Shown in pieces: positions 1 through 64,000 of a stretch of 64,000 bases of DNA. The notes beneath the pieces were generated by a model that was not told the DNA's origin, did no database searches, and saw only the letters and a list, made by a program, of their open reading frames with translations. The stretch comes from Anas platyrhynchos (lineage: Eukaryota > Chordata > Aves > Anseriformes > Anatidae). The stretch lies in assembly GCF_047663525.1 (NCBI RefSeq), contig NC_092605.1, forward strand, positions 434,001 through 498,000. Reading direction: 5' to 3'. The translations under genes and the position numbers were made by a program. How positions within the stretch are numbered: position 1 is the first letter of the stretch; every line of letters starts with the position of its first letter.

Positions 1-1405
1 CCAAGGTCCTCAAGCAGATTTAATTTGAGATTTTTGTGTTGATTTCCTCCTCTGGTTACTGTACTCTGCCTGTGGAGAGCCGGCCGGCTTCGGGGCTGGC
101 TTCGATGCTACCTGAATTCCAAGATGCTTAGGGGCTTGCCGAAGGCATCCGGAGCCCCTTGTAAAAGATACCAGCCCCTAACCTGCAGCTTTCTCTGGCC
201 TCCAGCTGTCCTCCTCCACCTCACGCTGGGCTCACAGGTCACTTATTCTCCTTCCATCTCTGTCCCTGGCGCGCTGCGTACTCAGGCTCGCTGGGGTCTG
301 GCGTATGGCAGGGCAGAGCCGAGTAGCTGTGTTGTCAGTAGCGGCAGCGCCAGTTCTCTGCTCCCTTCTGCGAACCAAAGGCTCACAGCTGCTGGAGCAG
401 GCCAAGGGGAGAATGAAGGAGACTTGGTGCTGACCTTGTGCCTCGAGACAGGTGGCCCCAGTTCAACACCAGGTAGTTCAGCACCTTCTGGCAGCTGGCT
501 GCTGCTGCTTTGGCACACTTTGCCTGTTCCTGGCTCCCTGGTGGGAGGGCTTAATTTGTACCCGGGCTGCTAATGCCTGGGACTCATCAGTGCTGCCAAA
601 GCTCTTGGGTCCATATCCGATGCCGGATTTTCCTTGTGCTTAGATTGGGCCAGGTCCCTGCGGTGCTGACGATGAAGCTGCTCCTCTCTCCCTGCAGGTG
701 GAGGGAGAGGAGGGCACCAGCACTGGCCCCAGCCCCAAGCATCCTGGAGGTGCTCGGAGGGGGAGCGCTGGGCTGCTCTCAGCTCCCCCCAGCCTCAGTG
801 CGCTGGCAGCAATGCAGAAGGTGGCGGAAGGGGGCTGGGGGGGCTGGCGCTGACTTTGTGGAAAGAAGCTTATTTCCATCCTTGCCTGAGCGATGCCTCA
901 CTGTTCTAGCACTAACACAGCTTTCCAGACACGCACCCTTTGAAGAGACCTGGCCTCCACAGCTGGCAGAAGCGCTGCAGTGTGGCAGCTGTGGTGAGCA
1001 GGTCTGACTCGCTGTGGGCATTGGCTTCCCTGGCAAGGCTCAGGTTCCTTCTGCCTAACCACCTCTGCGCAAGGGAGAGTGACTGCACCCTCAGCCGTGC
1101 GGGCAGAGAGCTGCGTGGCCGCGGGGCTGCTCGCTGTCCCTGGGACACGCGGGGAGCTGTGGGAGCCGCCTGCTGCCTGCCTGAGCTCAGAGAGCTGGTG
1201 GGAGGGGGCTGCTGGGGCTCTGCCCAGCACGAGTGGGCTTCGTGGCGGATGCAGGGTGCAGGGGAGTTGTGGTTGCTGTTAACTTTCCTTTGTTGTCATT
1301 GAGCTATACTGTTCCCTTTTTTTTTCTTTTTTTTTTCTTTTTTTTCTTTTTTTTCTGTTGTCTGTCACTTGAGGAGTGTTGTAAATAAAAGCTTGTGTCC
1401 TTTTG
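1..1405 (+). other. 3' UTR and polyadenylation site of a + strand gene, probably MCRIP1
   Basis: A canonical AATAAA lies at 1384-1389 on the + strand, after a long T-rich stretch (1317-1356) and before a GT-rich segment. This is a normal 3' end of a rightward gene. No ORF in the first 1.4 kb resembles a known protein. One frame ends in TAA at about position 23 and could be the tail of a coding exon, but that cannot be decided here. In human, the gene convergent with and next to GCGR is MCRIP1, so by synteny this is most likely its 3' UTR. The identity is inferred from gene order only. Confidence 0.5.
1384..1389 (+). terminator. Poly(A) signal AATAAA of the leftmost + strand gene
   Basis: Exact AATAAA hexamer followed within 20 bases by a GT/T-rich element. 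It fits cleavage near 1400-1405. Confidence 0.7.
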
Positions 1406-1409
1406 AGTC

Positions 1410-2990
1410 TGCCTCTGCGTGGCTCTGCCTGCTCCTCTCGTTGCACACCGCAGCATCCGTCAGCTCGGGGGCCGTGGCTGCCAGACACGCTGCTGCCTGC
1501 TGCCCTCCGGGGGCTTCTGTCGGGGCGGTGGCACCCGGCACGGCCCCTGCGTGCCCCTGGCAGTGCTGGTGCCTGGTGCTGGGGAGAGGCCTCGGCCACG
1601 TCGCTGCCGTGGGCGCTGGACCTGGTGCACGGGGCCGTGCCCTGCTGAGCCCTCGCTGCTCTGCCCGCCTGTGCCTGCAGCCTGTCTGGTGTAGCGCCCT
1701 TGTTCTTCCCTTTTTTAGAGTTCAGAACTTTTCCTGTTTTGTCGCTCAAACCCTGCGCTTCCCATTTTAGACTTGAGTGCTGACAATAAGCGGCAGGGTT
1801 TTCCATGCCCCTTCAGACAAGTCCTGAGGACAAGTAAGGTGGAGAACAGAATCCACCTCTTTTATTTATTTATTTTCCAGAAGGGGTCTTGCTCCCGCAC
1901 TTGCTTGGGGCTCTTAATTTCACTGCGAGCTGGTAGCACAATGCCCTTGGGCTCTGGCAGCCCTCCTGTGAGCCAGCATCCTAGAAGCTGCTGCTAGACC
2001 AAAGATTTAAATGTTGAGACTATTAATACACTCGTATCCTTTTCCCTCCCCTGCTTTAATGGCATTTAAACTATACTTAGCATTGCTAGAATTTCTCCTC
2101 AAGTGCACCTCCGTGCTGCGGAGTGACCCTGTTTACCTCCCATCTCCAAAACATCGCCGAGGAGGGCGCGTGCCAGCTGTGTTGGCCGCGTGGTGCCCGG
2201 GGCCCTGCTCCACCCCAGGCCCTGCAGGAGGTGCCCTCTGCCGGGAGCGGCAGCGAAGGATTTAGGGTCACTGCCCTCACGGCCCGTCTCCCTTGGCCTT
2301 TCCTGCCGGGTGGGCCTTTCCCTGGAGCTTCTCAGGGCTGTTTGTGAGCAGCAGCACTTCCAGCGCTTCTCAGGGGCTTGTGCGATGTGCTGGAGGCTTC
2401 AGCCCCATGTCCCAGGAGCACGGCAGCCGAGCGGGCTTGCCCTGGCTCTGGGGGCCCCAAACATGCACAGAGCTGCCTTCTCCTGCACTGTGTGCGTTGT
2501 CCTGCATTGTCCTGCCTCGAGTGCCTGCAGGGGAGGCGAGGGGCTCTGCTGGTGGTCTGCTGGGTGCTGCAGCTGATGGGTGTGCGCTGGGCAGAGGGGG
2601 GGAGGCAGGGAGCGCCTGTGCTGGCTCTGGGCTTTGCTGCTCGGCTGACCCCTGCCAGCAGCACGAGGCTGGGCTGTGGCTGTGCCCCCGTTCCACCGTC
2701 ATGGAGCTGAGAGAGCCCGAGGCAAGGCACAGGGGTCTGCGGGGAGTGTGTGTGCAGGCGGGTGGGTCGGCCCCATGCCTGCACGTGGGCCCCTGCTGCC
2801 AGCGGCGTGTGGAGACCCCGGGCAGCAGCGAGCAGAGACCCCGGGCAGCACCGTGCTGCCATCATCCCCACGGCCATGGGGAGCTGCTGCCCGCTGCTGT
2901 GCGGGGCTCTGGCAGCCCAGCCCGACGGCCTCTGCCTTGTTTTTCTCTTGGCTCGGGCGCTGTGGAGCTGGAGGCGAGGCGGTCACTCAG
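1410..2990. other. Intergenic stretch without a recognised gene
   Basis: It contains a short TTTA-type run (about 1859-1876) and otherwise GC-rich sequence. Its ORFs are short, overlapping and low-complexity, and I recognise no coding exon. Confidence 0.5.
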
Positions 2991-2992
2991 GC

Positions 2993-3360
2993 AGGCTCTA
3001 ATGAAATGTCATACAAAAATGATTTTATAAACAGGCGATTTTTATAAAGACTAATAACAAACCACGGGGTGACCGCGGTGAAACAGCAGAAAGGAAGTGT
3101 GAAGTTCAGGCTCGGGGGGAGCCCCTGCGAAGGGGGGAGGCCGGAGGCAGTGAGACCGGGCTGTTTACCTATAAAAACCGGACCTGGCCACGGTTTATTT
3201 TCGCCGTGACTCGGATGCGGTTTTTATCATTAGATTAAGTTGTGGGAGGAGGAGAGGTATGTGTTGTATCATTGAATTAAGTAGTGGGAAGAGAGAATGG
3301 TAACGGGCAGAATCTACTTAGAAGACCAATTTGTGGTCTCCAATTACCTTGATGAAGCAG
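2993..3360. promoter_or_regulatory. AT-rich island with a locally duplicated motif, candidate regulatory element
   Basis: The sequence falls abruptly from very GC-rich to AT-rich at 2993-3060 and again at 3190-3360. A 31-base unit at 3225-3255 recurs at 3267-3297 with few differences. Both copies start TATCATT and continue into ATTAAG and GTGGGA, so each carries a GATA-type core (TGATA on the - strand). Homeobox-like ATTA and TTTATAAA words are frequent. Such islands in a GC-rich background are often conserved noncoding elements. Function is inferred only. Confidence 0.35.
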
Positions 3361-5390
3361 GAGGATTGCTGCGGGCGGGCGGCGGCCAAGCGCCACGGCC
3401 TCACGGGCACCGGGGGGCTGCCCGCCGTGACCCGGGGAGGGGGGCACCCCGCGGGTACCGCTCCCAGGTTGCAGTTTCTCCCCTGTCTTCTGTCTCTGCT
3501 GCTCGCTCCTCTCCGTAGCAGCGGCGCTCAGCCCCGCTCAAACAGCCGGCTCTCCCCGGGGTGCCGGGGCCGTGTCTGGGGGCTCGCCCAGCGCTGGTGC
3601 CGCGGTGGCGGCTGCCGGGGCGCCCGTGGGTGGGCGAGCGGCGCGGGGCCAGCACGGAACGTCCCCGTCCAGTGCTGCCATGGGAACCCGCAGGCGCCAG
3701 CGGCCGCATCGCTGCGCTGCTCTGCCCACAAATGTCAGCCCCGTCGGGCTGGGGGCTGTGTGTACTGGGTGGGGGCTGCGGGTACCGGACCCGGCAGAGT
3801 GGTGGGCGAGTGGGTGCGTGTGGGTGAGCGTGGCTGTGAGTGCGTGTGCAGCATGGATGTGTTCAGGTGTGTGTCTGTGTGTGTGTGTCTGTGTGTGTGT
3901 GTGTGTGTCTCTGTACTCTGTGTACCTGTGCCTCTGTGTGTGTGTGAGCGCTATGGGGGGTGCGTGTGTGGGGTCTGAGTGTCAGGACCCTGTGTGCACA
4001 CAGGCAGCTCTGCTGGCCCCCGGCTCTGGGGACAGGGGGTGCTGCTGGGTGCCCGCATTGCCACAGGGCCCCCATGGGCTGGGGGTGCCTTGGGGTGCTG
4101 GGGGAGCCGCAGCCACCGCATGGTGCCAGTGGAATCCTGCCGGTGGGGGGGTGCCGGGGTCCCCAAGTCCCCAGTGCTGTGGGGCCAGCCTGGCCCCATC
4201 AGGGTGTCGTGGTGTTGTGAGGGGATGGCGGGGGGGACAGGGGGGAGTTGCCATGGCAATGCTGGAGCAACAGGCACTGAGCCCGGCGCCGCGTGATGAC
4301 CATATTTACCTTCCCAGAAACCGCCTCGTGCTCCAGCAATTTGCTTCAATTAGGCTTGTTACCGCGTCAGGAGGCCACGGTGGCGGCCACAGCCAAGGGG
4401 GCGAGCAGCTCGTGTCTGCTTAGGGGCTGCCCTGGCTGGCGTAGGACCACAGCTCTGGGTAGGGTTCATCCCCATCCCCATCCTCACCCCATCCCCGGCC
4501 TTGTCCCCATCCCCACGTGGCCCCATGGCACCACTCCCCCATGGGCACTGCCGCCCCGGCACCGGGGTCTTGCAGCCCGGCCGCCCCGGCCATCACAGCT
4601 CGGGCCTCACGGCCCCCAGTTGGCGCTGGAGTGGCCACACGGTGGGCAAGCAGAGCAGGGCCCAGCTGGGGCAGCCGGGAACTTGTGAAGTAAACAGAGG
4701 AAAATTACTGCGTGCCCGGCACGCCGCTGCTGCCAGGAGCCAAGCACCACACAGCCGGGGCCCATGCCATGGGCAGGCCCTCCCCACCGCGCGCCAGGCC
4801 CCTGCCCTCACCGTGCCCAGGGCTGGCTCCCGGCAGGCTCAGGCAGGGCTGGGGCCAGGGCCATGGGGGCGATGCTCGGCTGGGGGGGGTCTGTGGGCTG
4901 CGTGGGGCTGAGGATGGCTGCTGGGGCACGGCACCGAGCGTCGCCTCCTCGGCACGCCCCACGTGCTGGGTGTGTGTGGGTCCTGCAGCGTGCCCGGGGC
5001 TCGCGGGGCCGTGGAGGTGTCTGAAGCCGGCTGCCTGTCCCAGTGCCCCCCGTCAGCAGGGTGCACCCCCGGCGTGGGGCCATGACTGCGGCTAATCCCC
5101 GCACAAAGCGGTTGTGGTTCCTAAAGCCGCGGCATCCGGGCTTAGCGCTCATGTGCGAGGCACAAGCCTCTTAGGGTGCCGGCCCCCCGCGCTGCTCCAT
5201 GCGCTGGCTGCCTCTGGTCCGATCTGCGGGGCCGTGCGGGCGCCACTCCCGGACCCTGGGTGTGGAACCCCCCGCGGCCCCATGCCCCACGGCCCCGTGC
5301 CCCGCAGTGCTCGTGGTGCTCAGCGCCGGCAGCGGCCACCGCAGGCTTGTGCCGTCTCCCAGGAGAGCGCGGGTGCCCAGGGGGCAGATC
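3361..5390. other. GC-rich intergenic DNA without a recognised gene
   Basis: No coding exon or RNA gene is recognised. The only structured feature is a GT microsatellite at 3866-3945. The long ORFs here are compositional artefacts of high GC. Confidence 0.5.
3866..3945. repeat. (GT)n microsatellite, interrupted
   Basis: Runs of GT dinucleotides interrupted by CT and AC steps. Confidence 0.85.
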
Positions 5391-5397
5391 CAAATGA

Positions 5398-5403
5398 TTT
5401 AAT
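5398..5403 (-). terminator. GCGR: Possible GCGR poly(A) signal (ATTAAA)
   Basis: ATTAAA reads on the - strand about 660 bases after the GCGR stop codon, and I saw no AATAAA on that strand in between. It is the best available candidate for the GCGR 3' end. Confidence 0.4.
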
Positions 5404-5710
5404 TAAGGGCTCCTGGCGGTGTGAGGACAGAGCTGATTAGCAGCCAGAGGAGAACATGTGCTGCTGAGGGGGGGCTGCAGCCCACAGCCCCCTCAGCTCT
5501 GCCTCGCTCACCTGCGTGGGGCTGGAGGGCAGGCGGCGTGGCAGCTCCTGGTGCTGCGATGGGCCCCATCCCGCTCTCAGGGCTGTGCCCAGCACCTGGG
5601 GGTGCTCAGGGGCATGCTCTGGGGCCGCAGTGTCCCTGGTCCCCCCAACCCCGTTCCCCACAGAGAGGCTCACTCAGAGCTGGCCCTGCAGCCCGGCACG
5701 GGCCCACACC

Positions 5711-5752
5711 TATTTACACAATTACGACAGATAAATTACACCATTGCGCAAA
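5711..5752. promoter_or_regulatory. Cluster of FOX-, GATA- and C/EBP-like sites just 3' of GCGR coding sequence
   Basis: An AT-rich patch holds TATTTACA (FOXA-like) at 5711-5718, AGATAA (GATA-like) at about 5729-5734 and ATTGCGCAAA at 5743-5752. The last differs at one base from the C/EBP palindrome ATTGCGCAAT. These are factors typical of hepatocytes, where GCGR acts. The patch lies within or just past the GCGR 3' UTR. Motif matches are seen; enhancer activity is inferred. Confidence 0.35.
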
Positions 5753-6065
5753 GGGTCTCGCAGGCGCACAAGAGCAGCACCACAGGATGAACCCCCCCCA
5801 CCCCCCCCACCCCCCCAGATCCCCCAGCCCCACAGGTCTCCCCTCAGCCCCTGGCCCCCTCCCACAGAGGTCCAGGCCCCGCTTGCCTGCCCCAGGCGCT
5901 TCCACTGTCCCACACGACCCCAGCCTGTCGCAGCGTCCTCGCCGGGCAGGCAGGGCCCCGTGCAGCACCGGGGGGCGGCCGGACGGGGGGGCAGGCAGTG
6001 GCCGCCGCAGCGGGCTCAGTCTGCCGCAGAAGGGCCAGTGCAGCCCTCCCGGTCCATCCACAGGC

Positions 6066-6792
6066 TCAGAAGTGGCTCTCGGCCGTGGTCTCGGGGAACT
6101 CATAGCAGTGGTGCCGGTCCCCCAGGGCGAGGTGCTCGGCGGTGCCGTGGCCGCTCCTCTCGAGGTAGTGGGTGGGGGGCCGCGAGGCGGCCGGGCTGCG
6201 CCCCAGCCCGTTGGCACAGCCGCTCACCAGCTGGTGCTTCTCGCAGGCGCTGCCGGTGCCGTTGCGGGCGCTGGGCGCGTGGCTGTAGGTGTGCTTGTAC
6301 TCCTCCGCCAGGTCCTTCCCCAGCTTCCAGCGCTGCCACCTCTTCAGCAGCTCCGACTGCACCTGGGGGCGGCCGCCATCAGCCTGGTCCTGTGCCCGCG
6401 GCCCCCCAGGCCCCCAGCTGCCTGCTCCCCGCCCAGCTGCTCACCTCCTTGTTGACGAAGCAGTAGAGAATGGCCACCAGCATCCCCTGGGCGGAGGCAG
6501 GAGAGGTGTGAGAGGTGCGCAGGTGATCCCCAGCCCTGGCCCTGGTCCGGTCCCTCCCAGCAGGGAGGGTCCCCGTGGCCGGTCCCGGCTGAGCTGGGCT
6601 CACCTGGAAGGAGCTCAGGAAGAGGTCGAAGAAGAGCTTGACGTAGCGCAGGGTGCCCTGGGCGTGCTCGTCCGTGACAAAGGCGAAGACAACCTCATGG
6701 ATGCCCAACAGGGGGATCAGCGTCAGCGTGGACTTGGCCAGCCTGCTTGGAGGGGCCAGCGTCAGCGCCGGGGCCAGGGGCTGTGCGCACAA

Positions 6793-6823
<31 letters not shown>

Positions 6824-9163
6824 CACACGCGCGCGCGCGCACACACACGCACACGCACACACACACACTCACACACGCACACATATTCACACGCACACAC
6901 CCCAAACCAGCACGTGCACTGTGCACAGACAGTGCGGGGCCGGGGCTGCACCCAGCGCCCACCTGAACTTGTAGTCCGTGTAGCGCATCTGGTGCGCACG
7001 GAGCTTGGAGATGAGGATCTGGATGATGCGGATGAAGATGAAGAAGTTGATCTGCAGCAGAGCAGAGTGAGCCCGTGAGGGGCCAGCAGGGTGGCGGCAG
7101 GGACAGGGCGGCCAGCATTGTCCCCTGCCCAGGGCTGAGCAGAGGCAGAGCTGCGGGCTGGGGACTCACCAGGATGGCCAGGAACACGGGGAAGCGGAGG
7201 ATCCACCAGAAGCCCATGTTGTTGTTGGTGCTCCAGCACCTGTGGAGGAGGGGGACGGGGACTGCTGGGCAGCCCCTGGCCAGGGTGGCTGCTGGAGCCC
7301 AGCGTGGTGTCGGCAGACGCAGCCCAGCCAGCGCTGCAGCCCTGCTCCGTGCTCCCCGCACGTGGATGGCAGCGCAGAGCCTCCCCGGGGCTGTCCCCCC
7401 ATGGCATGTCCCACGCACGCCTGCCCATGACCCACACCCCCACATGCCCCTTGTGGTGCCATGCACAGGCTGTACTCACTGGATGTTTTCGTAGAGGAAC
7501 TTCACAACGACCCAGGGGATGAGAAATAGCATGGGTGCCCCTGGGGGGGAGGCAGGGAGGGGCAGGTGAGGCACGGCACGGGCTCGGGGGTGAGGACGGG
7601 GCACCAGCCCGCCGCAGCCTGCGCCTGCCTGCACTCACCCCAGCCGATGCACAGGTAGAGGGTGAAGTAGCTCCGCTCGGAGAAGACGGCCACCACCAGG
7701 AGGTTGTGCAGGTAGATGCCCTCCACCAGCAGCCAGCAGTAGTTGGCCACGGTGCCGTACTGCATGAAGACCGTGGCCGCCCGGCAGCCTGCGGCAGCCT
7801 GCGGGCAGGGGTCAGGGGCTGCCGGCCCCCCGTGCCCCCGCGGCCCCCCTGGCCCCCCACTCACCTCGTCGCTCAGCCAGATGCGCACGTTGTAGTCATC
7901 GATCTTGTCGCTGTAGTGCGTCTTCAGCAGGGCGTCGATGACCAGCACGGAGACGCCCTTCAGGATGAAGGAGGCGAAGAGGTTCATGTGGATGTAGTTC
8001 CTCATGCAGTGCAGCTTGCTGGGGAGGCAGCGGCTCGCTGTCAGTGCTCTGCCCCGCGCCGCCCCTGCCCGCCCCTGCCCGCGCCCCTACCTGAAGCCCA
8101 GCAGCACGGCCAGGGCGAGCAGCAGCGCGCACAGCGACACCGAGTAGCCCACCGTGTACATCACCTTGAAGCTGCCGTAGGTCTTGGCAAACTTTTCCTG
8201 GGAGAGAAGGCGCGGGTGAGGGTGGGGTGTAGGGATGTAGAGCACGGGGTGGGGGGGCTGCTCGGAGCCCCCTGCCAGCCCTGCCCACCTGCGCCTCCAG
8301 GTCCTCGGCGTCGATCTGGCACTGGGTGGCATCCCGCAGGGACTGCCCCTTGGGGCCCGTCACCCACTCCCCGTCCGGCCCGCAAGTCTTGAAGACGTAC
8401 CTGTGCCTCACTGTGCAGAGAGGGGGGACACGGGGCTGCTGCGGGCCCCCAGCCGCGGCCGGGCTCCGCGCGCCGGCCCAGGGGAGGTGGCCGGAGCCGC
8501 GTGCACGGCACACGAGCACCACGCACAGAGCTGCGCACCCTGCCCCACGCGCCTGGCCCTGCCCCATGCCGTGCCCTCACCTTTCTGGTACCAGGGCAGG
8601 AACCAGGGGCAGGAGACGTTGATGGTGGTGTTGGGCAGCGCGTCGGGCCAGCAGGAGAACTTGTCAAAGGTTCGGTTACAGACCAGCTCTGCGGAGGGGT
8701 GGGACATGGTGGGACTTTCCAGGATGACCCACAGAGGCTCCCCGCTGTCCCCCTGTGCCCGCCCTCTTGGGGTCCCCATCCCGGCCGGGGCAGCACGTGG
8801 GGCACCCGCTCTCACCCGTGGGCGCAGGCATCCGGCTCATGTTGCGGTGACATTCCTCCTTGTAGGCCTTCCAGTTCTCAAAGAGGGAATCTGTGATCTG
8901 GGCGGAGGGGCCCTGGGGACAGCACAGAGGTCACCGGGGCTGGGCAGGGGCAGGCGGCCACTGGCCCCGGGGTTCAAGGATGGCTGTGGGCAGGCATGGG
9001 CTGAAGAGCTGTGCCGTGCCGTGCCGTGCCGTGCCATGTGGGTGGCAGGGCTGGGCAGTGGCTGCTGCAGCATGGCATGGTGAGGGGCTCCTTGGGGGGT
9101 TCCCATCCTTACCTGGCAGCAGAGCAGCAGCAGCAGGAGGGTGAGGAGTCGTGGCTGGGACAT
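6066..9163 (-). CDS. GCGR: Glucagon receptor
   Basis: Class B G protein-coupled receptor for glucagon. It signals through Gs and cAMP, mainly in liver plasma membrane. Thirteen coding exons join in frame to 498 aa (human 477): 9163-9113, 8912-8816, 8688-8581, 8410-8289, 8197-8091, 8018-7865, 7798-7639, 7540-7480, 7239-7170, 7051-6963, 6742-6604, 6486-6445 and 6362-6066. A leucine-rich signal peptide fills exon 1. The extracellular hormone domain has conserved Cys and Trp (CNRTF, SCWPD, CPW) and several N-glycosylation sequons. Seven membrane segments follow, with near-identity to human at [14 protein letters not shown] and in the sixth and seventh helices ([13 protein letters not shown]). The start is ATG 9163. 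A strong acceptor at 9182 lies only 19 bases upstream, so a noncoding 5' exon must exist further right. The C-tail diverges from mammals. Confidence 0.97.
6791..6900. repeat. (CA)n microsatellite with an internal (CG)n run, GCGR intron 10
   Basis: CA/AC repeats fill most of the segment. An uninterrupted alternating CG tract occupies about 6828-6841. It lies between the coding exons at 6963-7051 and 6604-6742. Confidence 0.9.
9011..9035. repeat. Five tandem copies of GTGCC in GCGR intron 1
   Basis: Perfect pentamer repeat ending in a variant unit. It lies between the signal-peptide exon and the first ectodomain exon. Confidence 0.85.
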
Positions 9164-9189
9164 CCCTTCGCTGGGCCACAAGCTGCATA

Positions 9190-12100
9190 GGGAGCAGGGG
9201 GCCTGGCTTCCTACTGGCCCTCAGGAGCTCCTCTGCCCTGGGGGTGAGGGCCCTGGTGCCTGGGTGACCCTGAAGGAGAGGACGGGTCATGGGGACGCGT
9301 GGTGGGACCTGCCCCAGGGCACAACCCGGGGATGTGCTGCAGGGAGCAGCCCCCGCTCACACCGCCACACTCGTGGCCCCATCCTCTGTCAGCCCACCTG
9401 CCTCTGACTTTCACCTTCTTGTTTGTGCACTTTCCCAGCAGACTGCAGCCCTTGAGCACCTGCCATTTCCTACCCAGGATGTCTTTGTGACAGTGGCCAA
9501 GTCGCCTCTCTGCCTTCCTAGAGCACACCAAGCAGCCAGCGTGCCTCGGGCTGGCGTTTTCACCAGCCTTGAGCAAGAGGAGCACAGCCACACGCAGGAC
9601 GTGCCATCCCCTCCCTCCTACACCCCTGCCATGGGGTGCATGTGTTCAGCCTCCCCATGGCCACAGCCAGGGGCACAGCCTCCCTGCCACACAGCACTCA
9701 CAGACATGGGCCAGGCCCCCCTGTATTGGTGTTGGTGCTTGGCTTTGTGATGGTGCTGACCCCCGAGAGCCCAGGATCTCAAGAGGCAGCCAGGAACGCC
9801 CCTCACCTGAGCTGCCCCCTTCCCCTCTACCCCGTGGTGCTGTGGCTCTCAGCATCGCTGATTCTGGATCTACACCCAGGTTGGGTGCCTGTGGAGGTGC
9901 CCGGGCCCTTGGGACAGCCCTGGGGTGGCCACAGTGCCCAGAGCCAGCTCAGCCCATGGCTGGGGCACCCGGTCCCTCGCCCCATGGTCCCCCGGCCTCA
10001 GCACCCGCGGGGTTTTGAGGTGGCCGTGGAGGTGGCGGAGCCCGATCCGGCAGGGATGCTGCCAGCCCCGGGGTGGTTAACCATTAACCCGCAGGGATCC
10101 CCGGCTCACGGGGCTGCTCTGCTGCTGGCTCCGTTGCTCCCAGCCTGGGTGAGCAACGCGGAGCCTCATCTGACGCGGTGCCTGGGAGCTCACCCACAAA
10201 GCTCGGCGCACGAGGAGCCGTAATTCTCTCCATCCACCCTAAGCCGGTTACGGGGCTCCTGAGCGGGATTTCAGCCCCTCCGACAAGGGGCCGTTCTGTG
10301 GGCAGCCCCATGGCGTGGCCACGGGGCACGAGGGCAGCTGAGGTGGGGGCAGTGCCGCGGCCACTGCAGATGCTGCAGCACCACCGAGCCCCGGCCTCCC
10401 CCAGCAGCGGCAGGAGCGCTGTGCTCCTGTGCTCCCCGGCCCGCCGCCGCTCCCAGGGCTCGCCGCGCTGCTCGTGCCTATTTTTATCCCTGGGAAAGTC
10501 ATGTTTCCTCCGTGCAGACCCACTTGCCATGTCGCAACGGCTGCCTGAGAAGCTCATTAATCAGCCCATGGCGCTCCAGATGCGGCGCGGGGAGCCGGAC
10601 CTGCCGGCTCGCTGCCTTATTTAGGCAGCCCGGGACGGACGGCGCGGCCGCCGGGGACAGACGGACCCCGTGGCTGGGCTCTGGCAGCGGGGACCTGCCC
10701 CGGTGGGTGCCCACCAGCCACCTGCCTGCCCCAGCATCCCCGTCCCACAGCATCCCCACCTGCCCCCCTGTGCTGCCACCCGCGGCGTGGCCCCGCGGGG
10801 ACCTGCAGGTGCCCGGCCCTGCCCCGAGCATCCCCACACCGGGAGCAGCGACGTGCAGGCAGTGCGGCCCCTCTCCGGGCTGGGCAGGCAGCTCTGGGGC
10901 AGAGGTGCCTCTATTTTTAGCGGCCTGCAGTGGGATTTGGTGGTGGGGAGGCCTCTGCCCTAGACTCCCCTCCCTGGCTGGCAGCCGGTCCCCAGGCCCC
11001 GGGGCCCTGCTGCGGCCAAGCTGGGCAGACTGCACTGGGTGAGGGGTTCTGGCGCACGGGGCCGGTCACGCTCCTCCGGCACGGGGCCCCCGCCGCACCC
11101 TGGCCCTGCAGCGGGCCCTGCCCAAGTCCTTTGCCCCAGCTGCCCGTGGAGCTGCGCTGACCCCGCTCCCCTCTGGGCTGCGGGGCGGGGGGACCCCACC
11201 GCTCGGTCACCCCACGCTGAGGTTTCTAGCAGGTGTACAGGCGTGCCAGAGGAACCAAGGGCTGGGTGTCCTGGCTCTGCAGGGTTAGGGAGCGATTCAG
11301 GAGGGGTGACAGCCCCACGGGGCCCCTGACAATGTGTTCCCCAGCCCCACCACCTGATGTCCCACCTGCCAGGCCCTGTGGGTGCCCGTTGTGCCGAGCC
11401 GTGGGCACCCAGCAGCTGCTGTTCAGGTGGGAGCATCAGCCGGGGGCTGCAGCCTCCGGAACAGGCTGTGCAGGGGACTTTTGCCCCATGTTGGCGTTGG
11501 GCAATGCAGCGTGTCCCTGTGTCACGGCCCTGCGGCTGCTGACCCCCGCAGAGGCCGGGCTGCAAACACCGAGCGCAGCAGCAGGGAGGTTTTGTGCCTA
11601 CAACTGGAGAGGAGGGAAGAGGGATCCGGCTCCGGAGGAAGCTGCACACCTGGGGATTTGGTGCCCCAGCCTGAGGGTGTGCAGCCCCTGCCGCTGGCCT
11701 GACGCCACCCTGCCCACCCCCTCGCCCCCCTGGGGCTGCCATCACATGGACAAGGCCACGAGCCCCACATCTGGGATCGCTGCGGCTCGTTGCTACATGG
11801 ATCAATGGCTTGGTGAAGCCTCCATGGGGACACTCATGGGCATCTGCAACGTGACCTGGCAGCGCTCTGGCACAGCCGCAGCCCCACACAAGCGCCGGGG
11901 AGGTTGGCGCAGCCACCTGAAGCCCGGTCCCTCTACACGGCTCTCACCCCCCTGATCCCAGGGGCTGGGGTGGGAGCGCGGCTTTCCGAGAGCTCAGGAG
12001 GCGGCGGTGGGGGCTGCTGCCCTCCAGGCGCAGGGATTAGCCCCCAGTGCGCTAATGCAGCGCTTTCCACGGCTGGCTTGGCTTTGAGCTCCAAGCTACA

Positions 12101-14000
12101 AGCCGGCACAGCAGGGGCTTCGGCACTTGGCAGGGGAGGGGACGGTGGAAGGCCAGGGCTGATGCAACGCCAGCGTGAGCCTGGTCCTGCCGACTGCTCC
12201 TCTTTTTTCCCAGGGCCGCAGTGAGCAGGACGAGTGGTGCCCGGGGATGGCTGCGGTGGGGAGGTGTGGGGTCAGGGGGGGCTGTCCCGCACCCGGTGCT
12301 GCCCCTGTCTGTGCCCCGGCCCCGAGCTCTGGGACGCCTCCTGCTCCCCACCTGCGACCCACAACTGCCCCAGCCGCCACCTCCCCTCTGAACCAGCACA
12401 CAGAAGTTCTGTGGCAGAGGAACTGCTGAGCTGCCCGGAGCACCTCGCAGGCTGCAAGACCACGGCTCGTTTGCACAGAGCTGCGTGGCTCTGAAACACG
12501 GAGCGGCGGCATGGAGAGAGCCGACGTCACGAGGCACCAACAGCGTTGGGGTCTGTGTCACTTTGGACCAAGAAAACCTAAACCAGCCCTGACAGCATTT
12601 TCGTCAACAGAAACACGGGATGCAAGCAAATGTTTTTAGCCCCTGTGCCTTTAGGACGAACGCCGTTTGCATCACCTCCAGCACTGCCCTGGCACTGAAG
12701 GAGAAGGGGAAGGGCATCTCCCAGCACAGGAGAGGAGTGGTCTGCAGGTGCAGCCAAGAAGGGGGCAGATAAACCCGCTGCCCGGGGCTCTGGGAGAGGG
12801 GCTTTAGCTCCGGGGAACGGGTTTGTCTCGTTCATCACACTGCGTGAGTGGGGATGTGAAAAACCCAGCACAGGAGGACAGCGCGAGAGACGCAGCGGGT
12901 GACACGTGTGGTTACCGTGTCGCAGGGGAAGCGCAGGGCTGGGAAAAGCCTAGCAAAAGGTCAGTGCAGGCAGGCGTGTGTGCGTGTGCCTGCACTGGGA
13001 GCTCGGCACCTGCCTCCCCAGCCCAGCTCATGGCACGGATGAGCGCCGCGGCCGTCCCTGTGCTGGGGTCTGGGTGTCTCGGTGGTGAGTGACACAAGGT
13101 GCCTGCAGCAGCCCCGTCCCAGGAGGGTTCCCCCCATCCCGAGGCAGCATCACGGTGGTGGTGCAGGGCTGCAGGCAGCGCTCCTGGCCAAGCTCCCCAG
13201 GCTCCCTGGACCAGGACAGACAGACCCCGGCACGCGGGCCCCTGGAAGGCACTGGGGCCCTGCCTGTGGGGGACACAGGGCCGGGCAGGATACGCTGGAG
13301 GAGCACAGGGGGACACGAGCAGTCCCACCCCTCCTGCTGCTGGCTTCCCAGCCCCTGCCTCTGCCTGTGCCTGGCACAGAGAGGTGCACAGAGCAGAGCT
13401 GTGCTCCGCAGCTGGTCTCAACGCTGCACTGCTGCTCAGGGCTTGCGGTCACATTTTTTCATTAACTATTTTTAATCCGTATTTTGCCTCTTCTCCGCTC
13501 AGCCTTTTTTCTCTTCCCCTCTCCAGGCAACAGAACAAAAAAATCTGCATCACAGTGTGTGGAAAGGAGTGAGGATTGGTGGGAAGGACAGGAGCTCGCA
13601 GCTGGGGCGGCACTAACACGACGAGGAGGGGTACTGCAGGCCCTGAATTCTCCCGCGGATGCACAGATAAAGCCGAGGAAATCACAGGGGCAACAGCTGA
13701 ACTCGTCATGGGTCAGGACACCCACAATGCGTGCAGCTGAGTGCTGTGTGGGGTAAGGCAGACACATTACAGGGTGTGCAGCAAGGCGCTGGGAGGACAC
13801 AGGGCTCGGCCAGTGCTGGCTGGGCAGCCGCAGCCGCCCGTCCTCTGCCCTCTGTGCCTGAGCCAGCCCGGCACCGGCATGCCCTGCTCCCCCGTCACCC
13901 CAGGGAGCAGGTGGGCTGGGAAGCTCAGCGCCGGGCAGAGGTGAGCCCTGCTGCTGCTTTGGAGATGCGCATGCAACCACAAGGCCGGCAAGGTCACATA
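9190..14000. other. Gene-free interval upstream of GCGR
   Basis: No recognised coding exon on either strand. It contains an HNF1-like palindrome (10076-10088), an AT-rich word CTATTTTTAT at 10478-10487 and a homeobox-like ATTAATCAG near 10556. It probably forms the 5' intron of GCGR, because the first coding exon of GCGR is preceded by a splice acceptor. Confidence 0.5.
10076..10088. promoter_or_regulatory. HNF1-type palindromic site
   Basis: GTTAACCATTAAC matches the HNF1 consensus GTTAATNATTAAC at all but one position. It lies about 0.9 kb upstream of the GCGR start-codon exon. HNF1A/B regulate many liver, kidney and islet genes. The match is seen in the sequence; binding is inferred. Confidence 0.5.
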
Positions 14001-14099
14001 CCCGACATGTCCTGGTTAAACAAAGCCATTTACCAACGCCGTGTTGACACAGCAGAGCTCGGGACAGAGTCACAAAGGGCACTCGCAGCGGGCCCCTGC

Positions 14100-16140
14100 G
14101 GCACCCGGGGAGCCTGGGGAGCGCTGCGAGGGGGGCGAAGGGTCCCCGGCTTCGGTGCCACCAAGAAAGCCGCTCTCTGCCGTGCCCTCCGCGGGGAGAA
14201 GAGCGGGCACCGCGCTGCCCAGGGCTGCCCGGGGAGATGCTCCCGCTGCGCCCGAGCCCGGCTGGTGCCGCTTTCCCGGGGAGCACGGAGGCCGCGCCAG
14301 CGCCGGGTGCCCGGCGGCTGAGCCCTACCCAGGGGGCTGGAGGCTCCGGAGCGGGCCCGGCCCGCGGGACGCCCCCGGGACCGGACACCCCTCGCCCAGG
14401 GGCTCAGCCCCGCCGGCACCGGGCGGCTCGGGGAGCTGCGGCTGCGGAGCGCCGGGGCTCGAGCAGCGGCCCCGGAGCCGAGCGGTCCCGGGCCGGGTCC
14501 AGAGCCACGCGTCGGGGCGCGCCGTGTCCGCCGGTGCCGTCCGGGAGCCCCGAGACCGCGGGGATGGGCGCTCGCCTCCCTCCCTCCGCTCCCCCCCCCC
14601 CCCCCCGTACCTGTCGGGGCTGCTCTGGCGGCGGATCCCGTGCGCATCTCGGTGCTGGCGGGGGCCGGGACCGGGACCGGGACCGGTGCGCTCGGCCGCT
14701 CCGGCGAAAACTTTTGCCGGAGCCGCGACGACGGCGGCGGTGGCGGCTCGGGGGGGAGGGACCGGCGCGGGGGGAGGGACCGCGGGCGAGGAGCCGCTTC
14801 CCACCGCCCCGCTCCTCCCGCTGGCACGGGGAGGGGATCGGGGGGGCGGCCCCGTGCCCCCGGACCGGGTGCTCGGCTCTGCCGCGAGGCTCCTCCAGCA
14901 CCGGTGAGAGCGCCCGAGAGCTGCGAGCACCCGCGCCTGCCGCTGCCGTCGGTCTCCGGTGTCGGCTCCTCCGCTCCGCTCCGCCCCGGTGCCGACCACC
15001 CCGGGACCTGCCGGTGGAGCGGCGGGGCCGGGCGGGGGCAGCTGGGCGCGCACCGCCCCGGTGGGGGGGAGGGATGGGGCCGCCCGTGCCTCCGCCGGTA
15101 CAGCTCCCGCCGGGGGGTGCCCCGCGGATGCTTCCCCGGCCCCAGCCGCGGTGGCCGGGCCCGCCGGTCCCCCCGGCTCCCCCGCGGTCCCAGCGGGTCC
15201 CTCGGCACCGCCCGGTGTCCCCGTCCCAGCTCTGGCAGGAGGCGAGGCCCCGCCGCCTCCCGGCTCCGGTGCCCGCTGCCGGCCGCTCCTGCCCGCGGGA
15301 GCGGGGCTGCTCCCCTCGGGGCCCGGCCGAGCCTCCGCCGGGCGGCCGGGAGCTGCCGCCACCCTCTCGTTCCGGCCGCCGCTGGCGGTGACGGGTCCGT
15401 GTTTGCCTCGCGCCGTCCTGCTGGAGCCCGGTCCGGTAACCACGGCCCGCAGCGCGGCCCCCCCGCAGCACCGGGGCCGGGGCCGGAGCCTGGCCGGGGC
15501 TCACCGCGCGTTTGCCTTCGGCTGCCCGCTGCGACCCCGCGCGGGGTCCCGGGGCCGCCTCGAGCCCCCCAGGCCCGGGGGGGGCTGTGCGGGGAGAGGA
15601 CCGGGGCGGGCGGGGGGCACCGGGCGCCCCTCCGGGGGCCGAGCCCGGGGCAGGGGCCGGGCCGGGAGCGGCGGCAGGAGCGCAGAGTGCCGGCAGCCCC
15701 CGGCAGCCCCCGGCCCCCTCCCGCTTCGTGGTGCGCGGAGCGGGGCCGAGCACCGACGGGAGGCGGCCCCGGACTCCGCGACGGAGGCTCCGTGCCTCCG
15801 GCGGCGGGAGGGCACCGGGGGGGTTCCGCAGCTCGGGGCATGGCCCCGCGGGGCAAAGCCCCCCTCCCGCCCGGCCTCTTGGAAGCGGTGCCGGGAGGAG
15901 CGGGGGCCCGGCTCGCCCCTCGCCCACCTGCCCGCGGCTCTCGCACGGAGCCAGGCACGGGAACAAAGCGGCGGCGCCAGCCGCATCGTTAGGCTTCGTT
16001 AAGGTGACGAGCTTTCACTTCGCCGCCGTCCCGGGCTGGCTCCGGGCCGGCTCCGCGCCGCCCGCTGAGCCCAATTAGCGGCAGCCGGGGCTGCGAGCAG
16101 GCAGAGGCAGGAGCAGGGGCAGAGGCAGGGACAGAGGCTG
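14100..16140. promoter_or_regulatory. Large CpG island without an assigned gene
   Basis: About 2 kb of extremely GC- and CpG-rich sequence, like the promoter islands of the other genes here, but with no coding gene attached. On the - strand it has a clean splice donor, CGACAG then GTACGG, at 14611/14610, preceded by an ATG at 14647. GCGR needs an upstream noncoding exon because of its acceptor at 9182, and human GCGR also starts with a distant noncoding exon. This island is therefore a candidate GCGR promoter with a first exon ending at 14611. A lncRNA promoter is the alternative. Confidence 0.5.
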
Positions 16141-16355
16141 GCTCAGCCCGGGAGCCCCCCCCTCCCAGCACGGCCGGGCTCAGCCCGCGGCCCCCCCTGT
16201 GCGGGGCTGGGGGCACGGAGCCGGTGAGACCCCGCTCGGTGCAGCGGGGACACGAGCGCTGCGCTCCCACCGCCCCCAGCCCCCCTGCTGCAGGAGGGGG
16301 CACACCTCCCCCCCCCCCCCCAAGCAGGATGCCGGTCACCGTGTTTGTTCCGCTG

Positions 16356-16361
16356 TTTATT
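16356..16361 (-). terminator. SLC25A10: SLC25A10 poly(A) signal (AATAAA)
   Basis: AATAAA on the - strand about 1.08 kb after the SLC25A10 stop codon, bounding a 3' UTR from 17436 to about 16340. Confidence 0.75.
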
Positions 16362-17436
16362 TGTCATACATTAAGGTCACAGATATTCCAGTTCTTTGAT
16401 CCCTCAGAGCCGCCCTGCACAGGGCTGTACACAGCAGGGGGCTGGGGCCCGCAGCCCCCCGAGCAGGGTCGAGGTGGCCACCAGGCAGGGAGGGTGCAGG
16501 GGAGGTGTGCGGGGCTGGGTCTGCCCCGGTGCAGTGAGGGACAGGGGGGGTGGCGAGGCTGCGGGGGCGCTGGACGGATGCCGGGTGCTGTCCCGAGGCC
16601 GGGGGATCCACGGGCACGCAGCGCCTGGCGCTGGCAGCGGGGTGGTCACCGGCAGCGCCCCAGCAGGGCAGCACGGCCGAGCGGCTGCCCCGCACCCCCC
16701 ACACCCCCGCTGTCATCATTGGTATAAGGCACAATCCCTGAAGAGCCCAGCGGCCGTCGGGCGCTGGTGAATTTTGGCTGAGCGGACACGGGGTGGGGGG
16801 AGGCCGGGGAGCCGAGCAGCAGAGAGAGGAGGCAGAGGCCGGCCTGTGTGAGGGGAGCAGGTGGGGGGCAGAGGCACCAAAGAGGGGACGGTGCCTTGGG
16901 CTGAACCTGCGTTCCCCCCCTTGCTGCTTGCAGGAGAGGCAGGGAGCAAAGAGCCCTGGCCCTGCACAGGCCCTGGCTGCGGCGCTGTCACAAGCATTAG
17001 GGCCCCCCCAGCCCCTGCCCCTTGAGGCTGCGACCAGGCAGAGGCAGGGGGCTGTTCCCCATCCGCCCCGGGACGAGGCCGTGGGGACAGAGCCGAGGGC
17101 CCCTTGCTGAGCCCGCCTCTCCAGCCAGCGCCGGGGGGAGGCAGGGACAGACCTGGAGGCCAGCGGGGCAGGGGAGGATGAAGAAGAAGAAGAAAAAGAG
17201 CAGAGTGCAGAGGGGAGGGGGCCTAAGGACAGCCCAGAGGTAACGGAGGTGCTGAGAATGGAGGGGGAGTGAGGGAAGGGCAGCCTGGGACCGGCTGGCC
17301 ACAGGCCCTGGCAAGGCACGGGAGTGGGGATGAGGGGAGGGGGAACAGCCCTGGCCCCGGACAGGGGGAAGGGTTCTGGGATCCCGGTGGTGACCTGCAC
17401 GCTCACCCCCAGGGCAAGGCAGGGTCCAGCCCTCCC

Positions 17437-20400
17437 TCAGGTGACCACTTTGATCCCAAAGTATTTGCGCAGCTGCTCCAGGAAGACAAAGGTGAGGACG
17501 GTGTGAGGAATGAGCCGAATGGCAGCAGGAACGAAGCCCTGGAACGGGACAGTGAGAGAAGAGTCAGCACGTGCCTGGCCTCCGGCTTCCCCGTCGGGGC
17601 CAAGGGTGCCCAGCAGCCCAGCCCACGGGCAGCAGCACGAACTTGCAAGCACGGGGGAGGCTGGCTGGGCATGCAGCACGAGCCCCAAGCAGCCGGGGCC
17701 TGGGTGGCAGGCAAGAGGCTGCCGGAGCAGCAGGGGAGGCACCGCAGCCATCGCTGTGCACGCAGGTGTCAGCAGCATGCATGAGCCCCTCTGCCCCCAA
17801 ACACATCAGTGCTGGCATCACCACTACGTAGGCAGAATCTCGGTAGAAGCCAGGGTCAGATCCCACAGCCCCCGGATCAGAAGGGGAATGGACGCTGCCT
17901 GGGGAAGATGAGCAGACAGGCTGTAACGGGGGGCGCCTGACTGGCCACAGCTGGAAGAAACCTCGGGTCTGAAACCCCACTTCAGGGGCCCTCCCAGGAG
18001 CGAGATGTGACACGGGTGACTGCACCCAGCCCTGCACCTCGGGCCCGAGAACCGACCAGCGTCTGCAATGGTCAGCAAGTGCCGGAGCATTGCTGCCAGG
18101 ACCCGCACTCCTGTCTGGGACCCGAACAACAGCAGAGCTGCTGCAGAACCCGGACCCAGGCAGCGAACCCAAAGGAGGCCACGGCTCACAGCGCTCCGGG
18201 GCCAGGACAGGGCCTGGCGCATGAAGCAGTTGGGCTGCAGGCGGCAGAGCCCTGGAAAGCTCTGGCTCCACAACCACTGAGCGCCACCTCCGCTCCCAGC
18301 CTCCCCACAGGCCGACCCACGCGCCCCGGGGAGGTACCTTGTAGAAGGCGAGGGGCCCGAGCTTGGCAGTCTCCATGGCACAGTGGGTGACACCCTGCAG
18401 AGACAGGGGGGGTGACGAGGTGCCCGGCAGCAGAGGCTGCTGCGCCGAGGGGCCGGGCAGGCCGCACACTCACCCGGTACTCGCCCTGGGAGTTCATGAG
18501 GCGCGTCTTGAGCACGTCCAGGGGCTGGCACAGGAATGTGGCGCATCCGCCCTGCGGAGAGGTGGGTGGGGGGTCACCAGCTCCAGCTGGCAGAGCAGAC
18601 CCAGGCCGCTGGCTGCTGGCATGGCCCGTGTCACCGGGGAGAGGGCCAGGCCCGCAGCCTAGCCTGGGTCTGAGTCCATGCTGGGAGCTGCACAGGAGCC
18701 TCAGCACCAAGCCCAAATTCACCAGAGTCCTGACACGCAGCTCTGGCAGCCGTGCCCGGGGTCCTGAGCCCAGCTGCGGGCAAACCCAGTCCCAGCCCTG
18801 CCTCCCCCACACCCAGCCCTGCTCACAGCAATGAAGCTGGCCAGAAAGTGAGTGAAGATGTTGTCTGACAGCAACCCAGTCGTGAGAACCAGCTGCTTGG
18901 CTTGGTCATAACAGGAAAGCTGCAAAGACACAGCGTGTTAGTGACACAGCCCCTCCTTGCTGTGCCAGGGTCTGTCCTGTCCCTCCCCAGGCACTGCTGC
19001 CCAGCAGAACCGTCCTACCTGCCCAACAGTGACCAGGGCCCCTCGACTGGATGCCATCGTAGCTCCTGAGAACAGTTTCTTCAAGCCCTCTGTGGACAGG
19101 CAGCGATCAGCACGGTCCTGGCACATTACTCACGCTCCCTTCCCCCAGGGAGCCTCCTTCCCCGCTGATCTGTCCCCTAAACCCCTCACGCGTTAAGTGC
19201 CGTTGTGTGTTGCAACAGCGAATACCCCGGACCCCCAAGCGAGGAGCCTCCTCCAGCACAGCGCCTTCTCCCCCTGCCATTCACCCCCCCGACCTGCTCC
19301 AGCTCCGTGCTTTGTCCCAGCAGCTCCCTGCAGGCAGCCACCTCCTCCCTGCCCGCACCAGATGTCGGGGGGATGCTGGCCCTGCACAGCCTCGGCTCGC
19401 CGGCCCCGCTGCCACCCTCTGGCCCTTTCCCTCCCCACACTGAGTGAGCGCCCACAGAGCCATGTGCCCGTGGCCGCTCCTGCTGATGGAGGAGGCCCCG
19501 GGCAGGCTCCCCCCCGGCTGGCACAGCCTCACCTTCCCGGAGGACGCGGTACATGCCATCCAGGGCATGGGAATAGCTGCAAGGGGTGAGAGGGGAAGGT
19601 GTCAGGGTTGGGGACTCCCAAAGCTCCCCCCAACCCGCTGGCTCCCACAGCTCCCGACCGCTGCTGGTGCAGCGCTGCCTCCCCGCGGCCCCCCCACATC
19701 CCCCGGACCCCAGGGCCCGCACCCCACTCACTTTCGCCGCAGGTGGGCCGGCTGCTTGACGTCGTTCTGCATCCTGCAAGGCAGAGCATGGGGGGCTGCG
19801 GGGGGGGGATACCGGGCAGGGGGGCAGGCCCCAGCTCAGGGCTGTGGGGGGAGGCCCAGCAGAGGTCCCACAGTGTCTCTGTCCCAAGGGACGAGAAACC
19901 TGCCCCAGGCCTGCGCCTCGGGGGCCCTGCTGAAGGGCAGGAGCCGCGTTCGGCCTGCCAGACACACAGATCCCCACCAGGACCGGGCCAGGGACCACGG
20001 GGGGGCTGGGGCAGGAGAGAAGCCAGGCACACGGGCAGCAGCCCAGTGCCCCAGCTGCAAGCCGGCAGCAAACGGCCCTCCCCAGCAGTGCCAGAGGTGC
20101 CAGCAGCACTGACCTGACGTTCACCATGTCCGCCGGGGTCCCCACAAAGCCGCCGGTGAAACCTGCGGCCAGAGGAGAGCTGGGGTCGGGGCTCCTCCGG
20201 CCAGAGGGAGCCAGGGCCGAGGGTCCCTCTTCCTCGCTCACCTCCCACTGCACCCAGGAGCACTTTTTGGTAGAAGGGGGGAGGCCCCTGGCTGCCCTGG
20301 CCCAAGCGGTCCCTCGCAGTCTCATAGATGGCGAAACGGGTCAAGGAGTACGTCATCTGCAGGAGAGAACGAGCTGCCGCGTCCTGCTGGCTGCCTGCCT

Positions 20401-22416
20401 GCCCCGGCACCACTGGGGCGCTGGTGAGGCTGGGAGGGCAGCGCCGTGCTGTGCCAGCCCCGGGGCACTCACCTGGCGGCACAGCGAGGCGCTGAGCCCG
20501 TTGTACAGAGCCAGGAAGCCGTCGGTGCGGACCACGCGCATCGCCATCCCCATCATGCGCATCTTCACCTCCTGCTGCGTCTGCAGGTGGACCTGGGGGA
20601 GAGCCTGGCAGGGTCAGCACCAGCCCCGCGCTGCCACAGCCCGGCCCCATGGGCTGGGCAGAAAGGGGTGGGAGCCCCCCTGGGCCGCGTGGTGCTGCAG
20701 GCAGGGCAGCCCGTGGGGCAGCTCTCGGTGCTGGCTGGGGGAACTCCTCAGCACCCATGAGGAGCTTCCCTACAAACAGCACCAGCTCCAGGCTCCGCAC
20801 GCCCACGCGGTGCTTGGAACCTTTCCTGGCCCAGCCCAGAAGCGCGGGGATGGGGACGCCGGAGAAGGCGGAGTGTGAGGCACCTGCCGGTCCCTGCCTC
20901 CCACATGGCCGCCAGCTTGGGTGGCCTCAAGAACGTGTCCTAAGACAAAGTCGTGGTGCCCAGCCGTCCAAGAAAAGCCCTGGACTGCACCAGCGAGGGG
21001 GAGGACCCAGGAGCACGTGAGCAAGCAAGCAACCGGCACAGGTTTGGTCGGAGGGAACCAGACAGGACCGCTGAATCCGTGACCTCCTGCTGCCCTCCAC
21101 GCTCGCCACGCAGGCCTCCAGAAATAGCTTCCTCCTCCTGCCGGCCCCAGGAGCGGCACAGGCAGAAGACGGCCCCGCGGTGCTGCTCTGGGTCTGGGCT
21201 GCTCCCTGCCACCGCCGGCTGCAGCCCGGGCGCCCCGGCGCTTCCCAGCAGCGGGGGGGGGAGCGGGGCTGCCCCGGGGCCGGCTGCAGCAGAGCCCTCG
21301 TGCGCAGGAGCTGCGCCAGCCTCTGCCGGAGCACGTCCTGAGCGCACCCCCAGCTCCGTGCTGCACACACCGCACGTGGGTCAGAGGCCCCAGGAGACCA
21401 AACGAAAGCAAACACAGGGCCCCCGGCGGGGACCGGGCCTGGCTCCCGTTACAGACACCCCGCTGCCACCGGGGCGTGGGACACACAGCGGGAGCGTGGC
21501 CTCCATCCCCTGCACGTGCAGGGAAGGGGCCCTGCACCCAGTCAGGGGTTTGGGATCTCAGGGACCAGAGCTGGCGGTGTCACAGCTGGGTGAGGGCTGC
21601 GGGCAGCCCAGGGCAGTGGGACCCGGTGGGAGCCCCAGGGTCAGCACCGCACGGGGCCAGCTCCGAGGACCCCAGAGGGGCGCGAGCGACCTCCGGCCGG
21701 GCTGGGTGGGGCCGCCGAGGGGCCAAGGTCCGCAGGCACGGAGCGGTGCCCTTGGACCCCTGCCTACCAGGCTCAGAGGTCTCCTCCACACCTGGCACCG
21801 GCCCCGCGGCCGGAGTCCTGGTCCAAAGGCGGCCCCGCGCCCAGCGCCCAGCTGCGAACGCCCCGGGGCAGCCGGTGCCGGCCCGGGCTGCTCCCGGCAT
21901 CGGCCACGGGGGAGCCCCGGGGGAAGCACCAGGGGGACCCGGCCCCAGCCCCTCCAGGCGCCCCGGAGCCAGGCCTGCGGGGGCACCGGGGGACTGGGTG
22001 GGGGCTGCCCGCCCCGACCCCGCGCAGCCCCAGCACAGGTCCGGGTCCGGGTCCCGGCTGCGCCCGGCACCGGGGGGACGCCGCAGCCGGCGGTCGCGCA
22101 GCCCGGCGGGCCCCGGGGCAGCCCAACCCCACCGGGCCCGCCCGCACCCCGGCCCCGCGCCCCCCTGCAGCGCCCCCGGTCCCAGGGGACCCCGCAGCCG
22201 CATCCCCCGGCGGCCGTTCCGGGTCCCCGCGGCAGCCGTTCCCGGGGGGCAGCCGTTCCGCGGCCCCCGGCGGCCGTTCCCGAGCCCTCCCGGTAGCCCC
22301 CCCCGCACCCCCCGCCCCGTGCCCACCTTGAGCAGGTCCAGCGGGTGGGTGCAGCAGGCGGCGCCGCAGGACGCCAGCCCCCCGAAGTACCAGCGGGACA
22401 CCCGCCGCTCCGCCAT
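17437..22416 (-). CDS. SLC25A10: Mitochondrial dicarboxylate carrier
   Basis: Inner-membrane carrier exchanging malate and succinate for phosphate or sulfate. Eleven exons join in frame to 286 aa (human 287): 22416-22327, 20592-20473, 20356-20242, 20162-20114, 19773-19732, 19576-19533, 19089-19019, 18919-18827, 18551-18474, 18394-18338 and 17538-17437. The three carrier repeats each keep their PX[DE]XX[KR] signature: HPLDLLK at residues 24-30, TPADMVNVR from 117, and QPLDVLKTR at 217-225. Near-identity to human covers WYFGGLASCGAACCTH, NYSHALDGMYRV and SGATMASSRGALVTVGQ. The start lies in a CpG island. MRPL12 ends about 400 bases upstream on the same strand. Confidence 0.97.
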
Positions 22417-22650
22417 CGGCGCCGCTCTGCGCGCCCCGCCCCGCGCCCGCCCACACCGGCGCCGCCGCCGCCCGCGCCAGGCCCCGCGCGGAGCTGGGGG
22501 GGGGCGGGGGCAGGGCCCGGCTGCGGCCGTGCGGTGCCCGCCGGGGGGGCGCTCACCGGGGCCGGGCGCTCACCCGCTCGCGATTAACCGGGGCTCGGCG
22601 CCGCTCCCACGCGGCTGCAGGCGCCGGGCCCGCAGCGCGGGGGGCGGAGA
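21800..22650 (-). promoter_or_regulatory. SLC25A10: CpG-island promoter of SLC25A10
   Basis: Dense CpG sequence around the start codon at 22416, extending into intron 1. No TATA box was seen. The promoter position is inferred from the gene start. Confidence 0.6.
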
Positions 22651-22844
22651 TGGGCGAGGGGCGGGCAGGCTGCAGCGAGGGGCAGCGCGGAGCAGCCACC
22701 GCGGCGTGCTGAGGGGGGAGCAGTGCACCCCGGCAGCCCCTCTGCAGCAGCCCCTCTGCAGCAGCCCCGCTACCACCCGCAGAGCCCAGGGGCAGGCTGG
22801 TGTCCCACAGATGACTGCTTCCACAGGCTTTTTCCCACTGGATA

Positions 22845-22850
22845 TTTATG
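22845..22850 (-). terminator. MRPL12: Probable MRPL12 poly(A) signal (CATAAA variant)
   Basis: CATAAA on the - strand about 220 bases past the MRPL12 stop. No AATAAA was found before the SLC25A10 promoter. Confidence 0.4.
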
Positions 22851-23067
22851 ACTGTAAAGTTCGTGGTGCTGCTGGAACATGGCAGCGGCCCCGCCAAACC
22901 GTACCCCATCCTTGCACTGAACCCCGCTGCGCGAGCATTCCCCCCACGCAGCCGGGGGACGTCTCGCCCAGAAACGCCCGGGACCCCGGCTCGGTCAGTG
23001 AGCGGTGCCCGCTGGGCAGCGGCGATGCTGCTGGTAGGCCAGTCCCCCCGCGGTCAGACGGGGCCCT

Positions 23068-26000
23068 CTACTCCAGAACCACAGTCCCTCCTGCTGCCTC
23101 CAGCGCCGCTTTGATCTTCTCCGCTTCCTCCTTGGACGCGTTCGCCTTGATCTCCTGTGGTAGGGACTCCACCAGCTTCTTTGCCTGTGAGGGGGCAAAG
23201 TATGAGACTTGCAAACAAGCTTTCACTAACCAGATTAACAGATTTAGAGACATGAGCCTGACCTCTGCGTAAGCGGACCAGAGAAACTCGCCTAATGCTC
23301 TGGAACCCAGACCTCTACATGAACTACGCAGCACATCCTGCTGGAAGGCCACAGCCATGTAGGGCCTTTTTCTGCGTGCAGTTGCCCACAAAGTCCCGTG
23401 TCGGGTGCATGACGTGTGCTGTGTTCCCCCATGTTCAGCCTGGCCTGCGAAGGCGCCTGGGGCGCACACAGAGCTACCACGTCATGAGCTAACGCAGCCA
23501 CTGACCCGGGCTTCTGCAGTGAGAATGTTTTGGTTTACATATTTCTGCCAGCGGGAAGGAGAGGCTCTCTCAAGTTTTGTACACAGCTGTGCTAGGGAAG
23601 TCAGAGAATCTGCTGTACTGCGTAGAGTCACGGTACGGACTGTGCTTGACAGCACAATTTGGTATTTTCAGGACTTATAGACAAAACTACCACGAAGTAC
23701 CACAGGAATTAAGACAATCCGAAAAGTTCTGTAACTGATTTAAAGGGACTCCCTAGAATAGTGGGTTTTTTATTATTATTATTATTTATTTATTTTTATT
23801 TTTAAAATGCAGTGAAAAAAGGCAAGAGGGTGCGGGAGGAAAAACACCTGCTGCAGTCTGAGTGCCGCTGCTCTCACACCAAGCAGCAGCAACAAACCCT
23901 GGGGGGTTCCACAGTGAGGAGCCGCTGTCAGCTCCCCCCATGGCACTGCGGGAATGCACAACTGCAGTTCTGGAAACTAACGGAGTGACCACTGCTGACA
24001 GAAAGGAGCTTTCATTGGCTTAGTTCACGTTGGGTGCTCGTTGACAATGGCAGAAAACATTTTTTTGTTTGCAAGAGCTGCGAAGGCGCAGAGCTGCGCA
24101 GGCAAAGCTCTGCCGCGTGGGTGTGCCTGCACTCACAGGAGCCCAGGGCAGGATCTGGAAGAGAGCCTGCTCTGCCTTGCTGCAACAAGGACACGCAACA
24201 CAATTGCAGTTATTCATGTAAGAACCTTGCTCCCTAACACTTCAACTTTTGTTCTAAAGCAGCCTCAGTCCAAGGAAAGCAGCTTTTCACAGCTCTAGGG
24301 AAGAACAGCAGGGCCCTAGATGGGCCCACGCAGTAACAGCCACTAGGCAGGGACAGGACATCTTCATCAGACATCTTCAACCCCAGTCTGAGCAGAAGAG
24401 AATTCCAGAGGCAAAGGAGTGAGCTGAGTGTGTGTTGGAGAGGCTTTGGACAAGCTTTCAGAGGTGCAAACAGGTGGGTCCAGCCCACTCTGACTACACG
24501 CCTGTCACACTGAGCGGTCATTTCTACAGGACTGACTGACTGGAGTCAATCAAAATCTCTCATCAGCACGCGACGTCCAAGGGCTTTACTGGCAATACCT
24601 TCTTCCAAATCATTAACAATCTCACAGCCCAAAGAAAAGATCATTTTAAAACACCTCAAACCTCACGTAAAAGCACCTCACCTGGATGACAACTCCTCAC
24701 TTACAGTAACGATTTGTCAGCTACACTTTGCATACAACTCCCACAGGCAGAACTACCCTCAGCAGCAGTTCTTGTGTGTGTTTTCAATCAAAATATCACG
24801 TTGGGTGAATCGCACTTCACAGAGTTTACCAGCAATAACCTGCATCTAACCGTGTAGCTGCGTTAGAACTGTAACCAGACTGCTTTACAGGTCCCACGTG
24901 CTCTGACAGAGCATTAGTTCTGCAAATGGTTTTTAGTTATCTACTGGCTGTACCTGTTACAGGGCTTTGGCATTTTAAGATTTGCTTGGGACGGATAACA
25001 GATAAACAACTGTCAGACTAACCAAGCTGACAGTCAGCTAAGGGTCCCAGTGAGCCAATGAAACTACCACCACTACGACCCGAGTTCCTGCTATTGAATT
25101 ATTTCTTTTACGATACAGCATTAAAAATATTTTGGAGGATGTTCTGCAAACGCTGATGTTCTGGGTTGCACATCAAAGTAGATTTTTACAATGCTTAGCA
25201 ATCACTTCCTTGCAACTGGGTAAACAGAAAGTGCTGCCACCATCCCCAAGACACGGAAGCACGGTTCAGTACAGAACCGAAGCACGTTAGAGCTCTTTGT
25301 TCTGACTCTCCTTTCTCATCTCTCTTCTGCTAGGGGCTTGGCCCTTCACCACTCAGCAGAGCTGTGAAGGAACGGGCTCTTATAAGAGCACCGCACAGAC
25401 AGGTGCAAGAGGTTCCTGCTCTGTCTCGCCCTCTTTGCTCTGAGGTGCGCACACAGCCCCCAGGCAGGCTGTTCCTCTGAGGACGGTGAAATCCAGGGTC
25501 CCTTTTGAGCAGGGAAGTGAGGCCAGGGCCTGCGATGTGCTCTGGAACCTGCCCGTGCATGGCAGCGGGCCCAGGGCTGCAGGGGCGGTGCGGGTGGGCA
25601 GCGCCCTCCTCACCTGCACGAGGTTCACTCCGGGCACGAAGTTCTTCACCTCCTTGATCAGCTTCACCTTGTCAGCGGCCTTCAGCTCCGTCAGCCGCAC
25701 GGAGAACACCATCTTCTCCTTCTTGCGCGGGACCTCCTCCTCCTCCTCCTGGAAGCAGCCGCAGCTCGGTGAGGGCGCCCGGCCCCGGGCCCGCCTAACA
25801 CCGCCACCCCCACCCCACACCCGCCCCGGGACCCCAGGCCCCGGGCCGGGCCCGTACCTGCGGCGCTGCCGGGGGCGGCACGAGGGCGGCGGCCGCCCCC
25901 ACGGGCATCACCCCCACGTCCGAGATCTTCAGCGTCTCCTGCGGGAAGAGCGGCGGCGTCACCGGCAGCGGGCACAGCGGCGCCGCGGGCCCGGCCGGGC

Positions 26001-26315
26001 CGAGCGGGGCCGGAACCGGGCCGGAACCGAGCAGGAACCGGTCCGATCCGAGCCACCCACCTTGAGCAGCGCGTTGAGGTCGGCCACCTCGAGCAGCGTG
26101 AGCCCCGCGATGTCCCTCACGAGCTGCTGCACCTTGGGCGAGTACCGCTTGGCGGCCGTGTCCAGCGGCGCCCCGGCCAGCGCCTCGGAGCGCCGCGCGC
26201 GGCCCGTGCCCAGCGGCCTGGCGGCGCCCCAGCACCAGGCGGGCGGCGGCAGGGGCCGGGGCCGGGGCCGGGGCAGGGGCAGCAGCGGCAGCGCCCGGCG
26301 GGCGGCGGGCAGCAT
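23068..26315 (-). CDS. MRPL12: Mitochondrial large ribosomal subunit protein bL12m
   Basis: Stalk protein of the mitoribosome that recruits translation factors. In mammals it also interacts with POLRMT. Four exons join in frame to 195 aa (human 198): 26315-26061, 25938-25858, 25748-25614 and 23184-23068. An arginine- and proline-rich N-terminus is the mitochondrial targeting sequence. The N-terminal dimerisation region follows (LAGAPLD, then [19 protein letters not shown]), then an Ala/Pro hinge and an acidic EEEEE run. The C-terminal L7/L12 domain is almost identical to human ([36 protein letters not shown]). Intron 3 is unusually long and AT-rich (23185-25613). The start lies about 200 bases past the HGS poly(A) signal, on the same strand. 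Confidence 0.97.
23185..25613. other. MRPL12 intron 3, AT-rich
   Basis: The longest low-GC stretch of the window. It includes a TTA/TTTA-rich run at about 23766-23805. I recognise no exon, repeat family or small RNA in it, although covariance-model and repeat searches were not possible. Confidence 0.5.
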
Positions 26316-26530
26316 GGCGGCCCAGAGGACACGGCGGCGCCCTCCCTCCCGCGCTCCCGGCGGCCCCCGCGCCGCGCCGGCCGCTCTAGGCCGCGCCGCC
26401 TCTCCTCGCTGGCGGGATGCGGGCGGCGCTCTACCCGCGCGGTCCTCCAGCTCTCGCTGGTTCCGGCCCGGTGCGCCCCCTCCCGGCGGTCCCCCCGGCG
26501 GCGCAGCGCAGCCCCGTTCGTTCCGCACAC

Positions 26531-26536
26531 TTTATT
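26531..26536 (-). terminator. HGS: HGS poly(A) signal (AATAAA)
   Basis: AATAAA on the - strand about 300 bases past the HGS stop codon and about 215 bases before the MRPL12 start. The two genes are tightly tandem. Confidence 0.8.
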
Positions 26537-26832
26537 GTCACCGTTGCGGCTCCGTCGCCTCCGGCTGGGACCGAGCGCGGGAACCGGGGGGCAGGAGGGG
26601 GGCGGGGGGGGAGGGAGGGGGGAGCCCGGCGCCGGGCAGCGCCGCTCGCCTGCCCCGGGGGAGGCCGGGCCCGGGGGGGGGCGGCGGGACCGGGGCCGCC
26701 CCCGGCCCGCACGGAGCCGGTGCGGGGGCAGGAGCGGGGCCGGGCGGGGGGGAGCGGCGCGGAGCGGTGCTGTCGGTAGTGCCGGTAGTGTCGTTGAGGG
26801 TCGGTAAGGGACGGGGCGGCCGCGCGGCGCCG

Positions 26833-29800
26833 TCAGTCGAAGGAGATGAGCTGCGCCTCGCCGCTGCCCGGGGGCTGCTGCTGCCCCGGGGCTGCCGCCG
26901 GCTGCGGCTGCTGCTGGGGAGCGGCTCCGGCGGGCGGCACCTGCGGAGAGGAGGCGGCGCCGTCAGGGCGGCCCCGAGCCCCCCCCCCCCGCCCCTTGGC
27001 CCTTGGCACTCACCTGCTGGTAGAGGGGCTGCTGCCCCGGCAGGTAGGGCTGCTGCGGGGGCAGGCTGCTCAGCGCCGCGTCCTGGCCCGGCAGCGCCGA
27101 CATCAGGCCCTGAGGAAAGGGAGGGAAGGGGGGAGGTCGGGGCGGCTCCCGGCCTCGCAGCGGGGAGAAGGCCCGAAGCAGGCAGCCCCCCTAAGCCTTG
27201 CCCACCCCGAGCCTGCTGCTCCCTGCTCCAGGCCTGCCCCGTCCCTGCCCCCAGCAGCGCAGGCCCAGGGGTGCTCACCTGCATGCCGTAGGGCTGGTAG
27301 CCCATGGACACGGACTGGCTGCCCATGTAGCCCATCGCACCGGACTGCGGGGCCTGCGAGATGGCAGGGATGCTCTGTGACTGCGACGCTGCGTTCTGGG
27401 GAGGAAAGGCTGCTGGTGAGAGGTGGCCCAGGCAGCTTTGGCTCACCTCAAACCACCCAGGAGCTCCGGGACCAGTAGGGCTCTCCCCTGGAAGCGGGGC
27501 ATACAGCCATACTGCCCCTCTGCACAGCGGGGAGTCCAGAACTGGCTCTGCTCCGTGCCTTTTCCCAGAGGGGAAGCAGCAGTTCCAGGTGTGGGACCAA
27601 ACAGCTTCCCCCTCCCACTTGAGAACTCGCCCCCAGAGTCAGATCACCTGCACCAGCCCCACACAACTCCCCAGCCCTGCCCCAGCTGGCCACAAGCCGC
27701 CTTTGCTTGCCTGGTAGCCCTGCGTTGGAGTGGGTTGGTAGGACGAGTACGCTGGGGTTGTGGTGGGCACCGCCTGGCCCTGCTGAGCCGCCTGCCCACT
27801 GCCGGCCCCCGCCTGGTACATGTAGGCGTTCACCATGTTGGGATCTGCAGCGGAGAGAGCAGAGACTGAAGCAGCTCCTTGCTTTTGGCCTCCACCCATG
27901 CTGGATCCAGCTCGCTCACGAACCTGTCCCCGTGACGGGCATCGCTGTGTACCCCCCTGTGCCCCCCTGCGCTGCCTGGTTCATGTACACGGTGTGCATG
28001 GGAGAGCCCTCCACAGAGCCCGCTGGGCTGAAGGTGCCGGGGAAGCTCGTGGGCCCAGAGGGCTGGTAGATCACCCCGCTGGCTGCTGGCATGGCCTGGA
28101 GCTGGTGAGGGAAGAAAAGCAAGCGTTTCTGCCAGGTCCTGGGGGACGCAGCCTCAGGTCTGTGACCCAGCAGCCTTACCTGGGCATAAGGCAGCGAGAA
28201 GGCTGGCATCTGGGCTCTCATCTGGATGGTCTGCTTCTGCTGCTCCAGGCGCAGCTGCCTCTCCTTCTCCTGCTCCTGCAGGCGCTGGATGGCCAGCTGA
28301 CGCTGCATCTCCAGGTACTCCTGTGGCAACAACGCCGCGATAGCCAGGAGCCAGGATGTGGCAGCATCCCCTCCGGCCAGCACAGCTCTCTGTGCCAAAC
28401 CTGGGCTAGCCTACGGTGCCAGCAGGAGCACAGGCAGGCCTGCTGGCTGGCAAGACCCCGGATCCCTGGAAGTGCTCCTGCCTCACCTGCTTCTTCTGCC
28501 TCATGATCTCCAGCTTCTGGGCCAGCTGGATCTGGCGCTGGCGCTCTGCCTCCTCTGCTGCGCGCCGCAGCTTCTCCCGGTGCTCCTCCCGCAGCGCGTT
28601 CAGAGCCCCACGCGCGTCCCGGATCTGGGCCAGCTTGTCCTGCAGGCCTTCGTAGTACACTGCGGGGGAAAGGCAGCCTCAGGGACCCTCTAGAGCACTC
28701 AGACTGTCCCTGCACACTGCTCTGGCTTCTCTCCGGGCAGGCTGTGCCACGGGAATGCCAAGCACCGGCTCTGGGGGACGCCCTGGCAGCCGCCTGCCCC
28801 TCCCCAGGACCCCCAGCACCACGTACGCCTGCGCTCATCCAGCTGGTTGAGCAGCTCCAGCAGCTGGGGGTGCATGTTGTTGATGGACTGGAAGAGGGAC
28901 AGCACGGCAGAGTCGTTGGTGATGCTGCGGCCTCGCATGTGGTTGCTCTTCATGCGGTTGACAAACGTGGTGACCGCGTTCTGCAGAGCCTTCAGGAACT
29001 GCTCGTGGTTCTCCTCCGACTCACCGTTCTGGTACTGCTGCTGGGGAGACAGGGCGGCTGGTCAAGGACATCCTGAGCTGAGGGCCAGCAGCAGCCCCGC
29101 AGAGCTGTGCCTGGGCACGCAGACAGGCCGGGTGCTGCTCAGCCCTGCGGGCTGCAGGACAGACCCAGGCCGCCTCTTACCTCGACGACGCCGAGCGGGG
29201 TGGGGTGGGCTTCCCCCGGCTGCGCGGCTGGCTCCGTGAGGGACAGAGGTGCCGACGGGGTCGGGCTCTTGCGAACCTCCTCTTGTTTCTTCTCCCAGTA
29301 GTTGCGGTTCAGGTACCGAGCCAGCTGCCAGGAAGAGAGGGAAAATGAGCACCACAGCCACGCTGGGAGCAACCCTGTGCCACTGCGCTCACCAGCCCCG
29401 CGTCCTTACCTCAGGGTCAATGTCCTCAGCCAGGGGAGCAGAGGAATTCTGTGAGGAAAAAGAAGGAATCCCGTTCAGAGAAACAAGAAAACTGCAACTC
29501 CCACGCAGCTATCTTGTCCAGACCTGGCCCTGGCACAGCCACCAGCGCTGAGCACCAGCACTGAGAGGGGGGCAGCCACCTCCTTCCGCCAGGCACAGCC
29601 TGCAGCTGCTGCAGGCAGCAACCCGAGCCTCATGCCAGCAACACAGGCACCTAAGTGCCAGCTGAGCACAGAGCTTCTGGCCAAAAAACAATGAAAGGAG
29701 CAAAGTTTTTCCCAGAACAGGGATCCAATCTGACCCAAGCAGGGCAGAGCTGGGCTGGGGAACTGGCCTGTGCCCGGCCACTTCGTGCTCAGCAGCCTGT

Positions 29801-32800
29801 GAACGTACCACAGGTGGGGAGTACAGTGTGCCCGCCGGTGGAGCTGACGATGTGACGGGTGTGGGCTCAGCCTTCGGGTACATGGAGTAGGATGTCTTCT
29901 GCCTCTGCAAGAGAGAAAAGAAGTCAACTCAGGGACCGTCCAGACTCCTCTGAATCAACCAGACAGCAACAAGCTGTGTGGCAAAAAAACAGGCCCAGAT
30001 GCCCAGCAGTGTACAAACCATCCTCTCCTTCTCCTCAGCCTCTGACTGAGACAAAGCAATGGCTAGCTGGAGCTCTTCCTCCTCTTGCAGAGCTGTCTCA
30101 TCACGCTTCGGGGGCAGCTGCAAGCAGAAAGATGAGGCAGCAGTCAATAAAGGGATGAAGGAGCAGGCCAGTGTCACCAAGTCACCCAGAGGGCAGCCAC
30201 TCACCTGGGACTGCTGAGAGAGGGGGCTGGTCAGGTACTCGGGGGGCAGTTCGGAGGTTGCAGCAGCTTTACCCTCAGCTTTCCTGCAGTCAGAAAGAGG
30301 TGTCAGCACAGACCGAGTGCTCTTTCCCCAGCACTGGAGCCCCAGCTCTGCACAACACTACAGCTGTAAAGCCCACTCCCAGCCTACACAACTGGGAAAC
30401 CCTTATGCTAATTGCCAGAGAGGTGGCTCCATGCCAAGTTTCTCCCCTCACGGTCCCAGAAACATGCCACAAAGGGTACTGACTTGTTGAGATGCTCATA
30501 ACAGGGCTCACAGACTCTCACTTCCTTCTCAATCCCAAACTTGGGGATGGTCGAATACTTGGAGGAGCATTTGCCACAGAAGATCTGCCCACAGGCCCTG
30601 CAATGATGCTGCAAAGAACGGGAGACATCAGTGTGGCAGCAAGATGCTGCTTCACCGTTAGATGATACCCCTCAAATGGTCCCGGCACGTCCCGGGCAGT
30701 GGCTGGGGGCAGTCACCCAGACGCACCTCCACACAGGACCGGGGAACCCAGAAGGGCAGGAGCAGCACCCACCTTCCGTGTCACAACTCCGAACTGCACT
30801 CGACATCGGTGACACTCCTCAGCATCTACCCAGTCTGGAGCCTGGCGGGGTTAAGGAAACTCGTGTAAGGCAAGGAGCGAGGCCTCACGGATGATGTCGT
30901 CATAGAACCTTTCAGGAGCTCCTACGGCTAACCCAGACACGAATGGGGAGGCAGGAAGCATTTGCATCTACCATGCTGCTAGAAAGCCACCAAGTAGGGC
31001 CACTCTGGGGTGTGCTTAGCAGGTTGAGACTAATGTTCTGTCCTGGCCAATTCTCCCCTCCCTCTGGTAATTTTAGGCTAAGCTGCTGCACACCAACCCA
31101 GAGCTGCCCATGGGACAGCAGGGAGCAAGCAAGCAATGAACACAGCAAGGTCTCCAATGCGAGTGAAATGGAGGAAAAGCAAGAACTTGGAAATGGAGGC
31201 AAGCAAGAACTGAAGGTTTAGTAGCCTGAGGGATACAAGGGCAAGGCCTGTCCCACAGCACCAGCTCCCTCCCCGCCAGCAGCGCTCACTCACCCTTTCC
31301 GCAGCGAACATGGCATCGCTCTCTTTGAACTCCGGGAACACATGGCCTGTGGGAGAAGGGACAGCATTCCCCTGTGAAAGGCTTCTGCACTGGGACGCTG
31401 TGGTGCCAGGACTCAGCCTAGTGCTGCAGGTCCCAGCCGTACACACCAAACACAGCTCAGCATTTCTACCCCAACCGTTACGTTGTTCTGATAAGAGCAG
31501 CAGCAATCTCCCTGCTGCAGAAGGCCAGGTGGCATTGCCAGCGGTGCCTACTGCTCACACAGAGCTGAGAAGAACTGCACAAAAATATGCTGAGAAAAAG
31601 CTCAGCACTGTAAATTCAGACTTCACTAATACCTGGCAGGGACCCCAAAACCATTTTTTCCTCCAGCAAGGCTCCTCCAGAGCACGGCCACTTGCCAGCC
31701 ACCTTCACCCCCAGTTCCCTCACCTTCCACCTTCATTATTTGATAGGTGTCCTGCACCACCTTGTACTTAGGCTCGTTGCGGAAGGCATGAGCCCAGGCC
31801 TGGATAAGGTTCAGGATCTTACTGCGCACACTCGCTTCCACTTGCCTCTGCAGGGAAAAAAAAAAAAAAAAAAGCCTGAGAAAAAGACCCTGAAGCCCAA
31901 GGGATGTTACAAATCCCTCAGACAGGAGCCAGAAATACCATTCATAGGGAGAGAGACTTCAGAATACTCGTGCAAGGTAAAAGCTGTCAGAAAATTACAA
32001 GCAGGACAATCTACAGCAAGGACTACATCCTCCTTCAGCTTCCCGCTCCCCTGCTCCAGCATGAACAGAAGGCTGTCCTCAGAGCAGCACAATAACTTGG
32101 AAAGGTGTGCAGGCACAATGCTTTTGGGACACATCCACGGAGACTCACACGGTTACTCCCCAGGGCAGGCACAACATTCTTGTTTACCTCCTCACAAGAG
32201 CTGCTGGTCCCTCACTCCACAAACTGCAAGGGTGAGAGCTGCCCGGGGCAGCACCATCATCTCACCCCAGTTCTGACAGGGCACCACAGACACAGCTGGA
32301 AGGTGTCTGAGGCTGCTGGTGCCCAGCTGCCAGCAGCTCCAGCTCAGACACTCCTGTGCAGGAATACCCAGAACTACCTCGAGACGTGATGCAATCAGGA
32401 CAGCTGGGAAGCCTGCCCTTTGGAGGCAAGGGACGGCTGTATCACAGCTCAGGAAGCCAGAGGAAACTTGGCAAGCCCGTTCCTATCCCAGCCCCAGGAG
32501 CAGCCCTGCCATCAGCTGACCGAGTCATCGCCGCCTCACATGACCGGTTGCTCCAGAAGTCCCCCAGGAAGCAGAGATCGTCAAGCTCCCGTTTCATCCG
32601 AGAGCTCAGCACAGTGTGACCCAGTGACAATTCCTGGAGCTCCTAACTTCTAGGAGATTTGGCAAAACCCCGCATTCCACAAATGGCACAGCCCTGAGCC
32701 TCATCAGAGCTAACACCATTTTAAACAGCACGAGGCATTCACAGGCAGCAAATTTCCGAGTGTAGGATGACAACGGGTCTGCGACAGTTATGAAACTGCT

Positions 32801-35055
32801 GAGGCAGACAAGGACTGGAGAGAATCCCAGAATCTTTGATCTGATCGTATCTGATCCCCTCAGTGCTCAGAGCAGCTGTGCTACAACACCCGGCCTTCAC
32901 ACTGCTGCAGCATTCCCATTTCATCAGGAGAGGCCGTACGAGGACTGAGTAAGCCCTAACAGGAAGTTCACGCAGGAGACACCTGGCTACAGGGCGTGAG
33001 GTGGCAGGAGCAGCACAGCTCACTCCACAGATATTTGGGTCATCTACGTGTCTATTTGTGGCAGAAGATAGGGACTACAAGGAAGTAACAGCATTACTGT
33101 AACAACCTCTTGTCTGTGAGTTACTGTTCTCAGGACTGGAAACCAAAGACCTGAGTTCTCATTTACCCTTCCCTTGTGGAAGTCTCAAGTCCTGGGGCAT
33201 AAGGAGCTCCTGCAGGCAGCACGTTGTACCAAACAGACAAGTGATACAGGTCCACAACCTGAAAAGCTCCTCAGGCCAGTTCCACAGGCCAGTGAAATTG
33301 TCATAGTAAAGAGGAAACTTCTGTCAGTTTCACCTTGCTACTCACCTTCTTGGTGTCCTACACTGGACTACAGGAATGGTATTCACCTACCCCTGCTCAG
33401 ATCCTTGGTGAAACTCTGACAGTTGTTTGCTTGTTTGTTTTTTGTTTGTTGGTTTGTTTTCAGTCTCTGGCCAAGCAAAGCACCACACCCATGATCACCC
33501 GTCATGAGATGGCCTATGCCTTTACAGCATATTCCTTCCCCACTTCATGGTATAGCCAAACATTATCTTTGCTCTCATGACATCTTCTCTCCCCAGCAGG
33601 CACTCTTCAGCTCTCTACACTCACCTCTTCATATTAAACAATACAGGTTGCTCTTCTCTGAGAGACATTTCCAAGTCTCTGTTCCTTATACACAGGGAAT
33701 GAAACAGAGAACACGTACATTTCCTCCTTTCGTTGCCTTACAACCTCATTCAAAAACCGGAGTAAAACAAGTTAAGTTTACCTTAAGTATTTCCTTCAGC
33801 TCCTCCATAGTCTGTTTATTAGCTACTTCATCATGGACTGTTTGGCCACAGTTTTTAACTACAGACTCCATGACCTGCGAGGGCAAAGGACAGCATTAGC
33901 CTGCCACTTTCTTCCTTCTCTGTGGCCTACAGAGACTAAACAAAAGAGCGGTGTTTCAGCACCTGTTACAGGTTATTGCAGCAGGTAAGCTAAGAAGGGG
34001 GCACTATTTAAATAATGATTAAAGTAAAGAAGTGTCAGTTAAGCCAGAGAAACGCACACCACAAGGCTAAAGCATAAGCTATACTTCAGCTTCATGGTGG
34101 CCTTTGGACCTCTGCTATTTAAACACACAGAGGCAAGCAAACAGACCCCCACACAAGCTCTGGCTTGGCCCGTTTCTAGCTCTGAGGTTGAATTCAAGAC
34201 CAAAACATCACAGCCTGTCACTCAGTCACGATGCCTCTGCGCTAGAGCCAGGAGGCAACTCCAAGTCACGCCCTGATGCTGCTGGGCAGGGCAGAGGGAA
34301 CGCTGCGCAGGCTGCAGCCCAGCAGGCAGGCTTGGGAAGGATGGGAAGTTCTGGCCTGTGGAACGGGCCCCCAGAGGGCTGGGGGTTCGGGCTGAAGTTA
34401 CCTCTAGCGCATAGAGTGCCACATGGGGATTCTTGTCGTTGACTTTCTTCTTGATAGCGTTGACTGCGTATTTTGCTCTGGATGGAGACAGAGAGCACAT
34501 GTTCCTGGGCGAGGACAAGTCTGCAAGGATACTCCCCCTGCCCCTGACAACCCCCCGACCCCCACTAACAAAAGGTGCTGTCAGCTCCCAGCACACCCAG
34601 CCCAGCTCCCCCACCGCAAACTGGGACGAGGAGGATCCGACACGCTCCGGCCTGGGTTTCCCCACAGCCTTCGGGCCAGGCCCAGCCTGCAGCCGGGGCC
34701 GGGAGGAGGGCGCAGGGCAGGGGGCGGCCGCCTCGCAGCGCCTCCCGGGCACCGCGCGGCCGGAGCTGCGGACAGGGCCCCCCCCGGGGGCACTCACTGC
34801 GTGTCGCCCTGGCGGATCATGTCGCAGATCTGCAGGATGGATTCCCAGTCGGTCTCCAGCAGCAGCTGGCTCGTCGCCTTGTCTGCAAGGGAGCGCGGCG
34901 CCGTCAGCCCGGCCCCGACAGCCCCGGGCTCTGCCCGGCCCCCGCCGCGCCCCCCCCCCCACCGCCACCGGCCGCGGTCACCGGCGCCGAGCCCCGCGGG
35001 GGGCGGCCCGGCCCCTACCCAGGAGCCGCTCGAAGGTGCCTCCGCCGCGCCCCAT
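26833..35055 (-). CDS. HGS: Hepatocyte growth factor-regulated tyrosine kinase substrate (ESCRT-0 subunit)
   Basis: Endosomal sorting protein that binds ubiquitylated cargo and PI3P with STAM. Twenty-one exons join in frame to 759 aa (human 777): 35055-35019, 34882-34798, 34477-34402, 33874-33782, 31847-31724, 31346-31294, 30841-30773, 30608-30484, 30283-30205, 30117-30019, 29904-29809, 29448-29410, 29324-29181, 29040-28827, 28659-28487, 28320-28180, 28101-27924, 27844-27711, 27395-27279, 27109-27014 and 26940-26833. Domains in order: VHS (about 1-143), FYVE finger (about 160-220, RKHHCRACG), UIM (about 258-277), coiled coil (about 440-545), a Pro/Gln-rich tail, and the terminal clathrin box LISFD (755-759). 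Intron 18 uses a GC donor. A T17 run (31857-31874 on the + strand as A) is the pyrimidine tract before exon 5. Shares a promoter with ARL16. Confidence 0.97.
33423..33465. repeat. (GTTT)n-type low-complexity run in HGS intron 4
   Basis: Interrupted GTTT/GTTTT repeat on the + strand between HGS exons 4 and 5. Confidence 0.75.
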
Positions 35056-35180
35056 CGCGTCCCCCGCTGCCGGCCCGGCCCGGCCCAGCCCCGCCGCCAG
35101 CCCGCGGCCGCTTCCGCTTCCGCCTTCCGCTCCTTCCGCCTTCCGGCGGGGCGGGCGGCGCCGCTTCCGGCGGGGCGGCG
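34900..35180. promoter_or_regulatory. Shared bidirectional CpG-island promoter of HGS and ARL16
   Basis: The HGS start (35055, - strand) and ARL16 start (35181, + strand) are 125 bases apart in CpG-dense sequence. Short GC-rich repeats such as CTTCCGCTTCCG, which contain ETS-type TTCCG cores, lie between them. The two genes are also neighbours in divergent orientation in human. Confidence 0.7.
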
Positions 35181-36201
35181 ATGGCGGCGGGGGGGCGGCG
35201 CGGGGGCGGCTGCCTCCTGCTGGGCGCCGCGGGCGTCGGTAAGAGCCTGCTGGGGAAGCGGCTCCGCCATATCCGCGCGGGGCGGGGGGCACCGGGGGGG
35301 CTCCGAGGGTACCGGGGGGCTCCGGGGGGGTCCCGGTGCGGCGGCGCGCCCTCCCCGCCCGTTCCCGTCCTTAACGCCCCGCACAGCTGAGCGCCCGGGA
35401 CGGCGCCAAGGAGCTGGGCGAGCCCCCGGCCACGCTGCCCACGGTAGGTCGGGGCGGGACAAGCGGGGGCCCGGCTCCGTTCGGTCCCGGTCCCGGCCCG
35501 ACCCCGCCTTGTCCCGGCCCCGCAGGTGGGCACCAACCTGACGGAGCTGCCGCTGCCGCCGAGGGTGATGGTGAGGGAGCTGGGCGGCTGCATGGGCCCC
35601 ATCTGGCCCAGCTACTACGGGGACTGCGGCGCCGTGATGGTGAGACCCGGCCCGGGGGGGCGCGGGGGTGCCCGGGGCTCCCGGCCCCCCCCCCAGCCCC
35701 GGGACGCCCCCACGGAGCCGCCCCCTCCCTCCGCAGTTCGTGGTCGACGCCGCCAACCCCACGCAGGTGTCCTCGTCCTGCGTGCAGCTGCTGGCCCTGC
35801 TGTCCGCCCCGCAGCTCGCCACCGTGCCCGTGCTGGTGCTCTTCAACAAGATGTAAACGGGGGCGAGGGGGGCGCGGAGCTCCCGGGGCACCCCCGGAGG
35901 GCAATGCCCCGGGAGGCCGCTGGCTCTGTGGGGTGGCAGTGGGGCTGTGCGCCCCCGGGCCGGCTGTGTGGGTGCTGGGGGGGGGCAGGACCGCGGGGCG
36001 GTGGCTGACACGGAGCCCTCTGGCCGCAGTGACCTGCCCTGCTACATGTCGCTGGTGGAGATGCAGTCTCTGTTCCGCATGCAAGACATCGTGTCCTGCG
36101 CTACGCAGCCCGTCACGGTGCTGGAGGCCAGCGCGCGCGATGGCACCGGGCTGGCCGACGTCCTGCAGTGGCTGAGGGACACCTTCAGGGACCCCGGCTG
36201 A
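35181..36201 (+). CDS. ARL16: ADP-ribosylation factor-like GTPase 16
   Basis: Atypical ARF-family GTPase, reported in mammals to act in ciliary traffic and RIG-I signalling. Five exons join to 182 aa: 35181-35268, 35385-35443, 35526-35639, 35737-35852 and 36030-36201. The P-loop GAAGVGKS is at residues 15-22. The switch region reads ELGGCMGPIW instead of the usual DxGGQ, as I recall for human ARL16. The guanine motif is NKID. There is no N-terminal Gly for myristoylation. Intron 1 has no usable GT-AG pair that keeps the family sequence. An AT-AC U12-type intron gives KRLRQLSARDGAKELGEPP, which aligns without gaps to the human segment as I recall it. An ordinary GT donor at 35309 with an AG acceptor ending at 35392 is also in frame but would insert about 14 unrelated residues. 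Confidence 0.95.
35269..35384 (+). other. ARL16: Probable U12-type AT-AC intron (ARL16 intron 1)
   Basis: The intron begins ATATCC and ends AC. TCCTTAAC at 35368-35375 matches the U12 branch-site consensus TTCCTTAAC in eight of nine positions and lies about 10 bases from the acceptor, a distance typical of the minor spliceosome. The splice leaves C|AG, a Gln codon, and keeps frame. Confidence 0.75.
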
Positions 36202-36287
36202 CCCGCCCTGCCCTGGGCACTGCCAGGGGCTGGTGGCAGGGGGCAGCTCCCTAGGGCTTTGCCTGTGGTGGATTTTTAGGACTTTAC

Positions 36288-36293
36288 AGTAAA
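36288..36293 (+). terminator. ARL16: Probable ARL16 poly(A) signal (AGTAAA variant)
   Basis: AGTAAA about 87 bases past the ARL16 stop. No AATAAA was seen nearby on the + strand. Confidence 0.4.
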
Positions 36294-36299
36294 ACTGGG

Positions 36300-37246
36300 A
36301 AACTTCCACCTCCGTGTCCGGACTTCCCTGTGCTGGGTGCAAGCCCCGGCCTCTCAGGGAGGGGCTGAGCGGGAGCCTCAGGCCGTGCTCCTGCAGCAAA
36401 CCGTCCGTAGCCACGTCTGGCTCTGAGCTCTGCCTGGAGCTCTGCAGCGCTGCCACGGGGCTGCCTCGATGCCCGTGCTCCTTTCAGACACCAGGGCAAG
36501 CTGCCCCTTCCTCCTGCCTGCTCCAGGCTTTGAGCCCCTGTGAGCAAAGCCTGGCTGAGGGCGTCCTGCGTGCGCAGGCCCTGCTGGCTGCTTGTGTCAC
36601 CAGGAGGATGCAGCTCCTGTGCCTGAGAGCGGAGCAGTCTGGATCTACACAGAGGCGAAAGGAGGAGGCTTCACAAATGAACGGTCTCTGTTGCAAATCA
36701 TCAGGTACATAATTTAAAATCACACACATCTTCATTTCCACAGATTGACAGCAGCGCCCTGTGCTGCTGCATCTAGCAAGCAACCAACGGGTGCCCCATC
36801 GCTGGGCAGTTTGCAGACATGGAGCTGGGCTGCCTCGTGCCACGCAGAGGCTGCACTTTTGCCTCTTCTGTGTCCTGTCCAGGCTCTGCTGCTGTGAGCA
36901 CGTAGCCTGGTTTTGGAAGCAACGTAAAGGCAGGGTGAGAAGGCTTTCCTGCCCTCCTGCTGGGGCTGTGCCGGTCCCTTCTGCAAGAGCAGTCATAGTG
37001 CTTGGGTCAGTGGGGCTGGGCCCCTGGGCTGGGGCTGCTTGCAGGCAGCACTCTTACTGCTGTGGCCTCGCGTGCCCTGCGCCAGCCAGAGCACAGCAAG
37101 GTGGCCCAGGGGAGCCTGTGCAAAGGTGGGGGCCCATGGGTGCTCGTGGGTGGGGGCAGGCAGAGCTGCCAGGGGGCTGCAGTCGGGGGTGTCTCGTGAG
37201 CTGCAGCAGGCACCAGCCTGCGGCTGCCTCCAGCGCTCACCTGGGC
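36300..37246. other. Interval between ARL16 and gene X
   Basis: Probably the 3' UTR of gene X on the - strand. A 171-codon - strand frame covers 36484-36996 but has no recognisable similarity. No poly(A) signal for gene X was identified with confidence. Confidence 0.35.
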
Positions 37247-40200
37247 TCAAAAGAATTGCAGAGGAAGGTGAGAAAAAAAATGTCTTTTCTGGAGCAACTG
37301 GACAAGGTGATATCTAAAACTGTTTTCTATGACGTCTGCAAATTCTTGCTCAATGGCCTGGTAGGTGTTTGGCTGGGGGGGAGTGTGTGTGGAGACAACC
37401 CTCTCCTGCAGCCCCGGGACGCCCTGCAGCAGCTTGCTCAGGCTCTCGTTCTCGGCACAGTTTCCGTATGGCCATCGGGAATTTTCCGTGGCGCTGCCTG
37501 CGGGTGGCCTGAAGTCAACCTTGAACATCTTCCTGCATTTCACGCAGGGCTCCTTTTCCACGAAGGCTCCGTGCATGTAGTAGAAGGCCCGGGACTGTAC
37601 CCCATCAGGGAACACGATGGCCAGGTCATTCTCCCCGTGGTGCACTGCGAACGCCACCGCCTTGTGCCAGGTCTGTAAGCACAGGATGGCAATCATGATC
37701 TTCCTCTCCAGCAGCCCGCTGCAGGACAGGGACGCTCCATAAAAGAGAGGGGTGGCTGCTCCATCCCCAGGGTCTCTGTAGATGCTGAAAGAAACAACTG
37801 CAGCTCTGAAGACGAACTGACTGGGCTTCAGGTTGGCTTCTTGCTCCAGTTCTTCTTGCAGAGTTTCGTTAAAGTCACGCAAGAAAGACTCCATTTGCTC
37901 TTGGGTGCTGCAGCCCGCTTCTTCAGTGCCCTGGGAACAGACACAGCTCTTTGTACAGACCCCTCCCTGTCTCTTTCATTCCCCAGGAAGCAATACTCTG
38001 CAATAGAAGGGGATGAGCGTGGGGTTTAAAGACAAACTCAGAAATTGGCTGTTCCCCTGAGTCCGTTCAGCACCAGCTGGTCAGTGCAGCTCACGGTGAC
38101 TGCAAAGTCTGAGAGAGAAACTTCTACAAGAAGGGCTCTGACTTAAGAAAACGGGGACATTTAGAGAAGCAGTAAGGAGGTTGGGTTGGCTTTGGCCATG
38201 AGTGTGTCTGTCTGTTGAAATGCTGCCTAGTGGCAGCCTGCCTTTGGAGCAGGATTGGCACCGTTGGAAAAAGAGATTGTCGTAAAGGCTAAATGCTGCT
38301 GGAGGTGTGTAAGGCTGCTGTTTTGAGGGAAATGGCCCAGCCACTAAATAGACAAAGCAGTGCCCAACAAAGCCAGTGGGCCTCCCCACGGCCGTGCTGG
38401 GTTTGTCCCACCACCCGTCCTGTCCCAGCTCCAAGGGAGCCACCTCCGGAGCCGTGCACGTGTGGGGATACTCACAAACTGCAGCAGGATGGAGTAGGGC
38501 GTCAGGCTGGGGAGGTGGGTGCTGTACTGTTCGAACGGCCTGGGGAACTTCGCCTGCATGATCTGGCAAGTCTTGGGCCCTAGGAAGTCAACGGGTTTCA
38601 CCATCCTCTTGTGCAGCCTTCCGAAGAAGAACACCGCGTGCAGCACCTGTTGGCGAGCAGAGACCCCGGCACTGAGCTGTGCCTGGAATGCGGCTGCAGA
38701 GCCCCCGCGCCGGCCTGCCAGGACCCCAGCCCCCCGCCCCGTACTGCCCCTCCCTGCCTGCCCGTGCTCCAAGCAGCTTCTCCACTCTGGGCACCAGCTC
38801 CCTGCTCAAACCAGCAGCAGTGCCTCTGGCCTGGGGCTGCTGCCGGAGGAGCTGGGACCTGCAGCATGGCCATGGACGGGTGGGGAGGACAGGGGTGGCA
38901 GCGCTGACCTTTTCTATGTAGTGCTTTTTGATGTCTTCAGCCAGCTTCTTCTGAGTCAGCAACTTCAAGAAGTGCTTGATGAAGAGATTCCCACTCATCT
39001 GTAACTGGCTTTTACACCGCTCCTCTCGCTCTGCCAGCATCCTGCTGAAGCACAGAGGAGCGAGTGGCAGCAGTGCTGGGGTGCTCTGGGCTGTGGGGCG
39101 AGCGCTCATCCCCCTGGGGCATGGCCGGGCTGGGGGTGGCTGCTGGCAAGCGGGGAGAGGGGAGGCGAGGCTCAGCCTTACCTCTGAGCGTCCTGCACTG
39201 CAGCATGGCCAGGGCCCTGCGGAGGAAGAGGAGGCTTGGTGGCGTGGCACTGCGAGGAGCGTGGCTCCGAGCTGCGGGCAGGCGTGGGAGCAGAGCTTGC
39301 CACGGGCTGGTGGCCGCACCGTGCGTATCTGCTGCCTGCCCCAGGGACTGGAGTGCACTGCAGGACACAGCCCGGGCCCAGCCCCTCGGCGTGCCCAATG
39401 GCACAGGAAGCCAGGCCCAGCACTGCAGAGGCTTGGGTGCGCCAGAGGCAATGCCACGCACCAGGCACTGCATGGGCTTGGGATGTCCCTCAGCATCTGA
39501 AGATGGCAGCACCGGTTCCTGCCGGCCAGGATGCTACACAGGAGCATCCCTCCTGGCCTCCTGGGGAGAAGGGGCAGTGCTCACACACCTGGTTTTGGTG
39601 CACAAAGTTCATCGGGAACACGTAGCCTGGTACTGCAGCGGTTGTGTCCTGGTCCGCAGGGCTCCAGGAAAACAGCCCACAGAACGGTGCTGTGCTGGAA
39701 GGGCAGGAGGCTGGGTCACCCCGAGGCTGGCCAGCTCCTGCACCTGTGCCTCTGGGGACACCGGGCAGGGGCCGTGGTGCCGGCTGCTTGCTCGGGCAGC
39801 GCCATGCAGTGTGTGGCTGGGGGTCCCGGGGCTGCTCCCAGCTGGAGCAGACACCTGAGGGCACCTTCCCTGACAGCAAGCCATCAGCAGAGCTGCTGCA
39901 GCCCCAGACTGAGCAAGTTTCACGCTGGGGAGGCTGCCTTGGCATTCCTCTACCTTCAGCTGCAAGCCCAGGAGGGCTTCCCTGGGAGGGTTTGGGGATG
40001 GGTTCCTGCTCCCGAGGGGCCTGTCTGCAGGGGAAGCAGGCAGATTGCTTACAAGCAACAGCACGTACCTGGCAGAAGCAAAGGATCCTTGGAGTCTGTG
40101 CTGCCTTCAAGCTCTTGAGCCACAGAACAGCGCAGGGTATGCTGTCGTAACGAAGACGCCCAGGTCCCCGCACTGCCACCAGCGCTTGGTGCAAGCACTC

Positions 40201-40298
40201 CTCCCCCAGTCCCAGCCTGAGGAATCCCACCGGCGTTTGCTCGAACCTGGTGCTTCGCAGCCTGCTGCCGGCACAGCGGCTTTTACAAATGTACTGCT
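37247..40298 (-). CDS. Unrecognised multi-exon protein ('gene X') with PCVKC and NCAE motifs
   Basis: I do not recognise this family. Exons in transcript order: about 40298-40069 (5' limit unsettled), 39648-39589, 39216-39182, 39041-38909, 38646-38476 and 37930-37247. The five internal junctions keep one open frame, giving 360 aa after the first listed exon and about 415 or more in total. No ATG is in frame in the first exon, so an upstream exon is missing. The middle is helical and basic (LFIKHFLKLLTQKKLAEDIKKHY). The last exon has strand-like segments (AAVVSFSIYRD, PLFYGASLSC), a helix, then EPCVKC (Cys codons within 37535-37546) and WPYGNCAENESLSKLL (CAE at 37451-37459). PCxxC plus [HC]AE is the zinc site of cytidine-deaminase-fold proteins, but there [HC]AE comes first. 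No signal peptide or membrane segment was seen. The gene is real with good confidence; its function is unknown. Confidence 0.8.
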
Positions 40299-40299
40299 C

Positions 40300-41190
40300 T
40301 GCTGGAGTGTGACGGCAGAGCTGTGCGAGGGAGGAGCAAGACTCTTGCTTCCACTTTCATTTCTCCAGAAACGAAACTCAAAACTCAGAGCTCAGAGCTT
40401 CCGCATGGGGACAGGCGGCCAGCGCCCACCGCGCCATCGTGCTGGAGCCCTGGGCGTGGGGAGCCGGAGGGCTCAGCCCCACCAGTGCCCTGGGTGGGGG
40501 CTCGCTGGGGCCAGAGACCTTGGCCCCCACTGCCGGCAGGGTGGGTGCTGTCATGGGGCTCCTCAGGGGCACGGAGCCTTTCAGAGGCTGCAGCGCAGTG
40601 GCCAGGGAGAGTGGGTGCCAGCAGCACGGAAAGTGAGGAAGGGGGGGGGGGGCTACCCAGGAGAGACAGAGACAACTGAACAGGAGCTAACGAGCTAACG
40701 AGCCTTCCCGGTTAGTGGGGATGCCTCCGGGTGTCCCCCTCAGGTCACTCCTATGGGCTAGCCGCTCCCCTGGCACCCGTGACACACAAAATGCCAAAAA
40801 GTTGTCAGCATGGGCACAGAGCCAAGGCAAACTGGCAAACAAGTGGTAGGGGTCCCAGCCGCTTGTGCCCCATATGCGCTGTGGAGATCTCCACAAAACA
40901 ACGATGACATCAGGCCGCCCAACCTATGGCCCTGCCAACGTGTTTTTAAGAGATAACACCACACCCTGCAATCAGCTGCTGTCCACACAGCTGCACACCC
41001 TGCTCCCACCCCCAGCGGCAGACACAGCCCCGCAGGGAGCCGCAGGTCTGCCCCAGCCACAGGCACAGCGGGCAAGGCTCAAAACCCACTCCAACCCTGA
41101 GCAGGGGGGCGTCAAACGAGGGAGCGTGCTGCCTCCAGGACAGAGGCACAGCCCTGCTCTGCTGGAGTCGCCTGTCCTGAGACAAGGATG
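40300..41190. other. Interval between gene X and gene Y
   Basis: It should contain the first exon and promoter of gene X, but I could not fix either. A G run lies at about 40639-40652. No other coding similarity was seen. Confidence 0.35.
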
Positions 41191-41205
41191 GGTTAAGGTC
41201 CACTG

Positions 41206-41211
41206 TTTATT
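41206..41211 (-). terminator. Gene Y poly(A) signal (AATAAA)
   Basis: AATAAA on the - strand about 350 bases past the gene Y stop codon. It shows that Y ends before X begins and that the two are separate transcripts. Confidence 0.7.
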
Positions 41212-41562
41212 ACAAACTTTGTCAGGCAGCATGAGGTAATTCTTGAAGCCTCTCTTTGCTCTGTTACCAGATGGGGAGGCTGGAGCAGCCCCTCTTAGCA
41301 GGCCTAAAATCTGGCTGGCATCTCAGCAGACCAAGCCATTTGTCAAGCTCTTAACATGGATAAAGCAGAACACATCAAAAGCCACACGCTTTTTACATGC
41401 TTAAATCAATACAAAGCTTCTGGTACTCACTTCCAGAGTTGCTCCCAAAAAATTGTCCTTTAAAATGCAGTTTGACACCACTGAAGCATTTAAGAAATGC
41501 AATTTTACAGCGCCAAGATTTGGAGGTACGGTTCCCCGTATCTCTCTGTCCCCCCCACAGTT

Positions 41563-42751
41563 TTAACAAGCAACAGCAGGCACAGTCTCCAGTAGCTCCA
41601 ACAGGCTATGGAACTCTTCCTCCCCTTTCTTAATGAATTTATTGACGTTCTCTCTGATCTGCTGGACTGTTGGGTCTTTGTCCCGCTTCTCCTCATCCTG
41701 TTGGAAGAACAATCAGGGAACTGTTAGGGACCGAAGCAGGTGGGATCAATGGCACGGCAGACCCCAGCACGCAAGCAAACTCAGGCTGACTCTTTCCAAG
41801 GCAAGAAGAGCTGCAGATTCCTTCCCCGCCAGCCCAGCTTACCAGCGGCACTATGTGCTCTCCGCAGCGGTACACCTCCTTCCCCAGGAGCTGCAGCCCT
41901 ATCTCCAAGAACTCGGCGAAGCTCCGGGCCACCTTGTGCAGCGTCTCCTCCTCGTAGGCGTACACGTCGCCGCTCTCCGCGACGAGGATGACGAGCTGCT
42001 GCCCCGTGGCCAGGCAGGGCACGTCATCCACCGTGCCCGCCACGATCATCTGGGTGGGCTGCGGCAGGTAGAGCGCCTGGCACCACCGCAGCAGCTCGTC
42101 CTGCCCCTCGTACAACGTCCCCTCCAGGTCGCCCACCCGCAGGCACAGCTGGGGCTGGGCCTTGAAGAACACCAGGGCGCCGCGGTTCTTCTGCACGTAC
42201 TCAGAGACCATCTCCAGGCTCTGAGGCGCGGGGCCACTGCTGATGGCCGGGGGCTGCCCGCCCGGCTTCTGTGCCACTGTCGAGGGGCTGCTGCAGGGCC
42301 GCGGGGGGAGGCGGAAGAGGCCGCAGCGCTGCACCCCTAGGCTGGGGACGGGCCGCCCGAGTCCCGGTGCCAGTGCCTTCGTGGTGCCACCCCGGTGCCC
42401 GTACACACGGTCCCCGGTGCCGTTGTGAGCCCTCGACCTGCCCGAGGAACGACAGCGCCTGAGCGGGGGCCGCGACGGCTGCGGCCCGGCGCAGGCCCAG
42501 CCACGGCCGCTCCCGGCCTCCCGGTGCCCCCGGCCCGTTCCCGGTCTCCCCCCACCCCCCCAGGCTCCCCGGCCTGTTCCCGGCCTCGTCCCAGCGCCCC
42601 CCGGTTCCTGGATCCCCCCGCGCGGCCTCCCCGGTGCCCGCCGCGCCCTTGTTCCGGTTCCAGTCCCGGCCCCCGCGGCGCCCCCGCGGCCCTCCCGGTG
42701 CCCCCCCGGTGCCCCCTACCTGCCCCTGCCGAGGTACCGGCGCGGCGCCAT
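41563..42751 (-). CDS. Unrecognised 204-aa protein ('gene Y') with a SUKH/SMI1-KNR4-like C-terminal pattern
   Basis: I do not recognise this gene by name. Three exons join in frame: 42751-42720 (starts MAPRRYLGRG), 42290-41843 and 41697-41563, giving 204 aa. The first junction leaves AG|C and is in phase; initiation at ATG 42211 (residue 38) is an alternative. The N-terminus is a short Pro/Ser-rich linker. Residues about 38-148 look like one globular domain. It ends GDVYAY (118-123), then HKVARSFAEFLEIGL (129-143), the order V-Y, acidic loop, 'xVAxSFxxFLxxGL' seen at the end of SUKH (SMI1/KNR4) and US22-type domains. A charged helical tail follows (VQQIRENVNKFIKKGEEEF). The domain call is by eye only. 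It lies upstream of gene X on the same strand, at the junction of two human-syntenic blocks. Confidence 0.75.
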
Positions 42752-43010
42752 CACAGCGAGACCCCCCGCGCCCTGCCCCCCGCGGCCCCCCTCGGCCCGT
42801 TCCGTCCCTGCGGTAGCCGCGGCCCGGCTCTGTCCCGGATCCCGGGCGCGGCCCCGGCTCCGCCTCGGGCTGCGGGGGAGGAGCGGGGCCGAGCCGCGGC
42901 CGCCGTGCCCCAACCCCCCGGGACCGGGCCGCAGCCGCCACCGGGCGCCCGTTCCCCGGGCTGCCGGCAGCCCCCCGAGCCCGAGCTGCCGCCCCCACAG
43001 AGCTGAGGCG
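42250..43010 (-). promoter_or_regulatory. CpG-island promoter of gene Y
   Basis: CpG-dense sequence around the proposed first exon of gene Y (42720-42751), directly downstream of the TMC6 3' end. Confidence 0.5.
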
Positions 43011-43034
43011 CCCACGGCGAGCTGCGGGAGCGGC

Positions 43035-43040
43035 TTTAAT
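43035..43040 (-). terminator. TMC6: TMC6 poly(A) signal (ATTAAA)
   Basis: ATTAAA on the - strand in the expected last noncoding exon (about 43575 to 43015). Confidence 0.6.
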
Positions 43041-43670
43041 GGTGCTGGGCACGGACCCCCCACACACCCCCAAACCCCCCCCCGGCCCGGGCAGCGCCGC
43101 GGCGGCTCCTGAGCCGCTCACCGGGACGGCGGCGGCCGCGCGGTGCTGGGGGCTGGAGGCCGCTGCTCCCCGTCCCGGGGCAGAAACCCTCGGTCCGCGT
43201 TCCGGAAGGCTGCAGGCAGCCGGCCAGGAGCAGAGCTGTTCACAACACGGCTCCGCTGCACGCCCCGCGGGGAGCTGGGCCCCCGGACACAGGGCTCCGG
43301 TCCTGCCCCGCTCCTGCCCCGCTCCTGCCGTGTCCCTGGGGGCAGTGCCCCCAGCCCTGTGCCGCAGCATCCCCGGGTTGCTGCTGGGTGGCGAGTCCAA
43401 GTCAATCCTTGGCCACTGCAGGCCAGTGGAGAGAAAGTGTCCCCGGCCCGCCAGGCCCCGCTGGTTCCAGGGCCGTGCTGCGGTGGCTCCAGGTGGCTGC
43501 AGATCCAGGCTCTGGCAGGGAGCGGTCCTGGTCTGTCTCGCTCCTTCCTGGGGGCTGTGACACTGAGGGGGGACACAGAGGGACGGTCTCTGTGAGACGC
43601 TGAGGGTCAGGGAAGGGGGTGGCCCCCAACCCTGATGGCCTGTCCCCTTTTTCTGGGCCTTACCTGGGAC

Positions 43671-46600
43671 TCAGGCACGTTCCTCTTTCTGCTGGTAAAT
43701 GCAGTGAAGCTTCTCAATGAGAAATATTTTATCTTCTCCCTCCTGCAACAGCAGAGATGCCGCAGTGAGCAGCCCTGGGGGCTGTGCTCCTGCAGCTTGG
43801 AGGCAGCAGCAGGGGTAGGGCTGGAGCCCAGATCCAGCTGCCCTGGGGCTGGGGGCTGCAGGGACGGGGGCTCAGGGCCCGCAGGGCAGCAGGCAGAGCT
43901 CACGCACGTTTGCAATCTGCTCCTTCAGCAGGCAGATGATCCTCCGCTGGCCTTTCACCACCTGGATGTGGCAGTAGGTCATGGCTCTGCAACGACAGGC
44001 ACGATGGGGATGGTGGCACCGACACATCCCTGGGGCTGGGATGCTGTGTCCCTGGCCTGGGCCAGGAGGGACACCCCAGCTGCCAGGGCCATGGCAGTGA
44101 CAGGGGACCCACAAAGTGCAGGTTTCAGCCTCGGGTTCTCCCCATACTCACAGCAGCACCCCGGACACGAAGAAGAGGAAGAAGGTGTTCTCCACCAGGT
44201 ACTGCTGGATCCAGGTCAGCCAGGTGATGTTGGGGCTGGACTTCTCCATCAACTTTGCCCAGACGTTCACGGACTTGTAGATGGTTTCCAGCCCCTGGAA
44301 GGGGCCACAGGTTTCTGACGGCTTCACTCTGAGCGGACAGAGCAGTGGAGTCAGTCGGATGCTGTTGAGCGGGGGGTTGTTGGGTTCTGGGCGGCCCAGC
44401 TGGCCAGTGCCCCTAGCTCAGGGCAGCGTCCTGGCCCTTGGGGCAAGCTTACAGCCCTCCAGGGGCCAAGCCTTGCCCTGCTCCCAGCGGGGGGGTCCCC
44501 ATCGCCTTGCCCAGCACTGAGGAGCATCTGGGCATGGCTGGGTGGGAGAAGCAGGCACACACCAGAGGCTGTCACACCACATACGGTGACTGGCAGAGGG
44601 CAGCACTTCCCTGCCTGGGACAGTGCCCGCAGCTGGGGACAGCACCTCACAGCCCTGTGCAGGGTGTGGGGCTCTCTGCGCCCTGCGATCTGGCAGGTAC
44701 TCACGACCAGATGATGTAGGAGATGAAGACGGCAGCGCCCAGGAAGGATGGGAAGCAGAGCAGGGTGATGAACACAGTGCTCATACGAGAAGCTTGCCAG
44801 GGCTTGCTGGGGGCCTGGCAGTTCTGCATCAGACTGGTCTGGGGACAAGGAGCAGAGAGCTGCGTGCTGCCGCCTCCCAAGAGACCCCAGGAGCGAACGC
44901 AGGGTGGCTGCGCCCTCCTGTCCCCCCGTCCAGCAGCCAACTGAGCTGGGGGACCCCAGCAACACTTCTGCCCTCAGGTGAGGACGGTGCTGCTCACTGT
45001 GTGCTGCAGCACTGCCCATGGTGAGGCTGCAGCAGGAGCAGCGGGGTAGCACGCACCTTTTTGATGTAGAAGAGCAGCAGCAGCTTCAGCACCTGCACAG
45101 CTGGCAGGAGCGGTGCGAAGAGAACACCCAGCCTGGAAGAGAGGGAGATGGGACTGAGCCCCATGGGAGCTAACGGTGCTTGGAGCCACGAGAGGAGCAG
45201 GACAGCAGTGCCAGCTGCAGTCTGGCTTTCATAAAGCAGAGCGGGCACCCCGTGCCCTGTGCTGGGTTTGCTGCACAGCCTGTGCCTGGGGGCTCATCTT
45301 GCAGGTCGGGGCTGGGAGCACCTGAGGGTTCACTGACCCCCAGTGCATTTACAGCCTGCGTGTCTGCCAGCTGTGCTGCCACGCAGCAGCACACATCTGG
45401 ACCTCCTCCTCTGGCTGGGAGTCATGCAGGGTGGCGTGAGGCTGGGGGCTGCAGAGGGGAGCCCTGAGCAGTGAGCACCGTTATGGTTTGGACAAACGAG
45501 GGGCTGCACGTGCACCAGGACCTGCTCCTCCTCCAGAGCTCTGGAGGGCACCAGCTGGGCAGGTGACACTGGGCTGGCACCAGGACACTCCACTGATGGC
45601 TTTCACCCGTCCTGCCACAGCCAGACCTCCCAGTGTGTGCGTGCGGCTGCACGGTGCCAGCACCAAGCGCTGTGACCACGGTCTGCCAGGCTGCTGCTTC
45701 CTTTCCCTTGTCCTTCCCGTGTTGGCCGGGGGGTCTCTGCATGCTGCAGGGCTCGCAGGCAGTATCAGCACTGAGTGGTATTTGCCAGCAGCGGACAAGC
45801 CACATCAGGCTGAAGATGTCTCACCAGGTCAGGGTCTGCCCATAGATCAGCTCCAGCACATTTCGGGCAATGTCAAACTCAGGCCTCTGCTTCCTCTTCA
45901 GTCTCTTCTCTGAGATCAGCCTGGGAAACGAGAGGAGCTCTGCTCTGACAGCCACTGCAAGAAGTCGGGCACGTGGTCTTCTCTCTCTGGTGGCTGAAAG
46001 CAGGGCTGTGCTGGGGGGACCCCTCCTGGGGCACGTTACCTGAAGACCAGCTCCCCAAAGATGGTGTCCAGCAGGATGAACACGAAGTCCATCACCATGA
46101 AGCGGTACAGGTCCTGCCCGACACACGTCTCCCAGCACTGGGGAGACAAACACGGGTGGCACGAGGCAGATGGGGAGGTTTCTCCCCTGCCACGGCTCCC
46201 CCATGGGCTGTGAAGGGCTGGGTGACCTCTTCCTCTCCCACATGCCCCAGCTTTGGGGTGTCCCTGCCCGGCTGACTGCCCCCTCCCCACCAGCAGTGCT
46301 GCCCAGCAGGCCCCGTGCTGCCAGACCCCTGACGGTGCTGGCACGGCGGCCTTGGCTTTGCTGCATGCTCCCTGGGCCAGGGGCAGCCTGGGTGGCACAT
46401 CCCCTGCCAGCTCAGCTCAGCAGAGCCCGGCCCCACACTGCCCCACATCGCTGGCCAGTGCCAACCTCCTCGTCGGAGCAGACGACTCTCCGGCTGAGCC
46501 AGTGGTAGCAGAGCAGGCCGAGGACCAGCATCTTCAGCAGGAGGTTCCTGGAGAGCAGCAGCGGGGACAGGAGGCCCTGAGCCCTAGGCAGAGGGGCTGA

Positions 46601-49600
46601 ACCCCACGTATGGGGGTCCCCCGGCCCCAGGGCCTCTCCCCACAGCAAGCCAGTGGCTGGGGGCTCCCCTGCCCCGTCCCCAGGCAGCCCACCTGCAGAT
46701 GGCCACGTAGACCTCCACCGCCGGGGAATCCTGCCTCTCACATATCGCCAGCAAGTTGTAGAGATGGGACATCAGCGTGTTGAGGAGTGACACGGTGAGG
46801 GGCAGGACCAGCAGGATGCCTTCCCGCTGCCACGTGCTGCCCGCCAGGGCTCGGTGCTCCTGCTGAACCTGGCAAGCAGGCGCCTGGGTGAGCCTGACCG
46901 CCTGCAGCCCCGCGCCCTGGGGCTCGCTGTGCCGGCTGTGGAGGTGCAGCAGGGCTGCCCCTGCCTCCTCCGGCTGCGCTGCCCTCCGGTCAGCCTGGAG
47001 AGCCCTGCCCAGGCCGGCAGAGCTGCAGCGTGGCGTGGGGGCTGCGCTTACCACATGCATGTGCTCCAAGAGATAGTGCACGGCCACCACGCAGCCCAGC
47101 ACCGTGCCCAGGGAAAGGACCCAGGCCAGGAGAAGGACAGTGACGCGCCCCAGCCGCTGGCAGAGGCTCAGGGGGCAGGAGCGGGACCGCCGCTCGGCCA
47201 GCAGCTCCTGGAAGACAGCAGTGCCAGCGGAGCTGCTGAGCAGCCTGGGGCAGCTGAGAACATGTTCCAGGTCCGAGAAGGTGCACGCGTTGCTGCAGGA
47301 CCCCCCATGCAGTGGGCAGTGGGGAGCTGAGCCCCATAGCCCGGGCTGGCTCCTGTGCACACCTTCACCTTCCCACCACGGGGTGCAGGGTGCGCACAGA
47401 CTGAGCTCCAGCCCCGCTCCTCACCTTCAGCTGGGTGCAGATGTTCTCGCACTGCAGCTTCACCGAGCGCCTCTGGACCACCTTGAAGTCCCAGGCACAG
47501 AAGACTTTGATGGCCAGGTCCCCCGCAGAGCTGCCCACACGGTAGCTCTCCCCGAAGGAGCGGTACATGCTGCAGCAGGGGGGCAAGGGGTGGCGGCAGG
47601 GCTCAGGGCTGGGCGGCCAGGGCACGGCCAGCAGGGCTGAGGCGCTGCCGACTCACCTGTACACCAGCAGGATGCAGGTGGCAAAGAAGGAGACCCCAAC
47701 GGTGAACAGGTAGGCCAGCGGCATGTTGTAGGGGAGCCGGGGGGGCGCTGAGGGGGCCACGCTGCCGCTGAGGCTGGAGGCAGAGGGGTCATTGAGGGTG
47801 ATGTTGCTGTAGTAGCCGTAGTACAGCAGCGAGTGGGTGAAGTAGCCCTGTGGGAAAGTGCACAACAAGGCCCACGGTGACCTCAGGGGTGCCCACGGCT
47901 CCCAGCCTGGCATGGGGCTGCACCAGCCTGCAGGGGCACAGAGCCCGGGGCAGCATCGGGCACCCTCCTTCGCACCCACAGTGCTGGGGGGTCCAGGGAG
48001 GCACAGGCAGGGACGCGCTGGAGGTGCTTACCGCTCCTGTGAGGAGCTCAAAGCCAGCAAAGGGCTGCTGGTTGGCCTTGGCAGGGGGATACGCAGCCTG
48101 CAGGGCCACTACGAAGACCAGGAGGATGAGGAGTGAGAAAACATTGAACATGAGGAGCGTCTTGAGGAAGAGGAAGTAGGAGAGGACGCTGGAGCCGAAG
48201 CGGCCGCTGATCTGCTTCAGGGCATAGTGCCAGGGCTGTGCAGCGGGCAGCAGCGCGAGGAGCCTGTACCAGAAGTGCCGGCAGCCCTGCGGAAAGGGAG
48301 CCTGGTGAGGGCGCCGGGGTCCCCGCAGCAGCAGAGCCCCCACCACCCGCCTGCTCCGGCTGTGCCGGCCGCTGCGCTTCAGACTTACGAGAGTGATGTA
48401 GTCCTTGCACCACCCGCAGGGAGACGGGGCGGCTGTGGGGTGGGGGCGCAGCCCCAGGGGGCTCCTCTGCTCATCCAGCTCCCGCCTGCCAGGCAAAGGG
48501 GGGGTGTCAGGGGGTGGCTCCGTCTGCGGGACCTGCAGGAGGCTGCCAGGGGGACCTACCAGAGGGCGCGCTTCTCCACCAGGCAGAGGGGCAGCGAGAG
48601 CAGCATGTGGCTGCGCTGGCTGGGCGAGAGGCTCAGCAGCTCCTTCGCCAGCAGGCTCCGCTTGTCTGGGGGCACAAGGGGCTCAGTAGGACACGGCTGG
48701 CCGGGGTGCAACACGCCCGTCCCGAGCCCTGGTGCAGGGACGATGCCCGGCTCTGCCTGCCCCCACCCCAACGGGAGCTCTCACCTTGCAGCGTGGCGCG
48801 GGCCGGGTCGCTCTCCAGGTCGTACTGCCGCAGGCTGGGCCGCGCCGTGCGGCTGAGCTGCTGCAGGGACGGGCGGCTGCGCCGGCGCCGCAGCCGTGCC
48901 GTGCGGTTGTAGTACTGGGAGATGATGGCCCCGCGGCTGCGCCCTGCGGGTGGCAGCAGGACACTGGGGTGGGCGGCCGCAGGGAGAGCAGGGCATGCCT
49001 GCAGCAGGTGGGAGAGCTCCCAGCCTGGTGTAGCTCGGGCAAGGGTGGCTCCGGGGGGGGCAGGAGGGCAGGCGGCACTCACCGATGGTGCGGCTGGGCA
49101 TGCTGGCGAGGATGCGCAGGGTGGTGGAGTCGCCCGGGTGCTGCTCGCCCTGCCCAGGCTCCAGCCAGGCAAAGGCAGAGGTGTCCGGGGGGGCCAGGTG
49201 GGCCGGGTGGCCTGGGGATGGGGGCAGGATGTGGGCGGTGAGAGATGGGGTGCTCAGGGCCCAGAGGCTGGGTGCCCACCCCGGCATATGCCCTCCCTGC
49301 AGCACCCCATCCCTGGGGATGCTCCTCTGTGTCCCCAAAGGCTGGTGCAGCCTGGTGCCACGAGTGCTCTGTCTGTGGCAGCGGTGTGAGCCCCAGCTGG
49401 GGCTGCAGCCCCGGGTACACACACTGTCCCCATCCTACCCCTGCTGCGACTGCCTACCTCTGCCCCTCTCCTGCAGCTCCAGCTCTGTGCCCGCCTCTGC
49501 CAAGATGCTCTGCTCCTGGATGAGCTCGCGGAAGGAGGTGTGCATGGCTCCTTCATTGTCCGGGCTCAGCTCCTGGCTGCGGGGACACAAAGCTCAAACC

Positions 49601-49832
49601 AGCAGCCTGGCTCTGGGGATGGCGTCCTGGGAAAGCCCCCAGTGCCAGCCCAAAGCTGGGTGGTGCTGCGTCCCCCAGCCGAGGCTGCAGGATCCCACAG
49701 GATCCCACAGGATCCCACAGACTGAGGGTTAGCGAGGGCAGGGCTCGGGGAGTGGAGGAGCAGAGCAGGCACTCACTTGTCGCTCCCGGTGTCCTCGGAG
49801 ATGTGGAGGGTGATGAGGGGCAGCTGGGACAT
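43671..49832 (-). CDS. TMC6: Transmembrane channel-like protein 6 (EVER1)
   Basis: Multi-pass TMC-family protein of the endoplasmic reticulum. In human it forms a complex with TMC8 and CIB1 and is linked to epidermodysplasia verruciformis. Nineteen coding exons join in frame to 800 aa (human 805): 49832-49777, 49576-49458, 49211-49083, 48943-48785, 48665-48560, 48485-48389, 48286-48032, 47847-47657, 47569-47425, 47207-47052, 46868-46693, 46547-46466, 46137-46040, 45920-45825, 45132-45057, 44838-44705, 44328-44152, 43986-43908 and 43742-43671. TMC6 rather than TMC8 is shown by [25 protein letters not shown] and [19 protein letters not shown]. The TMC signature [17 protein letters not shown] is at 558-574. 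The C-tail is shorter than in human. The stop lies 6 bases before a perfect donor (CAG|GTAAGG), so the 3' UTR is spliced. An acceptor near 49888 implies a noncoding first exon in the CpG island to the right. Confidence 0.96.
49691..49720. repeat. Three perfect copies of GATCCCACAG in TMC6 intron 1
   Basis: Ten-base unit repeated three times without change. Confidence 0.9.
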
Positions 49833-49944
49833 CCTGCTGGGGCCGAGCAGCCTCGGCAGCACCCGCGGCCTCCCTCACGCCGTCCTGCCACAGCAAGTGG
49901 AGGATGTCAGCCCGGCCCCGTGCCGCCCAGCTCACGGCCCCCTG

Positions 49945-50019
49945 CTCCTCACCCCCCTTCTCCTCACCCCCCTGCTCCTCACCCCCCTGCTCCTCGCCCC
50001 CCTGCTCCTCGCCCCCCGC
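49945..50019. repeat. 15-bp minisatellite, five copies, 5' of TMC6
   Basis: The unit CTCCTCACCCCCCTG is repeated five times with A/G variation at one position. It lies between the first coding exon of TMC6 and its CpG island, probably in a 5' intron. Confidence 0.85.
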
Positions 50020-51200
50020 TCCCGCGGCTCGTCCGGGGCGCGCCGGGTGCCGCCTGGCCGCGGGACGGAGCCGAGGGGCCGCGGGGCTCAGGCAGAGCCG
50101 CCACAGCCCACGGAGAGCTGCAGCGAGGGCAGGAAGGAAGGGAGGGAGGGAGGAGGAGGAGGAGGAGGCTTTGTGCGGAAGAAAGCGGGGCTGCTGCTCC
50201 TGGCAGCTCCGAGGCAGCGCGGAGCCCCCCCCGCAGTGCTCAGCATCCGCTGGGAGCCCGCAGCGGCCCCGGCAGCCCCGGAACCCGCAGCCCCGTCCCG
50301 AGCCGGGGGCTGGGGCAGAGACCCCGACCCCCTCCCGGCAGCGCGGCCGAGGGGAAAGCGGGGAGAGAGGGGCGAGAAGGGCTCGGCAGGCGGCGTCCCC
50401 TCCGTTCCCCGTCCCGTCCCCTCCCTTCCCGTCCCGTTCCCTTCCCTCCCCGCCCCGTGCAGACAAAGGCTCGGGGCCGGAGGCGGTGCCGGTAGCACCC
50501 GGGCCCCCCGCGCCCCCCGGTGGGAGCCGCCCCCGTCCCGCGATCCCCCCCCCTCCCGGTCCCGGGACCTACGGGAGCGCCCCTCCGGTACCCGCAGCCG
50601 TCGCAGACCCGTCGGGGTGTCCCGGCGGCGGCTCCCGTGGGCGCCGAGCCCCGTCCCGCAGCGCAGCGGCTCCCGGTGCTGAGCCCCCCTCGGGAGCGCT
50701 CGGCAGGAGCCGTGGGCGCGGGGCCGGTTCGCGCGGCGTGGACCCCCCCGGGGCCGCGTCCCCCCCGTCCCGCGGCACTCGCTCGGGACGGACCCCGCCG
50801 GCCCCCGGGAGCCCCCCCCGCGTTCCCGCTCCCCCCGCCCCGGGGCGGTCCCGTCCCGTCGGGGCGGGCTCCCGGCAGCTGGGAGCGCCCGGCCCGGCCC
50901 CCCCCGGGGCGGCGCCGCGCAGGAGCAGCGGGCGGCGGCGGAGCGATGGAGGGCGGCGGCGGCGCCTACGGGGCGGCCAAGGCCGGCGGCGCCTTCGACC
51001 CGGGCCGCTTCGTGCAGCAGCCGCAGGTCCTGGCGCGGATCGCCAGCGCCGTGAGTCGGGGCCGGGGGGCGGCGGGGGGCGGCGGGGGCGGCACGGCCCG
51101 GATCGGCCCGGCCCGGCCTGGCCTAACCCTTCCCTTCCCTTCCCGTCCCTTCCCCTTCCTTCCCCGGGCCCTGCCCGCCTCCCCTCGCCTCCCCTCTCCC
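50020..51200. promoter_or_regulatory. CpG island serving TMC6 (-) and SYNGR2 (+)
   Basis: Over 1 kb of CpG-dense sequence between the divergent genes. The SYNGR2 ATG is at 50946, and the TMC6 5' acceptor near 49888 points to a noncoding first exon inside this island. Exact start sites are not visible. Confidence 0.6.
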
Positions 51201-52266
51201 TTCTCCTCCGGCCCCCCCGCCCCGCTGACGGGGGTCCCGCCGCCCCCCGCAGGTCTTCGCCCTGATCGTGTTCTCCTGCCTGGTCGGGGAGGGCCACACC
51301 AACCGGCCCAACTCCGGAGAACTCTTCTGCATCTTCAACCACAACGAGGACGCCTGCCGCTACGGCATCGGCATCGGCGTCCTCGCCTTCCTGGCCTGCA
51401 TCTTCTTCTTCGTGGTGGACGCCTACTTCCCGCAGATCAGCAACGCCACCGACCGCAAGTACCTGGTGCTGGCAGACCTCGGCTTCTCGGGTACGGGCGC
51501 CCCGGGGCAGGGCCGTGCCTCCCGCAATGGCCGCCCGCGTCCCGTGACGTGGCCGCCGCTCGGTGCCTGGCAGAGGGAGCTGCTCCTGGCTCGCTGCCCG
51601 CAGGCCACGCGTTGCCAGCCCGAGCTCCTCTGTGGAGCCGGAGCTGGCGGCGTGCAGGCACCTGTGCCGGGCCGTGCGCCTCCGCTGCCTCCAGCCCACC
51701 TCAGTGGCAGCTGTTGGCAGGCAGGATCCAGCCGTGCTGCGCTGCCTGCGGCCGGGGACCCGCAGGGACCAGGGGGACGCGGCCCCTGCCACTCACGCTG
51801 GCTTCCTCCCGCAGGCCTCTGGACGTTCCTCTGGTTCGTTGGCTTCTGCTTTCTGACCAACCAGTGGGCCTGGACGCAGGCCCAGGACGTGCTTATCGGG
51901 GCTGACTCGGCCCGTGCCGTTATCACCTTCAGCTTCTTCTCCATCTTCTCGTGGGTGAGTGACCCCGGGGTGGTCCCTGCCGGCAGGGTCTGGGCAGCGG
52001 CTCCTGGCCCTGCAGCCGGGGCCGGCCTCTGCCCGGGCGCCTGGCTCTGACAGCCCCCTGCTCTCCAGGGCCTCCTGCTCGCCTTTGCTTACAAGCGATA
52101 CAAGATGGGGGTGGAGGACTTTGCTCACAGCTACGTCGACCCCACGCCGGAGGTTTCGACTCCCTACTCCAGTTACCCCAACATCAGCCACGACAGCTAC
52201 CAGCAGCCGCCCTTCACCCAGACCGCGGACGCCACGGAGGGTTACCAGCCGCCGCCGGTGTACTGA
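50946..52266 (+). CDS. SYNGR2: Synaptogyrin-2 (cellugyrin)
   Basis: Four-span MARVEL-domain vesicle protein of non-neuronal cells. Four exons join in frame to 226 aa (human 224): 50946-51050, 51253-51490, 51815-51954 and 52069-52266. A Gly/Ala-rich cytosolic N-terminus precedes the first membrane helix (ALIVFSCLVGEG). Helix 2 lies in GIGVLAFLACIFFFVVDAYF. Helix 3 begins FLWFVGFCFLTNQWAW, and helix 4 is TFSFFSIFSWGLLLAFAY. The tail is rich in Tyr, Pro and Gln and ends PPPVY. Helix order and tail match the family. The start is the first ATG after the CpG island. Confidence 0.97.
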
Positions 52267-53210
52267 GCCCTGCGCCGGGCGGTCCGGTGGGGACGGCTGT
52301 ACAAGTGCAATTTTCTCTGGGGTGGGAAGGAAGGGACCTGCAACTTGAACGGGGAAGGGGGCAGGAGGGTGGCAGCTGCTTCGCGTGGAAGCCACCAGGC
52401 TTTGGTGTTGGGGCAGAGGAGAGGGCCTGGCGCTTGCGGCGCTGTGAGCTCCCCGCCGCGCAGCGGTGATGGGCAGGTGCCGCGCAGGACCCGCTGCGCT
52501 CCTCGGGTGGGTTTGGTGCGCGGGGGCTGGCCGAGCTGCAGCCCTGCTGTTGCCCCTCTGGGGAAGCGGTGGCGAGCACGGCCCGCGCCCCTCCTGGCAC
52601 TGCCGGCTGCAGTCCTTTAAGTGCCACCTTTCACTGCTGTAGCGAGCCTCACGTCCCCAGCACAGCCGTGTGACACGGTTCAGCTCCTGCCTGCCACTGG
52701 GTTCGCGTGCCTTCCTCCCCTCCCTCGGCTGCTGCCGGCTGAGCTTGATGCCAAAGTCCCATCTTCTGAATATGCACCCTTGTGCTGTGCCTTCCCCAGA
52801 GCCCGCAGGACAGCAGCTGGCGCTCAGATGAAATTTTTTAGGATCTGTGGGAGCGGTGGGTGTCGGGCTCACAGCAGGGCCCCGGCCCCGGTCTTGTCAC
52901 AGGTCCAGGTGCTGCCAGGGAAGGTCCCCCTGCAGCACCTTCCCTGCTGACACGAGGCTGTCCCCCTGTGTCCCGCGTGCTGCTCTGAGCCACGCTCTGC
53001 TCGGCAGCTGCTGTCCCCGAGCTGGGGCCACACCGTGCCTTTGTGCTGGGCCTGGCGGGCTGGCTTGTCTCAGGTTGTTTGCTGCTGTGCCTGTTGTGAA
53101 GCTGTTCCCAGCAGCGGTGTGGGGTATGCGAGCTGTAGCTGCTGGGGCTGATAGTCAAACATGCCTTTGTTTGTCACTGTAGAGATGGAATAAACTTTTT
53201 CACCTAGCCA
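52267..53210 (+). other. SYNGR2: SYNGR2 3' UTR
   Basis: Noncoding sequence from the stop codon to the AATAAA at 53189-53194. No other gene is seen in it. Confidence 0.75.
53189..53194 (+). terminator. SYNGR2: SYNGR2 poly(A) signal (AATAAA)
   Basis: Canonical AATAAA followed by a T-rich element. It is convergent with the TK1 poly(A) signal about 330 bases away. Confidence 0.85.
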
Positions 53211-53523
53211 CCACCTGCGTTTCTTCTCTGAGGAAGCAGAACCGGGTTCTTCCCCTCGGCCCCAGGAGTCCTGGCTGGGGGTTCCAGGAGGGGAAGCGGT
53301 GGAAGCCAGCGGCCTGCTGCTCCACAAACACTGTGCTCAGCGCCTATTTTTAGCAAGTCCTGCTCCTCACGGACAGCTTAGCAGTGAGCAGGCAGCTCCC
53401 GCAGCCCCCGTGACCGGGCTGCCGACACGCTGCTGCTCTGAGCGCTCCTTCTGCACGCTGCGAACCGCAGGAACCTGCGGACCAGGCCACTCCAGGAAGA
53501 CACACGTGGGCAGTTTCAAGTTC

Positions 53524-53529
53524 TTTATT
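53524..53529 (-). terminator. TK1: TK1 poly(A) signal (AATAAA)
   Basis: AATAAA on the - strand about 1.39 kb past the TK1 stop, giving a 3' UTR from 54917 to about 53505. That UTR holds an A/T-rich segment (53821-54300) and no other gene. Confidence 0.75.
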
Positions 53530-54917
53530 AACCCAGAACAGTACTACTGCCTCCCCTCGTCCTTCAGGGGAAAGCCCAGGCCTGGCAGTGAAGTGCTTGT
53601 GAATACTAAAGCTGTAATTGCTTCAAGGAATGCAGAGCAGAGATTTCAGGCAACTCTCGAAACTATCTTGGCGGGCGCCTCCTCCTCACTCGTGTGTAAG
53701 TAAACAAGCACTGGAGACAGGAGGCGGTTTGAGCACGGAGATCTGTCCTAATCAGCCTGACCAGAATCCTGTCGCTTGGAGCTTGAGGATTCTGACTTTA
53801 AAAAGCACTTTTACGAGAAGTTAAAAAAAAAAAGAAAAAAAAGAGAAAACCCTTCCAGAAGCTGAGTCAAGCAAAGGGGAGAAGAAAGAAGAAGGTCCTC
53901 CAGTTATGTTACAGCAAAGGAAGCAGGCTCAAATTTTTGGAAGGCTCAGGAGGGAGCTGGATATGGGATCTAGAGTCAAGAACCATTTACTCAAAGCAGA
54001 GACCCTTTTCCAGGTAGCTGCATTTTAACAGTAACTGTAGCCCAATCCTTTACAAATTCAGTCCTGAGCCTCCAAACCCTTCACAGATAACTAAGCATTG
54101 TGAAGTGGCAGCACTTGAGCAGAAAGTCCTGATTTTAGAGAGGTGACTCTTCCTGAAGTGGTGTATTTCCAAAGGAGTCTGCTTTAACATGCAGACTCTT
54201 ACTAGACTCCGCACTTTTTAACTTCAAAGGCTAGAAAGAGCCTAGGAGTCAGGCAGGCAAATCAAGCCCTCCTTCTCCCCTCTTCTATTTTAAAAAACTT
54301 GCAAGACACCTCCAGCAAGTTACCAGCCGGCTGGCAGGCTGCACAGCGTCGTTAAGAGGCTGCTGAGGGCCAGGCTGCTGCTGTGTCAGCTGAGGTTGTG
54401 CCACGGCTCCATGGCAAGGAAAGGGCCATCTCCCCAGACTACATTAAAAAGGAAATGGGTTTTGGATACTAAGTTACTGCACATTGTCTTAAAAAAACTG
54501 GAATTTAGGAACAGCACAGGAGAGAAAGAACTGGTTGTGTTCACTGCAAGCCACCAGGCTGAACGCACGCTGGGTGCAGAGCCCACGGCTGTGACGAGCG
54601 ACCAGTGCCCTGCAGCCCAGCGCAGCAGCCTTCCAGTACCTGCTTGTGGGGCAGCGTCAGTCATTAAAACTTTTCCATGCTCTGAGAAAGGACCTCCCGT
54701 ACTGTCAGCCTCTGTCGTCAGCTCCCCCCGGCATCAGCTCCAGCTGATCCTGGCTCCTGGAGCAGAGGCCCCGCAGGCTGGTTTGGCAGGCAGAGCTCTC
54801 AGAGCTGGGACCCTTTACAGTTTTGCTAAAAGCAGGGGAAGCCGGATCTGAAGTCCGGGAGCATTCGGCTTCTTCCCTCGTTCCCCCCCCACCCACCCCC
54901 CCACTGAAGCGCAGCAA

Positions 54918-56431
54918 TCAGGAAGTGAAGATCTTTCGGGCGGCAGGCACATCCAGCTGCTTCGCCCCCAGGGGCACGTTCTCTTTGTTGTCTGACCCCA
55001 GCTGCTGGGGCCGCTTTTGGAAGTAGCAGGCTCGGCAGACAGAGTGGTATTTGTCTGCGCCTCCGATCACCTCCACCTGGCAAGGAAACGGGAGGAGGGA
55101 CTCTGCAGGGCCCAGCTCACCCGGGGAGATCCCTTCTAGACCAGCAGGGCTGGCAAACAGAACTAGTGGGGTATTTTCGGTTCCAAGGGAACTCACCTCC
55201 CTCTCTGCTCCCAGCCTCTTCGTGTAGGAGGCCTCTCGGTAGCACTCCATGCACACCGCGTTCAGCTTCACCACGCTCTCAGCCAGCGGGACCAGGTTCA
55301 GGATGCTCCCAAACGCCTGTGCCAAGACGGGGGCGGTTCTGTTGGCTGGGTTCCACGAGGCTCCCAGTACAGCTACTGGACTGGAGGACGTGCTTTACCT
55401 TTCTCTGGAAAGTTCCATCGAGAGCAGCAACAATGACCGTTTTGCCAGCGTTAGCCATCATCTCACAGAACTCCACGATGTCTGGGAACTGCAGGAGGCA
55501 CAGAAACAGCAGGTTCAGGAGGAAGGGGCAGCGCTTCGCTCCAGATCCAGCAGGATGTGCCCAGGCACAGCACGGGCAAGGAACACGAGAGCCAGGCTGC
55601 CCGTGAGGAAATGAGAGCCCCCGAAATGGAGGGGCCCTGTCCTCAGCCTGTGGGACTGGGGAAAGGGAAGGGATTGACTGCAGTGAATGTCATGGAGCAG
55701 GATCGAACCGCCCGAAGGTGTCCGAGCACGAAGCCGAGGGTTCCGACCTCCTTCACGGGGCGTCCCGGCAGGGAGCAGAGCCCCCCGGGCTCCCCCGCCA
55801 TGCACTTACGAACTGCCCCTCGTCGATGCCGATGACCGCGGCGCCCAGCGCCTCCTGGTACACGTCCCTGAGGAGGCAGGCGGGGAGCGCCTCCATGGTG
55901 TTCCTGCGGGAAGGGGGCGGTGAGCGGGGCGGCCGGGCTGTAACGGGGGTCCCGCGGCCGCGGGGACTCACCGGTCGTGCGTGGAGAGCCCGGCGGTGCC
56001 GTAGCGCGTGTCCTTGGCGTACTTCACCAGCAGGCAGCGGTACTGGGCGAGCTGGAACCGCCGCACCCGCCGCATCAGCTCCGTGCTGCGGGACACAACC
56101 GGTCAGCGGCCCCGCACGGCCCCGCTCCCTGCCCCCCCCCCCCCCCCGGTCCCGGTCCCGGTCCCGGTCCCGGTCCCGGTCCCGGCCGTACCTCTTCCCG
56201 GAGAACATCGGCCCGAAGATCACCTGCGGGCAGAGCCAGCCGGTCAGCGGGGCACCGGCACCGGCCCCGCAGAGCCCCGGCCCCCGCCCCGCCGTCGCCC
56301 CGCGCAGCCCCCGCGCCCTCCCGGTACCGATCGTGCCCCCGGTAACCGACCGGGCCCCGCCGCACCTGGATCTGCCCGCGGGGCCGGCCGGGCGAGCCGG
56401 GGTGGACACCGGGCACGGTGAGGCAGCTCAT
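54918..56431 (-). CDS. TK1: Cytosolic thymidine kinase
   Basis: Phosphorylates thymidine to dTMP with ATP, the S-phase salvage step of DNA precursor synthesis. Seven exons join in frame to 224 aa: 56431-56366, 56223-56192, 56085-55972, 55903-55810, 55488-55399, 55316-55197 and 55076-54918. The P-loop GPMFSGKS is at 26-33. The catalytic Glu is E99 in DEGQF. Structural zinc is held by C154/C157 (CMEC) and C186/C189 (CRAC). The lasso region follows. The KEN degron at 203-205 (DNKENVP) marks the protein for APC/C-dependent loss at mitotic exit. Length and motifs match chicken and human TK1; the 80s loop is one residue longer than in human. Confidence 0.98.
56132..56189. repeat. C run followed by (GGTCCC)n in TK1 intron 2
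   Basis: A homopolymer C tract runs straight into about seven copies of GGTCCC. Confidence 0.85.
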
Positions 56432-56945
56432 GGTCCCCGCTCCCGCGCTCCCCGCTCCGTTCTCCCGCGCTCCCGCCGGCTCCCGCCGCGCGCCCAACCG
56501 GACGCGGCCCCGCGCCCGCGAGCCGCCCGCCCGCCAATCCGGGCAGGGCTGGCAGCGAGCCCGGCCAATGGGGGCGCAGGGCGGGAGAGCTCGGCACGGA
56601 GCGGGGCGGGGCCGGGGTGGGCGGGGCCTAATTGGGGGCGGGGCCGAGGGGCGGGCACGGAGCGGCCCCGAACGGCCCCGGGCGGCCCCTGGCGGCCCCG
56701 GCTGGCCCCGGCCCCGGCCTCGACCCCAGCGGGCAACGGCCCCGGGGCGGGTCCGGCACGGTACAGCCCGACCCCGGCCCGACCCCGGGCGGCCCCGGCG
56801 GCCAATGGCAGCGGGCGGGCACGGCACGGCCCGACCCGGAACGGCCCCGCTGGGCTCGGCACCGCCCGGTGACGGCACGGCCCGGCCCGGTCCGGCTCGG
56901 CACGGCTCTGCTCGGCTCGGCTGAGGTGGCGGCGGTGGCGGCGGC
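56432..56945. promoter_or_regulatory. Shared promoter region of TK1 (-) and AFMID (+)
   Basis: The 514 bases between the two start codons are CpG-dense. CCAAT reads on the + strand at 56534-56538 and 56565-56569, which is inverted relative to TK1; mammalian TK1 promoters are known for inverted CCAAT boxes bound by NF-Y. A CCAAT on the - strand lies at 56631-56635, and a + strand one at 56802-56806 is placed to serve AFMID. GC boxes (GGGGCGGGGC) lie between them. Confidence 0.65.
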
Positions 56946-59852
56946 ATGGGCCGGGGGCGCTGGCAGCACATGGCGGCGGAGGTAGAGGGGCGGGCGGGCG
57001 GTGGCGGTGGTGGCGGTGCCGGTACCGGTGCCGCCGGCCCGGTCCCCGCAGCCCCCGCAGCCCCCGCAGCCCCCGCAGCCGCCGCGCGTTCCCGCAGGAG
57101 CTGCAGCAGCAGTACTCCCCCAGCCGCTGGGCCCGCCGCCTGCGCGGGGACGCCGCGGTGCAGGCGCACATCGAGGCGGTGACCGCAGGTGAGCGGCGGC
57201 ACCGGGACACCGACGGGGACACCGGGCCCCGAGGGGGCGGCGGCTGCCCGGTCCCGGCGCTGAGCCTGTCCCCGGCCCGCAGGAACGCAGCGGGCGCGGG
57301 CCAGCACCCGGACAGCGCTGCACGTCCCGTACGGGGAGGGGGACGGCGAGAGGCTCGACCTCTACCTGCCCGAGGAGCCCTCCGAAAGTAGGTGGGGGCC
57401 GGGGGGCGGCGGGGCCGGGGGGGCTGCCCGCTGCTCACCTCTGCCATCCCATGCTGTCCCATCCCGTGCTGTCCCACGCAGCCTTCCCCGCCTTTGTCTA
57501 CATCCACGGTGGCTACTGGCAGTCCCTGAGGTAAGGCGGCCCCCCGGTGAGGGCTCCCTTGCAGGAGCTGCCGGCCCTGCCTTTACCTCTCCTTCTCCGG
57601 AGAGCGGTGTCCCGCCGGGGCTCGCCGCGGGTGCCCCGGACCCGTGGGTGCCCCCAGGCAGCCCTGCAGGACGCCCGTCCCCGCGGCGTGCCCAGCTTCT
57701 GTCCCCCCCAGTAAGGACGCCTCGGGTTTCGCAGCCCTGGCGCTGGTGGCACGGGGCGTCGCGGTGGTGGCGGTGGGTTACGACACAGCTCCCAAAGGTA
57801 GGCACTGTCCCGCTGTGGCCGGGACGCCCCTCGCTGGCCCGGTGCCCTCCTGACCCTGCTCTCTGCCCAGGCCACATGGACGCGATGGTGCTGCAGGTGC
57901 GGCGCAGCCTCGCCTTCCTGGCGAAGCAGTACCCCGGGATCAGGTGGGCAGCGCACGGCTCCGTGTCCCCGTCCCCTGCTCCTGCAGCCCCTTCAGGCAG
58001 TGAGCCCACGTCACTCCCTGGGTGGTTCGGTGCTCGGAGGTGGCTGCAGCAGCAATGGGATGGGGTAAACGAGCCCTGAGCTGTAATAAAACCTCAGTGC
58101 CCCAGGCTGAGTGCGGGCAGCACCCATCCACGCTCCTTTGTCACTGCAGAAGGGGTGATTTGGTGTGCTGGGAGCCGTGGCCATGCTGCAGCCTTTGGGG
58201 CTGTGCTGCTCCCTCCGCTCTGCCTGGGATGTCCCCAGGCAGCACGTGCTGTGCTGTTCCTTCCCGTGTTTGCTCATGGCTCCTTCTCTTTAGGGGAATT
58301 TACTTGTGTGGACACTCGGCAGGGGCTCACCTGGCAGCTATGGTGCTGTGCACAGACTGGACGGAGTTTGGAGTGGTTCCTGATATTCGAGGTAGTGCCC
58401 AGAGACCTCTGCTCCCCCTGCTCTGGGAGGCTGGTGCTCAGCACCAGGGGGCTGCACCGGGGCATCTCCTGCTTTCCTGGCCCAGCTGCGTGGCTCTGAG
58501 CTGCCAAGGCCCAGGGACACGTGGCAGCGGGGGCTGCTCCCTGCAGGGAACTTCGCCAGTCTGCTGGCGAGGATGGGCCTGGGCAGAAAGTCTGCCCAGG
58601 GCAGGGCTGCAGCTGAGCTGGTGTCTGCAGCTGGACATGGCCCTCTCTGCAAAAAAAAAAGCTGAGGGGGCAGTCAATGGGTGCTGACTCAATGGGGGCA
58701 GTCCGTGGGTGCCGGGGGGACAAGAACCCGGGCTCCTGGGCAAGCCGCCCTGGGGTCAGCAGCGCTGCCAAGAGCCAAGGTCTTCTTCTGCCCTTTGGAG
58801 GCCTGGGATTTGGGCGTGAGGAGGCTGAGCTGCAGGTCCACTCACCCCCCCCATCTGTGCCTGCAGGAGCTGTCCTGGTGAGCGGTGTGTACGACCTGGA
58901 GCCCATTCTGCACACCTACGTGAACGACGCTCTGAACATGAGCCGGTGAGGCCGCCCGCTGCAGGGACGGGCTTGGGAAGGGGCCCAGGCCGCCCGTGTG
59001 TGCGTGGCTTCGGCCAGGGCAGCCCCTGGGCGAGCAGCAGAGCCGTGCAGCCCGCGCTGCCCTCCTGCAGAGCTCTGCCAGCCTCGGCTCAGGGCCTGCA
59101 GCCTCTGCCGAGGGCATGGGGAGCACAAAGGGGCCCCCTCTTGGAGTGAGAGGCCACGTTGGCTGCCACTACGTTTCCTCCGCAGGGAGGTGGCCCAGAG
59201 GAACAGCCCCATGCTGTGTGTCACGCAGGCAGTGCCTGCGGCCTGCGAGGTGCTGGTGGCCGTGGCCCAGCACGACTCCCCCGAGTTCCGCAGGCAGTCG
59301 CAGGAGTACAGCCAGGTGAGCCCCACAGCGCCTCGCCCAGCGCCCCGGGGTGCTGCTCGGACCTATTCTCCCTCTGCGAACCTCCTGCGGCTGGGGCGGT
59401 GGCTGCTGTCAGCAGGGGAGGCTGCTGGTCCTCGATGAACCATCGCCCCTGCTGTGCTCCGGGCCCTGAGCAGGGTGCGCTGCCCCGCGCTGTGTCCCCG
59501 CAGGCCCTGCGCTCAGCCGGCTGGGCTGTGTCCCTGCTGGATCTGGCCAGCGTGGATCATTTCGACATCATCGAGAAGCTGTCGGAGGACACCTACATCC
59601 TCACGCAGGTGAGGAGCCCCCGTCCCCTGCAGCCAGCATCTTTCGCTGTCCCGAGCACAGCTCAGCCCCGTGGGCCAGGAGGGAGGCTGGTGGTGATGGG
59701 CAGCGCGGGACTGCTGCACGGGGCCTGGCTGTCACCTGCAGGGCTCGGGAAGGGGGACTGTTCCCCCGGGTCAGGAGCAGTGGGGCCAGGCACTGTTCAC
59801 AGCATTTGGTTCCTCATCCCAGATCATTCTGAACATGATTGCAAGAGCCTGA
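56946..59852 (+). CDS. AFMID: Kynurenine formamidase (arylformamidase)
   Basis: Hydrolyses N-formylkynurenine to kynurenine in tryptophan breakdown. Eleven exons join in frame to 293 aa (human about 303): 56946-56981, 57098-57188, 57283-57387, 57482-57530, 57712-57797, 57871-57943, 58294-58391, 58867-58945, 59186-59315, 59504-59608 and 59823-59852. The alpha/beta-hydrolase core is complete: oxyanion motif HGGYW at 86-90, nucleophile S155 in GHSAG, D236 in QHDSPEF and H268 in DHFDI. The last exon codes only nine residues before the stop. The protein starts with a short 12-codon exon, [12 protein letters not shown]; an internal Met at residue 9 is an alternative start. Divergent from TK1, convergent with THA1. 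Confidence 0.97.
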
Positions 59853-60273
59853 TGGCACGCTGGGAGCAAACTGGAGATGGAAACCACAGCGCTGTGCAGG
59901 AGATGGAAACCACAGCCTCGGCACCCTGCTCTGCTCCACCCTTGTTCCAGCCTGCTGGGTCTCCTCTGGTGGCACTGGGTGGCTGCTGCCCCAGACACCC
60001 CTCTGTAAGGGCTCTCTGGGGCAGATGTGCCTCCTCTGCTCCCCCCAGCCTGCCACCAGGCAGGGGGGCGTGCAGGAGGAGAGTAGCAGTTACCCCCCTG
60101 CCACTCCCTGTGCTGATGTTCCCCCACCGAGGTGTTCCTGTGCTTTGGGGCTGTCCTTGGGGCTGGGCCAGCTGCGGTGCACAGGGCTGCAGGCCTGCTG
60201 GGCGTCTGGCTGGATGACCAGGTGATGCAGTTTGCTCCCTCGGGTTCCTCTAAACTACTGATTGCCAAAATGA

Positions 60274-60290
60274 AATAAAATAGGAATAAA
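60274..60290 (+). terminator. AFMID: AFMID poly(A) signals (two AATAAA copies)
   Basis: AATAAA at 60274-60279 and again at 60285-60290, about 420 bases past the stop. Confidence 0.8.
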
Positions 60291-60613
60291 TGCTGCCTGG
60301 GTGTAAATCCTCCAGGGAAGGCGGTGCTGTGCTCAGTTAGAGCACTCTTAGCTGATACACAGAGAAGCTGCCCTCCTGCAGAGCTCAGGTCCAGCAGAAG
60401 GGCTCCTCGTGTGACAGTCCTGGTCAGGTACAGATTGTGGTGCTGCAGTGCAGTGGTGTTGGTCCTGTGGCCGTGAGACACGTGCGTGTCCTCAGGTGTG
60501 CTCACCCTTCCATGGGGACCTCCGTGCTGTGAAAATATCCCCACTACACAGCAAGGGGAGGGAGCACCCTGGGGAGGAATTACCCTGCACAGCCATAGCA
60601 CTGCCAGAACACG

Positions 60614-60619
60614 TTTATT
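60614..60619 (-). terminator. THA1: THA1 poly(A) signal (AATAAA)
   Basis: AATAAA on the - strand about 490 bases past the THA1 stop. The AFMID and THA1 transcripts end only about 300 bases apart. Confidence 0.75.
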
Positions 60620-61110
60620 TAGAGCCCAGTTAGAGCAGTAAGAACTGAGCTGAGCACACAGGGCTGCACGGCATGCCTCCTGCCCTGCTGTTCCTGTGCA
60701 GCCCGGCCCCTACGGCCCCAGATGCTGGGGTGCCTGGAGCGGGGCTGCCTGCCTCTGCCTCTGGGTGCTGTGCGGGCTGAGGACCAGAGAGTGCTCAGAT
60801 GGTGTTTGCTGGGTGAGGAGCTGCCTTGGCACAGCCTGGGTGCTGGTGTGAGCTCTGGGCTCCCCTCCATCCCCAGGGCACATCTGGGAAGGAGCTCCCT
60901 GCCAGGAGGCGTGGGGCTCGCTAGGGAAGCTGTGACCTGCGCTCTCCTGGGGCTGGGCTGGCTTGGGGGGCTGCAGGCAGGGGTGGGGGGTGTCGTGCTG
61001 CAGCCTGGAGCATGCTGCAGGTGGTCCCAGCCCCTCTGCGGGCTGCCCCAGCCTGCAGACCTGCCCGTTGTCCCCCACTGGGGCTGGGGGAGGCACGCTG
61101 CCGGCTGGGC

Positions 61111-63709
61111 TCAGTGCCTCACAGCACTTGGAGGCCCAGGGCCCAGTCCCAGGGCCAGCCTCTCCTGGCACTTCCTGGCCACAAAGCCCAGCTTGTTCAG
61201 TGCCAGCTCGGTGTCGTGGGCTGAGACGTCGCGGTGCCAGACCGCACGCAGGGTGTGCGCTGCCCAGGGGAAGAGCAGCACGCTGACAGCATGGCCTGTC
61301 TCAGCCAGCTCCTCCTCGCTCACTGCCCGCATGTACGCGCAGAGCTCTGCTGGGGACGGCCACCCCCCCGGCACCGCCACCATCACCATGTTCGTCTCCA
61401 CGGCCGGGAGGCTGACGGAGCACAGAGGTGACTGCAGCTCCTGGATGCCTGAGGGAGGCAGGGGCTGTCAGGCTGCCAGCCCGGTGCCCGGCTTCCCCGA
61501 GGGGAGGCCGCTCGAGCCCTGCCCAGAGCCCATGCTGGGGCCCCCTGCCCAGGACCCGAGGTACCTCGAGCGAAGCGCCGGGCGTTGCTGTGGTCTCTGC
61601 GCAGCGTTTCCTCTGCCTGCTCCAGCCCGATGCGGGCAGCGGCTGCCAGCACCCCTGCCTGCCGCATCCCTCCGCCCAGCAGCTTCCGCACGCGCCAGGC
61701 CTCCGCCACAAACGCCCGGCTACCGGCCAGCACGGCCCCAGCCGGGGCGCCCAGGCCCTGGGGGTCCGGGAGGGCAGCCTGAGCGCTGCCCTACCCCAGC
61801 CATGAGCTGGCTCACAGCCCCTGCCCCGTGTCCCAAAGGAGGGCAAGGCTGCAGCTTGAGCTGCTCCCGTCCAGCCCCGGGCGCTCCCTCCCTGCCCAGC
61901 TCACCTTGGAGAAGCAGAGGGACACCGAGTCACAGTGCTGGGTGATCTGCGCCGGCTCCACAGCCTGGGCCACTGCCGCGTTCAGCAGCCGCGCTCCGTC
62001 CATGTGCACCCGCAGCCCGTAGCGCTCCGCAAGCTGGTGGACCTGGGATGGGGCAGAGGAGCCACTGGTGTCCCCGGGAGCTGCTGGTGCCCCCTGGAGC
62101 CGCTGCCCCCAGCCCCTCCATGAGCCCCTCCGTGCCGCCCGCTGCCGGCTCCCACCTGCTGGAGGTGGGCGAGGGGCAGCGCGCGGCCCCCGGCCGAGCT
62201 GTGCGTGTTCTCCAGGCAGATGAGCTCAGGACGGGGATGGTACCGGCTGCCGTGGGCCTCCCGGACGGCCAGCTCCAGCTGCTCCAGGTCCAAGGTGCCG
62301 TCGGGCAGGTCCTGCAGCGCCTGGGAGTGCACCCCAGCCACCTGCACCCAGGGAGCGGAGCTGGGGGGGAGCGGCCCTGCCCTCCCCGTCCCCTCCGTCC
62401 CTGCCTCCCCGGGCTGCGGCTCGGGCCGTGCTGTCCCGGGCCGGGCCGGAGCCTTCCGTGCGGCCCCGGCAGCCAGAGGAGGGCAGCAGCAAGCCGCCGT
62501 GCCCGCAGGGAGCCGTGCTGGGGCCGGAGCCCGGCACCTACCTGCGCCACCCCGCCGTGCTCGTAGACGTGCAGGTGCGCCCCGGCGCCCAGGAGCAGCT
62601 GAGCCCCCCTGCGCTGGCAGTGGCACATCACTGCGGCACACAGGGGCCGTGAGGGAGCTGCACGGCCGCGGGCAGCCCCGAGCAGGGCGGCTCAGCTGGG
62701 GATGCCCGCGGCCCTGCGGCTCTGCTGCTTTGCAGGGCTCCGGTGCCGGCCGCGGCACCGCTCTGCAGCAGGACATCGCCTGCGGGACGGGGGCACGACC
62801 CTGGGGGAGTGCTGGAGCTGCTCCGAGCGTGGGGCAGGTCCTCGGGGGGTCTGACTGCCATGGCAGGAGGCAGGGGAGCAGGGCGAGGATGGGGAGCAGC
62901 TGGGGGGGCCCTGCTCGCCCTCCCTGCCTCGTGCACGCACGTGGCCAGAGCTGGAGCGGAGCCCACCCTCCTTGCAGCGCACAGCAGAGCCCTGCTCATG
63001 CGCGGGGCAGGAAAGCGAGCTGGGTAAAGGTTAATGGAGCACGAGGGGTGGCCACGGGAGCCCTCTCCACCAGTAAGGGGTTTGGTCATCCGCAACGGGA
63101 AGCAGGGCAGCGGCTCTGGGGTCTGGCCGGATTCATGCTGCACTGCTGAAGCTTGTGGTTGAATGGGCTGAGCACACCAGGAGAGGCACCCAGCTGAGCA
63201 GGAGCTCCGAGCTGCCTTCTCCACCGGGCTCTCCCCTGTGGCCATTCGGACGTGATGTACCTGGAGCTTTCTGAGCAGGACCGGGGCTCTCCTAGAGAGG
63301 AGTGAGGCTGGGGAGGGAGAGCTGCACTGAGCTCTGGGCACTCACCTGCGATGAGGTTTGCCATCGTGGCTGTGGGTACAAAAAGGGCATCTTCCATCCC
63401 TAGCAACTTTGCGGCCAGGTGCTGCAGCTCTGCACGGAGGAAAGGCACAGACAGCCTGTGTGAGAGGGAGGTCTGCTGGGCCTCGGAGGGGGCACCGCAG
63501 CCCCGTGACCCACAGCCTTGGCCCCCTCCCCAGCCCTGGCCCCGCTGTCCCTTGCAGCTCAGGAGCAGCTTCCCCCGTGCTCACCATTGACTGTGGGATC
63601 CTCGCCATAGTCATCATCCCCCACAGCAGCCTGGGCCATGGCACGCCTCATCGCCTCGCTGGGCTGGGTGACGGTGTCACTGCGCAGGTCCACCACGTGC
63701 TGCGGGCGC
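61111..63709 (-). CDS. THA1: Threonine aldolase (low-specificity L-threonine aldolase), 5' end incomplete
   Basis: PLP enzyme of fold type I that splits threonine or allo-threonine to glycine and acetaldehyde. Exons: 63709-63585, 63429-63346, 62630-62542, 62341-62156, 62042-61905, 61757-61565 and 61448-61111, all in phase and open. Motifs: [14 protein letters not shown] near the N-terminus, [12 protein letters not shown], the active-site [19 protein letters not shown], and the PLP-lysine segment [18 protein letters not shown] followed by [17 protein letters not shown]. The first exon, expected to hold the start and perhaps a targeting sequence, is not resolved. It could be near 63950 (ATG at 63958, GC-rich) or outside the window. 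Acceptors at 63712 and 63699 are alternatives to 63709. The human orthologue THA1P is a pseudogene, while this copy looks intact. Confidence 0.93.
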
Positions 63710-64000
63710 CTGCTGGGGACAGCGGGGTCCCTGCAGCTGCGCCAGTCCCTGAGGACAGGCCTGCCCCTCACCCCTGTGCCCTGCACTAAACCAGACCCCG
63801 CAGCAGTGGCTGTGCAGAGCTGGCCCTGCACCAGCACCTGCTCTGGGAGGGTCCCGTGCAGCCCACCCAGGCGGTGCTGAGCCCAGCCGTGCCCCCCAGC
63901 CTGCCGCCTGCCGCCTGCACGCACCCCAGGGCCGCTCCGCCCTGCACCGGCCACGCATCGCCCCCGGCTCCGGTGCCCCCATTTGCCCTGCTGCTGCGGC

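Follow-up and report, generated by a model that had tools for sequence, protein, structure and literature searches.

Reversed deaminase-type zinc motifs in a vertebrate gene family, encoded next to a US22-domain gene in the mallard

Gene X and its neighbours

The window, by which we mean the whole 64-kb stretch of mallard DNA analysed here, carries on its minus strand a gene, X, flanked by an ARL16-like GTPase gene and by a second gene, Y (Table 1). The former, a small GTPase gene on the plus strand (35500-36201) that ends near 36200, lies downstream of gene X; by its sequence it is probably ARL16-like. The coding sequence of gene X has five exons (1047 nt, 348 aa), and all four introns run GT..AG. 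Along its full length the spliced protein shares 79-82% identity with the 348-aa models of swan, goose and ruddy duck, and it is 95% identical to a 330-aa mallard model. Because the alignment with the waterfowl models is full-length, we regard X as a real gene, in agreement with an earlier note on this DNA that had called it convincing. The last exon placed by that note at 37930..37247 (-), with 227 aa and phase 0, is borne out as well, and so are its residues C129, C132, C158 and E160, which lie in EPCVKC (37552..37535) and GNCAE (37465..37451). The note's six exons reaching 40298 have to be revised: homologues support only five coding exons, with the 5' end at 39612. Sequence past 39612 would be 5' UTR or part of an alternative isoform, and a 457-aa pintail isoform (P0026) has a longer N-terminus of the kind expected from it. 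In the genome (1,261,873,621 bases, 42 contigs) the last exon matches only itself, and the interferon response element GAAANNGAAA occurs on neither strand of the 64-kb window.

Table 1. Features of genes X and Y in the window
Feature	Positions	Strand	Evidence or remark
Gene X coding exon 1 (MNFVHQNQ)	39589..39612	-	start codon, GT donor; aligns from residue 1 of the 348-aa swan and goose models
Gene X coding exon 2	39182..39216	-	AG/GT sites, frame maintained
Gene X coding exon 3, start of helical N-terminal domain	38909..39041	-	AG/GT sites, homologues; helices in model
Gene X coding exon 4, helical N-terminal domain (LHAVFFFG, TPYSILL)	38476..38646	-	AG/GT sites, homologues
Gene X coding exon 5 (last; 227 aa), whole alpha/beta deaminase-like domain, preceded by the end of the helical one	37247..37930	-	homologues, predicted model
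Fourth near-invariant Cys codon, exon residue 70 (P0001 C173)	37721..37723	-	just before model helix 176-189
PCVKC motif, exon residues 128-132	37535..37549	-	start of short helix in predicted model; conserved
GNCAE motif, exon residues 156-160	37451..37465	-	predicted model: Cys just before helix, Glu in first turn
Gene Y US22-domain exon	41843..42232 (5' limit provisional)	-	PF02393 US22, E=1e-31
Gene Y predicted last coding exon with stop	41563..41697	-	in-frame GT..AG join

Gene Y lies on the same strand as X, 1.95 kb upstream of the X start codon. It is a cellular US22 gene, scoring 110 bits against PF02393 (cut-off 35), and is the only match to that family found in the 1.26-Gb genome; its predicted last coding exon gave no meaningful Pfam match. 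Two Chinese-sturgeon gene models, P0044 and P0062, from different contigs of one assembly, fuse a US22 domain to a member of the X family, and these domains are 37% and 41% identical to that of Y over 126 and 87 residues, respectively. Taken with the neighbouring genes of the duck, the joined sturgeon models place X and US22 side by side in both species. According to PMC11065284, US22 belongs to the SUKH superfamily, and viral US22 members are reported to act against the antiviral responses of the host. A single SMI1_KNR4 (SUKH-1) match was found in the duck genome (G000:C5:48684481-48684591), on a different contig from X and Y.

Conservation and spread of the X family

We compared homologues in two overlapping alignments, A2 and A4, of 44 rows each, which together hold 71 distinct proteins, many of them closely related; residues C173, C232, C235, C261 and E263 are numbered as in mallard P0001. 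In duck X and in the aligned homologues PCxxC comes first and GNCAE second, reversing the order found in deaminases. C232 and C235 are kept in 44/44 rows of A2, and C173, C261, E263 and E265 in all 43 rows that have the region. The rows of A4 all keep P231, C235, G259, C261, A262, E263, E265 and S268 (44/44), while C232 is kept in 43/44, with Arg in one sturgeon paralogue, and C173 in 42/43, with Thr in a molly. H88, present in 41/41 rows of A2, is not conserved in the salmonids of the wider A4. By these alignments C232, C235, C261 and E263 are the most stable positions of X, and beside them stands C173, a fourth near-invariant Cys absent from the earlier note. The note's central observation, PCxxC and [HC]AE both present in reversed order, holds near-invariantly from lamprey to birds in A2 and A4: the Cys and Glu residues are conserved, and no confident match to a non-enzymatic family was found.

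Would such a pattern be expected of a protein that no longer catalyses anything? X could be deaminase-derived yet catalytically dead, with C173, C232, C235 and C261 binding zinc structurally in an adaptor or sensor. C173 is indeed conserved almost like the other Cys, four Cys ligands would leave water no place, and evidence for a substrate pocket is lacking. However, E263 and E265, found in 44/44 rows of A4, would be needless for a purely structural Cys4 site, and the molly has Thr at C173 yet keeps the rest. We consider a dead enzyme unlikely, and an X with a probable catalytic Glu remains the reading that we prefer.

Protein searches for the family returned 25, 52 and 82 rows at E<=0.001, 0.01 and 1, and 77 of the 82 rows in the E<=1 search have E<=0.001. 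The named rows come from waterfowl, galliforms, ostrich, turtles and frogs, from gar, bowfin, sturgeons, paddlefish, catfishes, a sucker, salmonids and a molly, and from the sea lamprey. This search was word-based, on shared five-residue words, and no mammal occurs among the named rows of the 82, some rows being nameless. Almost all homologues are annotated as uncharacterized or hypothetical; moreover, we found no Pfam or NCBIfam family that covers the protein, no meaningful match to X in a PDB sequence search, and no paper in our literature search that names any of six homologue locus ids. On sequence grounds X is an old vertebrate family, extending from lamprey to birds and previously unannotated. 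PADLOC gave a CARF9-HEPN match in 2/44 members (E 0.00098). Nine stretches of viral contigs carry the X motif pattern and none was confirmed, and we rejected candidate bacterial relatives, the profile matches in 12/398 genomes (E<=1, best 0.017) being short or stop-containing. Sturgeon and paddlefish models (P0055-P0068) include several X paralogues per chondrostean species, compared with one match in the duck, and one sturgeon paralogue lacks C232, which together suggest an expanding, partly decaying set.

Sequence and structure compared with those of deaminases

Native members of the family match known deaminase profiles in pieces. Residues 150-192 of Salvelinus P0073, which include PCxxC, match positions 91-132 of the YwqJ-like deaminase profile PF14431 (E 0.0012), and residues 305-325 of catfish P0025, which include GNCAE, match positions 65-85 (E 0.13), so that the two halves of PF14431 match X members in the order opposite to that of the profile. 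The duck GNCAE stretch matches positions 36-65 of the cytidine deaminase profile TIGR01354 (E 0.03), a profile matched by 2/44 members with a best E of 0.0033. Unrelated families reach similar values on X members (Pecanex_C, 1.6e-4); single weak deaminase matches are therefore no proof, and for this reason we turned to an order swap.

In the swap, the GNCAE segment of ten members was put in silico before the strand-PCxxC segment, by one design fixed before scoring. Eight of the ten swapped sequences match PF14431 (E 1.6e-6, 9.1e-5, 0.011, 0.013, 0.038, 0.097, 0.25 and 0.58), six of them at E<=0.1, and swapped gar and Russian sturgeon X have no such match. The same ten proteins in native form, scored at full length rather than trimmed as in the swap, give two matches. 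When the motifs are kept and the flanks shuffled, none of the ten matches, from which we conclude that the flanks matter. P0073 rises from 19.5 bits, the best native score, to 28.8 (+9.3), that is, from under to above the Pfam gathering cut-off of 25.9, and P0025 rises from 12.9 to 23.1 bits (+10.2); the same profile gives 27.1 and 29.3 bits with two YwqJ domains from bacteria. Among 24,736 families YwqJ is the best match of 8/10 swapped sequences, and one swapped sequence matches PF00383. The earlier note's deaminase-type reading thus gains from motif conservation and from the contrast of the swap with the native and shuffled forms, while native X stays below the YwqJ cut-off.

Profiles that we built ourselves do not tell the two orders apart. 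In hhalign against a home-made six-sequence bacterial YwqJ profile, swapped and native X score 24.6 and 26.0, with 61 and 31 columns aligned, and in single-sequence scoring 52/69 members do better after the swap, by a mean of half a bit. When the model was built from Bacillaceae cytidine deaminases, another rearrangement scored as well as the order swap. A doubled profile run against deaminases of this kind aligned with them in no permuted form, only at the PCxxC helix and with a probability of 4-8% (reversed control <1%). In our judgement the rich Pfam model probably detects a true relation for which small home-made profiles are too weak. PF14431 is itself rare, occurring in 0/5, 5/299 and 2/398 genomes, the last two groups sharing one genome with a match.

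The AlphaFold2 model of X has a pLDDT of 92.9 at full length and 88.6 for the domain alone. In it, a helical domain at the N-terminus is followed by an alpha/beta domain at the C-terminus, the latter with strands at 148-169, a helix at 176-189, a strand at 214-222, PCxxC and a strand at 242-244. C232 and C261 stand at helix starts, and in deaminases zinc-ligand Cys are likewise found at helix starts. Foldseek returned nothing at E<=0.001 from PDB and viral libraries, and comparison with cytidine deaminase structures yielded no significant structural match. We rejected a plain circular permutation of YwqJ, since two predicted strands precede PCxxC, whereas the stretch from PCxxC to GNCAE is only some 25 residues long and has a single short strand. 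Because of this layout of strands around PCxxC in the model, a relocated helix fits better.

Could the resemblance be convergent? X might be an unrelated alpha/beta zinc protein, and the swap would then raise the score by bringing two zinc-helix motifs together at a spacing that suits the profile. The lack of a significant structural match for a confident model, the poor profile-profile scores and the weak effect of the swap in our local HMMs all speak for this. Against it, motif-preserving shuffles never match YwqJ and YwqJ tops the family ranking for most swapped sequences; moreover, the swapped order alone would defeat a sequential structure search. We consider convergence improbable, and still less likely a domain in canonical order, in which C173 would stand in for the first ligand and GNCAE, placed on a later helix, would supply only a Glu or fourth ligand. 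In favour of this last reading, which we hold to be very doubtful, sequential VIA alignments span strand 1, PCxxC and the next strand (for 3r2n, 66 residues at 3.5 A, model 7..112 to chain 23..113), and C173 sits just before the helix that would take the first-motif place in the model.

Proposed mechanism and relation to known systems

X is most likely a zinc enzyme, or a former enzyme, of deaminase descent. More specifically, and here our confidence is evenly balanced, X may be an effector of the deaminase type, rearranged and probably dependent on zinc, that has a US22-type partner. Its C-terminal alpha/beta domain would descend from a YwqJ-type deaminase of the bacterial toxin type, and the [H/C]AE helix, which once preceded the strand-PCxxC unit, would now follow it. 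C232 and C235 of PCxxC, with C261 of GNCAE, would hold a zinc ion that C173 may help to tune or complete, E263 would shuttle protons, and hydrolytic deamination by the domain would act on the base of a nucleotide or of a nucleic acid. How could the reversed order have arisen? A tandem duplication followed by the loss of one motif from each copy would produce it, and C173 is a possible relic of that event.

As an innate effector, X might be restrained by the adjacent US22 protein Y or work with it, much as YwqJ deaminases of bacteria have immunity proteins for partners. The Imm-SUKH row of Table 3 in PMC3482391 lists YwqJ deaminases among SUKH partners in bacteria. At six bacterial YwqJ loci, we found a SUKH-3 gene directly downstream in one (E 1.2e-27), a MORN_2 protein in four and nothing recognised in one. 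The YwqJ-type domain that precedes the SUKH-3 immunity gene (L086, 1501-1794, minus strand) has SNCAE as its first motif, and this domain and that of a second locus (L085) have the N-C-A-E form in common with gene X. A still broader picture is on balance rather unlikely: a domesticated toxin-immunity pair, from lamprey to bird, would join a re-ordered deaminase with a US22/SUKH antidote, the effector would have been lost in mammals, and herpesviruses and other animal viruses would have captured the antidote as their US22 proteins, with which they silence the effector.

Among known systems, the YwqJ-like deaminases (PF14431), which are bacterial polymorphic-toxin domains, come closest: like X they combine an [HCN]xAE-type helix with a strand-PCxxC unit, and at two bacterial loci that helix carries GNCAE or SNCAE. 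Just as X adjoins a US22 gene, they have SUKH-family partners in the table cited above (PMC3482391). Unlike them, X has the two units in reversed order, and whereas YwqJ domains come with secretion and toxin modules, X has a helical N-terminal domain and is a vertebrate chromosomal gene. Tetrameric cytidine deaminases (TIGR01354) match X weakly at the CAE helix, but in these and in the dCMP/cytidine deaminases (PF00383) CAE precedes PCxxC. The vertebrate deaminases of AID/APOBEC, ADAR and TadA type have zinc motifs with the same residue set as X, in the opposite order (HxE, then PCxxC), and we found no sequence match between them and X. The portions of the literature that our searches covered hold no description of a rearranged active-site order in a deaminase-type family; if our reading is true, X would be an unrecognised vertebrate family of exactly that kind. 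Finally, within the US22 family (PF02393) and the SUKH superfamily, gene Y is a clear member that is cellular rather than viral, and its fixation in a host next to a gene that resembles a deaminase would offer a testable candidate target for US22 proteins.
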